A DNA stretch of 64,000 nt, taken from contig NZ_NGJN01000003.1 of NCBI RefSeq assembly GCF_002266855.1, positions 248,001 through 312,000 of the forward strand. Direction: 5' to 3'. Positions 1 through 64,000 of the stretch are shown piece by piece. The notes under the pieces are model-generated. The model was not told the origin of the DNA and did no database searches. It saw only the letters and a program-made list of their open reading frames with translations. Position numbers and translations under genes: made by a program. This DNA is from Winogradskyella aurantia. GTDB taxonomy: Bacteria > Bacteroidota > Bacteroidia > Flavobacteriales > Flavobacteriaceae. Every line of letters begins with the position of its first letter. Position 1 is the first letter of the stretch.

Positions 1-740
1 AAAGTCTCAAAATATGACTTGTACATTCTAACATCCTTCTGCAACATGGCCGATACACCATCTCCTGTTATTGTAGCACCAGCCAATGCATCAACTTCAT
101 GGTCATTTTTAATATCATTTCTCGGGTCGTTGTTTCCTTTGGCTACTTTAATCCCTTTAAAAACATCTCCATCAAGAAATTTTTCGCCAGTGAAATCATC
201 CATGAAATACCGCTGCTTTATTTCAGCTCCTAAGCCCGGAGTTTCTCCTTTGTGATCAAAATAAACACCTTGGACAACCATATCCTTATCCAGGGCAACA
301 TAACCCCAAATAGCATCCCAAAGACCTTTCCCTCTAACAGGAACTATATAAATGCTTTTACCTTCTTTTTCACCAACAAACAGCGGCAATTTACGTTGGT
401 AATTACCGGACTTGGCCTTATTTTCTTCTTTCTTTATGTCTATAAGATAGGCATCGTTGTCTTCCTTTACCTCTCCACCTTGAATAACGTATTGCTTTTT
501 GATGTATTTTTTGAATTCGTCTTCAACCACTTCAGTTGGAATGAATTCAACATCATTAGCACCTTCGTTATTGTTTATGCCCATGGCATACAGAATATTC
601 TGTTGTTTTTCATAACGCTCGTTGGCCTTTACCAATGGCTTTAAACCAGATGCTAACCCCGCGAGAATTGCCCCAACTATTATTACCATGACAACCGCAA
701 AAATGACGGTGTAACTATTCTTTTCAGTATCAATTGCCAT
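1..740 (-). CDS. nqrC: Na+-translocating NADH:quinone reductase subunit C (partial, 3' end off window)
   Basis: Subunit C of the Na+-pumping NADH:ubiquinone reductase, a membrane-anchored flavoprotein that relays electrons through a covalently bound FMN. The reverse strand reads from an ATG at 740 and stays open to the window edge, so the C-terminus is missing. A single N-terminal membrane helix (about residues 10-30) is followed by a soluble domain with an AGATITGDG motif; its Thr (codon at 72-74) matches the FMN-carrying Thr of the family S(T)GAT motif, with Ala in the Ser position. The start lies 2 bases after the nqrB stop, so the two are co-transcribed; nqrD, E and F are expected to the left. 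Confidence 0.93.
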   Translation of the reverse strand, partial: MAIDTEKNSYTVIFAVVMVIIVGAILAGLASGLKPLVKANERYEKQQNILYAMGINNNEGANDVEFIPTEVVEDEFKKYIKKQYVIQGGEVKEDNDAYLIDIKKEENKAKSGNYQRKLPLFVGEKEGKSIYIVPVRGKGLWDAIWGYVALDKDMVVQGVYFDHKGETPGLGAEIKQRYFMDDFTGEKFLDGDVFKGIKVAKGNNDPRNDIKNDHEVDALAGATITGDGVSAMLQKDVRMYKSYFET

Positions 741-742
741 AA

Positions 743-1951
743 TTAAGCTGTTTTAACTTTTAAACGTTTAAGTCTTCGTTTCACATTACCCTGTACCACA
801 TAATGGTCTATGGTTGGTGCAAATACATTCATTAATAGAATTGCAAGGAATACCCCTTCAGGATAAGCCGGATTGAAGACCCTAATCATTATAGAAATAA
901 ATCCGATCAAGAACCCATATATCCATTTTCCTTTATTGGTTTGGGACGCTGTTACAGGATCTGTAGCCATATAGACAGCACCAAACAAAATACTTCCTAT
1001 TATTAAATGTTGCCAGAAAGGAACACTCATTAATCCATAAAATTTACTCGTATTGGAAATCCAACCGGCATCTACAACACCGTTGAATATTAAGCCCATG
1101 ACTAAGGCACCTATTATAGTACTTAATATTATTCTCCAGCTGCCTATCTTGGAAAAGATTAAAAATAAGGCACCTATTACAATAAGGAACTTTGAGGTTT
1201 CACCAACAGAACCAGGAATTAATCCCCAGAACATATCCCAATAGTCTATACCAGCTAATGTACTATTTTGTGCGTAGGCACCTAATAAGGTTTCACCGGA
1301 AATTGCATCGGGCGTTCCCGCGCGCTCAACCGCACCATGTACCCAGACTTTATCACCAGACATCCATGTTGGATATGCAAAAAATAGGAAAGCCCGAATG
1401 GTTAAAGCTGGATTAAGAATATTCATTCCAGTACCTCCAAATACCTCTTTCCCTATGACAACACCAAATATTACGGCTACTGCCAACATCCAAAGCGGAA
1501 TATCTACAGGCACAATAAGCGGAACCAGCATTCCTGTTACCAAGTAACCCTCCTCCACTTCGTGTCCTTTAATTATCGCGAAAACAAACTCAACAGCTAA
1601 CCCTACGCCATAGGATACAACGACCAATGGTAGTACGGTTAATGCCCCGAGCCAGAAATTATCTAAGGTCCAGAATGTAGAACCCAAAAATCCGTTCGAA
1701 GCTTCAATTTCCCCAAGGGCAAGATAATGTTGATAACCCGCATTAAAAATACCAAATATCAAACAGGGCACTAAGGCAATAATTACGGTATTCATAGTAC
1801 GCTTTAAATCGTCTGCCGCTTTAATGTGTGTACCACCATGCGTCGTTTCATTTGGCGTATATAAAAAAGTAAAAAGCGCACTAAAGGCCGGAAGCCATTT
1901 TTTGTCCTGATGTTTTACTTTAAAATTGTGTAAACTTTGTTTTAAACCCAT
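743..1951 (-). CDS. nqrB: Na+-translocating NADH:quinone reductase subunit B
   Basis: Integral membrane subunit B of Na+-NQR; in this family it carries a covalent FMN and takes part in Na+ transport. The 402-residue protein has a soluble N-terminus, then many hydrophobic helices (for example near residues 55-75, 105-125, 155-170 and 255-275). The expected flavinylation motif is present near residues 218-221 but reads SGET instead of the usual SGAT; the acceptor Thr221 is kept. It lies between nqrA and nqrC on the same strand with short spacing, as in the canonical nqrABCDEF operon. Length and order fit the family. Confidence 0.95.
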   Translation of the reverse strand: MGLKQSLHNFKVKHQDKKWLPAFSALFTFLYTPNETTHGGTHIKAADDLKRTMNTVIIALVPCLIFGIFNAGYQHYLALGEIEASNGFLGSTFWTLDNFWLGALTVLPLVVVSYGVGLAVEFVFAIIKGHEVEEGYLVTGMLVPLIVPVDIPLWMLAVAVIFGVVIGKEVFGGTGMNILNPALTIRAFLFFAYPTWMSGDKVWVHGAVERAGTPDAISGETLLGAYAQNSTLAGIDYWDMFWGLIPGSVGETSKFLIVIGALFLIFSKIGSWRIILSTIIGALVMGLIFNGVVDAGWISNTSKFYGLMSVPFWQHLIIGSILFGAVYMATDPVTASQTNKGKWIYGFLIGFISIMIRVFNPAYPEGVFLAILLMNVFAPTIDHYVVQGNVKRRLKRLKVKTA

Positions 1952-2010
1952 TTTTAAAATCTTTTTTTCATAGCTTATCTAGTCAATTTCGTTTGAAACC
2001 GCCAGAATCA

Positions 2011-3363
2011 TTAACCAATTTCTTTTAACATTAAGTCTAATCCTTCTCTTATTATTTTTTGGTGTGGCTGCTTAGACACACAAATAAATTCTGTTAGGGC
2101 AAAATCCTCTGGTGCCACCTCATACATACCTAAGGCTTCCATCTCATCCAAGTCCTTGTACATGCAAGCCTTTAAAATCTGTAATGGATAAATATCTAGA
2201 GGAAAAACACTTTCATAGCTTCCGGTAATAACGAAAGCACGATGCTCGCCATTGGTATTTGTATCTAAATCGTATTTTTTATTCGGCATTAACCACGAAA
2301 ATGTCAAAGCCCTGGACGGTGAAACCTTATCAAAAACTGGTTTTGTCCAACCAAAGAATTCATAGTCGTCACCTTCAGGAATCACTGTAATGAGATTACT
2401 GTAATAGTCTAAAAATCCATCGGGAGCTACTTGCTTTCCGGTTAAAACATTTCCAGAAATTATGCGGTCGTTTCCATCTTTCTCAACACCGTTATCATAG
2501 ACCATTGTAGCGATTTCAGAACCAATTTTAGTTCTAAAATATCTTGGTTTCTTTACAGAAGATCCTGCCAAAGCAACTATGCGCTCAGCATTAAATTTTC
2601 CCGTTAGAAGAAGTTCTCCAATGATTACCAAATCTTGGGCATTTACGGTCCAAACAACCTCACCTTTATTAATGGGGTCAACCTTATTTATCAAGGTTCC
2701 AACATTTCCAGATGGATGTGGTCCTGAAACTCTATGGATAACTACATTTTCTAAATTAGCCAAAGGTGATTGAGAATTTTTTCCTACGGAAATATGCACA
2801 TTACCCGAGGTAAGTTTTGATAGTGCAGTGACAGCTGCCTGAAGTTCCGCTTCCTTTCCAGATAGGGTGTAATCTAAATCTGCCGCCAAAGGCGCACTTG
2901 CATAGCCTGAGATAAAGATCCCTTTCGGTTGGACATCTGGCTTTGCAATGACATCGTAAGGACGTTGTTTAATAAAAGCCCAACATCCTGTTTTTAAAAG
3001 ATGTGCCTTGAGCTCATCTGAATCAGCATTTAAATTGAACGCACCGTAATCATGATATTTTTGCTCTTTGTCTGCGGTAATTTTTATGGCATCAATGCGG
3101 CGTCTTGGCCCTCGTTCAATCTCAGTAACCTCTCCCGAAACTGGTGAAACAAATTTCATTGATTCGTTGTCTTTGTTGTAAAACAAGGGCTCACCAGCTT
3201 TTACGTGGGTGCCTTCTTTTGCAACAAGTTTTGGAGTGATACTATGGAAATCTTCAGGTCTAATAGAATAGAAATTGCTGACTATAGCATTTTCAGTAAC
3301 TTTCTGGGCTTCACCAACAAGCTTTATATCTAAACCTTTCTTAATTCTGATGTCTTTTGACAT
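2011..3363 (-). CDS. nqrA: Na+-translocating NADH:quinone reductase subunit A
   Basis: Subunit A of Na+-NQR, the peripheral subunit associated with quinone interaction and the first gene of the operon. It has 450 residues, the usual length, and no membrane segment. The N-terminal region (KGLDIKLVGEA, about residues 9-19) and the following barrel-sandwich-like part (about 55-95) are typical of the family. It is followed by nqrB after 59 bases. A TAAATTTG -7 element lies on the reverse strand at 3397-3404, about 35 bases before the ATG, so transcription of nqrABC probably starts here. The T9SS plug gene is divergent from it. Confidence 0.95.
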   Translation of the reverse strand: MSKDIRIKKGLDIKLVGEAQKVTENAIVSNFYSIRPEDFHSITPKLVAKEGTHVKAGEPLFYNKDNESMKFVSPVSGEVTEIERGPRRRIDAIKITADKEQKYHDYGAFNLNADSDELKAHLLKTGCWAFIKQRPYDVIAKPDVQPKGIFISGYASAPLAADLDYTLSGKEAELQAAVTALSKLTSGNVHISVGKNSQSPLANLENVVIHRVSGPHPSGNVGTLINKVDPINKGEVVWTVNAQDLVIIGELLLTGKFNAERIVALAGSSVKKPRYFRTKIGSEIATMVYDNGVEKDGNDRIISGNVLTGKQVAPDGFLDYYSNLITVIPEGDDYEFFGWTKPVFDKVSPSRALTFSWLMPNKKYDLDTNTNGEHRAFVITGSYESVFPLDIYPLQILKACMYKDLDEMEALGMYEVAPEDFALTEFICVSKQPHQKIIREGLDLMLKEIG

Positions 3364-3396
3364 ATAACGTAAAGATTAGTTATCTAAAAATCCGTG

Positions 3397-3404
3397 CAAA
3401 TTTA
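3397..3404 (-). promoter_or_regulatory. -7 promoter element of the nqr operon
   Basis: The reverse strand reads TAAATTTG, matching the Bacteroidota -7 consensus TAnnTTTG. It lies 34 bases upstream of the nqrA start. No TTG at the ideal -33 distance was found, so the call rests on the -7 box and its position. Confidence 0.45.
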
Positions 3405-3527
3405 CGAATTAATGCTCAAAAAAAATTCATTCTAAAACATCTTTTTTATTTATAATCATTATAAATAATATAAATATGCCAAGGGAATGGAATTTGATTA
3501 TATTTATGTGCTCTATATATTTTCAAC

Positions 3528-4778
3528 ATGACTAAACGATTTATAAACCTATTGTTTTTTCTTTTAATAGCATCTTTGGGCTGGACCCAAGCCATTGAAG
3601 TGAGCCCTCCTGATTTTATAAAAACCATACAATTTAAAGCTAACACAACTCAAGGTCAGCTTCCCATACTGCGGTTGGGGGAACCTTTAGAATTGGAATT
3701 TGACGCACTAAATGCCAACGAAGAAGACTTCTACTATGTTATTGAACACTTCGATTATGATTGGACCCCGTCGGTTTTAGCCAAGGCTGAATATCTAAAA
3801 GGACTGGACAACCAAAGAATTTTGACGTATTTTAATTCGTTCAATACCTATCAAATCTATTCCCATTATAAGTTGCAAATACCCAACTTGCAGACGCGCG
3901 CTCTTCTAAAAACAGGAAACTATATGATTTCCATATATGATGATTACGGCGAGCTCATGTTTAGCCGGAAGTTTATGATTTATGAAGATTTGGTAAATGT
4001 TGGTGTACAAGTTAAACGGTCTAGAGATGTTAGGGTTATCGCAGAAAAGCAGTCGGTTGACATGGTTATTTCCACAAGCCAAATTAACTTTAACAACCCA
4101 CTTCAAACGGTGAAGACGGTTATTATTCAAAACAATAACCTCAACACCGCTATCTCGGGTTTAAGCCCACAGTACACTCTTGGAAATCAATTGATTTACA
4201 GGTATGATACCGAAACCGCCTTTTGGGGTGGAAATGAATACCTGTTCTTCGAAACCAAAGATGTCAGGGCCGCCAATGTTGGCGTACAGTTTATAGACCT
4301 TCAGGATATTTATCACAGTTATCTATTCACCAACCAATCGCGAAAAAACAACCCATATACATATAATCCCGACATCAATGGTAATTTCCAAATAACAGCA
4401 ATAGACCGCACGGATCTTGACATAGAAGCTGACTACACCATGGTACATTTCTCTTTATTGCTTCCCAAAATTGAAGGAAAAGATGTTCATGTCTATGGTA
4501 ACTTCAACGCTTTTGCCATTGAACCTTTGACACAAATGCGTTATAATTCTGAAAAAGGCATCTATGAATGCATCATGCGACTAAAACAAGGATTTTACAA
4601 CTACAAATATGTAACTGTAGACCAAACGACTGGAGTATTGGATGAAGGGGCTGTAAGCGGCAACTTTTGGGAAACGGAAAATAACTATAAGGTATTAGTG
4701 TATTACAGGGATTTAGGATTTAGATATGATAGAATTATTGGATATGGCGAAGCTACTTCAATAGACATCTCCAATTAA
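3528..4778 (+). CDS. Type IX secretion system plug protein (DUF5103 family)
   Basis: Protein of the DUF5103 family, the 'plug' of the type IX translocon, which seals the SprA channel in the outer membrane. The 416-residue product begins with a signal peptide (MTKRFINLLFFLLIASLGWTQ, cleavage probably after residue 20). The rest is a beta-rich periplasmic/outer-membrane protein with the family features GEPLELEFD (about 52-60) and EHFDYDWTPS (about 73-82), and a C-terminal Ig-like half containing VHVYGNFNAF. It is divergent from nqrA, a neighbour arrangement I recall from other Bacteroidota. It fits with porT and a T9SS cargo gene elsewhere in the window. Confidence 0.85.
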   Translation: MTKRFINLLFFLLIASLGWTQAIEVSPPDFIKTIQFKANTTQGQLPILRLGEPLELEFDALNANEEDFYYVIEHFDYDWTPSVLAKAEYLKGLDNQRILTYFNSFNTYQIYSHYKLQIPNLQTRALLKTGNYMISIYDDYGELMFSRKFMIYEDLVNVGVQVKRSRDVRVIAEKQSVDMVISTSQINFNNPLQTVKTVIIQNNNLNTAISGLSPQYTLGNQLIYRYDTETAFWGGNEYLFFETKDVRAANVGVQFIDLQDIYHSYLFTNQSRKNNPYTYNPDINGNFQITAIDRTDLDIEADYTMVHFSLLLPKIEGKDVHVYGNFNAFAIEPLTQMRYNSEKGIYECIMRLKQGFYNYKYVTVDQTTGVLDEGAVSGNFWETENNYKVLVYYRDLGFRYDRIIGYGEATSIDISN

Positions 4779-4964
4779 ACCATATCTCTTTTTTAACCTA
4801 TTCAATCGTGCGCCCTTCTGAACTAGGTGGTATCGATGCACCCTTGATTTTGATGGTTTAGTCGCGATTTTATAAACCTATGTTAAAATAATAGTGTACA
4901 TTATCGAAATTTAGCGCGAAGAACGAAAAATTATGCTATTTTAGCGTAAGAATCAGAAAATGCA

Positions 4965-5351
4965 ATGGTACAACAAGTTACGAGCGGAATAAAAATTTCT
5001 GTTGAAACCAATTTTGAAGGCACATTTTATAAAAATTATAAAGTGCACTTCGCTTTTGGTTATAAGGTAACTATAGAAAATCAGAGCAAGGATTCTGTAC
5101 AACTTAATTCAAGACACTGGCGTATTCTTGACGCCTTAAATAAAGAAGAGGTGATTGAAGGTGAGGGCGTAATTGGGAAAAAACCGGTTTTAAAACCAGG
5201 TGAAAAACACACCTACAATTCTGGCTGTCTCTTAACATCACCATTCGGCGCTATGAAAGGTCATTACAATATGGTCAACTTTACAAAAGCAAGCCATTTT
5301 AAGGTTTATATTCCTTCCTTTAAATTAAGTGCTCCTTTTGCACTAAACTAG
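4965..5351 (+). CDS. apaG: ApaG family protein
   Basis: Small 128-residue protein of the ApaG/DUF525 family, a single fibronectin-III-like beta sandwich linked to Co2+/Mg2+ resistance in enterobacteria, with an unclear molecular role. Family signatures visible are FAFGYKVTIENQ (about 29-40), LNSRHWRILDA (about 47-57), GVIGKKPVLKPGE (about 66-78) and SGCLLTSPFGAMKGHY (about 83-98). The start ATG follows an AT-rich leader. It is a single gene between the T9SS plug gene and pruA, with no sign of an operon. Length is typical for the family. Confidence 0.93.
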   Translation: MVQQVTSGIKISVETNFEGTFYKNYKVHFAFGYKVTIENQSKDSVQLNSRHWRILDALNKEEVIEGEGVIGKKPVLKPGEKHTYNSGCLLTSPFGAMKGHYNMVNFTKASHFKVYIPSFKLSAPFALN

Positions 5352-5691
5352 AACGTGTAATCTCTTTGTCGGGCTTGCTATGTCAGCCTACTTCCGTTTT
5401 GGGTACTACTCAGTCTAATTTCGTAAGCTGCAACAAACATTTTAAACCAACCAATTAGTTTTTAGTTAAGCCTTCGGTAATTTGTGACATATCTACCTAC
5501 AGGAAATGGCATAAGCTTATAAAGCGGTTTCTCAAGAATTGCTCTTAGCTCTTAAGATATGTTGAAAATAATTGCATTGCGTTGTTTCATTGGTTTTTGC
5601 TTAGATTTCTAATTGGTTTACACTACCTACCCATATAGAACACTTCTTTTTTTCCACTGTCTTTAGCCTTACAATTCTGCATTAATTATCG
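5352..5691. other. Intergenic stretch without recognised gene
   Basis: About 340 bases between apaG and the pruA promoter. I see no tRNA, terminator with a T-tract or convincing small ORF. Composition resembles the surrounding non-coding DNA. Confidence 0.5.
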
Positions 5692-5699
5692 TACCTTTG
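5692..5699 (+). promoter_or_regulatory. -7 promoter element of pruA
   Basis: TACCTTTG matches TAnnTTTG and lies 37 bases before the pruA ATG. No clear -33 TTG was found at the ideal spacing. Confidence 0.45.
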
Positions 5700-5736
5700 C
5701 ACTTTGAAAAATTAGAATTAAAATTAAAATAATATC

Positions 5737-7362
5737 ATGGGAAAAGGATTCTTTAATGTACCAATTGCAGTTAATGAACCTGTAAAATCGTATGCACCTG
5801 GCACTCCAGAAAGAGATGAGGTTTTGGACGCATACAACGCAATGTATAAGAGTAAAGTAGATGTGCCTTTATATATTAACGGAAAGGACATTTCAACAGG
5901 AAATACACGACCCTTATCTCCTCCACACGATCACAAACATATTGTGGGCCAATATCATCTTGCGGAAAAAAAACATGTAGAATTGGCTATTTCAACAGCG
6001 CTAGAAGCTAGAAAAACATGGTCCCAATTAACTTGGGAACAACGCGCCGGCATCTTTCTTAAGGCCGCAGAATTAATTGCAGGACCTTACAGAGCTAAAA
6101 TTAATGCTGCAACAATGATTGCCCAGTCAAAAACCATTCATCAAGCGGAAATCGATGCTGCTTGTGAGCTCATCGATTTTTTACGATTTAATGTTCAGTT
6201 TATGACGGACATCTATATGGAGCAACCTGAAAGTACGAGCGATGCATGGAACCGAGTGGAGTACCGTCCATTAGAAGGTTTTACCTATGCCGTCACCCCT
6301 TTCAACTTTACGGCAATTGCGGGAAATTTGCCGGCGTGCATGGCCTTAATGGGCAATGTAGTGGTATGGAAACCTAGTGACAGCCAAATTTATTCCGCTA
6401 AGGTAATCATGGATGTGTTTAAAGAAGCAGGTGTCCCTGATGGTGTCATAAATGTTGTCTTTGGCGATCCAGTAATGATTACCAATACGGTATTATCCAG
6501 TCCTGATTTTTCAGGTCTTCATTTTACGGGTTCCACCTTTGTATTCAAAGAGCTTTGGAAACATATTGGAGAAAATATACACCATTATAAAACCTACCCA
6601 CGAATTGTTGGCGAAACCGGTGGTAAGGATTTTATCATTGCACACAAAACGGCTAACCCAAAACAAGTAGCAACTGCGATTTCCCGAGGTGCTTTTGAGT
6701 TTCAAGGTCAGAAGTGTAGTGCTGCATCTAGAGCATACATACCAAAAGGCATTTGGAATGAAGTTAGAACCCATCTAATAGAGGATATAAACTCCTTTAA
6801 AATGGGATCTCCTGAAGATATGGGTAATTTCATAACTGCTGTGATACACGAGGGCTCTTTTGATAAATTGGCGAAATACATAGACCAAGCCAAAGAAGAC
6901 AGTGATACTGAGATAATCGCTGGTGGCGGTTATGACAAATCTAAAGGTTATTTTATTGAACCGACGGTAATATTAACTACAAATCCTAAGTATACAACGA
7001 TGTGTACGGAATTGTTCGGGCCAGTAATAACGATATATGTTTATGAGGACGAATCCTTTAGTGAAACCTTAAAATTAGTTGATGAAACCAGTGAATATGC
7101 CCTAACCGGTGCTATTTTAGCCACTGATAGACATGCAATTGACGAAGCGACCAAAGTACTAGAAAACTCAGCAGGTAACTTCTATATTAATGACAAGCCA
7201 ACTGGTGCAGTTGTTGGTCAACAACCTTTTGGAGGTGCGAGAGCATCCGGTACAAATGACAAGGCCGGGAGTGCTCAAAACCTTATGCGCTGGGTGTCAC
7301 CTCGACTCATCAAGGAAACCTTTGTGACTCCAACGGATTACAGGTACCCATTTCTTGATTAA
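5737..7362 (+). CDS. pruA: L-glutamate gamma-semialdehyde (1-pyrroline-5-carboxylate) dehydrogenase
   Basis: Aldehyde dehydrogenase that oxidises glutamate semialdehyde/P5C to glutamate with NAD+, the second step of proline degradation. The 541-residue single-domain form (no PutA-type proline dehydrogenase domain) has catalytic Cys327 in GQKCSAASR, Glu293 in VGETGGKDF, and the cofactor-binding PFNFTAIAGNLP and FTGST motifs (about 188-199 and 263-267). The C-terminal half carries PFGGARASGTNDK. It stands alone between a TACCTTTG promoter and a strong terminator. Proline synthesis genes (proC-proB-proA) occur 22 kb away, so the cell can both make and degrade proline. Confidence 0.96.
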   Translation: MGKGFFNVPIAVNEPVKSYAPGTPERDEVLDAYNAMYKSKVDVPLYINGKDISTGNTRPLSPPHDHKHIVGQYHLAEKKHVELAISTALEARKTWSQLTWEQRAGIFLKAAELIAGPYRAKINAATMIAQSKTIHQAEIDAACELIDFLRFNVQFMTDIYMEQPESTSDAWNRVEYRPLEGFTYAVTPFNFTAIAGNLPACMALMGNVVVWKPSDSQIYSAKVIMDVFKEAGVPDGVINVVFGDPVMITNTVLSSPDFSGLHFTGSTFVFKELWKHIGENIHHYKTYPRIVGETGGKDFIIAHKTANPKQVATAISRGAFEFQGQKCSAASRAYIPKGIWNEVRTHLIEDINSFKMGSPEDMGNFITAVIHEGSFDKLAKYIDQAKEDSDTEIIAGGGYDKSKGYFIEPTVILTTNPKYTTMCTELFGPVITIYVYEDESFSETLKLVDETSEYALTGAILATDRHAIDEATKVLENSAGNFYINDKPTGAVVGQQPFGGARASGTNDKAGSAQNLMRWVSPRLIKETFVTPTDYRYPFLD

Positions 7363-7383
7363 AAATTAATTAACTGATTAACA

Positions 7384-7419
7384 AATCCTTAAAGACAGCT
7401 GTTTTTAAGGATTTTTTTT
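7384..7419 (+). terminator. Intrinsic terminator after pruA
   Basis: A 10-bp stem (AATCCTTAAA with TTTAAGGATT) and 10-nt loop runs into a run of eight T. It lies 21 bases after the pruA stop. Confidence 0.8.
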
Positions 7420-7506
7420 GCACTTGGTAGAATTGAGGTCGAAAGAGTGGTATGGCATCAAGAAACTTTGTATATTTTCATCAACTTTACACCAAACGAT
7501 CAGCTT

Positions 7507-9222
7507 ATGAAAATAAATTACCTTCTATTTTTGCTTTTTTGTCCACTTTACGTCATAAGCCAAGTCAATTCAATTACAGCAACGGAACCCGTAGATCTAT
7601 CTGTTTATGACGGTACTGCAAGTACGGCAGGTCAAGGGGAGTATGAGGTTTTTCTCAGTGACGACAATATTCTTGACAAACCTATCATCGCGGTAGATGG
7701 ATTTGACCCAGGAGACTCAAGGGACATTGCCACCATATATGCTTCTTTGAATTTTAGCGGCACTTCGGGCGCTCAAAACTTAGCAGATTTGCTACGTGAC
7801 CAAGGTTTTGACGTGGTTATCTTAAATTTTCCAACGTATACAAACGGTGATGGCGCCACTATTGATGGTGGTGCAGATTTCATGGAGCGGAACGCTATGG
7901 TCTTGGTAGAACTAATAAACCTCATTAATGCTAATAAGGCACCAAATAATCCAGAACAAAATGTGGTAATCGGTCCGAGCATGGGAGGTATTATTTCACG
8001 TTATGCACTAAATTATATGGAGGCCAACGGTTTAGACTCAGATACACGATTGTATATATCGTTTGATTCACCGCATTTAGGTGCCAATATACCCATTGGA
8101 CTTCAACATCAACTTAATTATCTGGCATTTAATGATTTAAATCCAGTAGCTGAAGTTCAACCTTTGATTAATGACTTGTTGAATTCCCCAGCAGCTAGAC
8201 AGCTCCTATTGGACCATTATGGCGCACATTTGGAGGCAGGTAGCCTCGTAGAGTTCGATCCTACCAAAACTTTACCAGAACCACATCCTTATAGACTCGA
8301 GTTTCAAAATAGAATCACATCGTTTACAACGGATGGATTTCCAGAAAATACTCGCAACGTATCTATTGTAAATGGCAGTGGTATCGGCAGTTCTTATTTT
8401 GCCATTGGCAGTTCTGGTCCTCTGGTGGACAATGGCTATCCTATTATAACGAGTAGTTTTGACATCACAGTACCTAATCCTTTACCGTTTGGGTCCCCTA
8501 CCATTGATGTACCAGTCACCATTGACGTAAATTTTACGCCTGCAGCAGGACCTGAGGCTCAGGTAAGCAGCTTTGTGGCTTCAACCCCTGTCGGTTCGAT
8601 ATCATCTTCAGCCAACTCAGAAACCATTAACTTTGATGGTGTAGATGCCGCACCAGGCGGATTATTTGATCTTTCAGATTTAACAGGTGCATTTCCTAAT
8701 ACTGGTCCAGGTGCTGAAGTCCTAGCAGGTTTAGAAATTGATAAATTCAATTTTATCCCTACTGTTAGTGCACTCGCGTTAGAAATAACGGAAGAGGCAT
8801 CTGGTGACGATATCAATTGGTTTCACAATATAAATTTAGCAGGAAGAGCCACTACCAATACGACGCCTTTTGACAACACCTTTTTACCAGATGACAATGA
8901 ACCACATGTTCAATTGACGGAAGCCAATGTTGCATTTGCTTTGTCTGAAATTTTGAACCCGCCGTTAAGTTTACCTGAAAACTCAATTATATCATTTAAG
9001 ATAGAACAGAATCCAATTGCTCATGATTTAGTTATACTCTCTAATACCACCACCGAAGCTAAGGTATGGATTACGGACTTAGCAGGTAAAACTCTTTTCA
9101 ATACTGGTGTGAATCTTACAGATAGAACTGCTATTCCACTTAATTTGACATCAGGGTTTTATTTGTTGAATCTTACAACTGGAAATAATCAAGTTTTTGT
9201 ATCTAAGTTTATCGTGCAATAA
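7507..9222 (+). CDS. Secreted lipase-like alpha/beta hydrolase with T9SS sorting domain
   Basis: Predicted extracellular hydrolase, probably an esterase or lipase. The start is placed at 7507 because MKINYLLFLLFCPLYVISQ forms a signal peptide; an upstream in-frame start at 7447 would bury it. The alpha/beta-hydrolase nucleophile elbow GPSMGG (about residues 156-161, Ser158) follows a YDGTASTAG..KPIIAVDGFDPGD stretch, and SFDSPHLGANIP is a typical lipase segment. The last about 80 residues (from NPPLSLPENSI to VFVSKFIVQ) look like a type-A T9SS C-terminal sorting domain, so the protein should leave the cell through the type IX system. Substrate cannot be inferred. Confidence 0.82.
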   Translation: MKINYLLFLLFCPLYVISQVNSITATEPVDLSVYDGTASTAGQGEYEVFLSDDNILDKPIIAVDGFDPGDSRDIATIYASLNFSGTSGAQNLADLLRDQGFDVVILNFPTYTNGDGATIDGGADFMERNAMVLVELINLINANKAPNNPEQNVVIGPSMGGIISRYALNYMEANGLDSDTRLYISFDSPHLGANIPIGLQHQLNYLAFNDLNPVAEVQPLINDLLNSPAARQLLLDHYGAHLEAGSLVEFDPTKTLPEPHPYRLEFQNRITSFTTDGFPENTRNVSIVNGSGIGSSYFAIGSSGPLVDNGYPIITSSFDITVPNPLPFGSPTIDVPVTIDVNFTPAAGPEAQVSSFVASTPVGSISSSANSETINFDGVDAAPGGLFDLSDLTGAFPNTGPGAEVLAGLEIDKFNFIPTVSALALEITEEASGDDINWFHNINLAGRATTNTTPFDNTFLPDDNEPHVQLTEANVAFALSEILNPPLSLPENSIISFKIEQNPIAHDLVILSNTTTEAKVWITDLAGKTLFNTGVNLTDRTAIPLNLTSGFYLLNLTTGNNQVFVSKFIVQ

Positions 9223-9269
9223 AGAATTAGACCTATACTCAGCAGGAAGGCCTCTTAAAGGTGGCTTTC

Positions 9270-9896
9270 CTATTTGTATTTCAAGGGTAGATGAATAACT
9301 TTTTTTGTTTGAAAAAAAGGCTCTTCAAAGATATCTGAAAGTAGGAAGGCCTTTACCGTGGTGTATACTTTTAATTCATCGGTTAAATCACCCCCTTTTA
9401 GATAAAGTATACCGTTTTTCAATGCATTATTTTGCTTTTTAGACACCTTTCCTTTTACCCATGTAGTAAATTCTGGCATAGCGGTGACTGCCCTGCTGAC
9501 AATGAAATCATAAGTTTTATCTATAGCCTCTACTCTCGTATGGGTTGTGGTGACATTGGTAAGGCCTATGTCTTCACAAACGGCATTGACAACTTTTAAT
9601 TTTTTCATCACGCTGTCGACCAAATGAAATTGGCAGTTGGGGAATAAAATGGCAAGTGGTACACCAGGAAAACCACCTCCTGTACCAACATCCAAAATTG
9701 ACGTCCCATTTGAGAACTCAATAATTTTTGCTATACCTAGAGAATGCAAAACGTGTTTTAAATAAAGCTCATCTATATCCTTTCTGGATATTACATTTAT
9801 TTTGGTATTCCAATCCTTATAAAGCTCCTCTAAAGCACTGAATTGGGCGATTTGTGTATCTGTTAGATTGGGGAAATACTTCAGAATTAGCTCCAT
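9270..9896 (-). CDS. rsmG: 16S rRNA (guanine527-N7) methyltransferase
   Basis: SAM-dependent methyltransferase of the GidB/RsmG family that modifies G527 of 16S rRNA. The SAM motif I is LDVGTGGGFPGVPLAI, and LKHVLHSL and FIVSRAVTAMPEF are further family signatures. The preferred start is the Met of MELILKYFPNL at 9896; an in-frame ATG at 9914 would add six residues (MRKTKF). The desaturase gene is divergent from it and the lipase convergent with it. Length of about 208 residues is normal. Confidence 0.94.
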   Translation of the reverse strand: MELILKYFPNLTDTQIAQFSALEELYKDWNTKINVISRKDIDELYLKHVLHSLGIAKIIEFSNGTSILDVGTGGGFPGVPLAILFPNCQFHLVDSVMKKLKVVNAVCEDIGLTNVTTTHTRVEAIDKTYDFIVSRAVTAMPEFTTWVKGKVSKKQNNALKNGILYLKGGDLTDELKVYTTVKAFLLSDIFEEPFFQTKKVIHLPLKYK

Positions 9897-9976
9897 GAAT
9901 TTTGTTTTTCGCAAAAATACACTATTTTCAATTTGTTAAATTAACAAGGCATAATGACTTAAATTTAATAATTAGT

Positions 9977-9984
9977 TATCTTTG
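9977..9984 (+). promoter_or_regulatory. -7 promoter element of the desaturase gene
   Basis: TATCTTTG matches the TAnnTTTG consensus 51 bases before the ATG at 10036. No -33 TTG at ideal spacing. Confidence 0.4.
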
Positions 9985-10035
9985 GCGCATTACGGTATGG
10001 ATATTGCATACTTATATTATAAATGATTTGATTAC

Positions 10036-11139
10036 ATGGCACAACAAACCCTATCCTTCTCGAGAACAGATTCAGCAAAGTTTTTTAGAACACTCAATAA
10101 ACGCGTAAATAATTACTTTAAAGAAAATAACATTAAACGGACTGGCAATTGGCAGCTCTGGGTTAAAACCATTGTAATGTTTGCATTGTTTTTAACACCT
10201 TACTTCCTGTTACTAACCTTAGATATGCCCACCTGGGCACAAATCTTACTCACTGTTGTTATGGGAGTTGGTATGGCCGGTGTCGGCATGAATGTGATGC
10301 ACGATGGTAACCATGGGTCCTTTTCCAATAAGGAATGGGTCAATAGAATTATGGGAAGTAGTATTTATATTTTAGCAGGTAACGTTTATAACTGGCAGGT
10401 GCAGCATAACGTGTTACACCACACTTATACCAATATTCACGGTCACGACGAAGATCTCGAGGCTGGTAGAATTTTACGTTTTTCCAAGCATACCGAATGG
10501 CGAAAGCATCATAGGTTTCAACATTATTACTCCATCCTATTATATGGATTATTGACCATTAATTGGGCCATTACGACAGATTTTCAGCAGATGCGACGCT
10601 ATATGAAACGCAAGTTATCCTATGGAAAATTACCTAACCCTGTAGTAAATTGGAGTAAGTTGGTAATTTCCAAACTCATATATGTCGCCATGTGGATTGT
10701 TTTACCATTATTGTTAACTGATATTGCCTGGTACAAAATATTAATTGGATTTTTCCTAATGCATTATGTAGCTGGATTAATACTAAGTGTAGTTTTTCAA
10801 CTAGCACACGTAATGGACGAAGCGGAAATGCCAATGCCAGAAAAAGATGGTACGATGAAAAACACGTGGGCAATACATCAATTGAAAACCACGGTAAACT
10901 TCGGACGTAAAAACTGGCTTATCAATTGGTATACTGGGGGATTAAACCATCAGGTTGAACATCATATATTTCCACATATCAGCCATATTCACTATGGTAA
11001 GATTGCTAAAATAGTTAAGGATACGGCTAAGGAGTTTAATTTACCTTATAAAGAATACGAAACTACTAGAAAAGCAATTGCAGCGCATTTTAAGTTCTTA
11101 AAAGACATGGGGACACCTCCAGCTGTATTGCAAGCCTAA
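10036..11139 (+). CDS. Membrane fatty acid (acyl-CoA/acyl-lipid) desaturase
   Basis: Membrane-bound di-iron desaturase that inserts a double bond into fatty acyl chains, probably for membrane fluidity. The 367-residue protein shows the three histidine boxes: HDGNHG (residues 89-94), HNVLHH (124-129) and NHQVEHH (about 304-310). Hydrophobic segments lie around 43-62, 67-86, 212-230 and 236-256. The HxxHH third box preceded by Gln is typical of linoleoyl-CoA-type front-end desaturases, and no cytochrome b5 domain is present. It is followed 18 bases later by an aminotransferase on the same strand. Regiospecificity cannot be read from sequence. Confidence 0.9.
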   Translation: MAQQTLSFSRTDSAKFFRTLNKRVNNYFKENNIKRTGNWQLWVKTIVMFALFLTPYFLLLTLDMPTWAQILLTVVMGVGMAGVGMNVMHDGNHGSFSNKEWVNRIMGSSIYILAGNVYNWQVQHNVLHHTYTNIHGHDEDLEAGRILRFSKHTEWRKHHRFQHYYSILLYGLLTINWAITTDFQQMRRYMKRKLSYGKLPNPVVNWSKLVISKLIYVAMWIVLPLLLTDIAWYKILIGFFLMHYVAGLILSVVFQLAHVMDEAEMPMPEKDGTMKNTWAIHQLKTTVNFGRKNWLINWYTGGLNHQVEHHIFPHISHIHYGKIAKIVKDTAKEFNLPYKEYETTRKAIAAHFKFLKDMGTPPAVLQA

Positions 11140-11157
11140 TTTTATTCAACTTACAAT

Positions 11158-12342
11158 ATGATTCAACTTTCTGATAGAGTTACTAATCTATCTACTTCAG
11201 CAACCCTTGCAATGGCAGCAAAAGCCAGAGAGTTAAAAGCAGAGGGCAAAGATATCATTGGTTTAAGTTTGGGAGAACCCGACTTTAATACGCCAGATTT
11301 CATTAAGGACGCCGCTATTTTGGCCATTGAACAGGACTATAATAGTTATACCCCCGTTGATGGTTATGTCGAGTTGAAAAATGCGATAATAAAAAAATTT
11401 AAAAGAGATAACAACCTCGATTATACGCTTCCACAAGTTGTGGTCTCTACAGGAGCCAAACAAGCCCTATTTAATATAGCTTCAGTTTTATTGAACAAAG
11501 GGGATGAGGTTATCTTACCATGTCCATACTGGGTAAGCTACAGCGATATTGTTAAATTGAATGAAGGTGTTCCTGTCGAGGTAAAAACCTCCATTGACAA
11601 TGACTTCAAAATGACTGCTGAGCAATTAGAGGCCGCCATTACACCGAAAACAAAGATGATATGGTATAGTTCGCCATGCAATCCTAGCGGCTCGGTTTAC
11701 AGTAAGGAAGAGTTAAGGGCATTAGCAGATGTACTTCAAAAACACCCCAATATTTATGTGGTGTCAGATGAAATTTATGAACATATAAATTTTGTTGGCG
11801 GTCATTATAGCATGGCACAATTTGAGGACATGTACGACCGTACTATAACCGTTAATGGCGTATCAAAAGCATTTGCCATGACCGGTTGGAGAATTGGCTA
11901 CATTGGCGCTCCCAGTGTTATAGCCCGTGCATGCAACAAAATCCAAGGTCAGGTTACAAGTGGTGCCAATTGTATTGCACAACGTGCGGTTATTACTGCT
12001 TTAGAGTCCGATCCATCGCGAGTTCAATACATGGTCGATGAATTTAAGGAACGTAGAAAACTTATTTTAAACTTGTTGAACGATATTGATGGGTTTAAAA
12101 CCAATGAGCCTGAGGGTGCATTCTATGTGTTCCCTAATATTTCAGCTTATTTTGGAAGAACTATAAATGGGAAAACTATAAACAATGCCAGTGACATGGC
12201 TATTTTCTTATTAGAAGAAGCTCTTGTCGCCACCGTAACAGGGGAAGCCTTTGGCAATCCGGATTGCATTAGAATCTCCTATGCTGCCTCCCAAAAAGAC
12301 ATTATAGAAGCCGTGAGGCGCATCAAAACGGCACTTTCCTAA
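11158..12342 (+). CDS. PLP-dependent aminotransferase, aspartate aminotransferase type
   Basis: Class I/II aminotransferase, most likely aspartate:2-oxoglutarate aminotransferase linking amino-acid and TCA metabolism. The 394-residue protein has the PLP lysine Lys237 in VSKAFAMTGWRIGY, the substrate-binding LSLGEPDFNTP (about 37-47), PCNPSGSVYS (about 173-182) and SDEIYEH (about 203-209), and the C-terminal RISYAAS with the carboxylate-binding Arg. It is 18 bases from the desaturase and may be read through from it. Members of this subfamily can accept several substrates, so the exact specificity is inferred. Confidence 0.92.
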   Translation: MIQLSDRVTNLSTSATLAMAAKARELKAEGKDIIGLSLGEPDFNTPDFIKDAAILAIEQDYNSYTPVDGYVELKNAIIKKFKRDNNLDYTLPQVVVSTGAKQALFNIASVLLNKGDEVILPCPYWVSYSDIVKLNEGVPVEVKTSIDNDFKMTAEQLEAAITPKTKMIWYSSPCNPSGSVYSKEELRALADVLQKHPNIYVVSDEIYEHINFVGGHYSMAQFEDMYDRTITVNGVSKAFAMTGWRIGYIGAPSVIARACNKIQGQVTSGANCIAQRAVITALESDPSRVQYMVDEFKERRKLILNLLNDIDGFKTNEPEGAFYVFPNISAYFGRTINGKTINNASDMAIFLLEEALVATVTGEAFGNPDCIRISYAASQKDIIEAVRRIKTALS

Positions 12343-12399
12343 GTTTACAATACTATAGTAGATAATCGCGTATTCGAAGGTCAAGTTTAGAGGGAACTC

Positions 12400-12648
12400 C
12401 TAGAATAAGGCTATTAAGGCGATTGCAAACACTGTTAATCTTAAGATCACAGCGGTGTGATTCACTGTATTAAACTGAAAGGCCTTCAAACCTTGTCTTT
12501 TACCAAATAAAGAAGTTGAAGTTGTCGTTTTAAAATTGGTATTTACAACTGACTTGAAATGAGAACATAATAAGCCCTCTGTAGTGTTAAAAGATACCGC
12601 TATGGGTTCGGGTACAGTTTCTAATTCTTGATTTACTAATAAGTCCAT
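12400..12648 (-). CDS. Small hypothetical protein with hydrophobic C-terminal tail
   Basis: I do not recognise this 82-residue reading frame. It begins MDLLVNQELETVPEPIAV, is Ser/Thr-rich in the middle and ends in a hydrophobic stretch (about residues 65-82, AVILRLTVFAIALIALF) that could be a tail anchor. It lies alone in a 490-base gap downstream of the aminotransferase (convergent) and of trkH. The leader is A-rich but has no clear -7 element. It may be real or a chance ORF; the rest of the gap (12649-12833) shows nothing. Confidence 0.35.
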   Translation of the reverse strand: MDLLVNQELETVPEPIAVSFNTTEGLLCSHFKSVVNTNFKTTTSTSLFGKRQGLKAFQFNTVNHTAVILRLTVFAIALIALF

Positions 12649-12833
12649 GATAATGATTTTTAATTCTGAAACTAATTCAGAAATTGTTGGTTATACACAT
12701 ACGACGGACTAAAACTCAAAATGTTACACTACCCATTAGGATGAGCCTTTAAATGGGGTTGCCAAAATTCATAAAATACCAGTAAAAATATAGGCTAGCT
12801 AATTTTTATAAATTTTTAAAAAAATTAAGCTAA

Positions 12834-14336
12834 TTAACGATTTCTCCAGAAGAAAGGGGTCAGTAAAATAAGTACAGTGAATAATTCTAAACGACCGAGC
12901 AACATTAAAAAGGAAGCCCACCATTTACCTAAAGGTGGTAATGCTGCGTAATTGTTTACCGGACCAAAATCGCCTAAGGCTGGACCGACGTTGCCCAAAC
13001 TAGAAGCTGAAAGCCCAATAGATGACTCAAAATCCAATTGAAACATAGAGAATCCCAGACTTCCGATGATAAAAGAAAGCATATATAAAATAAAAAAGCC
13101 CAGGACATTGAATACAATATCTCCTGAAATTGATTTTTTATTATAACGAACCGGTAGAATGGCATTGGGATGAAGGGCTCTTTTAAACTCTAAAAAGCCA
13201 TTTTTTATTAAAATTAAATGACGTACTACCTTAATGCCACCTGCTGTGCTTCCCGCAGATCCACCAAGAAACATTAAACCAAAAAAGAAAACGGTTAAAA
13301 ATGGGGTCCACATGGTATAGTCGGCCGAAACAAAGCCTGTTGTCGTTATAATAGCTAGGACCTGAAATAATCCATGTCGCAGGGAACTCTCCCACTCCCC
13401 CAAAACCATAGGGTGGGCCACGGAGGATTTAGACACATCAGCTCTAAAATAGATGACCGCTGCTGCTATTATTGTAAAAACAACAATAAATCTAAAATAT
13501 AATTTAAACTCATCGTCCTCAATGATTTTGGAGACCTTACCTTTAAATAGGAAGTAGCTTAAAACAAAATTAGTGCCTGCCAAGAACATGAAGACAATAA
13601 TAATATACTGAATAACCGGGTTGTCATTCCAGTGGGCTATACTTGCATTTTTTGTTGAGAATCCTCCTGTGGAGAGGGTACTTAAGGCATGGTTAATGGC
13701 ATCAAAAAACGACATCCCCGCAATTTGTAGCAAAATAGTTTCAGCCGCCGTATAGCCAAAATAAATCAACCATAGACGTTTGGCTGTATCCGTAATTCGA
13801 GGGTGTAATTTATCCCCGCCTGGTCCGGGTGCTTCTGCTGCAAACAATTGCATACCCCCTACACCCAGTAATGGTAGGATTGCTATGGCCAATACAATTA
13901 TTCCCATACCACCAATCCAGTGGGTTGTACTTCTCCAAAAGAGCACACCCTCAGGTAAAACTTCAATATCATTGAGAATGCTTGCTCCGGTGGTTGTGTA
14001 ACCAGACATAGTTTCAAAAAAGGCTTCGGTAAAGGTAGGTATGGCTTCTGTCACGAGATAGGGAAGGGTTCCCGTAAGCGACATCACGATCCAACCAAAA
14101 GCTACCACAATGTAACCTTCACGTTTATTCATCTCCTTTTGGTGGTTCCTGGTAGCTATCATTACAAATGTGCCTATGAGTAGGGTTACCGAACCGGCAA
14201 GAAGCAAATCTAAGGTAACACCATCCTTATAAATAAGGCTAATAAGCGTCGCAATCATCATAAAACCACCATTAAACAATAGCAATAAGCCTAAAAAGTG
14301 AAATATGATTTTATAATTTAAATGTAATCTAGACAT
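12834..14336 (-). CDS. trkH: TrkH/KtrB-family potassium uptake protein
   Basis: Channel-forming membrane subunit of a Trk-type K+ uptake system. The 500-residue protein has about ten hydrophobic helices and the four degenerate pore loops of the family, with selectivity-filter glycines visible in TTTGASI (about 114-120), STGGFST (about 223-229), TTTGFVS (about 334-340) and SSLGNVGPALG (about 444-454). It starts 3 bases after the trkA stop, so the channel and its NAD-binding gating partner form one operon. Length fits TrkH. Confidence 0.93.
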   Translation of the reverse strand: MSRLHLNYKIIFHFLGLLLLFNGGFMMIATLISLIYKDGVTLDLLLAGSVTLLIGTFVMIATRNHQKEMNKREGYIVVAFGWIVMSLTGTLPYLVTEAIPTFTEAFFETMSGYTTTGASILNDIEVLPEGVLFWRSTTHWIGGMGIIVLAIAILPLLGVGGMQLFAAEAPGPGGDKLHPRITDTAKRLWLIYFGYTAAETILLQIAGMSFFDAINHALSTLSTGGFSTKNASIAHWNDNPVIQYIIIVFMFLAGTNFVLSYFLFKGKVSKIIEDDEFKLYFRFIVVFTIIAAAVIYFRADVSKSSVAHPMVLGEWESSLRHGLFQVLAIITTTGFVSADYTMWTPFLTVFFFGLMFLGGSAGSTAGGIKVVRHLILIKNGFLEFKRALHPNAILPVRYNKKSISGDIVFNVLGFFILYMLSFIIGSLGFSMFQLDFESSIGLSASSLGNVGPALGDFGPVNNYAALPPLGKWWASFLMLLGRLELFTVLILLTPFFWRNR

Positions 14337-14339
14337 AGG

Positions 14340-15689
14340 CTAGGAGAAAAATGTTTCTACTTCGGAAATAGAACGCGGCAAACAACAAACTACTACTCGG
14401 TCTCCAGCCTCAACCTTAAAACTACCTAAAGGAATAAGCCCTTCTCCATTACGAATGACACCACCAAATATAGCCGATTTCGGAAAGTTTAAATCCCTGA
14501 TATAGTGATTAGTGATTTTAGAATTAGGCTTTACTACAAACTCCAGTAACTCAGCATTCATATTGTTTAACTTGGTCATCGCAACGACCTCTCCTTTTCG
14601 AATAAACCTAAATATATTGTTAGCGGCAAGGAGTTTTTTATTAATCAAGGTATCAATACCGATAGATTGCGATAATTGATAATAATCCATATTCTCTACC
14701 AGTGCTATGGTTTTTCTAACGCCCTTGGATTTCGCCAACAAGCAGGACATAATATTGGTTTCTGAATTTCCTGTTACTGAAATAAAAGCATCCATATCAG
14801 AGATATTTTCTTCATCTAATATCTCCACATTTCTACCGTCGCCACAAATAACCAAAGCATTTGGCAAACGATCGGCTAAATCCTCTGCAATTGATTTTCT
14901 ACTTTCCACCAGCTTCACATTAAACTTACTGGCGCATAAATCCTTGGCAGTTTTAAATCCTATTTTACTACCTCCTAGAATCATAACATTTTTGATACCT
15001 ACCTTAACCTTTCCAGAGAGTTGGAACAATTCATCATCACCACCTTTGGAGGTCATAAACACCACATTATCGCCTTCCTTAAATTGTGTATCTCCTCTTG
15101 GAATAATGGTATATTGGGTACCATATCGTTGTATGGCAATGGGAATAAAGTGTAAATCGGAATAAAACTCACCTGCTTCGCGAACGGTTTTCCCTACAAA
15201 AGCAGCCGTACGTGAAAGACGCAAACTCAACATGGTCAGGGCTCCCTCTTCAAACTCATAGGTGTCGTTAAAGCCATATTGGTTTAAGAGCAACTCGATT
15301 TCTGCTGCTGCCAATGATTCAGGTGATATCAATTCATCAATTCCAAATTTTGAGAAATCTACCATTTCCTTATGGTCAATAAACTCTGTATTTGAAATCC
15401 TGGCAATAGTGCGTTGAGCGCCTAGTTGTTTGGCCAACACACTTCCAGTAATATTGGTCGTTTCAGATGATGTAACTGCAATAAATAAGGATGCTAATTC
15501 TACTCTTGCCTCTTTTAAAATAGCAATTGATGTAGCGTCTCCCTTAATGGTTTTGATATCTAGATGTTCACCCGCATAAGCCAAGCTCTCTTTTTTGGTA
15601 TCAATAAGAGTTATCTCTTGCGATTCGTATGACAATAATTTTGCTAAATGAAATCCTACCTCTCCAGCACCGGCGATAATTATTTTCAT
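14340..15689 (-). CDS. trkA: Trk system potassium transporter regulatory subunit TrkA
   Basis: Cytoplasmic nucleotide-binding regulator of TrkH. The 449-residue protein contains two tandem RCK units: a first Rossmann fold at the N-terminus (IIAGAGEVGFHLAKLL, residues 4-19) followed by a TrkA-C domain, and a second at about residues 230-360 (MILGGSKIGFKTAKDL) with a second TrkA-C domain ending near FKVEAGDRVVVCC. This duplicated layout is the classical TrkA form. A TATATTTG element on the reverse strand at 15713-15720 lies 24 bases upstream. It is divergent from ubiE and directly precedes trkH. Confidence 0.95.
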   Translation of the reverse strand: MKIIIAGAGEVGFHLAKLLSYESQEITLIDTKKESLAYAGEHLDIKTIKGDATSIAILKEARVELASLFIAVTSSETTNITGSVLAKQLGAQRTIARISNTEFIDHKEMVDFSKFGIDELISPESLAAAEIELLLNQYGFNDTYEFEEGALTMLSLRLSRTAAFVGKTVREAGEFYSDLHFIPIAIQRYGTQYTIIPRGDTQFKEGDNVVFMTSKGGDDELFQLSGKVKVGIKNVMILGGSKIGFKTAKDLCASKFNVKLVESRKSIAEDLADRLPNALVICGDGRNVEILDEENISDMDAFISVTGNSETNIMSCLLAKSKGVRKTIALVENMDYYQLSQSIGIDTLINKKLLAANNIFRFIRKGEVVAMTKLNNMNAELLEFVVKPNSKITNHYIRDLNFPKSAIFGGVIRNGEGLIPLGSFKVEAGDRVVVCCLPRSISEVETFFS

Positions 15690-15712
15690 GGATTCTAGTT
15701 GAAATAAGTATA

Positions 15713-15720
15713 CAAATATA
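15713..15720 (-). promoter_or_regulatory. -7 promoter element of trkA-trkH
   Basis: The reverse strand reads TATATTTG, an exact TAnnTTTG match, 23 bases before the trkA ATG. Confidence 0.5.
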
Positions 15721-15798
15721 CATATATTTTACAGCTAGAGTCCTTTTTCAATATGATATAATTGTACAGCTCAATCATAGAAAACTCCCATAATGACG

Positions 15799-15806
15799 TA
15801 TATTTG
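15799..15806 (+). promoter_or_regulatory. -7 promoter element of ubiE
   Basis: TATATTTG, an exact TAnnTTTG match, lies 12 bases before the ATG at 15819. It excludes the in-frame upstream start at 15762, which would lie before the promoter. Confidence 0.55.
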
Positions 15807-15818
15807 CCAAAAATTTTT

Positions 15819-16550
15819 ATGGCTCAAAAAGTAAAACCATATAAAGACAGCGAGGCTACTAAAAAAGCACAGGTAACCCAAATGTTTGACACTATTTCCA
15901 ATGAGTACGATAGTCTCAATAGAGTTATTTCATTCGGTATTGACGTAAAATGGCGAAATAAGGTTGTTAAGCTTGTGGCAGAACAACAACCTCAAGAAAT
16001 TTTAGATATCGCTACAGGTACGGGTGATTTAGCCATAAGCCTTACCGCTACCAATGCCGAAAAAATCATTGGTTTAGATATCAGTGACGGTATGCTTGAA
16101 GTTGGTCGAAAAAAGATAAAAGCCAAAAATCTAAATAGCACTATCTCAATGGTCATAGGAGATTCTGAAGATTTACCCTTTGAAACTAATTCCTTTGACG
16201 CCATAACCGTCGCCTTTGGTATTAGAAATTTTGAAAATCTGGAAAAGGGCCTCACAGAAATTTTAAGAGTCTTAAAACCCAATGGTATATTTGTTATTCT
16301 TGAAACCTCAGTGCCTACGAATCCGTTCTATAAATTCGGGTACACCGCATACTCAAAATATATCTTGCCGGTCATTGGCAAACTCTTTTCAAAAGATAGG
16401 GTTGCGTATACCTATCTGAGCGAATCCGCTTACGTTTTTCCATATGGAGAGACTTTAAACAATATTTTGAGAAAAATTGGGTTTATTAATGTCGAGGATA
16501 AACCACAAACCATGGGTGTCGCCACAATTTACACAGCATCTAAATCGTAG
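15819..16550 (+). CDS. ubiE: Demethylmenaquinone C-methyltransferase
   Basis: SAM-dependent methyltransferase of the UbiE/MenG family; in a menaquinone-using flavobacterium it performs the last step of menaquinone synthesis. The start at 15819 ([16 protein letters not shown]) is chosen because the -7 box lies just upstream. Motifs are [16 protein letters not shown] (about 23-38), SAM motif [13 protein letters not shown] (about 62-74), GLDISDGML and [17 protein letters not shown]. At 243 residues it is the usual size. The stop is 1 base before the porT start, so the two are an operon, as I recall for other flavobacteria. Confidence 0.95.
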
Positions 16551-16551
16551 T

Positions 16552-17268
16552 ATGAAGAAATTAGTAATTCTAGCAGCCATTTTCATTACCACACAGAGTG
16601 TCTGTGCACAACTGTTTTCCAAAGAAAAAGTAGCTAACAGCGTAGATAATATAGACCAAAAGCTGTTAACGTGGGGCTATTTTCTTGGCTTTAATAGTTA
16701 TGATTTTAAATTTAACTACAATGAGGACTTAGAGGATATTTTGGTGGATAATTCATTTGGCTTCCACTTGGGACTTGTTGGCGATTTGCGTATTAATGAC
16801 TATATGAATCTCAGGCTTGAACCCGGCGTATTTTTTACCACTAGAAATCTGCGTTATGACGAAAGCTACTTCAATGGCATGGAATTTAACGACTCTGATT
16901 TACTGCGCGAGGTAAAATCGACCTATGTACACATTCCCCTGCTCTTAAAAGTATCCACGAAACGTATTAACAATTTCAAACCCTTTATTGTAGGCGGTAT
17001 GTCCGCTGCCTTAAATCTATCCAGCAATCAAGACAATCCAGATGACAATAGCGCTGGTCAGTTTAGAATGCAAAAAAACACCTATTTTTACGAGATAGGG
17101 TTTGGTATTGACTTTTATCTACTCTACTTTAAATTTACCCCGTCTATTCGAGGTGTATTCGCCATAAATGATGAAGTCGTTCGCGACGCTGACCCCAATA
17201 GTCCATGGACAGGAAATATTGCAAAAATGCAAACTAGAGGAGTTTTTATCAACTTTACCTTTCAATAG
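16552..17268 (+). CDS. porT: T9SS outer-membrane protein PorT/SprT
   Basis: Outer-membrane beta-barrel protein of the type IX secretion/gliding machinery. The start at 16552 gives MKKLVILAAIFITTQSVCAQ, a clear signal peptide; an upstream in-frame start would overlap ubiE. The about 238-residue product shows amphipathic strands and LRLEPGVFFTTRNL, YVHIPLLLKVS and KPFIVGGMSAALNL, typical of the PorT-type porin fold (OMP_b-brl_2). It sits 1 base after ubiE, the conserved ubiE-porT pairing. Its 3' end overlaps the convergent methyltransferase gene by 14 bases. Confidence 0.88.
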   Translation: MKKLVILAAIFITTQSVCAQLFSKEKVANSVDNIDQKLLTWGYFLGFNSYDFKFNYNEDLEDILVDNSFGFHLGLVGDLRINDYMNLRLEPGVFFTTRNLRYDESYFNGMEFNDSDLLREVKSTYVHIPLLLKVSTKRINNFKPFIVGGMSAALNLSSNQDNPDDNSAGQFRMQKNTYFYEIGFGIDFYLLYFKFTPSIRGVFAINDEVVRDADPNSPWTGNIAKMQTRGVFINFTFQ

Positions 17269-17989
17269 TACGTCGCTTAAATTCACTGAGAATTATTGCT
17301 GTTGCATTGGCAACATTTAAGCTTTCCGTATCTTGTTTTTCGCCGAATTGTGGAATAGTAATCGCTTTTTCCACAAGATTTTTTATGTTGTCTGAAATAC
17401 CATTGGCCTCATTTCCCAGAATAATAATTCCCGCGTTAGGCAAGGTGGTCTTGTAAATAGATTCACCTTCCATAAAGGTCCCAAAAACTGGCATTGATTG
17501 GGATTTTATGAAACTATCTAGTTCTAGATAGGATACGTTGACCCGTGTTAATGAGCCCATACTGGCCTGTACTACTTTAGAATTAAAGCAATCTACGGTA
17601 TTTAAACTGCAAACCAAGTCTTCAATACCAAACCAATCGCATAGGCGTATGATAGTTCCCAAATTTCCAGGATCTCTAACATCGTCTAAGGCCAAGATCA
17701 AACCGTTTGATTTCGGCGTTCGCACTTCAGGTATTTTAAATAGAGCTAGGGCTGTATTAGGATTCTTAAGTGACGATATCTTTTTTAATTCCAAAGCTGT
17801 TATTTGATGATATTGCTCGCCTACAATATCAAAAACTGGAGCCGTACTATACAAAGAATCAAGATTAAATTGAGAGGTCAAAAATTCATTGATACTTTTA
17901 ATACCTTCAACGGTAAAAAGTCCAAATTCCTGTCTGTATTTTTTTTGACTTAATCCTCTAATTAACTTAATTCGATGCTTTGATAACAT
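17255..17989 (-). CDS. TrmH/SpoU-family RNA 2'-O-methyltransferase
   Basis: SPOUT-class RNA ribose methyltransferase, target unknown (23S rRNA or tRNA). The 244-residue protein has the N-terminal substrate-binding domain (KLIRGLSQKKYRQEFGLFTVEG, about residues 8-29) and the knotted C-terminal domain with LALDDVRDPGNLGTIIR (motif 1, about 110-126), IILGNEANGIS (motif 2) and SLNVANATAIIL (motif 3, about 223-234). It is divergent from the TamL gene, a neighbour arrangement I recall as frequent in flavobacteria. Confidence 0.93.
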   Translation of the reverse strand: MLSKHRIKLIRGLSQKKYRQEFGLFTVEGIKSINEFLTSQFNLDSLYSTAPVFDIVGEQYHQITALELKKISSLKNPNTALALFKIPEVRTPKSNGLILALDDVRDPGNLGTIIRLCDWFGIEDLVCSLNTVDCFNSKVVQASMGSLTRVNVSYLELDSFIKSQSMPVFGTFMEGESIYKTTLPNAGIIILGNEANGISDNIKNLVEKAITIPQFGEKQDTESLNVANATAIILSEFKRRTIER

Positions 17990-18085
17990 TAAAATGTATT
18001 TACATTTGTTAGACGAAGTACAAAGTAAATCTTTTTTGGACTAATTTTTGTTCAGAAGATAACTTATCAAAAAATCACATTTCAC

Positions 18086-20665
18086 TTGAGTCGGCCAATT
18101 CGTTTGTCATTATTTAAACAACAGCTTAAGGGTGCATGGCAAGTAAGCCTGTTTATAGTTGTTTTGGCATCAGTTAGCTCATGCAATGTGGTTAAACGGG
18201 TAAACCCAGGAGAAAGTCTTATTACGGAAAATATCATCCTTGTCGATGGGCAAAAAAACAAGCAGGAACGCGTTAATAACATCATTGCACAAAAAGTAAA
18301 TTCTGGTATGAATGGACTTTTAGGGGTAAGATTACCTTTAAAGTTACATGTCTATAACCTAGCAAGACCAAATATTGATTCTATCATAGATGCAAATATT
18401 TTAAGTGACTCCTTAAAAGTAAAACGCAAAACGGCCTTGCTATCAAAAAAACAATTCGACAGATGGATTGGATCAAAAAAAGGTTTTAACGCCTGGCTAA
18501 AGCGCAAAGGTGAAGCTCCAGTAATCCTTAATGAAGACAAATCAGAAAAAACAGCAAATAACCTAAGAAAATACTATTATTCTAAGGGCTGGTTGGATAA
18601 TTCAGTTGAATATGAAATCGAAAAAGACAGTAATAAGCGCGCCAAAGTCATTTACAAGGTCACCAAAAAAACACCATACTTACTAGATTCCATAACGCCT
18701 ATTATCAGTACAGCTGCCATCGATTCGCTTTATGAGGCTATGAGTAAAAACTCCTTGCTAAAAAAAGGAGACCAGTACGACGAAGAGAAGTTTGAAAAAG
18801 AACGGACCCGTATCAGCACGTTTTTAAGGAACTCCGGCTTCTATTATTTTGGTCAAGATTATGTACGGTTTGTATTGGACACTATTGGCACGGACCATAA
18901 GGTCAATAGTGAGATTATTATTTCCAATCGCACTATACGAGGTGATGATTCAACTACGGTAAGGCCATTTAAAATCTATAGAATAAAAGGTGTCAATGTT
19001 TACACTGACAACACCTATGACAATCGGTTCAAAGCCGTCTCGGACACTACCGTTTACAAGGGCTACAACCTATTCAGTAAAGATGGTTTAAGGTTTAAAC
19101 CCAAAGCACTTACGGATGCCATATTTATCAATGAAGGTGAAATTTATACGGATTTAGCTAGAAGCCGTACGTCTAGATACCTCAATGATTTACAAATGTT
19201 TAGATATCCAAATATCAGCTTTGTCGAAAATGAAGCAGATACCACACTTACGGCAAATATCTTATTGCAACCAAGAGATAAATATAGCCTTAATTTCGAT
19301 TTTGATGTGAGTCAAAGCAACATCCAAACTGTAGGGTTCTCCTTTGGTGCAGGATTAAAAATCAGAAATATTTTTAGCGGTGCAGAAACCCTTGATATTA
19401 GTGGATTAACATCTATCGGTGCCTCAAAAGACCGTGCAAATCCCAGTGATTCATTTTTTGATATCAATGAGCTCGGCGCCAATATTAGATTGACCTTTCC
19501 CAGGATTTGGAGCCCGTTTAATACAGACAAAATCATCCCTAAATACATGTCGCCCAGCACAAGCCTTAACCTCTCAGCCTCGAGTCAAACCAATATTGGA
19601 CTCGATAAACAAACCTTAGCAAGTATATTTGCATTTAACTGGAGGCCCAGCGAAACCGTGACCAATGAATTGGGGCTTTTTGATGTCCTGTTTGTTAAAA
19701 ACCTTAATACAGATAACTACTTTGGTGTGTATTCGACCTCTTATGATCGATTGAATTCCATTGCCCAAAACATAGGGTATATTGATCCAACAGAGAATTT
19801 AGGAATTCCTGATGAAGCCGACCAGTTTATAGAGGATGTCTTAGGTGAAAACACAGCGCTTACCCCTGAAGACGACGACTTTATTACTGTTAATAATATA
19901 GACGAACGCAAAGAGCGATTAACCGAAAACAACCTTATTGTCTCCAGTACCTTTTCTTACCGCAAGAATACGCGTAAGGATTTATTCGATAATGACTTTT
20001 CCATTTTCAAATGGCGGATAGAAACAGCCGGCAACATCTTGTCGAGTTTATATAGTTTAACTGGGGCGCCTAAAAACAGTAGCGGTAATTATGAAACCTT
20101 AGGGGTAACCTTTTCCCAATACATAAAAACTGAAATAGACTACGTAAAATACTTTGATTTAGGGCGGAGGAATATTTTTGCCTTTAGAGGTTATGCCGGT
20201 ATTGCCATTCCTTTTGGCAACTCTAACAGTATTCCGTTTGTGGAAAGTTTTTTTGGTGGGGGACCTAACGACAATAGAGCATGGACGCCTTATGACTTGG
20301 GTCCTGGTAGTACAGATAGCAATGAAGAATTTAATGAAGCCAATTTTAAGCTTCATTTCAGTGCAGAACAGCGCTTTAACTTATTTGGAAGTTTACGAGG
20401 GGCTCTATTTGTTGATGTAGGTAATATTTGGAACGTATTTGACAACGTAGAGGATGATGCCGCAGTATTTTCAGGGTTCGATTCCTTAAGGGACATTGCC
20501 GTAGGTTCAGGATTTGGATTGCGTTATGATTTTGATTTCTTTGTATTGCGTTTTGATGTTGGGTTCAAAACCTACGATCCCTCTCAAGACATAAACAACC
20601 GCTGGTTTAGAAATTACAACTTTACAAACGCGGTCTATAACATTGGTATTAACTATCCATTCTAG
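18086..20665 (+). CDS. tamL: Translocation and assembly module lipoprotein TamL (BamA/TamA family)
   Basis: Omp85-family outer-membrane lipoprotein, the Bacteroidota counterpart of TamA, assisting insertion of envelope components. The first residues, SLFIVVLASVSSC, form a lipoprotein signal with Cys33 as lipidation site. POTRA-like modules (about 40-400) precede a 16-strand-type barrel (about 400-859) ending in YNIGINYPF with a terminal aromatic. The only in-frame start before the lipobox is a TTG at 18086, so start choice is less certain than the identity. It lies between the TrmH-like gene and fba. Confidence 0.88.
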   Translation: MSRPIRLSLFKQQLKGAWQVSLFIVVLASVSSCNVVKRVNPGESLITENIILVDGQKNKQERVNNIIAQKVNSGMNGLLGVRLPLKLHVYNLARPNIDSIIDANILSDSLKVKRKTALLSKKQFDRWIGSKKGFNAWLKRKGEAPVILNEDKSEKTANNLRKYYYSKGWLDNSVEYEIEKDSNKRAKVIYKVTKKTPYLLDSITPIISTAAIDSLYEAMSKNSLLKKGDQYDEEKFEKERTRISTFLRNSGFYYFGQDYVRFVLDTIGTDHKVNSEIIISNRTIRGDDSTTVRPFKIYRIKGVNVYTDNTYDNRFKAVSDTTVYKGYNLFSKDGLRFKPKALTDAIFINEGEIYTDLARSRTSRYLNDLQMFRYPNISFVENEADTTLTANILLQPRDKYSLNFDFDVSQSNIQTVGFSFGAGLKIRNIFSGAETLDISGLTSIGASKDRANPSDSFFDINELGANIRLTFPRIWSPFNTDKIIPKYMSPSTSLNLSASSQTNIGLDKQTLASIFAFNWRPSETVTNELGLFDVLFVKNLNTDNYFGVYSTSYDRLNSIAQNIGYIDPTENLGIPDEADQFIEDVLGENTALTPEDDDFITVNNIDERKERLTENNLIVSSTFSYRKNTRKDLFDNDFSIFKWRIETAGNILSSLYSLTGAPKNSSGNYETLGVTFSQYIKTEIDYVKYFDLGRRNIFAFRGYAGIAIPFGNSNSIPFVESFFGGGPNDNRAWTPYDLGPGSTDSNEEFNEANFKLHFSAEQRFNLFGSLRGALFVDVGNIWNVFDNVEDDAAVFSGFDSLRDIAVGSGFGLRYDFDFFVLRFDVGFKTYDPSQDINNRWFRNYNFTNAVYNIGINYPF

Positions 20666-20802
20666 TAATAATATATTGAGGTCGTTCTAATTTTTTTTGA
20701 AGGCTATTTTATTTGTGCAATACCTTCGATAATCTATATCGTTTCAGGAGGGTTTGTGCCCATGAATCGGAAAAATCAGTAGCCTTTTTGACTAAAATTA
20801 TG

Positions 20803-20810
20803 TACTTTTG
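20803..20810 (+). promoter_or_regulatory. -7 promoter element of fba
   Basis: TACTTTTG fits TAnnTTTG, 25 bases before the fba ATG. The nearest upstream TTG is closer than the usual -33 spacing. Confidence 0.4.
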
Positions 20811-20835
20811 AGTTCTAATTTTTCAATCATAAATT

Positions 20836-21903
20836 ATGAGTCACAATATCAAGCCTGGCGTTGCAACAGGAAGAGAAGTTCAAAATATTTTTAAATTGGC
20901 CAAAGAGAAAGGGTTTGCCTTACCAGCCGTAAATGTTATTGGTTCCAATACCATAAATGGTGTTTTAGAAACAGCCAAAGCATTGAATGCCCCTGTAATT
21001 ATTCAATTTTCAAATGGCGGGGCACAATTTAACGCTGGAAAAGGTCTAAGCAACGAAAATCAAAAAGCAGCTATAGCTGGTTCAATTGCTGGTGCCAGAC
21101 ATGTACACCATATGGCAGAGGCTTATGGCGTGCCTGTGATATTGCATACAGACCACTGTGCCAAAAAACTTTTACCTTGGATCGATGGTTTGTTAGACGC
21201 CAGCGAACAGTTTTTTAAAGAAACGGGTAAGCCGCTTTACAGTTCTCATATGATTGATTTGTCTGAAGAACCCATTGAAGAAAATATCGAAATCTGTAAG
21301 CAGTACTTATCACGGATGAGTAAAATGGGCATGACTCTGGAAATTGAGCTAGGTATTACCGGTGGTGAGGAAGATGGAGTCGATAATACAGACGTTGACG
21401 ACTCTAAATTGTATACACAACCAGAAGAAGTGGCTTATGCCTACGAAGAATTGAGCAAGGTAAGCGACCAGTTTACAATTGCTGCTGCCTTCGGTAACGT
21501 GCACGGCGTTTACAAGCCAGGAAACGTAAAACTAACGCCAAAAATATTAAAGAATTCACAAGATTATATCTCAAAAAAATATGATGTTGGCCACAACCAT
21601 ATTGACTTTGTTTTCCATGGTGGGTCTGGCTCTACATTAGAAGAGATTAGGGAAGGAATAAGCTATGGTGTTGTAAAAATGAATATTGATACAGATATGC
21701 AATACGCCTTTTTAAGTGGCGTTAGGGACTATATTCAAGACAAAAAAGACTATTTACAGTCCCAGATTGGCAACCCAGATGGCGATGACGTCCCTAATAA
21801 GAAATACTATGACCCTAGGGTATGGTTACGAAAAGGGGAAGAAGCTTTCGTCGCACGACTTAAAAAAGCGTTCGAGGATTTAAATAATGTGGATACCCTA
21901 TAA
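20836..21903 (+). CDS. fbaA: Class II fructose-bisphosphate aldolase
   Basis: Zn2+-dependent aldolase of glycolysis and gluconeogenesis that interconverts fructose 1,6-bisphosphate with GAP and DHAP. The 355-residue sequence is of the long class IIA type; zinc and catalytic residues are visible in VILHTDHCAKKLLPWIDG (about 96-113), LEIELGITGGEEDG (about 171-184), FGNVHGVYKPG and FVFHGGSGS (about 258-266), followed by VVKMNIDTDMQYAF. It has its own promoter and a strong terminator directly behind it. Confidence 0.96.
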   Translation: MSHNIKPGVATGREVQNIFKLAKEKGFALPAVNVIGSNTINGVLETAKALNAPVIIQFSNGGAQFNAGKGLSNENQKAAIAGSIAGARHVHHMAEAYGVPVILHTDHCAKKLLPWIDGLLDASEQFFKETGKPLYSSHMIDLSEEPIEENIEICKQYLSRMSKMGMTLEIELGITGGEEDGVDNTDVDDSKLYTQPEEVAYAYEELSKVSDQFTIAAAFGNVHGVYKPGNVKLTPKILKNSQDYISKKYDVGHNHIDFVFHGGSGSTLEEIREGISYGVVKMNIDTDMQYAFLSGVRDYIQDKKDYLQSQIGNPDGDDVPNKKYYDPRVWLRKGEEAFVARLKKAFEDLNNVDTL

Positions 21904-21925
21904 CAGCAATATTGTAAACGTATAG

Positions 21926-21966
21926 CCCATTAATACTTGAATCCATAGTATTAATGGGTTTTTTAT
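21926..21966 (+). terminator. Intrinsic terminator after fba
   Basis: A 12-bp perfect stem (CCCATTAATACT with AGTATTAATGGG), 9-nt loop, then TTTTTTATTT. It starts 22 bases after the fba stop. Confidence 0.9.
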
Positions 21967-22141
21967 TTCTATTGGATGTAATGCGAGATGAATTTTTGAC
22001 ATTAATTAATATTGTAGTAATATTGTACTAGCGTATTGAGTTCGAAAAATAAGACTAATTTCACGCGATTAATGATTGTAATAGATCCGAAATCATTAAG
22101 TCGTCCTTAGAAACACCAAAGGATTAAAAGCGCAGATTGTC

Positions 22142-22999
22142 ATGGCATGGTTTAAAAGAAAAGATAAAGGTATTCAAACCTCAACAGAGGAAAAGAAAGA
22201 CACCCCTAAAGGCCTTTGGTACAAGTCGCCTACTGGTAAAATTATAGATACCAAAGAATTAGAGCAAAATTATTATGTAAGTCCAGAGGACGGTTATCAC
22301 GTAAGAATTGGAAGCAAGGAATACTTTGAAATCCTTTTTGACGACAATAAATTTAAAGAGTTAGACCCTGACCTAGCATCTAAAGACCCACTTAAATTTG
22401 TCGACACCAAAAAATATCCCGATCGCTTAAAAGCAGCGCAAGCCAAGACGAACCTAAAGGATGCGGTTCGCACAGCTGTTGGTAAATCTAAAGGCCAAGA
22501 CTTAGTGGTTGCCTGTATGGATTTTACCTTTATAGGTGGCTCAATGGGTAGTGTTGTCGGTGAAAAAATCGCCCGTGCGGCAGATTATGCCCTCAAAAAG
22601 AAACTCCCCTTTATGATAATTAGCAAATCTGGGGGAGCCCGTATGATGGAGGCTGCATTATCCTTAATGCAATTGGCAAAAACCTCGGCCAAACTCGCAC
22701 AACTAGCGGAGGCTAAAATTCCTTATATCTCCTTATGTACAGACCCCACAACAGGTGGTACAACGGCTTCCTTCGCTATGCTAGGTGATATTAATATTGC
22801 TGAGCCAGGAGCCCTAATTGGCTTTGCTGGCCCAAGAGTGGTACGAGATACTACAGGTAAGGAATTACCTGAAGGATTTCAAACGGCTGAGTTTTTGTTG
22901 GAACACGGTTTCCTGGATTTCATCACACACCGGAAAGACTTGAAAAATAAGGTCAATCTCTATATCGATTTAATTAAAAATCAACCCTTGAGAGTTTAA
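22142..22999 (+). CDS. accD: Acetyl-CoA carboxylase carboxyltransferase subunit beta
   Basis: Beta half of the carboxyltransferase that makes malonyl-CoA, the first committed step of fatty-acid synthesis. The crotonase-like core is clear: [12 protein letters not shown] (about 137-148), [18 protein letters not shown] (about 160-177), [19 protein letters not shown] (about 199-217) and GFAGPRVV. In the N-terminal region the four zinc-ribbon Cys of the E. coli protein are absent: the segment [27 protein letters not shown] keeps the spacing but has Ser/Pro/Gly/Asp instead. I recall this as usual in Bacteroidota. The leader shows no clear -7 box. Confidence 0.95.
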
Positions 23000-23132
23000 T
23001 TTATATCAGGTATTACGCCTAAAAACTATATACCCTCTCCTGGGAAAATAAATTCCTTATTAATTGTAACCTGAATAGGCACTAAACTCAAGAGTTATAG
23101 TTAACTTCATATCCTATTTAAAATCTAATACT

Positions 23133-23669
23133 GTGAAAATTAGTTCAAAGCTTGGTGTTTTAGTGTTCATCATCGTCTCTCTATGGGCATGTGAAGACAT
23201 CGACGAGTTATCTGAGTTTGATATTACGGAAGACTTCAATACAACCTACACCATCAACCTACCGGAAGATTCAAATGGAATGCCGCAAAGTTTCACACAA
23301 GTAGAGACCATCAATATCGCTTCCAATCAGCAAATTCAGGATAATCTCGATGTAATTCAAGATGTAACCCTCAATTCACTTACCTATGAAATTTCAGAAT
23401 TTTCGGGAGTTGAAAGTGCCGTAGTTTCAGAAGCATCCTTAAGTTTTGCAGATATTACTATTGCTATAGCTGATATTCATCTACAGGCCTCAGACGATAC
23501 TAACACGGTTTACACTATAAGTAATTCGGAACAATTAAACGCCATTGCAAACGCATTGGAAAATAATAATGAAATCACAGGTACTGTTACGGGTATGGTG
23601 AGCGCCACACCAGTAACTTTTGACATCATTGTCAATTTAGATGTCACCGTAACCATCGATCTCATATAA
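23133..23669 (+). CDS. Hypothetical lipoprotein
   Basis: Predicted envelope lipoprotein of unknown function. The GTG start gives a signal sequence MKISSKLGVLVFIIVSLWAC with Cys20 as lipidation site. The mature part is acidic, Asn/Thr/Ile-rich and looks all-beta, without cysteine or a recognisable motif. It converges on another lipoprotein gene, sharing a two-way terminator. No functional family is recognised; the signal is well supported. Confidence 0.75.
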   Translation: MKISSKLGVLVFIIVSLWACEDIDELSEFDITEDFNTTYTINLPEDSNGMPQSFTQVETINIASNQQIQDNLDVIQDVTLNSLTYEISEFSGVESAVVSEASLSFADITIAIADIHLQASDDTNTVYTISNSEQLNAIANALENNNEITGTVTGMVSATPVTFDIIVNLDVTVTIDLI

Positions 23670-23687
23670 ATATTACATAGTCTACTA

Positions 23688-23719
23688 AAAAAAGCGAGCT
23701 CAGAAAGCTCGCTTTTTTT
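23688..23719. terminator. Bidirectional terminator between two lipoprotein genes
   Basis: A 10-bp stem (AAAGCGAGCT with AGCTCGCTTT), 5-nt loop, flanked by an A-run on the left and a T-run on the right, so it can serve both convergent genes. Confidence 0.9.
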
Positions 23720-23739
23720 ATTAATGGATCTTGTATCGG

Positions 23740-24585
23740 TTAATTCAATATAACGTCGACCTGAGTACCGTTGTTAAAGGTGAACGTTGCTTGGTTATCA
23801 CAATCGCCAGCACCGAAATCAAAAACACCACCAAAATTAGTGCGTTCCACATCAAAGGAACCACTGACCACATAGGTACAAATAACCTCCCTACGTAGCG
23901 GGGTTATGACCTCATAACTATGGGTATTGCCATTCACGAAATTTGCGGTCCAATTTCCGGTTATTTCAAAAACATTATCACTAAAAATACCGCTTCCAAA
24001 TCCTTCAACCCACTCGCGTACTCGCGTACCTTCACGAGAAGCTTGCAAACCGTTTGGCCATATTACCGTGACATCCAAACTGTGCGTAAACTGCGGATTT
24101 CCATTTTCATTAGATAATTGCCTTAAGATTGAACGGTTACCCAGTACACTTTTAGCGTCAAAGAAAAAATCAACAAGGTTGTAGTTTATCGCTATTTCCT
24201 GTGCTTCGGGATCTCTTGTGTAGTCAAAAATTATTTGACCTCTCAAGACATGGCCATGCACCAAACAGCCTTCATTACCAAAATCTAGGGTAACCTGTCT
24301 GTAGTTTTGTTGCGCCACCACCGTTATGGTAACACATTCTGGAATGGCACTCACGTACATAGATCGTCCTAATTCTAAATTTTCCTGTTGGTTAAAACCA
24401 TCGATGACCAAATCGCCTAAAACATTATCCATTTGATCTATTTCAGCTGAAAGCTGCACCTCTATAACATCATCGGTTTGATTTTGAATGGTTAGAGGTT
24501 CATCGGTATCACTACAGGATAGTGCAATGCTCCCGAAAAAGACCAAACCTAACATTCCCTTGGTCAAAACTTTAAATTGTCTCAT
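23740..24585 (-). CDS. Hypothetical lipoprotein
   Basis: Predicted lipoprotein of unknown function, about 281 residues. MRQFKVLTKGMLGLVFFGSIALSC gives a lipobox with Cys24, followed by an acidic linker. The mature domain is beta-rich with several Cys (PECVTITV, NEGCLVHG, REVICTY, GDCDN), possibly disulfide-bonded. The start at the ATG 24585 is preferred to the GTG at 24591. It is convergent with the preceding lipoprotein and divergent from rpsO. Confidence 0.75.
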   Translation of the reverse strand: MRQFKVLTKGMLGLVFFGSIALSCSDTDEPLTIQNQTDDVIEVQLSAEIDQMDNVLGDLVIDGFNQQENLELGRSMYVSAIPECVTITVVAQQNYRQVTLDFGNEGCLVHGHVLRGQIIFDYTRDPEAQEIAINYNLVDFFFDAKSVLGNRSILRQLSNENGNPQFTHSLDVTVIWPNGLQASREGTRVREWVEGFGSGIFSDNVFEITGNWTANFVNGNTHSYEVITPLRREVICTYVVSGSFDVERTNFGGVFDFGAGDCDNQATFTFNNGTQVDVILN

Positions 24586-24680
24586 AATCACTTTTTTTTA
24601 TTGTTAATATACTGTTAAGACCGTTTAATTTCAGAAAGGTTTAATCTGCAACCAAAAAAATCTAATTTTGTCCAATGCTG

Positions 24681-24709
24681 TTGTATATTCCTTTAATTTA
24701 GTATATTTG
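24681..24709 (+). promoter_or_regulatory. Promoter of rpsO
   Basis: TTG at 24681-24683, an 18-base spacer and TATATTTG at 24702-24709 match the Flavobacterium consensus TTG-N17-23-TAnnTTTG. The rpsO ATG follows 54 bases later. Confidence 0.65.
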
Positions 24710-24763
24710 CCGCTTGAAAGAACGTCTTTCAAATACATAACAATCATTTACAACAATATTAGC

Positions 24764-25033
24764 ATGTATTTATCAAAAGAAAAGAAAGAAGACCTGTTCG
24801 CAAAATACGGTAAAGGAAAAAAAGATACCGGTTCTGCTGAGGCACAGATTGCGTTATTCACGCACAGAATCAACCATTTAACTGGACACTTAAAAAACAA
24901 TCGTAAAGATTTCAATACTGAGCGTTCATTGGTGAAATTGGTAGGAAAGCGTCGTGCGCTTTTAGATTACTTAACAAAGAAAGATATTTTAAGATATCGT
25001 GCCATTGTTAAGGAATTAGGTTTAAGAAAATAA
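24764..25033 (+). CDS. rpsO: 30S ribosomal protein S15
   Basis: Primary 16S rRNA-binding protein of the small-subunit platform. The start at 24764 gives the expected 89 residues (MYLSKEKKEDLFAKYGKG); an upstream in-frame start at 24668 would precede the promoter. The rRNA-binding motifs TGSAEAQIALFTHRINHLTGHLK (about 20-42) and LVKLVGKRRALLDYL (about 54-68) are complete. It is followed by a terminator and then pnp, the conserved rpsO-pnp order. Confidence 0.97.
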   Translation: MYLSKEKKEDLFAKYGKGKKDTGSAEAQIALFTHRINHLTGHLKNNRKDFNTERSLVKLVGKRRALLDYLTKKDILRYRAIVKELGLRK

Positions 25034-25037
25034 TATC

Positions 25038-25066
25038 AAAGAGGCTTTTACGGCCTCTTTTTTGTT
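25038..25066 (+). terminator. Intrinsic terminator after rpsO
   Basis: An 8-bp stem (AAAGAGGC with GCCTCTTT), 7-nt loop and T-run directly after the rpsO stop. Confidence 0.85.
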
Positions 25067-25118
25067 TTAGATATAACTCCTACGACCGAGTATAACTGTC
25101 GAAAAATAAGAAGCTCCA

Positions 25119-25137
25119 TCCCGAATCAATTTCGGGA
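25119..25137 (+). promoter_or_regulatory. Hairpin in the pnp leader
   Basis: A perfect 7-bp stem TCCCGAA / TTCGGGA with a 5-nt loop lies 119 bases before the pnp ATG. There is no T-tract, so it is not a terminator. A 5' hairpin used in autoregulation is known for E. coli pnp; a similar role here is inference. Confidence 0.3.
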
Positions 25138-25255
25138 CTAAAAGTTTTTCATTGGTCAAGACTTTAGGTCTCACAACAACTACAACAACACAACGACCAT
25201 TGTTTAACAGGGTTCAAGTATGGAAATATTTCGCTTGAACTAGAACTAAAAATTT

Positions 25256-27520
25256 ATGATTCCAAAAACATTTAGAGAGGTCATTGACCTTGGTGACGGT
25301 AGGGAAATTTCTATCGAAACCGGAAAATTAGCGAAGCAAGCTCATGGTAGCGTTGTGGTGCAATCAGGTAACTGTATGTTATTATGTACCGTGGTATCTA
25401 ACTATCATGCTGCAGATGTAGACTTTTTACCATTAACCGTAGATTACAGGGAAAAATTTGCTGCAGCAGGTCGTTATCCAGGTGGATTCTTCAAAAGAGA
25501 AGCTCGACCCAGTGATGGTGAGGTCTTGACCATGCGTTTAGTAGATCGCGTATTGCGCCCGTTATTCCCGAAAGATTACCACGCAGAAACTCAGGTTATG
25601 ATTCAGTTAATGTCTCATGATGATGATGTTATGCCAGATGCTATGGCCGGTTTAGCAGCTTCTGCAGCGATTCAATTATCGGATTTTCCATTTGAATGCC
25701 CAATCTCTGAAGCGAGAGTTGGTCGGGTAAATGGTGAATTTGTAATCAATCCTACAAGAGCTCAGTTATTAGAGTCTGATATTGATATGATGATTGGTGC
25801 CTCAGCGGATTCGGTTATGATGGTAGAAGGTGAAATGGATGAGATTTCCGAAGAAGAAATGGCTGAAGCCATTAAATTTGCACACGAAGCGATTAAAGTA
25901 CAGTGTGCTGCCCAAGTAAAATTAGCCGAAGCTGTTGGTAGAAAAGAAACCCGTGAGTATGACCCAGAACGTGAAGACGAAGACTTAGAGAAGAAAATTC
26001 ACGATATGGTTTACGATAAAACCTACGCCATTGCAAAAGCAGGTTCTGCAAAGCACGAACGTAGTCAAGCCTTAAGTGATATTAAAGCTGAGGTTTTTGA
26101 AGCCTTTCCTGAGGAAGAACACGAAGATTTAGGAAAATTGATTCATAAATATGTTGCCAAGGCTCAGAAAGAAGCCATTAGAAATCTAACCTTGGATGAA
26201 GGCTTACGATTAGATGGGCGTAAAACTGATGAAATCAGACCAATTTGGTGTGAAATTGATTATTTACCATCCACACATGGCTCGGCCATATTTACACGTG
26301 GTGAGACACAGGCATTAGCTACAGTGACTTTAGGGACATCTAGAGATGCCAACCAAATAGATATGCCATCTCACGAAGGTGAAGAGCGTTTCTACTTACA
26401 CTATAACTTTCCACCGTTTTCAACTGGAGAAGCCAGGCCAATTCGTGGCACATCTCGTAGAGAAGTCGGTCATGGTAACCTGGCACAACGTGCCTTAAAA
26501 GGTATGATTCCAGAAGATTGTCCCTATACCGTAAGGGTCGTTTCTGAAGTATTGGAGTCTAACGGATCGTCTTCTATGGCAACCGTTTGTTCTGGTACTA
26601 TGGCTTTAATGGATGCCGGTGTACAATTAAAGAAACCTGTTTCGGGAATTGCTATGGGATTAATTTCCGATGCTAATTCTGGAAAATACGCCGTGTTATC
26701 AGACATTTTAGGTGATGAAGATCACTTAGGTGATATGGATTTTAAAGTGACGGGTACTGCCGATGGTATTACCGCTTGCCAAATGGATATCAAAATAAAA
26801 GGGCTGTCTTATGAAGTATTGGTAAAAGCCTTAAAGCAAGCTCGTGAAGGTCGTTTGCATATCTTGGATAAACTGACGGAAACCATTGCAACACCAAATG
26901 CCGATGTTAAACCACATGCACCAAAAATGGTGACCAAGGTTATACCTGGAGAATTCATAGGTGCTGTTATTGGTTCTGGTGGAAAAGTAATTCAAGAGTT
27001 ACAAAAAGAAACCAATACAACCATTGTTATCAATGAAGACCCAGTCACTGAGGAAGGTATCGTTGAAATATTAGGTACAGACCAAGCAGGTATTGACGCT
27101 GTAATCGCTAAGATAGAAGCTTTAATGTTTAAACCTGAAGTAGGCAGTGTCTATGAGGTAAAAGTCATTAAGCTTCTTGACTTCGGTGCTGTTGTTGAAT
27201 ATACAGAGGCTCCTGGAAATGAAATATTGCTTCATGTAAGCGAGCTTGCCTGGGAACGTACGGAGAACGTTACCGATGTGGTGAATATGGGTGATGTATT
27301 TGACGTGAAGTATTTTGGTTTTGATCCAAAGACACGCAAAGAAAAAGTATCGCGTAAAGCTATTCTACCAAAGCCTGAAGGATGGCAACCTAGACCACCA
27401 AGAGATAATAATCGTGGCGGTAATAACAGGGGACGTGATAACAATAGAGGACGTGATAATCGGGGACGCGACAGCAGACGCGATGATCGTAAACCTAGAG
27501 ACGACAAGAAGGAAGATTAG
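25256..27520 (+). CDS. pnp: Polyribonucleotide nucleotidyltransferase (PNPase)
   Basis: Phosphorolytic 3'-5' exoribonuclease of RNA turnover. The 754-residue protein has two RNase PH cores (about 10-225 and 315-545, the second with [12 protein letters not shown] and [13 protein letters not shown]), a helical linker, a KH domain with [14 protein letters not shown] (about 576-589) and an S1 domain ([21 protein letters not shown], about 632-652). The C-terminal 40 residues are a low-complexity [10 protein letters not shown] tail, basic and probably disordered. Terminator directly behind. Confidence 0.97.
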
Positions 27521-27544
27521 TTCTTTTTTTAAGCTTATTTATAG

Positions 27545-27577
27545 AACCTGAGGCAATACAACCTCAGGTTTTTTTTG
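27545..27577 (+). terminator. Intrinsic terminator after pnp
   Basis: A 9-bp stem (AACCTGAGG with CCTCAGGTT), 8-nt loop and a run of eight T, 25 bases after the pnp stop. Confidence 0.9.
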
Positions 27578-27647
27578 TGCTTCATTTTAAGTGATCATCA
27601 CAATAAAAACATAAAGTTTCATTAAAAAACATCTGTTTGTCATTGCA

Positions 27648-29126
27648 ATGCGTATCTCCATTTTAAGCTTAAACCAGATTGGCGCCATTATGAGATTAAA
27701 CAGTAAAACAACAATATCAACAAAACCATTGAACAGCTCAAAGGAGCAGCATTCCAATAAAGGCATTAGATACATCTTATCGCATATGCACAGGCTGAGG
27801 GCACTTATGCGACATAAGGATTTTGCAACCCTTGTGGCGACGTTCACCATTCTGGCATTCGGGATATATATTTTTTCTGTATTCTCGACAGATTACAGTT
27901 TTTACCAAAAACATTATTTAAATTCCGGATGGTTAACTATTATTTCCATATTTGGAGTAAGTTTATTATCCGTTAAGCTCTTGTATTTTCTATACATGGG
28001 TTATAATTTCTTGAATTATAAATCAATAGCCTCGGTTGAAGACCAGCAATTGCCAAAATGTACCGTCATTGTTCCAGCGTATAACGAAGGCAAACAAGTG
28101 TATGATACATTGGTTAGTATAGTAAATAGCAATTATCCCAAGAACAAAATAGAAATCATAAGCATAGATGACGGCAGTACAGATGACACATGGCAATGGA
28201 TAAAACGTGCTCAAGAAGATTTAGGTCTTGCTATCTCTATTCATCAGCAAGTTAAAAATATGGGGAAACGCCACGGCCTATATCACGGATTTAAAAATGG
28301 AAGTGGCGACGTTTTTGTAACAATTGACAGTGATTCGATAATTGAAGAAGATACCCTTCGAAATTTAGTGAGTCCGTTTGCCCATGACCCTAATTGTGGG
28401 GCAGTGGCAGGTAATATTAAAGTTTTAAATACAAAAAAGGGGGTTTTACCAAAAATGCTCGATGTAAGTTTTGTGTTGAGTTTTGAGTTTGCGCGTTCGG
28501 CAGAAAGTCATTTAAAGTCCGTCATGTGTACACCTGGCGCACTTGCCGCCTATAAAAGCATATCTGTATATGCCTGTCTTGAAGACTGGATGCATCAGAC
28601 CTTTATGGGAGAACCTTCAGACATAGGTGAAGATAGAGCACTTACCAATATGATATTAAAGCAAGGTCAGCATGTTCTATTTCAGAAAAATGCGGTGGCC
28701 TATACCAATGTTCCCGAAACCTATCAAGGGCTTTATAAAATGTTTATTCGTTGGGGCCGCAGTAATGTTAGGGAGAATTTGGAAATGGCGAAATATGTCT
28801 TTTCAGACTTTAGACCCCATGGTAAAACAGGTCCACGTCTGCTCTTACTGAGTCAGCTCCTTCACATGGTATTTAGTTATCCTTTGGTTATTTTAATGCT
28901 GTTTTTTGTTTTGACACATCCCTTACTTTTCTTGAGCGGTTCTTTACTTAGCATTTTAGTGATCTCAAGCTTTTCCGTTCTATTTTACGCCCATCGCTAT
29001 AAGGTGTCCGAAGGTATTTGGGCCTATACCTATAGTTTACTGTACACTTTTGGGTTGTTTTGGATAACACCATATGCCATAGCTACGGCAAGTCGTAGAG
29101 GTTGGGTGACACGAGGTCTGTCTTAA
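27648..29126 (+). CDS. Processive family-2 glycosyltransferase (hyaluronan/chitin/cellulose-synthase-like)
   Basis: Membrane polysaccharide synthase of the GT2 type that polymerises and exports a glycan. The 492-residue protein has two N-terminal membrane helices (about 62-80 and 93-117), a GT-A domain with VIVPAYNEG (about 139-147), IDDGSTDDT (about 173-181), VTIDSDS (DxD, about 224-230), the GEDRAL base motif (about 325-330) and RWGRSN in the place of QxxRW, then several C-terminal membrane helices. The order matches NodC/HasA proteins. The ATG at 27690 is an equally possible start. It is unrelated by position to the polysaccharide locus; substrate unknown. Confidence 0.82.
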   Translation: MRISILSLNQIGAIMRLNSKTTISTKPLNSSKEQHSNKGIRYILSHMHRLRALMRHKDFATLVATFTILAFGIYIFSVFSTDYSFYQKHYLNSGWLTIISIFGVSLLSVKLLYFLYMGYNFLNYKSIASVEDQQLPKCTVIVPAYNEGKQVYDTLVSIVNSNYPKNKIEIISIDDGSTDDTWQWIKRAQEDLGLAISIHQQVKNMGKRHGLYHGFKNGSGDVFVTIDSDSIIEEDTLRNLVSPFAHDPNCGAVAGNIKVLNTKKGVLPKMLDVSFVLSFEFARSAESHLKSVMCTPGALAAYKSISVYACLEDWMHQTFMGEPSDIGEDRALTNMILKQGQHVLFQKNAVAYTNVPETYQGLYKMFIRWGRSNVRENLEMAKYVFSDFRPHGKTGPRLLLLSQLLHMVFSYPLVILMLFFVLTHPLLFLSGSLLSILVISSFSVLFYAHRYKVSEGIWAYTYSLLYTFGLFWITPYAIATASRRGWVTRGLS

Positions 29127-29561
29127 GGAATTAGACGGGACAATAGTCTTGAGACCTTTCGACAGAAAATTAGTGCATCATTTCCATATAATAATAAAGC
29201 CCATCACAACAGATGGGTTTTTTTTATGGATTACATGAACTTTTAATCCTATACACCTATTAAACCGTCACGAAAAGCTCATCTATGAGTCCCATGAAGT
29301 CTACATGTACGGAATTTTTGGAATAAACTTACAATTTGTCACCGACATATTGTCGCAAAGTGTCCTAATTTCAAAATGATGAATTTTCATTTCAGCAACT
29401 CTAAGGGTGAAATTGTTACAATACCCTAATAATTATGACAAAACCTTCACAAAATCAAAATTCTCAAAATCAATAGTTCTTTTTGGCACTGTCGTACGGT
29501 CCTTGATGTATTTAAGTGGATAAAACCACTAATCATTTTATAAAAGATTAAACAGAAAACC
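29127..29561. other. 435-base gap with terminator and small palindromes
   Basis: After the glycosyltransferase terminator the stretch up to proC holds no ORF or tRNA. It has a perfect inverted repeat CGACA-TAT-TGTCG at 29343-29355 and AGTGG/CCACT just before proC, both possible regulatory sites. Confidence 0.4.
29198..29226 (+). terminator. Intrinsic terminator after the GT2 synthase
   Basis: A 6-bp GC-rich core stem CCCATC / GATGGG, extended by A/T pairs, with 6-nt loop and a run of nine T. Confidence 0.8.
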
Positions 29562-30368
29562 ATGAAAGTATTAGTAATTGGTGCCGGTAATATGGGGTTC
29601 ACTTATGCAGAAGGAATGGCAAGTTGTCCTTTATTGAGTAAACACAAACTCAGGATATATGACACAGATCCCAAGAAAATTGAAACCTTAAGTCAAGACG
29701 ATAGATTTGAGGTGTATCACAATCTTGAAGATTGCCTACCTAAATCAGATGTTGTCTTTGTGGCCGTTAAACCATATCACAGCGAAGCTTTGTTTGAGCA
29801 AATGAAACCTATGCTCAATAAAGAGCAGGTTATTGTTTCCTTAATGGCTGGAGTCACCATTGACACCATTCAGCAAAAATTAAATGCAAAAAAGGTGATT
29901 AGGACCATGCCTAATTTACCAGCCCAGGTTGGCAAAGGTGTCACCTCCTATACCGAATCTGAAGACGTTTCTAAGGTAGAGCTCATCCTCGTGCGAAATC
30001 TATTGGATACCACAGGGACTTCCATTCATGTGGATACAGAGACTTTTATTGATGCCTCAACCGGAATTTCAGGTAGCGGTCCTGCCTACGTGTTCTACTT
30101 TATGCAGTCCATGTTAGAAGCCGCCCTAAAAATGGGGTTCTCAGACTACGACTCAAAGGTCTTGGTAAGCAACACCTTTGAAGGTGCTATAGAACTCTTC
30201 AATCAATCCAATATATCCCCGGAGCGCTGGATTAATAAGGTAGCCTCCAAAGGCGGCACCACGCAGGCTGCCATTGATTCCATGGAAGACAATAATATTA
30301 AGGAGCTCATTCAGGAGGCCGCATACGCTGCTTTTGACAGAGCTGTAGAATTAGGTAAAGACAAATAA
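29562..30368 (+). CDS. proC: Pyrroline-5-carboxylate reductase
   Basis: NAD(P)H-dependent enzyme of the final step of proline synthesis. The 268-residue protein has the N-terminal Rossmann motif VIGAGNMGFTYAEGM (about 4-18), VFVAVKPYH (about 64-72), RTMPNLPAQVGKGVT (about 114-128) and the dimer/active-site segment GISGSGPAYVFYFM (about 168-181) with KVASKGGTTQAA. It is first in a proC-proB-proA operon (4-base gap to proB), which places all three proline-synthesis activities together. Confidence 0.96.
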   Translation: MKVLVIGAGNMGFTYAEGMASCPLLSKHKLRIYDTDPKKIETLSQDDRFEVYHNLEDCLPKSDVVFVAVKPYHSEALFEQMKPMLNKEQVIVSLMAGVTIDTIQQKLNAKKVIRTMPNLPAQVGKGVTSYTESEDVSKVELILVRNLLDTTGTSIHVDTETFIDASTGISGSGPAYVFYFMQSMLEAALKMGFSDYDSKVLVSNTFEGAIELFNQSNISPERWINKVASKGGTTQAAIDSMEDNNIKELIQEAAYAAFDRAVELGKDK

Positions 30369-30371
30369 ATT

Positions 30372-31151
30372 ATGGATAAGGACATTAAACGCATTGTTGT
30401 AAAAGTAGGAACCAATGTACTCGTCAATAAGGATAATAGAATCGTTGGACCTGTTTTACGTGAACTGGTACGACAAATTGCCGTACTATATGAAGAGGGT
30501 ATCATGGTTATTTTGGTCTCTTCAGGTTCAGCCATAGCCGGTATGGAAATCCTTGGAAAAACCAAAATAACCGACAAGTCCATACGACGCCAAGTGTATT
30601 CTTCAGTAGGTCAGCCCAGAATGATGCGCCATTATTACAGTATTTTCCACGATTACGGTATGCGATGTGCGCAAATATTGGCAACCAAACGAGATTTTGA
30701 TCCAGGAAAACACCGACAAAATATGATTAATTGCTACGAAGGCTTACTTTCTGAAGGCGTTATTCCAATTGCCAATGAGGACGATGCCGTCTCACTGACC
30801 ATGTCCATGTTTTCCGATAATGATGAACTAGCGAGCTTAGTCGCGGAATTATTGGATGCGGACCGGCTGATTATTTTATCAGATACCGACGGATTATTTA
30901 CAGGTCACCCTGATGACGAGGATTCTAGAATGTTGAACGTAGTGAGCATAGACCAAAATGTTGAAAAGTACGTCAGGGCCTCCAACAAAAAAGAAGGTGA
31001 AGGTCGCGGTGGTATGGCGTCCAAATTAAAAATTGCCAAAGGCACAGCAAATAAGGATATACCGACCTATATAGCCAATGGAAAACGAAGAAATGTCATC
31101 GTAGATATAATAAATGACAAAAAAGTAGGCACCAAGTTTATTAATGCCTAA
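30372..31151 (+). CDS. proB: Glutamate 5-kinase (short form without PUA domain)
   Basis: Amino-acid kinase that phosphorylates glutamate to gamma-glutamyl phosphate, the committed and usually proline-inhibited step. The 259 residues contain only the kinase domain: IVVKVGTNVL (about 8-17), LVSSGSAIAGM (about 49-59), ANEDDAV (about 137-143), FSDNDELASLVAELLDADRLIILSDTDGLF and GRGGMASKLKIA (about 214-225). The about 100-residue C-terminal PUA domain of the E. coli enzyme is absent. It lies 4 bases after proC and 25 before proA. Confidence 0.95.
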   Translation: MDKDIKRIVVKVGTNVLVNKDNRIVGPVLRELVRQIAVLYEEGIMVILVSSGSAIAGMEILGKTKITDKSIRRQVYSSVGQPRMMRHYYSIFHDYGMRCAQILATKRDFDPGKHRQNMINCYEGLLSEGVIPIANEDDAVSLTMSMFSDNDELASLVAELLDADRLIILSDTDGLFTGHPDDEDSRMLNVVSIDQNVEKYVRASNKKEGEGRGGMASKLKIAKGTANKDIPTYIANGKRRNVIVDIINDKKVGTKFINA

Positions 31152-31175
31152 ACAAACCATTAAAACAAGAAAGAC

Positions 31176-32378
31176 ATGAAATTATTACATACAGATTTAA
31201 AAAATAGCGTTTTAAAATCCATGACCCAGATTTTAGAGCAAAACCGAGCCGATATCCTCAAAGCGAATAAAAAAGATTTAGAAGCGTTTAAAGGTGAGGA
31301 CCAAGCTCTTTATGATCGTTTAATCGTCAATGATAAAAAAATAGATGATATGATTGAAGCGGTCACATCCGTAATGCATCAGGACGATCCCGTAGGTAGG
31401 GAAATTTCCAATCGAACGCTTAAGAACGATTTAAATGTTGTGAATACCACTGCGCCTTTTGGCACCATCCTAATCATCTATGAATCCAGACCAGATGTAA
31501 CCATTGAAGCGGCTGTTCTAGCCTTTAAGGCCAATAACAAAATCCTTTTAAAAGGTGGTAAAGAGGCTATACATAGCAATAAAGCCTTAGAACGTTGTTG
31601 GCACCAAGCTCTAGAAATGAACGGCCTATCTAAGGATTGGATTAGACTGATGCATCTCAACCGGACAGAGACGCAGGCATTTTTAAAATCGCCCTCAGAA
31701 CCCTTGGACCTTATCGTTCCGCGCGGTGGTGAACGCTTAATCAATTTTGTAAAAACCCATGCCAACTGTGCCGTTTTGGTCAGTGGGAGAGGCAATAATT
31801 TCTTATATGTTTCAGAACATGCTGATTGGAGTAAGGCCGTCAATGTTATTATCAACGCTAAAACAGATAAGATTTCCGGCTGTAATGCCTTAGACAAAGT
31901 CTTAATTAATAGGAACATTCCAGAATATGACACCAAACTCAACATGCTCAAGCAAAAACTAGAGCAGTATGAGGTAGAGTTATTAGTGGATGAAAAGGTT
32001 TCTAAAATATTATCACAGGAGCAAACTATTGCTGATGATGCTATTTGGTACGAAGAATTCTTAGCTTTAAAACTCCTTATTGGGGAGGTCAACGGCTTAG
32101 ATGAAGCTATTGAGCTCATCAATGAATTTTCAGGGAAACACTCCGCTGCCATTATTACCGAAGATAGTGAAGAAGCCCAGTCATTTATGCAAAATGTGGA
32201 CTGTGCAGCCGTGTATCACAATGCTTCCACACGATTTACCGACGGTGGTCAAATGGGTGTCGGTGCAGAACTGGCAATCAGTACGGATAAACTACATCAT
32301 CGTGGTCCTTTAGGCCTTAATCAGTTGGTCACCAATAAGTATTATGTCTATGGCAGTGGTCAAGTTAGAGTGTCGTAG
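31176..32378 (+). CDS. proA: Glutamate-5-semialdehyde dehydrogenase (gamma-glutamyl phosphate reductase)
   Basis: NADPH-dependent reductase converting gamma-glutamyl phosphate to glutamate semialdehyde in proline synthesis. The 400-residue aldehyde-dehydrogenase-fold protein has FGTILIIYESRPDVTIEAA (about 92-110), LKGGKEAIHSN, VPRGGERLINFV and the catalytic Cys in TDKISGCNALDKVL (about 229-242), then the C-terminal RFTDGGQMGVGAELAISTD. Last gene of the proC-proB-proA operon; no terminator hairpin is evident after it. Confidence 0.95.
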   Translation: MKLLHTDLKNSVLKSMTQILEQNRADILKANKKDLEAFKGEDQALYDRLIVNDKKIDDMIEAVTSVMHQDDPVGREISNRTLKNDLNVVNTTAPFGTILIIYESRPDVTIEAAVLAFKANNKILLKGGKEAIHSNKALERCWHQALEMNGLSKDWIRLMHLNRTETQAFLKSPSEPLDLIVPRGGERLINFVKTHANCAVLVSGRGNNFLYVSEHADWSKAVNVIINAKTDKISGCNALDKVLINRNIPEYDTKLNMLKQKLEQYEVELLVDEKVSKILSQEQTIADDAIWYEEFLALKLLIGEVNGLDEAIELINEFSGKHSAAIITEDSEEAQSFMQNVDCAAVYHNASTRFTDGGQMGVGAELAISTDKLHHRGPLGLNQLVTNKYYVYGSGQVRVS

Positions 32379-32446
32379 TGGCCTCCGTAGGTTCTAACCT
32401 CGGTTAATATTTGATTTTTAGCATTTTTTTTCGTATAATGTAGGTT

Positions 32447-32821
32447 ATGATACAACAAGATAAAGACAAATACGCAGAAGAATTACAACAGTCCATTTCC
32501 TATCTCGAAAATTTGGGATACGCTAACATTAAAGCAGACCTTGAGGGGTTTGAAACTCCAAAGTCTTACTTAAAAAGGGATAGCGATATAGAAGTTATTC
32601 CGGATATCGTTGCTGAAAAAGAGGGGTGGAAGCACATTTTTGACTTAAGTCTAAAATCGGAGAAGCCACAATTATTGAAGTCTAAGTGGTTGTTCTTAAA
32701 TACCTTAAGTCAATTAAAATCCTATAGGTTTAAATTAATAACCAAACGTGGTCATTATAAATTTACGAATGAAACCATTCAGGATATCAATTTAAATACC
32801 ATCAAACTTTTGAAACTTTAA
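32447..32821 (+). CDS. Uncharacterised small protein, possibly PD-(D/E)XK-like fold
   Basis: 124-residue protein of unknown function. The N-terminal part is helical (YAEELQQSISYLENLGY). The centre reads IEVIPDIVAEKEGWKHIFDLSLKS, where a PD followed by a strand ending in D-x-x-x-K resembles the active site of PD-(D/E)XK nuclease-like folds, and the C-terminus has alternating helix and strand (LNTLSQLKSYRFKLITKRG). It lies between proA and rpoD on the same strand. The fold assignment is weak and rests on pattern only; catalysis cannot be claimed. Confidence 0.6.
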   Translation: MIQQDKDKYAEELQQSISYLENLGYANIKADLEGFETPKSYLKRDSDIEVIPDIVAEKEGWKHIFDLSLKSEKPQLLKSKWLFLNTLSQLKSYRFKLITKRGHYKFTNETIQDINLNTIKLLKL

Positions 32822-32915
32822 AAGTTTTTGATCTATTGTGTAACATTTCCTTAGAGTCTAACGTATAATAACAGCAACCTAAGTTAAAAAAATTGCACAA
32901 ATCCAAATTTTTTAG

Positions 32916-33779
32916 ATGAGACAGCTCAAAATTACCAAGCAGGTCACCAATAGGGAGACCGCATCGTTAGACAAGTACCTACAGGAAATTGGCAAGGTAG
33001 ATTTAATTACTGCTGATGAGGAAGTGGAATTAGCACAACGCATCAAGGCCGGTGATCAAATTGCTTTGGAAAAATTGACAAAAGCGAATTTACGTTTTGT
33101 GGTTTCTGTGGCGAAGCAATACCAAAATCAAGGTTTAACCTTACCTGACTTGATTAACGAAGGCAACCTAGGTTTAATTAAAGCAGCACAACGTTTTGAC
33201 GAAACACGTGGATTTAAATTTATTTCCTACGCGGTTTGGTGGATTAGACAATCCATCCTGCAGGCTTTGGCGGAGCAGTCGCGTATTGTGCGCTTACCGC
33301 TTAATAAGATTGGTTCCATTAACAAAATCAATAAGACCTTTGCTTTCTTAGAGCAAAGTCATGAGCGTCCACCATCTGCGGAAGAAATCGCTAAGGAATT
33401 GGATATGACTATTAATGACGTTAAGGAGTCCATGAAGAATTCGGGACGTCACGTCAGTATGGATGCGCCACTTGTTGAAGGTGAAGATTCAAACTTGTAT
33501 GATGTCTTGAGAAGTGGTGAATCGCCTAATCCTGATAAAGATTTATTACATGAGTCTTTACGTACGGAGATTGAACGCGCCTTGGAGACCCTAACACCGC
33601 GTGAAGCCGATGTCATTCGACTGTATTTTGGATTGGGGAACCAACATCCCATGACTTTAGAAGAAATTGGTGAGACCTTTGATTTAACCCGTGAACGCGT
33701 AAGACAAATTAAGGAAAAGGCTATTCGAAGGTTAAAACATACCTCACGTAGTAAAATCTTAAAAACCTATTTAGGATAG
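32916..33779 (+). CDS. rpoD: Primary RNA polymerase sigma factor RpoD/SigA
   Basis: Housekeeping sigma factor of the Bacteroidota type, recognising TTG/TAnnTTTG promoters seen throughout the window. At 287 residues it lacks region 1.1 and the long non-conserved insert. Region 1.2 ([16 protein letters not shown]), region 2 ([19 protein letters not shown] and [13 protein letters not shown]), region 3 ([14 protein letters not shown]) and region 4 ([14 protein letters not shown] and [20 protein letters not shown] helix-turn-helix) are complete. The leader has no clear -7 box. A set of hairpins follows the gene. Confidence 0.97.
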
Positions 33780-33825
33780 TGCATACAAGCTCTTGCGACG
33801 ACTTGGAGCAATAAAACATATTAAA

Positions 33826-33950
33826 ATTAGGTTAGGATTTTGTATCTTTAACGACCAACCTAATAAAGGTAACAACAGTTACAACACATAACTGTTCGTT
33901 TTTTGATTGATGAAAGAAACCACGGCTGATTACCGTGGTTTCACTTTTTA
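33826..33950 (+). ncRNA. Candidate structured RNA: three successive hairpins behind rpoD
   Basis: A spacer of about 125 bases contains (i) ATTAGGTTAGG / CCAACCTAAT (33826-33864), a long stem with one bulge; (ii) AACAGTTA / TAACTGTT followed by CG and a T-run (33874-33905), which looks like a terminator; (iii) GAAACCACGG / CCGTGGTTTC followed by a short T-rich tract (33916-33950), a second terminator-like hairpin. It may be the rpoD 3' UTR, a processed 3' RNA or an independent small RNA. No RNA family is recognised. Confidence 0.35.
33916..33950 (+). terminator. Intrinsic terminator-like hairpin downstream of rpoD
   Basis: A perfect 10-bp stem (GAAACCACGG with CCGTGGTTTC), 7-nt loop, then ACTTTTTA. 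It is preceded by another terminator-like hairpin at 33874-33905. Confidence 0.75.
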
Positions 33951-34068
33951 ATAAGGCTTTTTTTAATCGTATTTAAACTTATCGCGCATCAGGTGACACG
34001 TTATACTATATCTATATCCCTTCCCAAAAGGAGAAGTCCTTCCTAGCGGTCTAATCTTTAATTTTAAT

Positions 34069-34076
34069 TACCTTTG
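34069..34076 (+). promoter_or_regulatory. -7 promoter element of rpe
   Basis: TACCTTTG matches TAnnTTTG, 27 bases before the ATG at 34104; it overlaps and rules out an upstream in-frame TTG start. Confidence 0.5.
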
Positions 34077-34103
34077 CACCAAATAAAAACACCTCAGTAC
34101 ACC

Positions 34104-34769
34104 ATGGCTACAAAATTAATTGCCCCTTCAATGCTAGCAGCCGATTTTGGCAACCTTCAACGCGATACGGAAATGGTAAATAACAGTGCGGCAGACTGGT
34201 TTCATATTGATGTTATGGACGGTCATTTTGTGCCGAATATCTCTTATGGGATGCCTGTTATTAAAGCCATAAAACAATATGCAACGAAGCCTTTGGATGT
34301 GCATTTAATGATAGAAAAGCCAGAGCGCTACATTGAGGAATTCGCTAAAGTAGGCGCTGATATTATTACCGTTCATTACGAGTCTACGGTTCATCTGCAC
34401 CGTACCCTTCGGCAGATAAAAGATGCGGGTTGTGAGGCTGGGGTTGTCCTAAATATTACCACCCCCGTTTGTGTCCTCGAGGATATACTACCAGAATGTT
34501 ACATGGTGTTGTTGATGTCTATTAATCCAGGATTTGGAGGCCAACAATTCGAGAACGTCACCTATCGACGCATAAAGAAGTTGCGCAAAATGATAGATGC
34601 ACAGCAGCTTGATACACGCATTGAGATTGATGGCGGTGTTACTGATAAAAACATTGCACAACTTGTCGCTGCTGGAGCAGATACCTTTGTAGCGGGCAGC
34701 CATGTCTTTAAGAGCAATGATCCAACAGCCACTATTCAACAGCTCAAGAACTTAGCAAATAGTAATTAA
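34104..34769 (+). CDS. rpe: Ribulose-phosphate 3-epimerase
   Basis: Pentose-phosphate pathway enzyme that interconverts ribulose 5-phosphate and xylulose 5-phosphate. The start at 34104 (MATKLIAPSMLAADFGNL) is downstream of the -7 box. TIM-barrel and metal-site motifs are HIDVMDGHFVPNIS (about 35-48), DVHLMIEKP, MSINPGFGGQQF (about 138-149) and EIDGGVT (about 174-180). At 221 residues the length is normal. It is the last core gene before the repeat array. Confidence 0.96.
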   Translation: MATKLIAPSMLAADFGNLQRDTEMVNNSAADWFHIDVMDGHFVPNISYGMPVIKAIKQYATKPLDVHLMIEKPERYIEEFAKVGADIITVHYESTVHLHRTLRQIKDAGCEAGVVLNITTPVCVLEDILPECYMVLLMSINPGFGGQQFENVTYRRIKKLRKMIDAQQLDTRIEIDGGVTDKNIAQLVAAGADTFVAGSHVFKSNDPTATIQQLKNLANSN

Positions 34770-34890
34770 GGATTGATTTTTAAGTTTCTTAATGTTATTG
34801 TAGCTTGTTGATAGTGTTGTTATGTTATCTAGTCATTGAGAATAGAGAGACTAGAGAAGAGAAAAGAGAACCATCAGCAACCATTCAATA

Positions 34891-35632
34891 CATCTCGATA
34901 CACTTGCTCATGCTTCGCAAGCACTCGATGTGACAAAATGAAGTACTGCTGTCAGTTCGAATGGAATGGCGCAAGCCATTTTGTATCGAGAACTGCTTAG
35001 GATAAACCTACTCGTATTACAACTCAATACTAGTTTTGTTCGCTCGCGCCGTACAAAAATCACTCGATGTGACAAAACTCAAAGCATGTAATAGTGGGCA
35101 CGAGTTCCAAAAAAGAAGATTGCTGTCAGTTCGAGTGGAATGGCGCAAGCCATTTTGTATCGAGAACTGCTTAGGACAAACCTACTCGTATTACATCTCG
35201 ATACAATTTTGCTCGTCTACTCGCAAAATTAGCCGATGTGACAAAACGTAAATCATGTACTAAATTGATTGAACTGTAAAAAAGAAGATTGATGTCAGTT
35301 CGAGTGATTCCCATACCTATCGGAATTGTATCTAGAACTCATAAAGATTAATCAAAATTTTCAAACCAAGTGTCAATTGTTATTAATACCCATTTCACCG
35401 AATAAAAAGAAAAGAGAAATGAGAAAAGAGAACATCTAGCAACCATTCAATACATCTCGATACACTTGCTCATGCTTCGCAAGCACTCGATGTGACAAAA
35501 TGAAGTACCGCTGTCAGTTCGAGTGGAATGGCGAAAGCCATTTTGTATCGAGGACTGCTTAGGATAAACCTACTCGTATTACATCTCGATACAATTTTGC
35601 TCGCCTACTCGCAAAATCACTCGATGTGACAA
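34891..35632. repeat. REP/BIME-like palindromic repeat array 1
   Basis: Nine modules alternate in orientation between rpe and the CBS gene. Type B (CATCTCGATACA..stem..CACTCGATGTGACA) starts at 34891, 35020, 35194, 35453 and 35582; type A (TGTCAGTTCGAGTG..stem..TTGTATCGAGAAC) at about 34951, 35124, 35293 and 35512. A and the reverse complement of B share ends; the stem cores differ (for example AATGGC/GCCATT, GATTTTGC/GCAAAAT, GCTTGCG/CGCAAGC). A block of about 190 bases is repeated 562 bases apart. The whole 34770-35686 gap otherwise has no gene. Confidence 0.9.
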
Positions 35633-35686
35633 AATCAAGTACTGTCGTCAGTACAATCGGAATATCAACAGCCATAAATCACCGAC

Positions 35687-36106
35687 TTACAATTGCTTCA
35701 GCAAATAATTGATTAAATCCGTAGTAGTTACAATACCCACCAAAATACCTTTATCTACCACAGGTAGGGCATGGAATTCACGTTTGGCCAATAATTCCGC
35801 CACTTTCTTTATGGAAGTATTTGACGGCACGGACACTATATTCTTAGCCATAACCTGCTCAATCGTGAACATATTGTACACTAAGGTATCCACATCAGTT
35901 TCGTAGGAATCCACAGCATCAGCAAAACTAATACGCAGTAAGTCGGTATAGCTCAACATACCAATGATCACATCCTTATCCACAACAGGAATATGCCGTA
36001 TCTTATGGCGCTTAAATAATAACTCGGCAGTCTCTAGGTCATCATCTCTGTGCAGGGCAATGATATCCTTAGACATTATACTTGAAACGGGTTCTATGGT
36101 TCTCAT
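35687..36106 (-). CDS. CBS-domain pair protein
   Basis: 139-residue protein formed by two CBS domains (SSIMSKDIIALHRDDDLETAELLF to YTDLLRIS, about 8-60, and IEQVMAKNIVSVPSNTSIKKVAELL to TTDLINYLL, about 82-136). Such Bateman modules bind adenine nucleotides or SAM and act as energy sensors when alone or fused. No effector domain is present. It lies between repeat array 1 and wzc, on the same strand as the polysaccharide locus but separated from it by about 100 bases; a link to that locus is not shown. Confidence 0.88.
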   Translation of the reverse strand: MRTIEPVSSIMSKDIIALHRDDDLETAELLFKRHKIRHIPVVDKDVIIGMLSYTDLLRISFADAVDSYETDVDTLVYNMFTIEQVMAKNIVSVPSNTSIKKVAELLAKREFHALPVVDKGILVGIVTTTDLINYLLKQL

Positions 36107-36208
36107 GATTTCTGGATTTTAGATTTCACTACTAAAAGTAGTCGATATCCTCCAGAGTAATTATGATAAATATCATATTGTAGTTTCGAAGTGGCGCTTT
36201 AAAGTAAA

Positions 36209-38539
36209 TTAGCTTTTACTACCATAACCATAGTTATAGCCATAGTTATAGCCATAGCCGTATGATTTGCTAGCATCCACACCATTAATAAGATAGACCA
36301 TATTCTTAAGTTTTCCGGCATCAGATAACCCCTTAGAAAACTCCAATAGTTTCTTTTCTGTGTAGTTTGCACGTGTGATATAAAGCGTCGCATCAGCGAG
36401 TGACGATATTAGCATAGTATCCGTTACTAAAATAGTTGGTGCTGTATCTACAATAATATAATCATAGTCCGTCTTCGCAGACTCTATAAGAGCCTTAAAA
36501 CGGCCATTGGTCAATAAGTGGGCCGGATTAGGTGGCATACTTCCGGATAGAAGTATATCATGCTGTGGATGGGAACCAAAGCCTTGTATTAAAGCGGATC
36601 GCCAATCGAAATCAAAATCATGTAGATAGTTGGAGAGCCCCTCATGATGCTTATCCTTATTGATATAGCTGTGTATTTGGGGGTTTCTTAAATCCGCCCC
36701 AATTAAGAGCACCTTTTTATTTAAACTGGACAATGCCAATGACAGGTTTAAACTTACATAGGTCTTACCCTCCCCCTTAATAGTGGACGTACAATAAATT
36801 ACCTTACCTTCCTTATGTGGTGTAACCGGCAATATATAATCCACATTTGAGCTCAATATTCTAAAGGCTTCTGCTTGAATAGAAGTATCATTGGGGTTGG
36901 TAAAAAGTAATTTGTCCTCCTTTTTCATCTTTGGTAACTCTCCTACAACAGGAATATTACTGGTATACTCCTCTATATCCCTGCGACTTTTGAGCTTCGT
37001 ATCTAAAAGAAAAACCAAATAGATAAGTGCAAAAGGCAGACCTAAGCCCCCTGCTATCGCTAATACATACACCGAACGAGTATTAGGGGATACGGGAATC
37101 CCTGACGACAAAGCATCTTCTACCACCTTGATGGTAGGTTCGGTTATGGCGTAATTAATAGCAGCTTCCTCCCTTTTTTGTAATAAGAAGATATATAGGG
37201 TTTGTTTTATTTCCTGTTGACGCTTAATATCTAAAAGGACTTTTTCCTTTGCAGGTATACTATACACCTTAGCCGCATAGGTCTTGTTTTTTTGTTCCAA
37301 CTGCGCCTTCGTTGCTTCCAATTGTTGTCTGTAGGTGGCTATAGAAGTGAAAATATTGGATTTTAAATCGGCCAATTGCGCATTTAGGACCTTGACTTGT
37401 GGATTATTTACACCGGCACTACTACCATACTTATCGCGCGCTAAAACCAAGGTATTGTAATCACTAACTAGTCCATTAACAGCACCACTGTTAAGTCCAA
37501 TATTGGCCGGTAACAGATCTGTTGTGGCACTAGAATCTTTTAGCCCCTCTTCCAAAAGCTCGGATAACAACAATTGGTTCTCCACTTCGAACAAGCCCGC
37601 TTCGGCTTCTGTACGTTGGCTTAGCCCAAGTGCTGCATCAGTTTCTATAGTAACCAAATTATTCTGTTGCTTATAGTCTTTAATGCTAGTTTCTATAGAG
37701 TCCAATTCGTCCTCTAATATTATAAAGCGGTCTTTAATAAATTCCATGGTGCGAAAGGAGACATCCCTACGATCAGCTTTACCATCTTCATCAAATACAT
37801 ATATAAGTTCATTTAAAACACGCTCATTTCTAGTCCTACTTTGACTTTGAAAGCTCAGCTGTAATAAATCGCTACTTTTACCTAGCATCTTAATGTTCAC
37901 GGCACCTTTTAGACCTCTAGTCACTGCCGAAACAGGGGCAAACTTAATCAAGTAGACCTTACCTATCAGAGCATTAAAATTATTTTTACCGCTGGGGTTC
38001 AATTCAAAAGGCAGGGCGTGCACAACCCCTAGAGTCGTATAGTTGGGAAATTCCAAGACTCGTTCCTGTCCAATTTTGTTAATTTCAAAACCGTCTGTTG
38101 TTACTTCAATGCGGTATCCCATACTACCAATAATACTATCGTTAGGAATAATCTTTACAAGGGTAAATGGAAGGCGGTCTATCTCTGTAGTCAGGACATT
38201 ACCTTCTTCATAAATTCGCATGGTTAAATTCTGCTTCCTTACCACCTGCTCAATAATAGGGTAAGACTTAAGAATCTCTATTTCGTTTTCCAGATTGATA
38301 TTGGAGCGATTGAAAACAAAGGCTGAAGAGGGAAGCTCGAGACCTTTGTTCTTGTTAAGGATTTTTATCTTTGCGACAGAACTGTAAACCTTAGGGGTGT
38401 ATCTTAAGTATAATACGGCTGCCATAAGTGCCAAGACAAGTCCCAAAACAAACCAATACCAGTACCTTAAATACTTCTGTACTTCATGCTTAATCAACTC
38501 CCCCTGGTCTCTTCGTTTGTGGTACCTATCTATGGCCAT
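36209..38539 (-). CDS. wzc: Polysaccharide biosynthesis tyrosine autokinase (Wzc type)
   Basis: Inner-membrane co-polymerase and BY-kinase that controls chain length and export of the capsule/exopolysaccharide. Order: N-terminal membrane helix (about 27-47), periplasmic Wzz domain with coiled coil (about 250-440), second helix (about 490-513), cytoplasmic kinase with Walker A GEGKTYVSLN, Walker A' LIGADLRNPQ and Walker B YDYIIVDTAP. The C-terminus has seven Tyr alternating with Gly/Asn before SKS, the autophosphorylation cluster, encoded by a 12-bp tandem repeat. It follows wza by 5 bases; last gene of the locus. Confidence 0.94.
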   Translation of the reverse strand: MAIDRYHKRRDQGELIKHEVQKYLRYWYWFVLGLVLALMAAVLYLRYTPKVYSSVAKIKILNKNKGLELPSSAFVFNRSNINLENEIEILKSYPIIEQVVRKQNLTMRIYEEGNVLTTEIDRLPFTLVKIIPNDSIIGSMGYRIEVTTDGFEINKIGQERVLEFPNYTTLGVVHALPFELNPSGKNNFNALIGKVYLIKFAPVSAVTRGLKGAVNIKMLGKSSDLLQLSFQSQSRTRNERVLNELIYVFDEDGKADRRDVSFRTMEFIKDRFIILEDELDSIETSIKDYKQQNNLVTIETDAALGLSQRTEAEAGLFEVENQLLLSELLEEGLKDSSATTDLLPANIGLNSGAVNGLVSDYNTLVLARDKYGSSAGVNNPQVKVLNAQLADLKSNIFTSIATYRQQLEATKAQLEQKNKTYAAKVYSIPAKEKVLLDIKRQQEIKQTLYIFLLQKREEAAINYAITEPTIKVVEDALSSGIPVSPNTRSVYVLAIAGGLGLPFALIYLVFLLDTKLKSRRDIEEYTSNIPVVGELPKMKKEDKLLFTNPNDTSIQAEAFRILSSNVDYILPVTPHKEGKVIYCTSTIKGEGKTYVSLNLSLALSSLNKKVLLIGADLRNPQIHSYINKDKHHEGLSNYLHDFDFDWRSALIQGFGSHPQHDILLSGSMPPNPAHLLTNGRFKALIESAKTDYDYIIVDTAPTILVTDTMLISSLADATLYITRANYTEKKLLEFSKGLSDAGKLKNMVYLINGVDASKSYGYGYNYGYNYGYGSKS

Positions 38540-38544
38540 AACTC

Positions 38545-39306
38545 TTATCTGGTTAATAACAAGGTTAAAGTTAGCGTTATGGTCACTACGGACAATAAAG
38601 TTCCAATATTCCCAATATATCCGGCTGTTTTTACCTTGGGATTATTTTGATTCACCACAATAACGTCATTAGGTCTTACAAAATAATAAGGGCCGTTCAT
38701 CCAGTCAGAGGTGGTTAGATCTATATGTGTAATCTGTTTTACACCCTTTTCATCACGCATCACCACGACATCTTCGCGAACACCATTGATGGTTAAATCT
38801 CCCGCATAGCCCAAGGCCTGTAATAAGGTAATATTTTGCTCCGTAAAACTATAGGTCCCTGGGGCATTCACCTCACCCAAAACGGTCACCTTTGCATTAA
38901 GTAAGCGCACATTAACCGAAGGTGCTATGAGATGATTTTCGTCTTCCAAACGTTGCTTTAAATGACGCTCCAACTCTGGTGTAGTCAATTGTGCTACGGA
39001 AATTTCACCCAATACGGGAAAATTAATGGTATAATCTGGCGACACCAAATAGCCCTGCAACTGCAAAAATTGGACATTGCCACCACCTTGGTTATTATTA
39101 GTAGGTAAATTATAAGGTATTGCCGACTCTGGATTTAAGGCTCCCACATCAATGCGCAACACGTCGTTTGGTTGTAGAGTAGGATTGCTATAACTAATAG
39201 CCGCTTCCTTTTGCGTATCGATATCCTGAAGATAAAGTATTTCCTTTTTTGTGGCACAGGCACAAAAAAGCACTAGCATGAAAACAATTCCCAGTCGTTG
39301 TAACAT
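38545..39306 (-). CDS. wza: Polysaccharide export outer-membrane lipoprotein (Wza type)
   Basis: Outer-membrane export channel lipoprotein that works with Wzc. The start at 39306 yields MLQRLGIVFMLVLFCAC, a lipoprotein signal with Cys17; an upstream in-frame start would overlap wecA and lose the signal. Domains: poly-export/SLBB region with LQPNDVLRIDVGALNPES (about 44-61), YTINFPVLGEISVAQLTTPELERHLKQRL (about 94-122), SVNVRLLNAKVTVLGEVNAPGTYSF SLBB segment (about 130-154), and a C-terminal membrane helix (about 232-252). It has its own strong promoter and precedes wzc. Confidence 0.93.
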   Translation of the reverse strand: MLQRLGIVFMLVLFCACATKKEILYLQDIDTQKEAAISYSNPTLQPNDVLRIDVGALNPESAIPYNLPTNNNQGGGNVQFLQLQGYLVSPDYTINFPVLGEISVAQLTTPELERHLKQRLEDENHLIAPSVNVRLLNAKVTVLGEVNAPGTYSFTEQNITLLQALGYAGDLTINGVREDVVVMRDEKGVKQITHIDLTTSDWMNGPYYFVRPNDVIVVNQNNPKVKTAGYIGNIGTLLSVVTITLTLTLLLTR

Positions 39307-39326
39307 AAATTTTTTTAAACTTGACA

Positions 39327-39357
39327 CAAATATAAACGCAAATCTAAGATAGACAAA
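39327..39357 (-). promoter_or_regulatory. Promoter of wza-wzc
   Basis: On the reverse strand TTTG (39357-39354), a 19-base spacer and TATATTTG (39334-39327) match the TTG-N17-23-TAnnTTTG consensus. The wza ATG lies 20 bases further. Confidence 0.7.
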
Positions 39358-39401
39358 GAATAAAATAGCGGGTCTGACATTTGTTTCGTATTCTAGGGCT
39401 G

Positions 39402-40496
39402 TTATCCCCAACTGCGAACCCAATCGTACAAAAAATATAGTGAATACAATAGGGTACCTAAACACAATAGTACCGCTAATTGCCAATGTATATCTAAATT
39501 ACTTAAGGTAAAGGCGCAAAAAATCAAGATTATATTAATGAGTACTATAATAAGGGTGGTTTGTACATGACTAAAGCCCTTATCTAAAAAGCGATGGTGT
39601 AAATGATTCTTGTCGGCTGCAAAGGGACTTTTTTTGTGAACCACCAAGCGGATAAAAAAAATACGCAGGGTATCTAGCAGAGGGAAGAACAGAAACGAAA
39701 GTACTAAAACTGGAGACGCATCGTAATATGGTCTCGTTTCTATTAATTCGGAGCTATTAATAAAGCGTACCGCAAATACGGCTATGATAAAGCCCAGTAT
39801 CATAGAGCCCGTATCTCCCATAAACATTTTATGCCGCCTTGAAAAATTCAGAAACAAAAACGGTAAAATAGCGCCGACCGCCGCTGCTGCCAAGACCACC
39901 ATACTTATATCCTTGTACTGATAAAAGACATAGGCAAATGCCGCACAGGCCATAAGGGCCAGGGTCCCTGCAAGTCCATCGACACCATCAATGAGGTTAA
40001 AGGCATTGATAATAAGTATATAAACAAAAAGGGTAAAGATAACCGAGACCCAGTAGGGCATAATACTGACGCCAAATAACCCGGACAAACCGACAATACG
40101 TGTATCCGTAAACACAATGAGTAAGAGTCCTGCCAATAATTGGCCTGTAAATTTTTTTCGTGGGGAAAGAATAAGAATGTCATCCTTTAAGCCTAGGAAA
40201 AACAAAATGGTAATACCACCTAAAATCAACAGTAAACTTTTGGTATCCAAAACGGCACCGATTATAGTGATAGCCACTACGATGCTCATAAACATCCCTA
40301 TACCACCCAAATTGGGAACCGTCCCCGAGTGGCTACTGCGATCATCAGACACGTCCATTAAATGCTTTGCCTTGGCCACATTGATGATGGCGGGGTAACT
40401 GGCAATAGAAACCACAATTGCGACGAATGCGGCAAAGGCCATCAAAGCAAAGACATGTTGTTCCGGAACAAAATTCTCTAATAATTCTTTTACCAT
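39402..40496 (-). CDS. Undecaprenyl-phosphate sugar-1-phosphate transferase (WecA/MraY family)
   Basis: Integral membrane transferase that loads the first sugar phosphate onto undecaprenyl phosphate and so starts the repeat unit. The 364-residue protein has about eleven hydrophobic helices, the DDxxD-type motif GLKDDILILS (about 100-109), NAFNLIDGVDGLAG (about 163-176), FMGDTGSMILGF (about 223-234) and the HIH-like NHLHHRFLDKG (about 299-309). Probably GlcNAc-1-P transfer, but the sugar is not proven. It is 95 bases upstream of wza, in the same direction. Confidence 0.92.
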   Translation of the reverse strand: MVKELLENFVPEQHVFALMAFAAFVAIVVSIASYPAIINVAKAKHLMDVSDDRSSHSGTVPNLGGIGMFMSIVVAITIIGAVLDTKSLLLILGGITILFFLGLKDDILILSPRKKFTGQLLAGLLLIVFTDTRIVGLSGLFGVSIMPYWVSVIFTLFVYILIINAFNLIDGVDGLAGTLALMACAAFAYVFYQYKDISMVVLAAAAVGAILPFLFLNFSRRHKMFMGDTGSMILGFIIAVFAVRFINSSELIETRPYYDASPVLVLSFLFFPLLDTLRIFFIRLVVHKKSPFAADKNHLHHRFLDKGFSHVQTTLIIVLINIILIFCAFTLSNLDIHWQLAVLLCLGTLLYSLYFLYDWVRSWG

Positions 40497-40564
40497 AATT
40501 CAAGTCCTTTTGTCCTTAGGGGATACAAATATCTTTAAATTAATTCGTAAAACACAGCAGAAGC

Positions 40565-41338
40565 TCATTTTCTTAATGTCATCTTAAAATTAGGAAAAAA
40601 CTGCTTTATTTTAGATCCGTTTTTCTGAACAATGGTCCACCACGTTCCCAATTGATGTTGCCTAATAGCACGATAGTCTTCCTTACTTTTTTGAATGATA
40701 TTCCTAAGACTCCTATTACTGGCACCACCCACACGCATCTTTACAATGGTGTCTGGTAAGTACGAAAATCGTAACTCAGGCTGCTTAAAAATGCGCAAAA
40801 CAAACTCATAGTCGGCGGCAATTCTATAATCCAAATTAAAAGCCCCATAGGTTTGATACACCGTCGACTTTAGGTATAAAGTAGGGTGTGCTGGCATCCA
40901 ACCTTGTTTTAAGAGGCTTGGCCTAAAGGCTTGACTTATCCAATTTCTAATCACTTTATCGGTATTGTCAGCGGCCACATAGTGCAGATTGCCATAGACC
41001 CCATCTACGTTTTGGTCTTTAAAGATTTTTACAATCTGACTTATGATATCCTCTGAGGCTAAAAAATCGTCCGAATGCACAAAACCTATAATGGTACCTG
41101 AGGCTTTGGAAATCCCCTTATTTAGGGCATCGTAAATACCCTTATCCCGTTCGGAAATCAATCTAATGTGGTCATAACCATCCGTTAGCGCCCTCACCTT
41201 AGCTATGGTATTATCTTTTGAGTTTCCGTCAATAATAAGGTATTCTATATCGGGATAGGATTGCTTAAGGACCGAGCTTATGCATTTACCTACAGTATCC
41301 GCAGAGTTATAGGTGGCTGTAATGATAGAGACCTTCAT
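40565..41338 (-). CDS. Family-2 glycosyltransferase
   Basis: Cytoplasmic GT-A-type transferase that adds a sugar to the repeat unit. The 257-residue protein starts MKVSIITATYNSADTVGKC, has EYLIIDGNSKDNT (about 31-43), the metal-binding HSDDF (about 92-96), GVYGNLHY and the acceptor-side MPAHPTLYLK. No membrane helix is present. Closely related enzymes are widespread in Bacteroidota EPS loci. It follows the WcaF-type acetyltransferase by 11 bases. Donor and linkage unknown. Confidence 0.9.
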   Translation of the reverse strand: MKVSIITATYNSADTVGKCISSVLKQSYPDIEYLIIDGNSKDNTIAKVRALTDGYDHIRLISERDKGIYDALNKGISKASGTIIGFVHSDDFLASEDIISQIVKIFKDQNVDGVYGNLHYVAADNTDKVIRNWISQAFRPSLLKQGWMPAHPTLYLKSTVYQTYGAFNLDYRIAADYEFVLRIFKQPELRFSYLPDTIVKMRVGGASNRSLRNIIQKSKEDYRAIRQHQLGTWWTIVQKNGSKIKQFFPNFKMTLRK

Positions 41339-41349
41339 GTGCTAATCGG

Positions 41350-41895
41350 TTATGCTATATGTCGCGTTTTTTTCTTGAGGGCTGGATTGCCCGCATAAAT
41401 GCCATAGGCCTCTAGATTCGACGTCGCTACCGACCCCATGGTCAAGATGGCATGGCTACCAAAGCGCACGCCCGGGGCTACCTTAGCCATGGCCCCAACC
41501 CAACTGCCCTCCTCCAAATAAATGGGTGCTGTCATTAAATCAAAACTTATGGACTTATAATTGTGGTTTCCACACAATAGTAAGGCACCTTGGGAGATAC
41601 AGACGTTAGATTCCAAGGTGACCTGATCGAGATTATCAATCCATACCCCTTCGCCTATCCAACAGTGATGCCCAATACTCAGTTTCCACGGGTATTTTAT
41701 GGTTACTTTAGGTTTTATGACTACCTCTTTCCCGACGTTAGCACCGAAGCCCTTGAGCAAGGCCACTTTTAAACTTGACGAGACATTCCAAGAGGACTGA
41801 AAGCAAAGGCTACTCACAATATACCACAAGAGGCGTTTCAATTTTGGGCCTGGTTGGTACCAGCTGTTATTGTATGTAGACAGGTCTGTTTTCAA
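41350..41895 (-). CDS. WcaF-type hexapeptide acetyltransferase
   Basis: Left-handed beta-helix O-acetyltransferase, annotated in relatives as putative colanic-acid acetyltransferase. The 181-residue protein has an N-terminal helical cap (YNNSWYQPGPKLKRLLWYIV), hexapeptide repeats from about residue 55 (GANVGKEVVIKPKVTI) and the catalytic-loop His in CGNHNYKSISFDL (about 108-120), ending in YAGNPALKKKTRHI. It adds an acetyl group to a sugar of the polymer. The repeat array and a 7-bp tandem repeat lie just upstream, which may affect its expression. Confidence 0.9.
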   Translation of the reverse strand: MKTDLSTYNNSWYQPGPKLKRLLWYIVSSLCFQSSWNVSSSLKVALLKGFGANVGKEVVIKPKVTIKYPWKLSIGHHCWIGEGVWIDNLDQVTLESNVCISQGALLLCGNHNYKSISFDLMTAPIYLEEGSWVGAMAKVAPGVRFGSHAILTMGSVATSNLEAYGIYAGNPALKKKTRHIA

Positions 41896-42007
41896 AGTCT
41901 TCGCCTTTCAAAAAACGAATATCGCATTTTATTTTTAAATGATGGGTATATCAAAATGTACTTTTGAATTTTAGGTGCGAGCTTGGAAGCGTGAGACGGA
42001 AAAAGAT

Positions 42008-42050
42008 GAGTAGTGAGTAGTGAGTAGTGAGTAGTGAGTAATGAGTAGTG
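42008..42050. repeat. 7-bp tandem repeat upstream of the wcaF-like gene
   Basis: About six copies of GAGTAGT (one altered to GAGTAAT) between the acetyltransferase start (41895, reverse) and the repeat array. Its unit is not a multiple of three and no gene reads through it convincingly. Confidence 0.85.
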
Positions 42051-42096
42051 AAAAAAAAGAGAGACGAGAAAAGAGAATCGGAAACAATGCAGAAGA

Positions 42097-43131
42097 CATA
42101 TCAATATACTTGCTCATATTTCGCAAGCACTCGATGTGACAAAATGAAGTATTGATGTCAGTTCGAGTGGTTTTTTAAAGCACAGCTTTGAAAAATTGTA
42201 GCGAAAACTCCTTCTGAAAAATCTCCTTGTATTACATCTCAATATAGTTGCTGATACTTCATGAGCACTCGATGTGACAAAATGAAGTATTGATGTCTGT
42301 TCGAGTGGTTTTTTAAAGCACAGCTTTGAAAAATTATATCGAGAACTTTTGATAGCGTATAGCTTTAGATGCATCTCGATACAATTTTGCTCGCATACTC
42401 GCAAAATCACTCGATGTGACAAAACATAAATCATGTAATAAATTGATTGAACTGTAAAAAAGAAGATTGATGTCAGTTCGAGTGGAATGGCCTAAGCCAT
42501 TTTGTATCGAGAACTTATGATAGCGTATAGCTTTAAATGCATCTCGATACAATTTTGCTCGCATACTCGCAAAATCACTCGATGTGACAAAACGTAAAGC
42601 ATGTAAAAGAGAACGTGACTTGTAACAAAGAAGATCAATGTCAGTTCGAGTGGAATGGCGCAAGCCATTTTGTATCGAGAACTTTTGATAGCGTATAGCT
42701 TTAAACGCATCTCGATACAATTTTGCTCGCAAACTCGCAAAATCACTCGATGTGACAAAACGTAAAGCATGTAAAAGAGAAAACGAGTTGTGACAAAATG
42801 AAGTATTGATGTCTGTTCGAGTGGTTTTTTAAAGCACAGCTTTGAAAAATTGTATCGAGAACTTTTGATAGCGTATAGGTTTAGATGCATCTCGATACAA
42901 TTTTGCTCGCCTACTTGCAAAATCACTCGGTGTGACAAAATGAAGTACCGCTGTCAGTTCGAGTAGAATGGCCTAAACCATTTTGTATCGAGAACTTATG
43001 ATAGCGTATAGCTTTAAATGCATCTCGATACAATTTTGCTCGCCTACTCGCAAAATCACTCGATGTGACAAAATGAAGTATTGATGTCAGTTTGAGTGAT
43101 TCTGATAAACATCGGAATTGTATCGAGAACC
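42097..43131. repeat. REP/BIME-like palindromic repeat array 2, left part
   Basis: Fourteen strictly alternating modules. Type B starts at 42097, 42235, 42372, 42540, 42708, 42888 and 43021; type A follows each. Spacing of successive B modules is 133-180 bases (168 twice), and linkers are themselves repeated (for example GATAGCGTATAGCTTTAAA between A and the next B). Stem cores alternate between AATGGC/GCCATT, TTTTAAAGC/GCTTTGAAAA and TTTTGC/GCAAAA. Outer ends TGTCA and TGACA make each A+B pair a larger inverted repeat of about 119 bases. The long ORFs seen across it are by-products of the repetition. Confidence 0.92.
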
Positions 43132-43176
43132 TTTACAGCGTTACAGTTCAAATTTTTAGCTACCTTTTAAGCACCA

Positions 43177-43470
43177 ATGAAACTATATTATGTCTACATA
43201 CTGGAATGCGGCGATAAATCGCTTTACACGGGAATAACAAATAACCTTGACAGAAGACTTTTGGAACACCAAAAAGGTCAGGATAACTCGTGTTATACCT
43301 ATTCAAGAAGACCTGTCAAACTTGTTTTTCATGCAGAGTTTACAGATGTAAATATGGCCATTAGTTCCGAAAAACAAATTAAACGTTGGTCCAGGACGAA
43401 AAAGATTGCGCTCATTAATAATGAAATTGATAAGCTTCCGAATTTGGCTAAAAAGAAGTTTAATAACTAA
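43177..43470 (+). CDS. GIY-YIG nuclease family protein
   Basis: 97-residue single-domain GIY-YIG endonuclease of the UPF0213/YhbQ-like type. The GIY and YIG half motifs are YVYILECGDKSLYTGIT (residues 4-20), followed by NNLDRRLLEHQKG with the catalytic Arg26 and His31, and SSEKQIKRWSRTKK (about 68-81) with the metal-binding Glu70. It is intact, the only gene inside the array, and on the strand opposite to the polysaccharide genes. It begins 46 bases after an A module and ends 40 before a B module. A TACCTTTT sequence at 43161-43168 is a weak promoter candidate. Role in the repeats is inference. Confidence 0.9.
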   Translation: MKLYYVYILECGDKSLYTGITNNLDRRLLEHQKGQDNSCYTYSRRPVKLVFHAEFTDVNMAISSEKQIKRWSRTKKIALINNEIDKLPNLAKKKFNN

Positions 43471-43509
43471 ATAAGTTGGTTTTAAGCCTATTGATAAAGC
43501 TTATGACTT

Positions 43510-44241
43510 CATCTCGATACACGCACTCGATGTGGCAAAACAATGGGTCATTGTCAGTTCGAGTGGAATGGCGCAAGCCATTTTGTATCGAGAACTTATG
43601 ATAGCGAATGGCTTTAAACGCATCTCGATACAATGTTGCTCGCATACTCGCAAAATCACTCGATGTGACAAAACGTAAATCATGTGAAAGAGAACACGAG
43701 TTGTGACAAAATAAAGTATTGATGTCAGTTCGAGTGGAATGGCGCAAGCCATTTTGTATCGAGAACTTATGATAGCGAATGGCTTTAAACGCATCTCGAT
43801 ACAATGTTGCTCGCATACTCGCAAAATCACTCGATGTGACAAAATGAAGTACTGCTGTCAGTTCGAGTGGAATGGCGCAGGCCATTTTGTATCGAGAACT
43901 GCTTATTATAAATCACCTCGTATGACATCTCGATACTATTTTTGTTCGCTCACGCTGCCAAAAATCACTCGATGTGACAAGACGTAAAGCATGTCATAGG
44001 AGGTGAGGATTGTAACAAAGAATAAGGATGTCAGTTGGAGTGGTTTTTTAAAACATAGCTTTGAAAAATTGTATCGAGAACGCGTCACCACTTCATCGCA
44101 TCACTGCATCACCGTCTCACCGCATCGCCACTTCACCACTTCACTGAATCACCGAATAAAAAATCACAAGCAACAAATTAATACATCTTAATACATCTCG
44201 ATACACTTGCTCATACTTCGCAATCACTCGATGTGATAAAA
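43510..44241. repeat. REP/BIME-like palindromic repeat array 2, right part
   Basis: Type B modules start at 43510 (short, almost no stem), 43621, 43792, 43926 and 44194; type A at about 43553, 43723, 43857 and 44031, with a decayed A at about 44252. The order and linkers are the same as in the left part, so the GIY-YIG gene interrupts one array. Between 44090 and 44155 is a short CACTTCATCGCATCACTGC-like simple repeat. No other gene is present up to 44310. Confidence 0.9.
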
Positions 44242-44310
44242 TGAAGTGCCTCTGTCAGTTAAAAAGGAATAGCAATCGTCAATTGACAGAAACAACCATC
44301 TCATCTCTCC

Positions 44311-45267
44311 CTAAACCAAGCTAGGATCTTTCTTCAATAAAGTATCAAAATACGCAATGGTATGGGTTAAGCCTTCCTTTAAATGAACCTTTGGTTCCCA
44401 ACCGTTGAGTTCTTTTTTTGCTAAGCTGATATCCGGTTGACGTTGCATAGGATCATCTTGTGGTAAGGGTAAAAAGGTCAACTTTGACTTAGACCCCGTA
44501 AGTGTCAATACTTCTTTAGCCAACTCCAACATGGTAAACTCTACGGGATTTCCAATATTCACGGGACCGGTAAAACCATCCCTGCTGTTCATCATTCTAT
44601 AGGTACCTTCCACCAAATCGTCCACATACTGGAAACTACGGGTTTGAGTGCCATCGCCAAAGATGGTGATATCCTCACCCTTGAGGGCCTGAACGATAAA
44701 ATTAGATACGACACGTCCATCATGCGGATGCATATGTGGGCCGTAGGTATTGAAAATACGAATGATTTTTATATTCACCTTATTTTGATGGTGGTAATCC
44801 ATAAACAAGGTTTCTGCACAACGTTTACCTTCATCATAGCACGAGCGAAGACCAATAGGGTTTACATTACCCCAATAGGACTCGGGTTGCGGGTGAACAC
44901 TTGGGTCACCATAGACCTCACTTGTTGAGGCTTGTAATATTTTAGCACCAATGCGTTTGGCCAGGCCTAACATATTAATTGCACCCATAACTGAGGTCTT
45001 TACGGTTTTTATGGGATTAAACTGGTAATGTACTGGTGAGGCTGGGCAAGCGAGATTATAAATCTCGTCTACTTCAATCATATAGGGGTTAATGATATCG
45101 TGGCGGACCAACTCAAAGTAATGGTGATCCATCAAATGTTCTATATTGCGTTTGGAGCCTGTAAAGTAATTGTCTAAACAGATAACTTCGTTGCCTTCCT
45201 TTAATAAGCGCTCACAAAGATGTGAGCCTACAAAACCAGCGCCGCCAGTCACTAAAATGCGTTTCAT
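44311..45267 (-). CDS. UDP-glucuronate decarboxylase (UDP-xylose synthase)
   Basis: NAD-dependent extended SDR that converts UDP-glucuronate to UDP-xylose. The start at 45267 gives [22 protein letters not shown] with the GxxGxxG motif near residues 8-13. Family signatures are [18 protein letters not shown] (about 70-87), the catalytic STSEVYGDP and [12 protein letters not shown] (YxxxK, about 143-154), [16 protein letters not shown] and [12 protein letters not shown] (about 207-218). No UDP-glucose dehydrogenase is in the window, so glucuronate must come from elsewhere. Repeat array 2 lies immediately downstream. Confidence 0.93.
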
Positions 45268-45339
45268 ATTTCGAGTATTGTTTGGAGTGGCTAAAATAGG
45301 CATTTTAAGACTTTTGAACTCCTGCACGATATTTTTTTT

Positions 45340-45373
45340 CAAAGCTAATCCTTTAAAAGGGGTACGTCACAAA
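45340..45373 (-). promoter_or_regulatory. Possible promoter of the UDP-xylose synthase gene
   Basis: Reverse strand TTTG (45373-45370), 22-base spacer and TAGCTTTG (45347-45340) fit TTG-N17-23-TAnnTTTG; the start codon follows 72 bases later. Confidence 0.4.
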
Positions 45374-45377
45374 ACAA

Positions 45378-46454
45378 TCATCTTTTAAGCAACCGACCTA
45401 AGGCCTCATATAATTGGTTAGTAACGATGTCATTGGTGTAATTTTTTGCCACAAAGTCTTTAGAAACCCTACCTTTTTCAATTACAGTCTTTATGGGCCA
45501 TTTAGAAATCTCAATTAAGGTCTCAGCTATAAGTGCCGCATTAGGTTTAACCTCAACAACGCAATTATTTTCAAAAGCTTCTGGAAAATTGCATCCCTCA
45601 GAAATTAAAGGTAGCAAGCCATAATCCATAGCCTCTAAAACACTAGACGGAAACCCTTCGCTATAAGACGGCAGCACATAAACATGGCTTTGACTCAGTA
45701 AATTATCCTTTTGCGCATTGTAAACTGCACCTAAGTATTCAACATTCGAACATTGTGCTATTAACGGTTCCATTTTAATTAACTCGCCATCGTCTGGTCC
45801 AGCGATTTGCAACATATAGTCGGCGTTATTTGCTAAAGGACTCTGAAGCCAACCCTCCAATAACGGCACAATACCCTTCTTGTGATGTAATCGTGCCATA
45901 AAAAGTAATCGTAATGGGAATTCAGTCGGCTTACTCATGCTATCCGATGTTGGGTTAATACCGTTAGGTATATGCAGAACTTTACTGTCAAATACCTTCA
46001 TTAAGTGCATGCGCTCTGGTTTGCTTACCGCTCTAATTATATCTGCCTTTTTTAATAAGGGTTTCTCAATAGTATGGAAGTAAATATTTTTTTTTAGTTT
46101 TTTTTGGGCCATAGACCAGGGTTCTAGCATGCCATGTGGTACGGCCATCCATCTGTAGCCTATTTTATTTAAAGCATGGCCTATTTTTGTGGGCCACCGC
46201 CAACAGCCGTGTGAAACAATTAGCGTATTTGTTTGATTAATTTTATTGCGCTCAAGCCATGCAAAGATTTCATTTGTTTTTTTAATGGGTATAGGTGTTA
46301 CCCCAGGATAACTGAACCCATCTTGCTCTGGAAATGCCGCGTAAATTCTAACACCCTTTTCATTAAGTTTACTGGAATTGCACAAAGCCGCATTCCAAAT
46401 ACCATAATTAACTTGACTGACATTATCTATTAAATGAAGGATATAGTTGTGCAT
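45378..46454 (-). CDS. Family-4 (group 1) glycosyltransferase
   Basis: GT-B-fold retaining glycosyltransferase, 358 residues. The N-terminal half has NYGIWNAAL and HGCWRWPTKIG; the C-terminal donor domain shows RLLFMARLHHKKGIVPLLEGW (about 184-204), QIAGPDDGEL and the conserved PSYSEGFPSSVLEAM (E-x7-E type, about 275-289). The enzyme adds one sugar to the lipid-linked repeat unit on the cytoplasmic face. Its start overlaps the stop of the next upstream gene, so it is translationally coupled within the locus. Confidence 0.88.
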   Translation of the reverse strand: MHNYILHLIDNVSQVNYGIWNAALCNSSKLNEKGVRIYAAFPEQDGFSYPGVTPIPIKKTNEIFAWLERNKINQTNTLIVSHGCWRWPTKIGHALNKIGYRWMAVPHGMLEPWSMAQKKLKKNIYFHTIEKPLLKKADIIRAVSKPERMHLMKVFDSKVLHIPNGINPTSDSMSKPTEFPLRLLFMARLHHKKGIVPLLEGWLQSPLANNADYMLQIAGPDDGELIKMEPLIAQCSNVEYLGAVYNAQKDNLLSQSHVYVLPSYSEGFPSSVLEAMDYGLLPLISEGCNFPEAFENNCVVEVKPNAALIAETLIEISKWPIKTVIEKGRVSKDFVAKNYTNDIVTNQLYEALGRLLKR

Positions 46455-47527
46455 TAGCAGAGAAGTTTATTTAAGGATATAGCCCAATGTTGTGGTGTAA
46501 ATTTTGAAATTCGTTTTGCTGAGCTTAAACCCATTTTATATAATTCAGCTGTATTACACGACTGTAATTGATTTAAAACACCTATCAACTCTTTTTTACT
46601 TTCAGCCTTAAAACTATACCCATTATCATAAAGCAAATCAGGTAAGCAACCACAAGCATCCGACAGTATCACGGGTAATGCTGCGGCCATAGCCTCATTC
46701 ACAACCAGGCCCCAAGGTTCAAAGCGACTCGGCAAAATAAAGCAAGTCGCGTTTTGATATAATAGGGGTAAATCATTATAAGCTTGCCAGTTCAATAACT
46801 GAACCTTATCTGGATTTGTGATTTTATCTTTTAAGGTCTCTTTCAGAGGACCACCACCGACGATTTGTAAGTGCCATTTAGAGGCTAATTCAGACGCTTC
46901 AAACGCTTCAATAAGAAGGGCTAGGTTTTTTTCTTCAGCATAACGTGCCACACATAATAATAACGGTGTATTGGCCATGGCCTTGGTTATATCCTCCAAA
47001 CTACGCTCAAATTGAAAATGGGCATTATCCACTACACTGTATCCGGTAGTTACTTGATCTTTTGGAAATCCTAGACGCCTTACAAAATGATGCTCTGCGC
47101 GCTGGCCAGAGACAAAGATACCTTTAACAAAATGTCTTAAAAACCACCCTTTTATGGCGTCAACTAAGGCATTACTTGGATACCAGGACTCTGCAAACAT
47201 ATAGGTCCTTATCCCTTTTAATTTTAACCAAAGGGTAAACCACAAATACACAGGTTTCCCATATCCCGACAAGACCACTTTATCAATCTCATTGGCTGCA
47301 ACAATTTGCTTGAATCTTTGAAATCGTCGCCATATATCCCATTGGTCCGCTGCCTTATCCGATAAAACAAAATGACTGTTATGGGCCGTGTTCTGCCATT
47401 TATAAAGCTTATCCCCTGAGCCTAAATCTGCCGTATATAGGCTATCTTCGAGATTCATTGCCCTGTAGGCCTCGACACGACTGCGATGATAATCCCCCAT
47501 TCTGTCCCAAACAATTAAAATTTTCAA
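46454..47527 (-). CDS. Family-4 (group 1) glycosyltransferase
   Basis: GT-B glycosyltransferase, 357 residues. Start MKILIVWDRMGDYHRSRVEAY; donor-binding half with LLLCVARYAEEKNLALLIEAFE (about 195-216), QIVGGGPLKETL (about 226-237) and LPSRFEPWGLVVNEAMAAALP (about 270-290), containing the family E-x7-E motif. One-base overlap with the next gene. Sugar specificity is unknown. Confidence 0.88.
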   Translation of the reverse strand: MKILIVWDRMGDYHRSRVEAYRAMNLEDSLYTADLGSGDKLYKWQNTAHNSHFVLSDKAADQWDIWRRFQRFKQIVAANEIDKVVLSGYGKPVYLWFTLWLKLKGIRTYMFAESWYPSNALVDAIKGWFLRHFVKGIFVSGQRAEHHFVRRLGFPKDQVTTGYSVVDNAHFQFERSLEDITKAMANTPLLLCVARYAEEKNLALLIEAFEASELASKWHLQIVGGGPLKETLKDKITNPDKVQLLNWQAYNDLPLLYQNATCFILPSRFEPWGLVVNEAMAAALPVILSDACGCLPDLLYDNGYSFKAESKKELIGVLNQLQSCNTAELYKMGLSSAKRISKFTPQHWAISLNKLLC

Positions 47528-47551
47528 TTTTTAGGTGTTTTATAGTTAAGG

Positions 47552-48367
47552 TTATTTATTTTTTATTGGGTAACCCAAATCTGTTAATGTTGAACCAGCC
47601 ATATCATTTATAAAGTTTAAATCCTGTTTGGAAAAAGCAGTATCTGAATTTAATTTCGTTATACCATTATGTGAGGCTAAAATAGCAGTATTATTAGGAT
47701 AACTTGAAAATAAACGCTGCCACCTAATTTTCCATTTGTTATAGGTCTTTGGTGGTAGTAATGGCACATATCTAATAGATTTTAGGCTAAGAAAAACATC
47801 TAATTGATCTAAAACAGATTCAGTGTTATCAATTATATCTTCATAGGACAACATCAAATTACTCGTTCTAGAACGTTGATGCTGCACTTCATTGAGCCAA
47901 AAATGTACACGGTTGGGTGAATTGGCAAAAGGTTGTCTGATAAATGCACTTAAGGACACACCTTTGCCCGCATTTTCGAAGGATTGCATATAGATATAAG
48001 TAGAGCACAATACATCATATAAGTTTCTGTATATGTAAATTGATTTACATTTCGATAAATAATGCATCCAATCTGGAAACTTGATTTTGAGCAGTCCCTC
48101 GGAGTAGCAGTGGTATTTTACCAGTGGTGCTTCACAAGACGCTAAAACTCGCAAGCCTTTCTTTTCAATTTTATCAATATCAGCTTTAGCATCCAATAAG
48201 CCCTCTATTGAAAAATACAAATCATCTAAACCTCTGTCCCATGTCTTTTTAATTGCACACTCCTTATATTGTCTCCTCAATAAATCTATTAATAAATGTG
48301 TACCCGACCTAGGGTGACTATTAACCACCAAAGGACTCGTGTTTTTAGGAAACTTAGGCAATGACAT
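47552..48367 (-). CDS. Sulfotransferase-fold protein
   Basis: Predicted PAPS-dependent sulfotransferase of 271 residues. The 5'-phosphosulfate loop VVNSHPRSGTHLLIDLL lies at about residues 13-29, and KSIYIYRNLYDVLCS (about 107-121) matches the 3'-phosphate-binding motif (Arg..Ser). Such enzymes transfer sulfate to sugars or lipids. It is embedded among glycosyltransferases and overlaps the Wzy-like gene by 14 bases, so a role in sulfating the polysaccharide is likely but inferred. Confidence 0.8.
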   Translation of the reverse strand: MSLPKFPKNTSPLVVNSHPRSGTHLLIDLLRRQYKECAIKKTWDRGLDDLYFSIEGLLDAKADIDKIEKKGLRVLASCEAPLVKYHCYSEGLLKIKFPDWMHYLSKCKSIYIYRNLYDVLCSTYIYMQSFENAGKGVSLSAFIRQPFANSPNRVHFWLNEVQHQRSRTSNLMLSYEDIIDNTESVLDQLDVFLSLKSIRYVPLLPPKTYNKWKIRWQRLFSSYPNNTAILASHNGITKLNSDTAFSKQDLNFINDMAGSTLTDLGYPIKNK

Positions 48368-49634
48368 AACTTCTTTTTAAGTGCTTATGGTAACTGTAAA
48401 TAAATAAAAATACCGGCCAAAACGACATCCCAATAAAGGCGTAAATCCCCGGTAAATCGCCACCTCTTAACAAGGGGATGAGTGAGGCCACAATGACCCC
48501 TTTGATTAAAAACCTTAAATTAGACCGATAGGATTTGGCCAAATACAACAACCAAGCGAGTAACTTGGCATAGACTATAGAAAATAGTATAATACCAGTC
48601 ACACCGCCTTCACCATAAAAGGACCCATAGATACTTTGTGAAATGCCTACGGTCTCCTCCTCCGCATCATTTAAACCTAATTTATTGGCATAGCCCCCAA
48701 GGGGCTTTTCTGGCCACCAGGCTCTAGGGATGGGCCGTAATAATATTTCCACATGCTCTGTACCCCATGAAAAATCTAAAAACTGCGGATACACATCTAA
48801 CACCATCATAAACCCATCGAGCATATTTTGGTCTTCTGTAATCAATGCGCGTTCTGTGGCTAGGGCTAGTTTCTCTTCCCAGGAAATTGCCGACAGGTTG
48901 GTCTCCCTGGCCACCCCTAATAAAGAAAAAAAAAGCACAATGCCAAGAGCTCCAGGCAAAATATAGCGTAACTTGCGCAATGGACGCATATCCTTAAACA
49001 CCAAAAAACTAATACCTATCGCCCAAGACAAAAACACAAACCGCGATGATGGGGCATAGGATGAAAGTATACCGATAATTAAAAAAATAATAACTGGAAG
49101 TCTTTGATTGCTTTTTAACCGAGCTGAAATCAGAATTAAAGCCATTAATAAATTAAACCCTCCCAATCCGAATTTAAGCAAGTTTAAATAGCCTTGTCCT
49201 AAGGCTCCAGAGCCACTACCAGCGAGCGCAGCGTTCACCACTAAAAACACAAAAAAACCTGCCGTTATGTACGGCATTTTTTTGGTGATAAACTCTGATA
49301 GGTTTTGGTCATTGTCAACGGGGTCTTTTTCTTTCCTTTGATAGCGCGACGCAAATCTCATGTAAAAGAAAGTCAACACCGCTGTACCCAAAAACATGTA
49401 GTTCATAGCTACATTAGCCGATTCATCGTTGAGATTAAAAATATCAAACGTATAATTTACCACAACATAATCTAAAACCCCTTCCTGTATAAGGCTAAAC
49501 CTTAAAATGGCAACCGTGTAATAGAACAATGCGAGAATTAAAGGGATTTCATCATTTTTACGCAAATAATACCACACCCCTATCCCTATAAAGAGGGCCG
49601 AACAAATCTGTAATACCTGAAAGCTAAACATCAT
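48354..49634 (-). CDS. Wzy-like polysaccharide polymerase / O-antigen polymerase-type membrane protein
   Basis: 426-residue integral membrane protein with about eleven hydrophobic segments (for example 5-22, 33-50, 72-90, 113-133, 143-163, 178-200, 215-232 and 345-365) and a long loop (about 240-330, with WGTEHVEILLRPIPRAWWPEKP) as in Wzy/WaaL proteins. WPEKP and GFGG-type loop residues are typical of O-antigen polymerases. Polymerase rather than ligase is inferred from the locus, where Wza and Wzc are present and no other polymerase is. It overlaps the neighbours on both sides. Confidence 0.78.
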   Translation of the reverse strand: MMFSFQVLQICSALFIGIGVWYYLRKNDEIPLILALFYYTVAILRFSLIQEGVLDYVVVNYTFDIFNLNDESANVAMNYMFLGTAVLTFFYMRFASRYQRKEKDPVDNDQNLSEFITKKMPYITAGFFVFLVVNAALAGSGSGALGQGYLNLLKFGLGGFNLLMALILISARLKSNQRLPVIIFLIIGILSSYAPSSRFVFLSWAIGISFLVFKDMRPLRKLRYILPGALGIVLFFSLLGVARETNLSAISWEEKLALATERALITEDQNMLDGFMMVLDVYPQFLDFSWGTEHVEILLRPIPRAWWPEKPLGGYANKLGLNDAEEETVGISQSIYGSFYGEGGVTGIILFSIVYAKLLAWLLYLAKSYRSNLRFLIKGVIVASLIPLLRGGDLPGIYAFIGMSFWPVFLFIYSYHKHLKRSYVIA

Positions 49635-50899
49635 AATTGGGGTTTAACGGTATCATTCGACCTTAAAACCATAAGCTGTTCTAATTGATCTTTAAGCCTA
49701 GCCTTATAATGCTGCCAGGTTAAGGATTGTATGGCGTCTTTGGCTTTAGAGGATAGGGTTAGATATTGCTCCTCCTTTAATTTCAAGATGTTGTCAAAAA
49801 CTTGACGTAACCCTGATATTGACCTAATATCCACTAAAAATCCATTCTCTTCATGGCTAATCAACTCTGCACCATAGGTGTGCTTTGTAGTCACCACAGG
49901 GAGACCTGCAGCCATGGCCTCTATAATGACTAAACCAAAGCCCTCAAAAATAGAAGGTAAGACCAAAAAGTCAAAATTTTTGTACAGGGTAAAGAGCTCA
50001 GTCTGGCTTACGGGACCATGATAACACACATCAGCTTCATAAGCCTTAAATGCTTCGCCACTACCCTGAACATGACCGTAAATATGTAATTCTATTTCAG
50101 AAGAATCATAGGATTTAATCGCCTCGAGTAAATACTTTATGCCTTTTCGTTGGGTTACGGTACCTGCATAGAGCAGTTTTATAGGTTTTTTATACTTTGC
50201 CTCTCGCTTTGAAGCCACCTCAGCCACTTCAACCCCAAGTGGCAAGTATAAGATTTTTGGTTCTGGTACGCCTACCTCAAGTAAGGTTGCTTTGGTAAAT
50301 TCTGAGGCGGCAACCACATAATCCGCTAAATGCGGTTCTTCGATCAGGCGGTCTTCATAGGCTTTTGGAAAGCGAAGATTATCTATGGAATCGGCCCACT
50401 CGGGCTGTAACTTTTGCTCCTCTCCTAAAATTCGTTTCGCCGCCACCACATGAGCTGTGGCTAATTCAATGACGGTAATCATCCCTGCCTTTCTGGCGGC
50501 TTTTAAAGACTTGTAACAAGAGCCTTGAAAACCCCAAAATAACTTATCCTTAAGGTCTTCTCGTTTTGCGCGTTTTTCAATTTGCTGAGCGACATAGGCG
50601 TCAAACTTCACATCCCTGTTGTATACGGCATTTTGTGTTTTTATAGATTTTCCGTATAGCTTACGAAATAGAATCTCCTTCAACTCAAAACGCCAGTTCG
50701 CATTAATTTGATCACCGCTTAAACCCGTTACAAAGCGTCTTGTAAAATAGTTGTTCTTGGTTCTTAAAAAAAACCTTTGTAGACCTTTATACCGCACGTA
50801 GGCACTGGTATAAAATGTGTCGAGTACTCCTAATTGGTCCATTGCCTTAGCGACCTGATAGCTGTGTTGTTTGCCGGAATGCGATAAAACTATTTTCAA
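49631..50899 (-). CDS. Family-4 glycosyltransferase
   Basis: GT-B glycosyltransferase, 422 residues, MKIVLSHSGKQHSYQVAKAM at the start. The donor half contains KLLYAGTVTQRKGIKYLLEAI (about 242-262), ELHIYGHVQGSG, and LPSIFEGFGLVIIEAMAAGLP (about 315-335) with the E-x7-E motif. Start ATGA overlap with the Wzy-like gene indicates translational coupling. Acceptor and sugar unknown. Confidence 0.88.
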   Translation of the reverse strand: MKIVLSHSGKQHSYQVAKAMDQLGVLDTFYTSAYVRYKGLQRFFLRTKNNYFTRRFVTGLSGDQINANWRFELKEILFRKLYGKSIKTQNAVYNRDVKFDAYVAQQIEKRAKREDLKDKLFWGFQGSCYKSLKAARKAGMITVIELATAHVVAAKRILGEEQKLQPEWADSIDNLRFPKAYEDRLIEEPHLADYVVAASEFTKATLLEVGVPEPKILYLPLGVEVAEVASKREAKYKKPIKLLYAGTVTQRKGIKYLLEAIKSYDSSEIELHIYGHVQGSGEAFKAYEADVCYHGPVSQTELFTLYKNFDFLVLPSIFEGFGLVIIEAMAAGLPVVTTKHTYGAELISHEENGFLVDIRSISGLRQVFDNILKLKEEQYLTLSSKAKDAIQSLTWQHYKARLKDQLEQLMVLRSNDTVKPQL

Positions 50900-50906
50900 T
50901 CTTAAT

Positions 50907-51566
50907 TTATTCTTTTAATGCCTTTTGAATTTCCTGCCCCCATAATTCTAGACCTTTATTGTTCAAATGAACCCCATCAGTAGTATATTTTTTCAACAAA
51001 ACACCATCTGAAGAAATAAACTTATTTAAGTCGATGTAGGCAATATCATTTTCACTTACAAGATTTAAAATTTGACTATTAAAAATATCTATATGTTTGT
51101 TTATCTGCAGATTAGATGTGTACGGGATAAGGGTAATCAGTGGTTGCGAATTACCTTTTAAAATTTCAACTATAAGTTTTGAATATTCATCTTTAAATAA
51201 ATCCTTATTATTATATCCATTTTCACTTAAAAAAATATCATTGGTTCCAGCAAGAACTATGACAAATTGAGGGTTATATGAAAGCGCCTTGTTTAATGTC
51301 GCTTTAACCTGAACCAAGGTATTACCATTTTGACCTAAATTTTTTGTTGAAAAGAAACCAACATCAATGTAAGACGAAAATGATCTTCCTGCTGCTACGT
51401 TTGAATCACCAATAAAAACGATATCAATATTATTTATTTTTGAGTACCACTCGACAAGAACTTCATGAAAGATGAATCTTATATATTCATTTTTTATAAA
51501 AACCACCGTAATAGGTAAACTAATAATGAAATATATTACCAAAAGATATCTAAATATTTTTTTCAC
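50907..51566 (-). CDS. SGNH/GDSL hydrolase, membrane-anchored
   Basis: 219-residue esterase-type hydrolase with an N-terminal signal anchor (about 5-25). The SGNH blocks are visible: IVFIGDSNVAAGRS (block I, catalytic Ser near 54), NLGQNGNTL (block II/III Gly/Asn), VLAGTNDIFL (Asn) and TDGVHLNNKG (Asp/His near 197-200). In polysaccharide loci such enzymes often remove or transfer acetyl groups. It overlaps the acyltransferase gene behind it by four bases, suggesting paired addition and removal of O-acetyl groups; this is inference. Confidence 0.82.
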   Translation of the reverse strand: MKKIFRYLLVIYFIISLPITVVFIKNEYIRFIFHEVLVEWYSKINNIDIVFIGDSNVAAGRSFSSYIDVGFFSTKNLGQNGNTLVQVKATLNKALSYNPQFVIVLAGTNDIFLSENGYNNKDLFKDEYSKLIVEILKGNSQPLITLIPYTSNLQINKHIDIFNSQILNLVSENDIAYIDLNKFISSDGVLLKKYTTDGVHLNNKGLELWGQEIQKALKE

Positions 51567-52096
51567 TCTAAAAATGGCTTATAATTAATGGTGTAACTTA
51601 AATTATTTGTTCTCATTTTTAAAAATTCCGCAGGATTACCCGCAACTATATGTTTGGACTCCACAGATTTATGCACAACAGCAGCAGCAGCAACCACGGC
51701 TCCTGTTTTAAGACAAACGTTGGGCAGAATTGTTGCCCCAGAGGCAATCCAGACATGGTCCTCTATAACCACATCCCCGCCATACAAGGCATGAGTCTGA
51801 TCGTGTGGATTATGACCTAGGGTCCACACTTTTGTATACGGTCCAATATCCACATTATTATGAATAATTACTTTATATCTGCGACCATCCAAATAGCAAT
51901 ACTGATTAATGATGCTATGATCTCCTATTGCAATATTCCAAAAACAAGGAATTTTGGTGTGCATTAAAATCACGGCAGAGCCAGAAATATTTTTATTGAA
52001 TAAGCGTAAAAACCCTCTTCTTAGACCATGTATAGGGATATGCGTAATAACCTCATTGAACAAAAAATTTAAAATCGCCCCGCCGTATCGCTTCAT
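51563..52096 (-). CDS. Hexapeptide-repeat O-acetyltransferase
   Basis: 177-residue left-handed beta-helix acyltransferase (WcaF/Maa-like). Hexapeptide turns occur at about residues 60-150 (IAIGDHSIINQYCYLDG, VDIGPYTKVWTLGHNPHD, VVIEDHVWIASGATILPNVCL), with a His-containing catalytic loop LGHNPHDQTH and the terminal VAGNPAEFLKMR. It probably acetylates a sugar of the polymer. It is overlapped by four bases with the neighbours on both sides, so the set is tightly coupled. Confidence 0.88.
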   Translation of the reverse strand: MKRYGGAILNFLFNEVITHIPIHGLRRGFLRLFNKNISGSAVILMHTKIPCFWNIAIGDHSIINQYCYLDGRRYKVIIHNNVDIGPYTKVWTLGHNPHDQTHALYGGDVVIEDHVWIASGATILPNVCLKTGAVVAAAAVVHKSVESKHIVAGNPAEFLKMRTNNLSYTINYKPFLE

Positions 52097-53220
52097 CGCT
52101 GATTAAAATGTTTTAGTGTAATCTCAATATTATGTGCCCAAGACGCATAAGCGCTATAAGCTTCCCAATTGGCCGCTAAAGGTACTTGATTTTTATCCCA
52201 TTCTAAAAACTTTTCTTCCAAGGCTTTAGGATCATCAGCAGGAATAAAATCCGCTAAACGAAATTGTTGACAGATCTGGTACAAGGCACTCTCTGTTTTG
52301 GAGACCAGCAGATGCGGTGCAAATGGCGCTGCCATATTTAATATACCACTTTGAGAGGTAAAGCTACGGGCATAATTTAAAAGTAAAACATCGGTATGCT
52401 TTAAAACACTATTCATTTCTGCATCTGTTAAATATTTGTTCACCCAAGTGATTTGATGTGCCACGTTATGCACCTTGGCCAAGGTCTTAAGATGCTCTAT
52501 GGAATAGGCAGAACTGGCGTTTTGACCAGCAATAAGCAAATGCAAATTATTACACTTTTGCAATGCAAGGATGGCCATTTCATAATTTTTTTCTCGTCTA
52601 ATATTACCCAAAATAGTGCAAACTGTTGATTTGGATTGCAGTGTTTTTAGCTCCGCTGAAAGGACCTTGTTTTCTGTTTTTGACGTCTCATATAGGCCAT
52701 GTGGTATTGAAAAATACCGCACATTATTATTGTAATACCATTTATTAGGCAACACCTCGTGGTACATACCCCAATCCATTAAACTCATAATGCAGCGCAT
52801 CGTTAAGCCCGACAACCCTTTAAAGGAAAAATAGGCGTCGCGGTCTGGATCGTGCAAAATAACGGCAAAGCGGTGTTTTAGGCGCAATAGATAAAACAAA
52901 GGCACCCAAATAAAGGCCGTCAATTGATCAAAATCGTTAAATACAACAATAGAGGATTTTTTAAATAGTAAATGCTTAAAAAACAAAAATGGATTTATGA
53001 ACGATCGCCATCCAAAATATATTTTTTTTAGAAGCCTATTTTTTGTCTTTGGCACATCGGGCAATAATAGTAGTTGCCTATTTACATTAGTACTCGCAAG
53101 GGCATTAGAGGGCAAAACAAGACTACAAGGGATATTACGCCTTTGGTATTCCTTTAGAATACAATGCGCATAGTTGTAATTACCGCCGAAGGAGTTGGGA
53201 TTGTAAATGATGACTTTCAA
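52093..53220 (-). CDS. Family-4-type glycosyltransferase (divergent)
   Basis: 375-residue GT-B-like protein. It begins MKVIIYNPNSFGGNYNYAHC, has a hydrophobic stretch around 105-125 (the membrane-facing helix), HDPDRDAYFS, PHGLYETS (about 171-178), and a donor-domain segment VCTILGNIRREKNYEMAILAL (about 197-217) with LLIAGQN. The E-x7-E motif is not obvious, so it is a divergent family member. A gap of about 120 bases separates it from the preceding gene. Function as a polysaccharide glycosyltransferase is inferred from fold and place. Confidence 0.75.
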   Translation of the reverse strand: MKVIIYNPNSFGGNYNYAHCILKEYQRRNIPCSLVLPSNALASTNVNRQLLLLPDVPKTKNRLLKKIYFGWRSFINPFLFFKHLLFKKSSIVVFNDFDQLTAFIWVPLFYLLRLKHRFAVILHDPDRDAYFSFKGLSGLTMRCIMSLMDWGMYHEVLPNKWYYNNNVRYFSIPHGLYETSKTENKVLSAELKTLQSKSTVCTILGNIRREKNYEMAILALQKCNNLHLLIAGQNASSAYSIEHLKTLAKVHNVAHQITWVNKYLTDAEMNSVLKHTDVLLLNYARSFTSQSGILNMAAPFAPHLLVSKTESALYQICQQFRLADFIPADDPKALEEKFLEWDKNQVPLAANWEAYSAYASWAHNIEITLKHFNQR

Positions 53221-53341
53221 ATTCTTAATCTAATGCATTTTAATTTGTTTCTTTATGCTGAGGCCTTGTTAATCATTAAATTAAGTGCACTAAATAATCT
53301 AAGCGGATGTTACCTTATTACGTTAAATCGACTGGCATAGA

Positions 53342-54538
53342 TCATTCACCATTTAAGAGTTGCTCACAAAAATTGATGGGTTCAAAATAGGCTATAGATA
53401 TTGCCTTTTTTTCAGTTGCCTGTTTCTTATAGGCATTAAAATTACTAATCATTTCTTTAATAGCCATAACCAAATCATCCACAGACTCATCCCTGATGCC
53501 AATCCCTGCTCCATAGGTACTAATAGTCTCTTGCAACCAGCCACCCTTGGTAAAGACACAAGGTATCCCCATATTAGTGGCCTCAATAGCCACGCGAGAT
53601 ACACGTGCATAATAGGAGGCATTTCTATAGGGCAAGAGCATAATATCAGTTCGCTTGAGAAGTGACTGGTATTCTGACGAATTTAATGGTTTATCAATAA
53701 TACTAACTTGATTGGAAGTTTTTAGTGCCTCATTAATGGGACACAACTCTCCATTAGGCAAAACAAAATCATCGGTCCATTGTATACTAAAATGAGCTTT
53801 AGGAACCTCTTGCATACTTAAAACTTCTAGTATGGCCTCTTGTAATAGATCTGAGCCTTTTTCATAGCGCGCAAAACCATAACAGGCCAAATGCAACTGG
53901 TCATTTAATACTTGTTCTTGCTCTAGATTAAAGGGGACGGGATGCGGGAACAATTGAAATTTCACCCCTGAGATGTGTTCAAACTCCGTTTTTGCAGCTT
54001 TGGTCTCAACACCCATTACCACTTGGCCAGAATGCACATAAGGCTTAAATTTAGCTAGGAGATACCCTAAAATTTTGCTGGATTTAGGATAGCTGATTTT
54101 TTGTGTGTCTGAATTGTACATTCCAGGATTTGTGACAAAAAACAAACACAGTTTTTTAATCTGTTGCGGATAAATCTTTAAAAGAACATACCAGGCTAAT
54201 AGGTGATGCACCGTTACGGTAGGGCAAAAGACAAAATCGAACGCAGTGTGCTTTATGGTTTTTGTGATGGCTCGGAAAGCGCGGATACTATGCAATACAA
54301 ACCCATAATAATGCTCACCAGGTAACTTTTTCTTTCCCGAATCTAAATAGCGGGCATGCTTAAACACTGGTAAGCACTTTAACTCTTTTTTGATTTCTTG
54401 GTCAACAGCTTTATGACAGGCAACTTGAGTGCTCCAACCTAGGTTATCAGCTTCCTTTGCGATATGCTTAATGTACTCAAACCAATGTGCTTTGAGATCC
54501 CTTAGTGATTCTTCTACAATTAATAATTTTTTACTCAT
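53342..54538 (-). CDS. Family-4-type glycosyltransferase
   Basis: 398-residue GT-B protein, MSKKLLIVEESLRDLKAHW at the start. The C-terminal half has LACYGFARYEKGSDLLQEAIL (about 218-238), SIIDKPLNSSEYQSLLKRTDIMLLPYR (about 275-301) and RVSRVAIEATNMGIPCVF (about 308-325), the donor-binding acidic segment of group-1 transferases. Its start codon overlaps the following GT2 gene by four bases. Sugar and linkage unknown. Confidence 0.82.
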   Translation of the reverse strand: MSKKLLIVEESLRDLKAHWFEYIKHIAKEADNLGWSTQVACHKAVDQEIKKELKCLPVFKHARYLDSGKKKLPGEHYYGFVLHSIRAFRAITKTIKHTAFDFVFCPTVTVHHLLAWYVLLKIYPQQIKKLCLFFVTNPGMYNSDTQKISYPKSSKILGYLLAKFKPYVHSGQVVMGVETKAAKTEFEHISGVKFQLFPHPVPFNLEQEQVLNDQLHLACYGFARYEKGSDLLQEAILEVLSMQEVPKAHFSIQWTDDFVLPNGELCPINEALKTSNQVSIIDKPLNSSEYQSLLKRTDIMLLPYRNASYYARVSRVAIEATNMGIPCVFTKGGWLQETISTYGAGIGIRDESVDDLVMAIKEMISNFNAYKKQATEKKAISIAYFEPINFCEQLLNGE

Positions 54539-55521
54539 GGCATCAATGTATAGCCTAATTGATTAATTAACTGCTTTTGCTCTACTACCAGTTCTTTAGT
54601 GCAATAGGCTCTTGACCAACGATGGCCCTGTATGCGTTGTTGAAATCCTAGGGTTAATCGTTTTTTAAGTGACAACATCCTAAAATAAAATTTAGACTTC
54701 TTAATATAACCATTTAATACCTCATCCTCAATCCCAATTTTTTTCAATGCCTCACTTAAAACAAATAGTTGCAATTGAAAACTTGCCTCATTATAAATAT
54801 CTAGCGCTTTTGAATAGCCAAATAATTTCTTATAAAAATAAAGACGGTCTTTAAGTTTCCTTACATCAGAAGCGCCAGCATGGGTTAGTTTATCTTCATT
54901 ACCTAAGCGGTATAATAGCAATGATTCTTGTTCAAAAACCACTTTGGCATTTGCAAGTAAAAAGCGAACAAACAAATCTCCATCTTCCATGACTTTCATC
55001 TGTTCGTCATACAGCCCTACTTGTAAGAGTGATCCTTTGCGAATCAAGGTTTGCTGAAACACCATAGACCATTCTGTAAGAAACCAATACAACAGTGATT
55101 TTGAAGATGGCACGCCTTGCATCTGTAGCACTACGTTTTCTGCCTTAAATTTAGTGTCATTAAACCAACCTCTCACCCATGGCCCTATGACCAGATCAGC
55201 ATTTTGATTAATTAAATTATTGACTTGTACTTCCAGTTTGTTCAATGATGGAATATCATCGCTGTCCATAAAGCTAATAAAATCACCCGATGAATTTAAA
55301 AACCCGTTGTTTCTAGCAGCTGCTGGACCCAGGTTCTCTTGTGTTATCACCGTAATTCTAGAGCCATATTGTTGTAACACCTCTAATGAATTATCGGTTG
55401 AGCCGTCATCGACTACAATGACTTCAAACGGTTTCAAGGTCTGGTTCAGTACGGCATCCAAGGTACGCTTTATGACTTTTGATCGGTTATAATTGGGTAT
55501 GATGACAGATACTTTATGCAT
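54535..55521 (-). CDS. Family-2 glycosyltransferase
   Basis: 328-residue inverting GT-A transferase. Motifs: KVSVIIPNYNRSKVIKRTLDAV (about 3-24), VVDDGSTDNSLEVL (about 36-49), AARNNGFLNSSGDFISFMDSDDIPS (about 67-91, with the metal-binding DSDD). The C-terminal part is helical and Lys-rich without a membrane segment. It is in a four-base overlap with the GT4 downstream. It would add one sugar residue to the repeat unit. Confidence 0.9.
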   Translation of the reverse strand: MHKVSVIIPNYNRSKVIKRTLDAVLNQTLKPFEVIVVDDGSTDNSLEVLQQYGSRITVITQENLGPAAARNNGFLNSSGDFISFMDSDDIPSLNKLEVQVNNLINQNADLVIGPWVRGWFNDTKFKAENVVLQMQGVPSSKSLLYWFLTEWSMVFQQTLIRKGSLLQVGLYDEQMKVMEDGDLFVRFLLANAKVVFEQESLLLYRLGNEDKLTHAGASDVRKLKDRLYFYKKLFGYSKALDIYNEASFQLQLFVLSEALKKIGIEDEVLNGYIKKSKFYFRMLSLKKRLTLGFQQRIQGHRWSRAYCTKELVVEQKQLINQLGYTLMP

Positions 55522-55535
55522 TTATAACTTATAAT

Positions 55536-56429
55536 CTATTTGAAAAAATATCTCAATTGTTGGGTATAATACGATAGCTCAACTTCTGAATTCCCTCTGA
55601 CCAATAAGCGTTGAAGCACAAATGTTAAAACATAAAAGAAGGCGTAGGTATCGCTTTTTAAAACCCTAAGTGTTTTAACAAAGTTAGGGAAGGCCCATTG
55701 CTTATATTTCTCTATATACTTTCTTGTGTCAGATGCACCATGTAAATGAAAGATTTTTGGCTCTGGGGTGAACACTACTTTTAAACCTAAGTTTTGTTTA
55801 ATATACATACACCATTGGAGATCTTCTCCATACATAAAAAAATCATCGTGCAGTTTTTTGTTAGGAAACTGATTTAGTACAGCTCTAGAAAACATAAAGA
55901 AAGTCCCCCAAATCCAATCCCCCTCCTGTGGTGTTTTATAGTCAAATTTGTCACCGAGTTTATAAGTATCTTGGTGATATCTCTTAACAAACTTTTCAAT
56001 TCTACAAATGGAAATGAGATTTTGCCTAATTGAAGGAAAGCGTCCCAAAACTCCCTGAGGGGTTTTATCCAAATTTAGTACGGAACAGGTAAGACAACCT
56101 ATTTTTTTATCACTGTTTAATTGCTCAAAGGCCAATTTCACAGCATTATTAATTAAAATAGTATCACTATTCAGCAATAACAAAACACTACCTCTAGAGT
56201 GCTTTATGCCCAAATTATTACCGCCTGAAAAGCCTAAATTCTCTTTAGATTTAATTAACCTTATAAGCGGAAAGCGACTGATAAACTTCTCTGGATTTAT
56301 CTCAGATGATGCGTTATCTACAACTATAACCTCAAAGCTAACACCACTTGTGTTCTCAAAAACCGAAGCTAAACAATTACAAGTAACCTCAAAGGTATTA
56401 TAATTAACTATGATTATTGAGACATCCAT
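55536..56429 (-). CDS. Family-2 glycosyltransferase (rhamnosyltransferase-like)
   Basis: 297-residue GT-A transferase of the subgroup that includes many rhamnosyltransferases. It starts MDVSIIIVNYNTFEVTCNCL and shows VIVVDNASSEINPEKF (about 34-49), NLGFSGGNNLGIKHS, LLLLNSDTILI (DxD-like, about 83-93), GTFFMFSRAVLNQF and HDDFFMYGEDLQWCMYIK (about 194-211). The rhamnose specificity is only suggested by family; no dTDP-rhamnose genes are in the window. Confidence 0.88.
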   Translation of the reverse strand: MDVSIIIVNYNTFEVTCNCLASVFENTSGVSFEVIVVDNASSEINPEKFISRFPLIRLIKSKENLGFSGGNNLGIKHSRGSVLLLLNSDTILINNAVKLAFEQLNSDKKIGCLTCSVLNLDKTPQGVLGRFPSIRQNLISICRIEKFVKRYHQDTYKLGDKFDYKTPQEGDWIWGTFFMFSRAVLNQFPNKKLHDDFFMYGEDLQWCMYIKQNLGLKVVFTPEPKIFHLHGASDTRKYIEKYKQWAFPNFVKTLRVLKSDTYAFFYVLTFVLQRLLVRGNSEVELSYYTQQLRYFFK

Positions 56430-56433
56430 TTAA

Positions 56434-57591
56434 TTACAAGCTGTTTATATTACTCTTTAATACCTCGTGGATATTATTGGCAAACAAAACGGATTGAGAA
56501 ACTTTGTAAGCGTTTTCAGAAAATACTTTTGACGTATCAGGGTCCCTTGCCGTCTTTTGGCATACATCTAACAAATCCTTGGCAGAGTCAGTACTTATTG
56601 TAATGCCACAATGATACTTTTTGGCAAAGATATAAGCACTTGAATAGTTAGGCCCCCACACAAAAATAGGTTTTCCATAAGGTGCATAGTCTAGCCATTT
56701 CGTTGTAAAACTTGTTGAAACAAAAGGCTTTTCTAATTCCTCAAAACTCATGACTGTCAAAAACGCATCTGCAGCCGCAAGTTCCTTTTTAAGTGCTTCA
56801 AATGGCATAAAGCTCTGATAAATACCTGCTTCCTTCATTTCCTGTATGTCTTCATCACTCCAACCCTTACCCACTGGGAAAATTTTTAAGTGTAATTCAT
56901 CATGATTTTTAATTAATTTGGCAAATTGAAGTAACATTCTGCCATAGGCTCCGTAGCAATTACCTGCATAGGCAATAGTAAATCGATTATTTACAATCTC
57001 ACTGGTAATATTAGATATATTGGCATCACCTATGGGATATAACACATGTCCGTTTTTATGACCCCCAAAAAAGTTTTGCATGCCTTCGCTGGTATAAAAG
57101 GCGAGGTCAGCGGTATGATTTAATAGTCTAAACTTTTTCATCAAAAATTCTCGTACCCAACCATAAGGCTCCATATATGGTTTTATAAACTGTGAGTAGG
57201 GAAATAAATCTTGAAAATCTACTACAAGGGGAATATTCAGTTGTTTTGATAATTGCAGAGCAAATCCAGAGTGAATATTATCTGGTACCGTAAACACAAA
57301 ATCGGGTTCAAATTTTTTTGCATACTCCAAAACCGACTTTGGCAAATAAAACCAACTCCATAAATAATGAAAATTCCAAATAAGTTTTGAAAATCTGGAG
57401 TTCTGTGCCTTTTTACGAATTTTTGACATTGGTATCACAAACTTTACACTAGTCTCAGAAGTATTAGCTTGATAGCTTACAACAGCTATGTCAAAGTCAT
57501 TTCTTTGTACAAAATGACGATGTATAGCTATATGAGCGCCACATGAGGTGTCTGGTATAATTGATGATATATATATTCCTTTTTTATGCAT
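56434..57591 (-). CDS. Family-4-type glycosyltransferase
   Basis: 385-residue GT-B protein. MHKKGIYISSIIPDTSCGAH at the start, FVFTVPDNIHSGFALQLSKQL (about 88-108) and VVDFQDLFPYSQ in the acceptor half, TIAYAGNCYGAYGRMLLQFA (about 207-226) and FLTVMSFEELEKPFVSTSFTTKWLDYAPYGKPIFVWG (about 283-319) in the donor half; the second part carries the acidic motif region. One nucleotide separates it from the following sulfotransferase gene. Specificity unknown. Confidence 0.8.
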   Translation of the reverse strand: MHKKGIYISSIIPDTSCGAHIAIHRHFVQRNDFDIAVVSYQANTSETSVKFVIPMSKIRKKAQNSRFSKLIWNFHYLWSWFYLPKSVLEYAKKFEPDFVFTVPDNIHSGFALQLSKQLNIPLVVDFQDLFPYSQFIKPYMEPYGWVREFLMKKFRLLNHTADLAFYTSEGMQNFFGGHKNGHVLYPIGDANISNITSEIVNNRFTIAYAGNCYGAYGRMLLQFAKLIKNHDELHLKIFPVGKGWSDEDIQEMKEAGIYQSFMPFEALKKELAAADAFLTVMSFEELEKPFVSTSFTTKWLDYAPYGKPIFVWGPNYSSAYIFAKKYHCGITISTDSAKDLLDVCQKTARDPDTSKVFSENAYKVSQSVLFANNIHEVLKSNINSL

Positions 57592-58440
57592 CTATAAAGG
57601 TATTATCTCACAAAGGCCTTCTTGCTTTCTTTTCTCATTAACCGTTTTAAGAAAATAATTCGAAGAAAACTCTTTATCGATTTTATTATGATCTAATTCC
57701 CAATCTAGATGAGTATACCCAAAGTCTCGATAATAATTTGAGAATTTATCTTTAAAAAATTCTAAATCCGCAGCTGTCAACCAATCTTTCCAACTCCCTG
57801 TGCCTTTTGTGCGAACCACTCTATTGAATCTCGTTGGAACGACTGCGATTTCACCTGAATTTAAACTTAAATCCAAATATTTTTCTGTTTTTTCGAAATC
57901 TTGCTTTATAAAGTCTTCATACTTTAAGACAAAGGCATTAGACTCCTTATAAAAGCTTCTGAGATATTCATTTCTCTGAACGAACTCATTTAACGGTAGC
58001 GAATGGCCTACATACTTCACCCACATATCAATACAATTTATGGAATCTGGTTGTTTGGATTTTTGACAAAGGGCACTATAAAACTCTAAAATCAGTTCTT
58101 CGTCCTTGTCCCAGAGGGAATGATAACCCGCTTCATAAAGCATAGCACTAATAAATTGATCTCTTGGATCTCGTGGTATCAAAATTATTTTCGAAAAATT
58201 AGATATGGCCTGCATATCTATTTGTTTTATAGCAACAACTTTAGTTATTGACTTTTTGTTTTTTGTTATGGCCTTGTTGATGGTTTCTAGATGTGAGGGC
58301 TCGAAATATTCAGCCACGTCATTACCCCCTAATGCATTTTTCAGTTTATACAACAATGCCGTTGTACCTGATTTTGGCGCACCAATAACTAATAGGTTTT
58401 TAGCTTCTGCATTTTTATATTTTTTAAAAAATCTTAACAT
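57592..58440 (-). CDS. Sulfotransferase-fold protein
   Basis: 282-residue putative PAPS-dependent sulfotransferase. The PAPS loop LLVIGAPKSGTTALLYKL is at about residues 16-33, and KIILIPRDPRDQFISAML (about 83-100) is the 3'-phosphate site. A conserved YEDF segment (about 173-176) and GSWKDW near 216-221 are typical. It is the middle of three such proteins in the locus and adjoins another one by one base. Role in sulfating the exopolysaccharide is inferred. Confidence 0.85.
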   Translation of the reverse strand: MLRFFKKYKNAEAKNLLVIGAPKSGTTALLYKLKNALGGNDVAEYFEPSHLETINKAITKNKKSITKVVAIKQIDMQAISNFSKIILIPRDPRDQFISAMLYEAGYHSLWDKDEELILEFYSALCQKSKQPDSINCIDMWVKYVGHSLPLNEFVQRNEYLRSFYKESNAFVLKYEDFIKQDFEKTEKYLDLSLNSGEIAVVPTRFNRVVRTKGTGSWKDWLTAADLEFFKDKFSNYYRDFGYTHLDWELDHNKIDKEFSSNYFLKTVNEKRKQEGLCEIIPL

Positions 58441-58441
58441 A

Positions 58442-59311
58442 TTAAAATTTTAATTGCCAGAAATCTTCAGTTTTTCCGTATTCATTAAGAAATAAGGTTA
58501 TATCTTTATTTACATAATTGATAAATTCAATCTGTAAATTCTCTGAAATAAGAGGCTCCGGATATGTCATCTTCTCGTGTATTTTTATATTCTTTTTTAG
58601 CCTGTTACGTGTTGCTTCCGGTACAATTTTTTTAATGACACCATCCAATTTATTATCATAAACAAAGCGAAAAAAAGGCGTTAAGGTCCTTTTATCTTCT
58701 GCAGTATTTGATGCCTTTACTTCTATTTGCTCCGGTTTCGCAATACCTAAAAAAGCATATAGTTTATTAAATTCCAAATCCTCATTATTGATTAAATCTT
58801 CTAAAAACATCACGTGGATATTTTCAGTTGGAAAAAACTTTTTATAATGGTTCAGTTGATAACCATATTTATAATGACACCAGTGTGTTGTATGACTTTT
58901 TAGATAACTCACATAACTTTCGAAACCTTTTTTCGCTGGTTTGTGCAAAAAGTGATTTCTATGATGTAAATGCATCTTCCAGCTAGAGACCAGGCGTGCT
59001 ATAGGGTTTCTTACAATATAGACTAATTTCATTTCTGGATTAAAGTTATAAATGCGCTCTGCAGACCTATTATTTGGCATCGCTGCGTAATTTGGAGTGG
59101 CATCGATTATAACCTTTTCATTAGTGTGGTGGGCAAAATGTTGGCTATACCAGAGTTCCCCTTTCTGATAATTCTTATCTAAGTCAAAAAAACGAACTTC
59201 CTTGGGCTTGCTTAAACAACAATCTGGATGCTCATCTAAAACTTGAGCCAATGTTGTTGTGCCACATTTGGCAGATCCGATAATTAGGACATTAGGCTTT
59301 TTAGGCTCCAT
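58442..59311 (-). CDS. Sulfotransferase (heparan-sulfate N-sulfotransferase-like domain)
   Basis: 289-residue sulfotransferase of the type related to eukaryotic heparan-sulfate sulfotransferases. PAPS loop VLIIGSAKCGTTTLAQVL (about 9-26), KPKEVRFFDLDKNYQKG (about 36-52), DATPNYAAMP (about 70-79), KLVYIVRNPIARLVSSWKMH (about 95-114, the 3'-phosphate motif) and VMFLEDL. This is the best conserved of the three. It directly follows the ABC flippase gene, as expected for an enzyme acting on the repeat unit or the polymer. Confidence 0.9.
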   Translation of the reverse strand: MEPKKPNVLIIGSAKCGTTTLAQVLDEHPDCCLSKPKEVRFFDLDKNYQKGELWYSQHFAHHTNEKVIIDATPNYAAMPNNRSAERIYNFNPEMKLVYIVRNPIARLVSSWKMHLHHRNHFLHKPAKKGFESYVSYLKSHTTHWCHYKYGYQLNHYKKFFPTENIHVMFLEDLINNEDLEFNKLYAFLGIAKPEQIEVKASNTAEDKRTLTPFFRFVYDNKLDGVIKKIVPEATRNRLKKNIKIHEKMTYPEPLISENLQIEFINYVNKDITLFLNEYGKTEDFWQLKF

Positions 59312-59316
59312 ACGGT

Positions 59317-61104
59317 TTATGTAATATTATTTATTTCTAAAATCAAATCACTATAAATGCCTTGTGATTTTAGTTTACCTTTTTTAAATACAAATATCAC
59401 GTCGGTATTTTTTAAGGTTTCCAGACGGTGGGCTATTTGGATAATCGTTAAATTTTTGGGTAGTGCATCAATAGAGGCTATTAAGCGTTTTTCAGTTTCG
59501 TTGTCTAAAGCACTGGTCGCTTCATCAAAAATAAGTATTTCGGGCTCCCCATAAAGGGCTCTGGCCAAAACAATTCGCTGCCTTTGCCCACCACTCAGCT
59601 TTATACCTCTATCGCCACAAATAGTCTTGTAGCCTTCAGACATGGTTTCGGATATAAAATCATGAATTTGAGCCAATTTAGCCGCAGCTTTTACTTTTTC
59701 TAAATCGATATCCTTTTCTGGCACACCAAAGGCAATGTTATTAATTACCGTATCATCGATTAAAAAGATGTCTTGAGGCACATAGCCTATTTTTTTTCGC
59801 CAACTGGCAATGTTTGTCTCATTAAGAGGTTTGTGGTCTATGATGATCCCGCCTCGTGAAGGTTTAAGCAAACCCAAAACAGCATCGACTAAAGTAGATT
59901 TTCCGGCTCCAGAACTTCCAATAATACCAACGCGTTGTCCCTTTTTAATCGTTAAGTTTATAGACCTTAAGGTATCTTCAGACACATTGGGGTATCTAAA
60001 ACACAAATCTTTTAGTAGAATTTTCTCAGAAAAAACAATTGGTCTTTTTTCTAAGGTTGTATTTTGATTTTCTTCTGTAATAATCTTGTCTTTAAAGTCT
60101 TCAGTTAAAATATCAACCGCATATTGATGACTTTTCATTCTATTTAATGAGGCACTTATTATCTGAAGTCCAGGCAAAATACGATAGGCTGCCATAACAA
60201 ACAGCACAAAGATTGGCAAAATATTTTCAAGGGAATTCCCTTTTGAAAACATAAACAATACGAGAATTATAATACCGGAAAAAACAATCCCCTCAATAGC
60301 ATATCTTGGACCATTAGAAGCCAGTGTTAAAAATGAATCGTGGTTTGCGATGATTTGCCATTGTTTTTTAAATCGTTTCAAAAAATACTCCTGTGAATTG
60401 TGTATGATGGCAGACTTTATGCCTGTGAGTAATTGGAAAGCCGATTGGTATCTTGCACTGACCATATCCTTTCGGTCTAAATTACCCAAAATAATTCTTT
60501 TCCTAAAAAATAAGTTTGATATGAACAATATGGCTGAAAAAAACACAACAGCAACCAAAATCACCTGCCAATTAATAAATAATAGCAGAATAAAGATTAT
60601 GATAATATTGATGAACTTGGATATAATTTCTATTAAAGGCGTTATGGCACCAGCCATAAAAGAATTGACATCACCTTGGATTCGTTTCACCAATTCACCG
60701 CTGTTATTTTGCACATGAAAAATATAGGGTTGATAAGCGTATATAGCTAATAATTTTGAACCGATTAACATCCCTGTATCATTCGCGTATTTTGAGCGAT
60801 AATAATCGGCAAATACATTAGTGAGACTAGATAGCAAAATCAGTGTAATAGCAATGCAGCCCGAAGTAAGCACCAAATTATCTTTTATAGCGGGTGGCAG
60901 CAGGTACTCAAATTTTAAGTACAAACCAGATTGTGCAATCATATCTGGATTAGTTACGAAGGACAAAAATGGCAAAATTGAAAATATACTGAGGGCCTGC
61001 AAAATACCCTGGCTTATGGAGAGAAAAACAACCCAAATGAATCGCTTTCTACCAAAAGGTAAAATGAGGTTAAGAATTTTTTTTAGATAATGACTGTTTT
61101 TCAT
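59317..61104 (-). CDS. ABC transporter, fused permease/ATPase (PglK/MsbA-like flippase)
   Basis: 595-residue half-transporter that forms a homodimer. Six membrane helices occupy about residues 20-320; the ATPase has Walker A GSSGAGKSTL (about 398-407), Q-loop YVPQDIFL, signature LSGGQRQR (about 499-506) and Walker B ILIFDEATSALD (about 519-530). The nucleotide-binding domain resembles PglK, which flips undecaprenyl-diphosphate-linked glycans. No Wzx-type flippase is in the locus, so it is the best candidate for repeat-unit translocation; drug or lipid export is the alternative. Confidence 0.85.
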   Translation of the reverse strand: MKNSHYLKKILNLILPFGRKRFIWVVFLSISQGILQALSIFSILPFLSFVTNPDMIAQSGLYLKFEYLLPPAIKDNLVLTSGCIAITLILLSSLTNVFADYYRSKYANDTGMLIGSKLLAIYAYQPYIFHVQNNSGELVKRIQGDVNSFMAGAITPLIEIISKFINIIIIFILLLFINWQVILVAVVFFSAILFISNLFFRKRIILGNLDRKDMVSARYQSAFQLLTGIKSAIIHNSQEYFLKRFKKQWQIIANHDSFLTLASNGPRYAIEGIVFSGIIILVLFMFSKGNSLENILPIFVLFVMAAYRILPGLQIISASLNRMKSHQYAVDILTEDFKDKIITEENQNTTLEKRPIVFSEKILLKDLCFRYPNVSEDTLRSINLTIKKGQRVGIIGSSGAGKSTLVDAVLGLLKPSRGGIIIDHKPLNETNIASWRKKIGYVPQDIFLIDDTVINNIAFGVPEKDIDLEKVKAAAKLAQIHDFISETMSEGYKTICGDRGIKLSGGQRQRIVLARALYGEPEILIFDEATSALDNETEKRLIASIDALPKNLTIIQIAHRLETLKNTDVIFVFKKGKLKSQGIYSDLILEINNIT

Positions 61105-62175
61105 TTATAAAGCACTCAACTCACACCAATTCTTTTGTGTTTTGGCAAAACTTGCTATTTCGTTTAAAATATCATCTATCTTGATCTTTGGAGACCAGCC
61201 CCAGGTAGCTTTGGCTTTAGAGGCATCCAATACCATCCATGGAATATCAAAAGGACGCTCGGTTTTAGTCTGTTCTACCGTGTTATCTCCTACATGTTTT
61301 CTACACCATTCGGTTAGCTGCGCTAATGACATAGCGTTCTCCACCCCGCCACTCAAATTAATAATTCTTGGTTTTTTACTGTCTTTTGGTTCTTGTAATT
61401 GTAACAAAATTAAATCGGCTAAATCGTTAGGGTGCAAGCAATCTCTTACCTGATAACCCGAGCCACCAAAACCAATGTACTTTAAAGGCCTGTGTTCTTG
61501 GAAACTGTGAATCCAAAAGGAAAAAATCCCTTGTGCTGGATGCCCAAATTGCCCAGCACCTGCTAGGACCCCACAACGATTTATCCAAACTGGGAACCCA
61601 AAGGTTTCTCCATATTCTAAGGCTAAATGCTCTGAGGCCACTTTGGTACTTCCATACAGTGATACTGGTGGGAGCGTAGAATAGCTTTCATTGACACCTT
61701 TAGTTGAAATACCTACAGGAAAATCTTGTTTTGTTGATGGCGAAAAAGCTTTGTTAGATTCCACCATATCTAAATTTGCCAAATCAGGAATAGAATACAC
61801 ACGACTAGTAGACAACAACACAAAGGCGGCTTGGTGTTGTTTACAGTATTCTAATAAATTGATTGTCCCTTGCAAATTATGTTCAATCAATTGACGGCTA
61901 CTGGTTTTACCATCGACCCCAGCCAAAACCGATGGATTTGCTGCAGCATCAATTAACACATCAGCTTTAGGAATGGTCTCTAAGTCACTCGCCACGCGAA
62001 TATCGCCGCGATAAACGGTAATCCCTAAGTCTTTCAATGGCTCTAAGTTAGTCCAACTGCCTGCTCGACTGCAGTTATCAAGGCCGAAAATCTCAAAATC
62101 TGGATTCTCTCCCTTGAGATGCTTTGCTATCCTAGATCCTACAAAGCCGCAAATCCCTGTGATAAATATTTTCAT
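61105..62175 (-). CDS. NAD-dependent sugar epimerase (RfbE-like extended SDR)
   Basis: 356-residue extended short-chain dehydrogenase. Motifs: ITGICGFVGSRIAKHL (about 4-19, nucleotide binding), ADVLIDAAANPSVLAGVDG (about 71-89), LLSTSRVYS and SLYGSTKVASEHLALEYG (catalytic YxxxK, about 173-190), VRDCLHPNDLADLI. It resembles CDP-paratose 2-epimerases and other NDP-sugar epimerases. It is second in the locus after a related enzyme. The exact sugar cannot be assigned. Confidence 0.82.
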   Translation of the reverse strand: MKIFITGICGFVGSRIAKHLKGENPDFEIFGLDNCSRAGSWTNLEPLKDLGITVYRGDIRVASDLETIPKADVLIDAAANPSVLAGVDGKTSSRQLIEHNLQGTINLLEYCKQHQAAFVLLSTSRVYSIPDLANLDMVESNKAFSPSTKQDFPVGISTKGVNESYSTLPPVSLYGSTKVASEHLALEYGETFGFPVWINRCGVLAGAGQFGHPAQGIFSFWIHSFQEHRPLKYIGFGGSGYQVRDCLHPNDLADLILLQLQEPKDSKKPRIINLSGGVENAMSLAQLTEWCRKHVGDNTVEQTKTERPFDIPWMVLDASKAKATWGWSPKIKIDDILNEIASFAKTQKNWCELSAL

Positions 62176-62192
62176 TTTTTATAAGGTCTAAA

Positions 62193-63245
62193 TTAGCTCA
62201 ACCGTTCTTTCCAAGACTCCACAATCTGTCTAATAGTTTCATCTAATGAAATGGTGATATCCCAATCTGGGTAATGCGATTTCATTTTACGTAGATCACT
62301 GTAATAACAAATATGATCACCCTCTCTGTTTTTATCGGAGTATTGGTAATTCATGGCTTTTCCAGAATATTTCTCAGCAATTTTAAAAGCTTCAAGGATA
62401 GAACAAGTATTGTCTTTACCACCACCTAAATTATACACCTCTGCAATTCTAGGTTTATCAATAAACGCTTCTATGAATTTTGAGATGTCATATGAGTGGA
62501 TATTATCTCGAACTTGCTTTCCTTTGTAACCAAATACGGTGTACTGCGTGCCATCTAAATTACATTTTACGAGATAACTTAAAAAGCCATGCAATTCTAC
62601 ACCCGAGTGGTTCGGTCCAGTTAAACAGCCACCACGTAGTACACAAGTTGGCATATTAAAATAGCGACCATATTCTTGCACACACACATCCGCCGCTACT
62701 TTTGAGGCCCCAAATAAGGAATGCTTACTCTGGTCAATAGTGAAATTTTCAGGAATACCCGTATGATAGGTTTCATCGGCATAATCCCAACGGGTCTCGA
62801 GCTCTACCATGGGAATTAGATTTGGCGCATCACCATAAACCTTGTTGGTCGACATGTGCACAAAAGGGACATCCGTAGAGAATTGCCGTGTGGCTTCTAG
62901 CAAGTTAAAGGTCCCAACCGCATTGGTATCAAAATCCTCAAAAGGGATATCCGCTGCTCTATCGTGACTTGGCTGCGCAGCTGTATGCACAATGGCGTCT
63001 GGCGCAATATCTTTTACCATCTTAAGCACGCCCTCACGATCTCTGATATCGAGTTCTACGTGATTATAATTGGTTAGGTCTTCTTCTAGTCGTTTTTGAT
63101 TCCAACGTGTATCACCTTTCTCGCCAAAGAATACAGCACGTTGGTTATTATCTACACCGTAAATTTCCCAGCCTAGATTGTGAAAGTGTTTACATACTTC
63201 TGAGCCGACCAAACCGGATGAACCCGTTACTAATAGTTTTTTCAT
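62193..63245 (-). CDS. NAD-dependent sugar epimerase (CDP-paratose 2-epimerase-like)
   Basis: 350-residue extended SDR, first gene of the locus in transcription order. Motifs: [16 protein letters not shown] (about 5-20), [21 protein letters not shown] (about 85-105), [11 protein letters not shown] (about 132-142), [18 protein letters not shown] (about 176-193, where the usual catalytic Tyr position is Phe) and [19 protein letters not shown] and the DRA segment are shared with RfbE-type CDP-tyvelose epimerases. The phenylalanine at the YxxxK position is unusual. No CDP-sugar synthesis genes are in view. Confidence 0.82.
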
Positions 63246-63729
63246 GTTATATATTATTGTAATTAAACGTTTTGAGGAAGCTTAAGACACATTTAGAGAA
63301 AAGCGGTCCCATGTTGTGCTTTAAAGACAAACCCTTTTTAACATTGGCTGTTGTCAAGAGCAATATGGAGTCAAAAGCTAAAGTAAAACGTGACAAGTCC
63401 GCTTGACCCATAAAGAATAATAGCGTTTTTATTATGATACTGCGATTCAGTGGACAAAAATGCGACTTAAATCTTTAATTCACAAAACAAAAGGCCATAA
63501 GTTATGGTACCCTTTTGATTGAAACTATCGTATTAGCTCACGAAAAGTTTTGAAGTATAAGGGTATAGTCAAATATAAGTTTCTTGTAAGTCATTGACAG
63601 TTCGCGCTTAGCTATAGAGATAAGTTATAAGTAATGCGTGTTGGGTGATTGTAATGGTAATAGTCAATCAGAGGATGATGAAGCTAATTTTTAGTTAGGT
63701 AGCTGCGATTTACGTTTTGAGTAATAGAG
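63246..63729. other. Leader region upstream of the polysaccharide locus
   Basis: No gene is seen. A TATATTTG element on the reverse strand at 63570-63577 could start a long leader (about 325 bases) for the locus, but no -33 TTG is found at the ideal distance. Confidence 0.3.
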
Positions 63730-63945
63730 GGTTCTCGATACAAAATAGCTCAAAGCCATTTCACTCTAACTGAAAGCAAAACTCAGATTTGTCACATCGA
63801 TTGCTTGCGAGGAATGCGCAAGTGTATTAAGATTTGTTGATATGTAGAATTTGCACTAGTGAGTACTGTCTTCTTGGTCGTTATTATTTTTTTTGGTTGT
63901 CGATACAAAATGGCTCAAAACCATTTGACTCGGTCTGGCAACTGG
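63730..63945. repeat. Degenerate REP/BIME-like modules in opposite stem orientation
   Basis: Three decayed modules: 63730-63776 (GTTCTCGATACAAAA.. with the AATGGC-type stem, reverse of A), 63797-63840 (TTGTCACATCGATTGCTTGCG..GCAAGTGTATTAAGAT, reverse of the B type with GCTTGCG stem), and 63897-63947 (GTCGATACAAAATGGC..GCCA-like, reverse of A). They are less conserved than the two arrays. Confidence 0.7.
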
Positions 63946-64000
63946 GAGGAGAAAACGTTGAAACAATTTATCCTGCATTGATAAAAGCCTGTTTTCGATA

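Follow-up and report, generated by a model that had tools for sequence, protein, structure and literature searches.

A small GIY-YIG nuclease gene associated with TGTC-tagged palindromic modules in Winogradskyella aurantia and related bacteria

In a 64,000-nt stretch of the Winogradskyella aurantia genome (contig NZ_NGJN01000003.1, positions 248,001 to 312,000; called the window below, all coordinates being counted from its first base), a gene for a 97-amino-acid GIY-YIG nuclease lies within an array of 23 palindromic modules. The link between nuclease and modules is a real association and is clade-specific. The small nuclease and its modules probably make up one selfish unit, the nuclease perhaps acting on gene-less units as well. 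In its way of life the pair resembles REPs with their enzyme, although the enzyme here is an unrelated one.

The main array extends over 42097..44238, and its modules alternate strictly between type A (plus strand) and type B (minus strand), the gene region included. The strict module pattern, TCGAGTG-N10-40-TATCGAGA, gave 19 matches in the window (15 in 42.30-44.23 kb and 4 in 34.89-35.62 kb) versus none in 100 shuffles. With at most two mismatches, 22 tails were found in 42198-44196 of the main array, weak matches at 43193 (within the gene) and 44186 (next to a perfect match) being excluded; a decayed module at about 42097, the head of which is intact, raised the total to 23. An A module is composed of TGTCAGTTCGAGTG-hairpin-TTGTATCGAGAAC, and a B module, read on the opposite strand, of TGTCACATCGAGTG-hairpin-TGTATCGAGATG. 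Because A and B share the TGTC tag and the GAG...CGA core, they are two versions of one module. The inner hairpin is long and variable, and the 4-bp outer stem is GTTC/GAAC in A and CATC/GATG in B. In 21 of 22 heads in the window the tag is TGTC or differs from it by one base. An earlier note on this DNA had described about 23 alternating palindromic modules over 2.1 kb, with B as the inverted form of A, and the present count bears it out: the alternation has no exception, and A and B differ in strand and outer stem but not in kind. The note had also taken the 97-residue GIY-YIG gene as the only intact gene of the array. It is indeed the sole gene recognised there, the other ORFs of at least 60 amino acids crossing the repeats.

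Several units of the array have no gene and consist of an A module, a short spacer and a B module with tags outward, as exemplified at 42294..42421. Other A-spacer-B units are located at 42471..42589, 42639..42757 and, 3' of the nuclease gene, 43552..43670. The gene cassette is bounded on the left by a degenerate A module with an outward TGTC tag (43085..43130, plus strand) and on the right by a degenerate B module, also with its tag outward (43510..43537, minus strand; TGTGGCA on the plus strand). Both end modules were missed by the strict pattern, and their degenerate state suggests that the cassette may be old. Compared with shuffled sequence, the two A-type modules of the window folded better as DNA, with z of -2.6 and -2.3. 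No clear advantage was seen for a B module of the window (z -1.5) or for three small modules, whose z ranged from -0.4 to 0.1. For the GAG...CGA core, the folding predictor favoured a shifted TCGA/TCGA pairing over a model with a tandem G.A pair. A search of 34.7-44.4 kb against Rfam yielded no match at E<=0.5.

Two further groups of modules, both absent from the earlier note, are present in the window. Nine alternating modules form a second array at 34891..35631 (strict pattern plus relaxed tails), inside which there is no GIY-YIG gene; judging from their translations, the neighbouring genes presumably encode a ribulose-phosphate epimerase-like and a CBS-domain-like protein. About three modules, all decayed, make up a third group, detected with the relaxed pattern at 63731..63940, the end being approximate. 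All 19 strict-pattern copies in the 3.2-Mb genome are within the window, and the same pattern returned no module in the rest of the genome.

The nuclease gene (43177..43470, plus strand) encodes a complete protein that consists of a bare GIY-YIG domain, matching PF01541 with 62 bits at a cut-off of 22.6. The protein has the hallmark residues of the family (Y...Y-x-G, R and E) and retains the residues invariant in 42 relatives, including V6, Y7, Y17, G19, R27 and E65. Its structure was predicted with a pLDDT of 90.5. By sequence as well as fold the nearest solved structures are 1zg2 and 1ywl (UPF0213), which we take to represent COG2827. Weaker fold matches follow with Slx1 (TM-score 0.54-0.65 depending on query length, E 0.006-0.05), for which the titles of the PDB entries give branched DNA as substrate. 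Slx1 is a eukaryotic nuclease with Slx4 as partner. The window protein has its catalytic domain in common with GIY-YIG homing endonucleases and UPF0213/COG2827 proteins. It is unlike these in being flanked by palindromic modules, and it was not seen within an intron or intein. Purifying selection acts on the nucleases of the GAGT class, named after their modules, with a median dN/dS of 0.16 in 78 pairs. Neither the PADLOC defence library nor NCBIfam gave a match, and the PHROG phage library gave a single weak one (E=0.073). Among the best 80 of 547 confirmed relatives, most of the closest named ones belong to Flavobacteriaceae or to other Bacteroidota. Viral contigs were considered as a source and rejected; they contain 17 relatives with 37-48% identity, and inverted flanks were seen in none of the 13 tested.

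The same best 80 of 547 relatives, with flanks of up to 5 kb, were used as named loci. Modules were called by a structural rule (a TGTC head, one base, a four-base stem, GA...CGA and the complementary stem), later with a CGTC or TGTC head. Within 250 bp of the gene, on either side, modules with a TGTC head numbered about 5 per kb, compared with 0.03-0.09 per kb at 2-5 kb. An outward-facing module was found within 250 bp upstream in 62 of 80 loci and downstream in 54, and a scrambled head gave a single match over all 80 loci. Per kb of intergenic DNA, module heads fell from 7.8 within 300 bp to 3.8 between 300 and 1000 bp, and to 0.69 at distances above 1 kb. The named loci, congeneric loci and viral contigs were then pooled into a set of 198 distinct genes, full flanks being available for 182 small genes and 12 long ones. 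Of the 182 small genes, 119 have a strict module no more than 300 bp away, and 81 have outward [C/T]GTC modules on both sides. The long GIY-YIG genes have any module in 2 of 12 cases and modules on both sides in none.

As the module rule had been written after the loci were viewed, a test blind to module sequence was devised, in which the 200 bp on either side of a gene were compared as inverted repeats against random places. In loci collected later across the phylum, the 99th percentile was exceeded by 14 of the 28 close genes, by 16 of the 39 distant ones and by none of 13 viral-contig relatives. An inverted-flank score of at least 16 was reached by 60 of 150 GIY-YIG genes (named plus hold-out) and by 6 of 423 other genes in the loci. 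Sixty-three small genes lacked a strict module within 300 bp; 13 of these are from viral contigs, and 48 non-viral ones were re-tested. Canonical tagged palindromes pointing outward on both sides were found in 6 of the 48, including L001, a paralogue in the genome of W. aurantia itself. None of 25 genes of the CCTGC, TTCCC and tRNA classes had the tag on both sides. Counts of untagged 7-bp palindromes beside the genes did not discriminate, since all 13 viral controls have such palindromes as well.

The association was further examined in 60 genomes of the genus, that of the window included, 55 of which contain at least one module. The window's clade was defined as matches of at least 60% identity reaching residue 95 or beyond, leaving out matches of 60-63% that end at residue 91 and have another C-terminal type; it is present in 16 genomes, W. 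aurantia included. In all 16 (one gene each) a strict module lies within 1 kb of the clade gene, against at most 0.31 expected. Without the window's own genome, from which the idea came, the figure is 15 of 15 congeners against at most 0.30. The enrichment of modules within 1 kb of such genes, proposed in the earlier note as a check, is therefore confirmed. The median number of modules is 29.5 in the 16 clade-bearing genomes and 8 in the other 44 (p=0.0009, kinship uncorrected). The earlier suggestion that the nuclease may be the repeat-processing partner is supported by this association in 16 of 16 genomes, the processing role itself being inferred.

Modules are also found apart from the gene. 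The window's clade is missing from 44 of the 60 genomes and any match at E<=1e-20 from 28, and several of these genomes carry dozens of modules. G026, G055 and G033 have many modules and no gene of the window's clade. The modules of G055 and G033 look scattered and varied, in the manner of old copies. G026 contains nine near-identical modules, one of them with a single base change, in three places. No nuclease relic was found in 30 module loci of the three genomes, among them four of the nine near-identical modules. Either another GIY-YIG paralogue serves such modules, or the gene has been lost, or the link is looser than proposed.

Repeats of this arrangement are familiar from REP/BIME elements, and a RAYT (Y1 tyrosine transposase) moving the modules in trans, as with enterobacterial and Pseudomonas REPs, would be one explanation. 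In such REPtrons, as here, a small gene lies between inverted palindromes, many copies have no gene, arrays alternate, and enzyme and palindrome types match; the last was seen here for the GIY-YIG clades. The enzymes differ, however, RAYT being an HUH/Y1 transposase linked to a GTAG tag and the present system having a GIY-YIG nuclease and a TGTC/CGTC tag. Y1_Tnp matches do exist in 26 of the 60 genomes at E<=0.001, 23 of them above the family cut-off, yet no Y1/RAYT transposase was found in the 3.2-Mb genome of W. aurantia, and the strong matches (E<1e-20; 10 of 60 genomes) are unrelated to module number (p=0.45). The earlier note had reckoned with genomes in which modules abound in the absence of the clade gene and a RAYT gene accounts for them; G026, G055 and G033 answer to the first part, and Y1 genes that explain their modules did not appear. 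RAYT was thus rejected as the partner, and we regard this explanation as very improbable, the more so as the 2013 survey of REPs by Di Nocera, De Gregorio and Rocco reports that CGTC sequences flanked no transposase gene (PMC3733652).

That survey divides REPs into a GTAG-tagged group, tied to RAYT, and a CGTC-tagged group, which is distributed over five phyla including Bacteroidetes, whose tag may also be TGTC or CCTC, and which "apparently lack a dedicated transposase" (PMC3733652). The likeness of the window modules to this second group, missing from the earlier note, lies in the unpaired tag at one end (CGTC, TGTC or CCTC) and in the frequent pairing of palindromes in opposite orientation; according to the same text, CGTC-tagged REPs also form clusters in Neisseria (PMC3733652). 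The two are not identical. CGTC-tagged REPs are described with an 8-9 bp stem starting with AT, a loop of 4-5 nt and a tail near CCA (PMC3733652), whereas the window modules have a short 4-bp outer stem, the GAG...CGA core, a long inner hairpin and no recognisable CCA-like tail. They also have a GIY-YIG gene between them, whose product is not a known transposase, whereas the survey found no dedicated transposase for the CGTC-tagged REPs (PMC3733652). Tagged stems of at least 7 bp are, all the same, found beside certain other GIY-YIG genes, the paralogue L001 being one, and at the proteobacterial loci.

Other replicons were searched with a GIY-YIG query of another clade (33 plasmid records, 17 fetched) and with that of the window (45 records, 7 fetched), most near-identical strains being skipped. 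Nineteen member loci were obtained, from Planktothrix, Spirosoma and otherwise Proteobacteria, and five distant GIY-YIG genes served as controls. Four of the taxa fetched, S. meliloti, A. lipoferum, N. aromaticivorans and Neisseria, are also named in the survey (PMC3733652). Outward CGTC-type modules within 250 bp on both sides were found in 11 of 19 member loci, all 11 proteobacterial, and in none of the five controls. With one locus per genus, 8 of 14 keep the outward pair. The density of CGTC-type modules in the 19 loci was 4.32 per kb near the gene and 0.32 per kb far from it, and three scrambled or altered tags gave 0, 1 and 0 near matches. In Azospirillum lipoferum, for example, the GIY-YIG gene and its CGTC modules are situated between sufB and sufC. 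A strict pair is lacking in the members from Planktothrix, Photobacterium, R. rhododendri, Spirosoma, Methylobacterium and Sphingomonas, and S. meliloti and Sinorhizobium C101 have a module on one side only. Given the 11 of 19 loci against none of the controls, and the missing transposase of the survey, the nuclease is the best candidate for the partner of CGTC-tagged REPs. Among the papers listed from the literature covered, with preprints and most subscription journals outside it, none had a title or listing that connects GIY-YIG proteins with REPs.

The specificity of the association is seen when 177 small GIY-YIG proteins are arranged in a tree: the palindrome type beside the gene changes 18 times, compared with a mean of 93.8 after shuffling. 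The smaller classes were labelled by patterns written after the flanks were viewed, near-copies aid the clustering, and many forks are weak. GAGT modules accompany proteins with LAKKKF-like ends, and the GAGC types are mostly found where the protein end is CRNATH-like or related. The tRNA-associated genes, and those beside three further palindrome types, mostly have clades of their own. Within 400 bp of the 80 named genes, the four-base stems pair perfectly at 185 of 265 sites, versus a shuffled mean of 24; these covarying stems are of 19 different types, near-copies being counted repeatedly. The modules beside a gene also follow a fixed arrangement. Where a gene lies inside a pair of neighbouring modules of opposite orientation, the pair is tail-to-tail in 68 cases and head-to-head in 11. 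In some units left and right modules differ constantly, with CTTC on the left and GTTC on the right in 14 gene units.

These data bear on the alternative that the nuclease is a passenger, in which the palindromes arise otherwise, through replication slippage, recombination or an unknown enzyme, and a homing-type GIY-YIG gene inserts at hairpins and is carried along. In its favour, genes of other GIY-YIG clades are found at tRNA genes or at the start of a gene, likewise structured or conserved targets, or beside untagged palindromes, and modules are sometimes abundant without the cognate gene. Against the passenger explanation stand the preference for tail-to-tail pairs, the constant difference between left and right modules, and the fact that palindrome type tracks nuclease clade across species. 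We consider it unlikely, and retain the reading that nuclease and modules form one unit.

Signs of amplification and mobility were found in the genus. Each genome has 2 to 26 matches to PF01541, ordinary members of UvrC size included. G034 contains six equally scoring nuclease genes with an exact period of 427 bp, and G011 five with a period of 381 bp, both of other clades; at a locus of the window's clade (L164), two genes lie 441 bp apart beside gene-less units. Direct repeats scoring at least 20 bracket 37 of 44 GAGT-class genes compared with 5 of 418 other genes. Such exact periods and direct repeats are what would be expected if the arrays were ordinary tandem duplications, produced by recombination between repeats with no need of an enzyme, the gene being duplicated along with them. 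This would leave unexplained the dispersal to unrelated sites, the outward ends and the match between clade and palindrome, and as an account of the arrays it is improbable.

A further sign of mobility comes from a site between aldehyde dehydrogenase and SDR genes, where 30 loci were compared (the best 30 of 57 matches). Five loci (L235, L240, L242, L243 and L260) have a left module, the gene and a right module. Two more, L239 and L263, have an extra right module before the cassette, the nuclease gene of L239 containing an in-frame stop. A lone right module is present in L250, and L252, L257 and L264 have a short gap only; the remaining 19 loci are occupied by other genes, by palindrome pairs of a different kind or by some other sequence. 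Recombination between two direct copies would be expected to leave just such a lone right module. The filled, solo-module and gene-free states at this one site are compatible with homing, in which an empty allele is cleaved and receives a copy. A second site is next to a different nuclease gene of the window's clade. There the nuclease is upstream in 2 of 27 orthologues, lone modules are present in 2 more, and a third genome, G040, has the nuclease on the opposite side of the orthologous gene. Gene-less spacers were more similar to cassettes of the same locus (0.67) than to those of other loci (0.46), values confounded by loose module calling and local duplication; an origin of the spacers by internal deletion of the cassette is at most suggested.

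The selfish unit that we propose would consist of a left module, the nuclease gene and a right module with [C/T]GTC tags outward. The arrays are built of units that lack the gene but end in the same way, a left module being followed by a short spacer and a right module; the nuclease could act on these in trans. We infer that the nuclease would recognise the tagged hairpin, either as an extruded cruciform or as a single strand at the replication fork, and would cut beside the tag. Repair of the break, or replication, might then place copies of modules inside or alongside other hairpins and so produce alternating arrays, and gene-less units may be moved by the nuclease in trans. The GIY-YIG family would in this way partner the CGTC-tagged REPs as RAYT partners the GTAG-tagged ones. 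More tentatively, and with somewhat less than even confidence, we suggest that small GIY-YIG nucleases might be the dedicated mobilisers of the CGTC-tagged REP superfamily in Bacteroidota, Proteobacteria and perhaps beyond, a class moving by GIY-YIG cutting at tagged hairpins, and that clades of the same enzyme might have shifted to untagged palindromes and to other structured targets, namely tRNA genes and the beginning of an E2 dehydrogenase gene. There the nuclease gene is flanked by a duplicate of part of the target, an intact copy being left.

How CGTC-tagged REPs spread was left open in the 2013 survey (PMC3733652), and a nuclease of about 100 residues is now a candidate. Cognate hairpins are available for several nuclease clades, which makes this candidate directly testable. 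If the proposal is true, two unrelated chemistries, those of the HUH transposases and of the GIY-YIG nucleases, would have built the same short-palindrome lifestyle independently, part of the intergenic repeats in Bacteroidota and alphaproteobacteria could be explained, and a small family of hairpin-directed nucleases would be gained for study. Should cleavage and movement be demonstrated, the nuclease and its modules would represent a new class of mobile element.

A separate group of GIY-YIG genes was located at tRNA genes (loci L003, L145, L147, L148, L165, L166 and L201). The clearest case of this tRNA-associated group is L003, found in the W. aurantia genome itself on contig C1 at about 393.2 kb, where a partial tRNA copy with a palindrome inserted is followed by the nuclease gene and then by an intact tRNA-Met. 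At L115, L179 and L204, palindrome-bearing GIY-YIG genes precede a gene which we take to be 2-oxoacid dehydrogenase E2-like. The first bases of this gene are duplicated on both sides as direct repeats of 83-115 bp, and one copy of the gene start stays intact.

GIY-YIG genes were also found in tandem. L201, from genome G034 of the genus, carries six GIY-YIG genes of equal score with a period of exactly 427 bp, and L202, from genome G011, carries five of equal score with a period of exactly 381 bp. Composite blocks, in which several palindrome families were apparently multiplied together, are present in genome G026 (L375, L381 and L384). No nuclease relic was found in these three loci. The arrays of the window are bordered by short simple repeats, GTGAGTA-like, TCACCGCA-like and AGAGAAAAGAGAA-like, at 42008-42050, 44085-44160, 34840-34870 and 35400-35435.

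Relatives of the window's GIY-YIG gene are carried by two binned contigs of Candidatus Peregrinibacteria, L059 and L102, through either transfer or binning error. The L059 gene, flanked on one side by a GAGT-type module, clusters with those of the window's clade. On a Planktothrix plasmid (L392), a GIY-YIG relative is flanked by genes for a type IIL restriction enzyme and the DISARM helicase drmA, and is without a module under the strict CGTC rule. On a Spirosoma plasmid (L408), two glycoside hydrolase genes flank a GIY-YIG gene with TGTC palindromes, which the strict rule misses and which were spotted by eye.

At the intergenic site between the aldehyde dehydrogenase and SDR genes, palindromes of another type, CCTGC, enclose a different insert in L241 and L262, which in L262 contains a 98-amino-acid open frame. 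This insert is perhaps a second kind of cargo.
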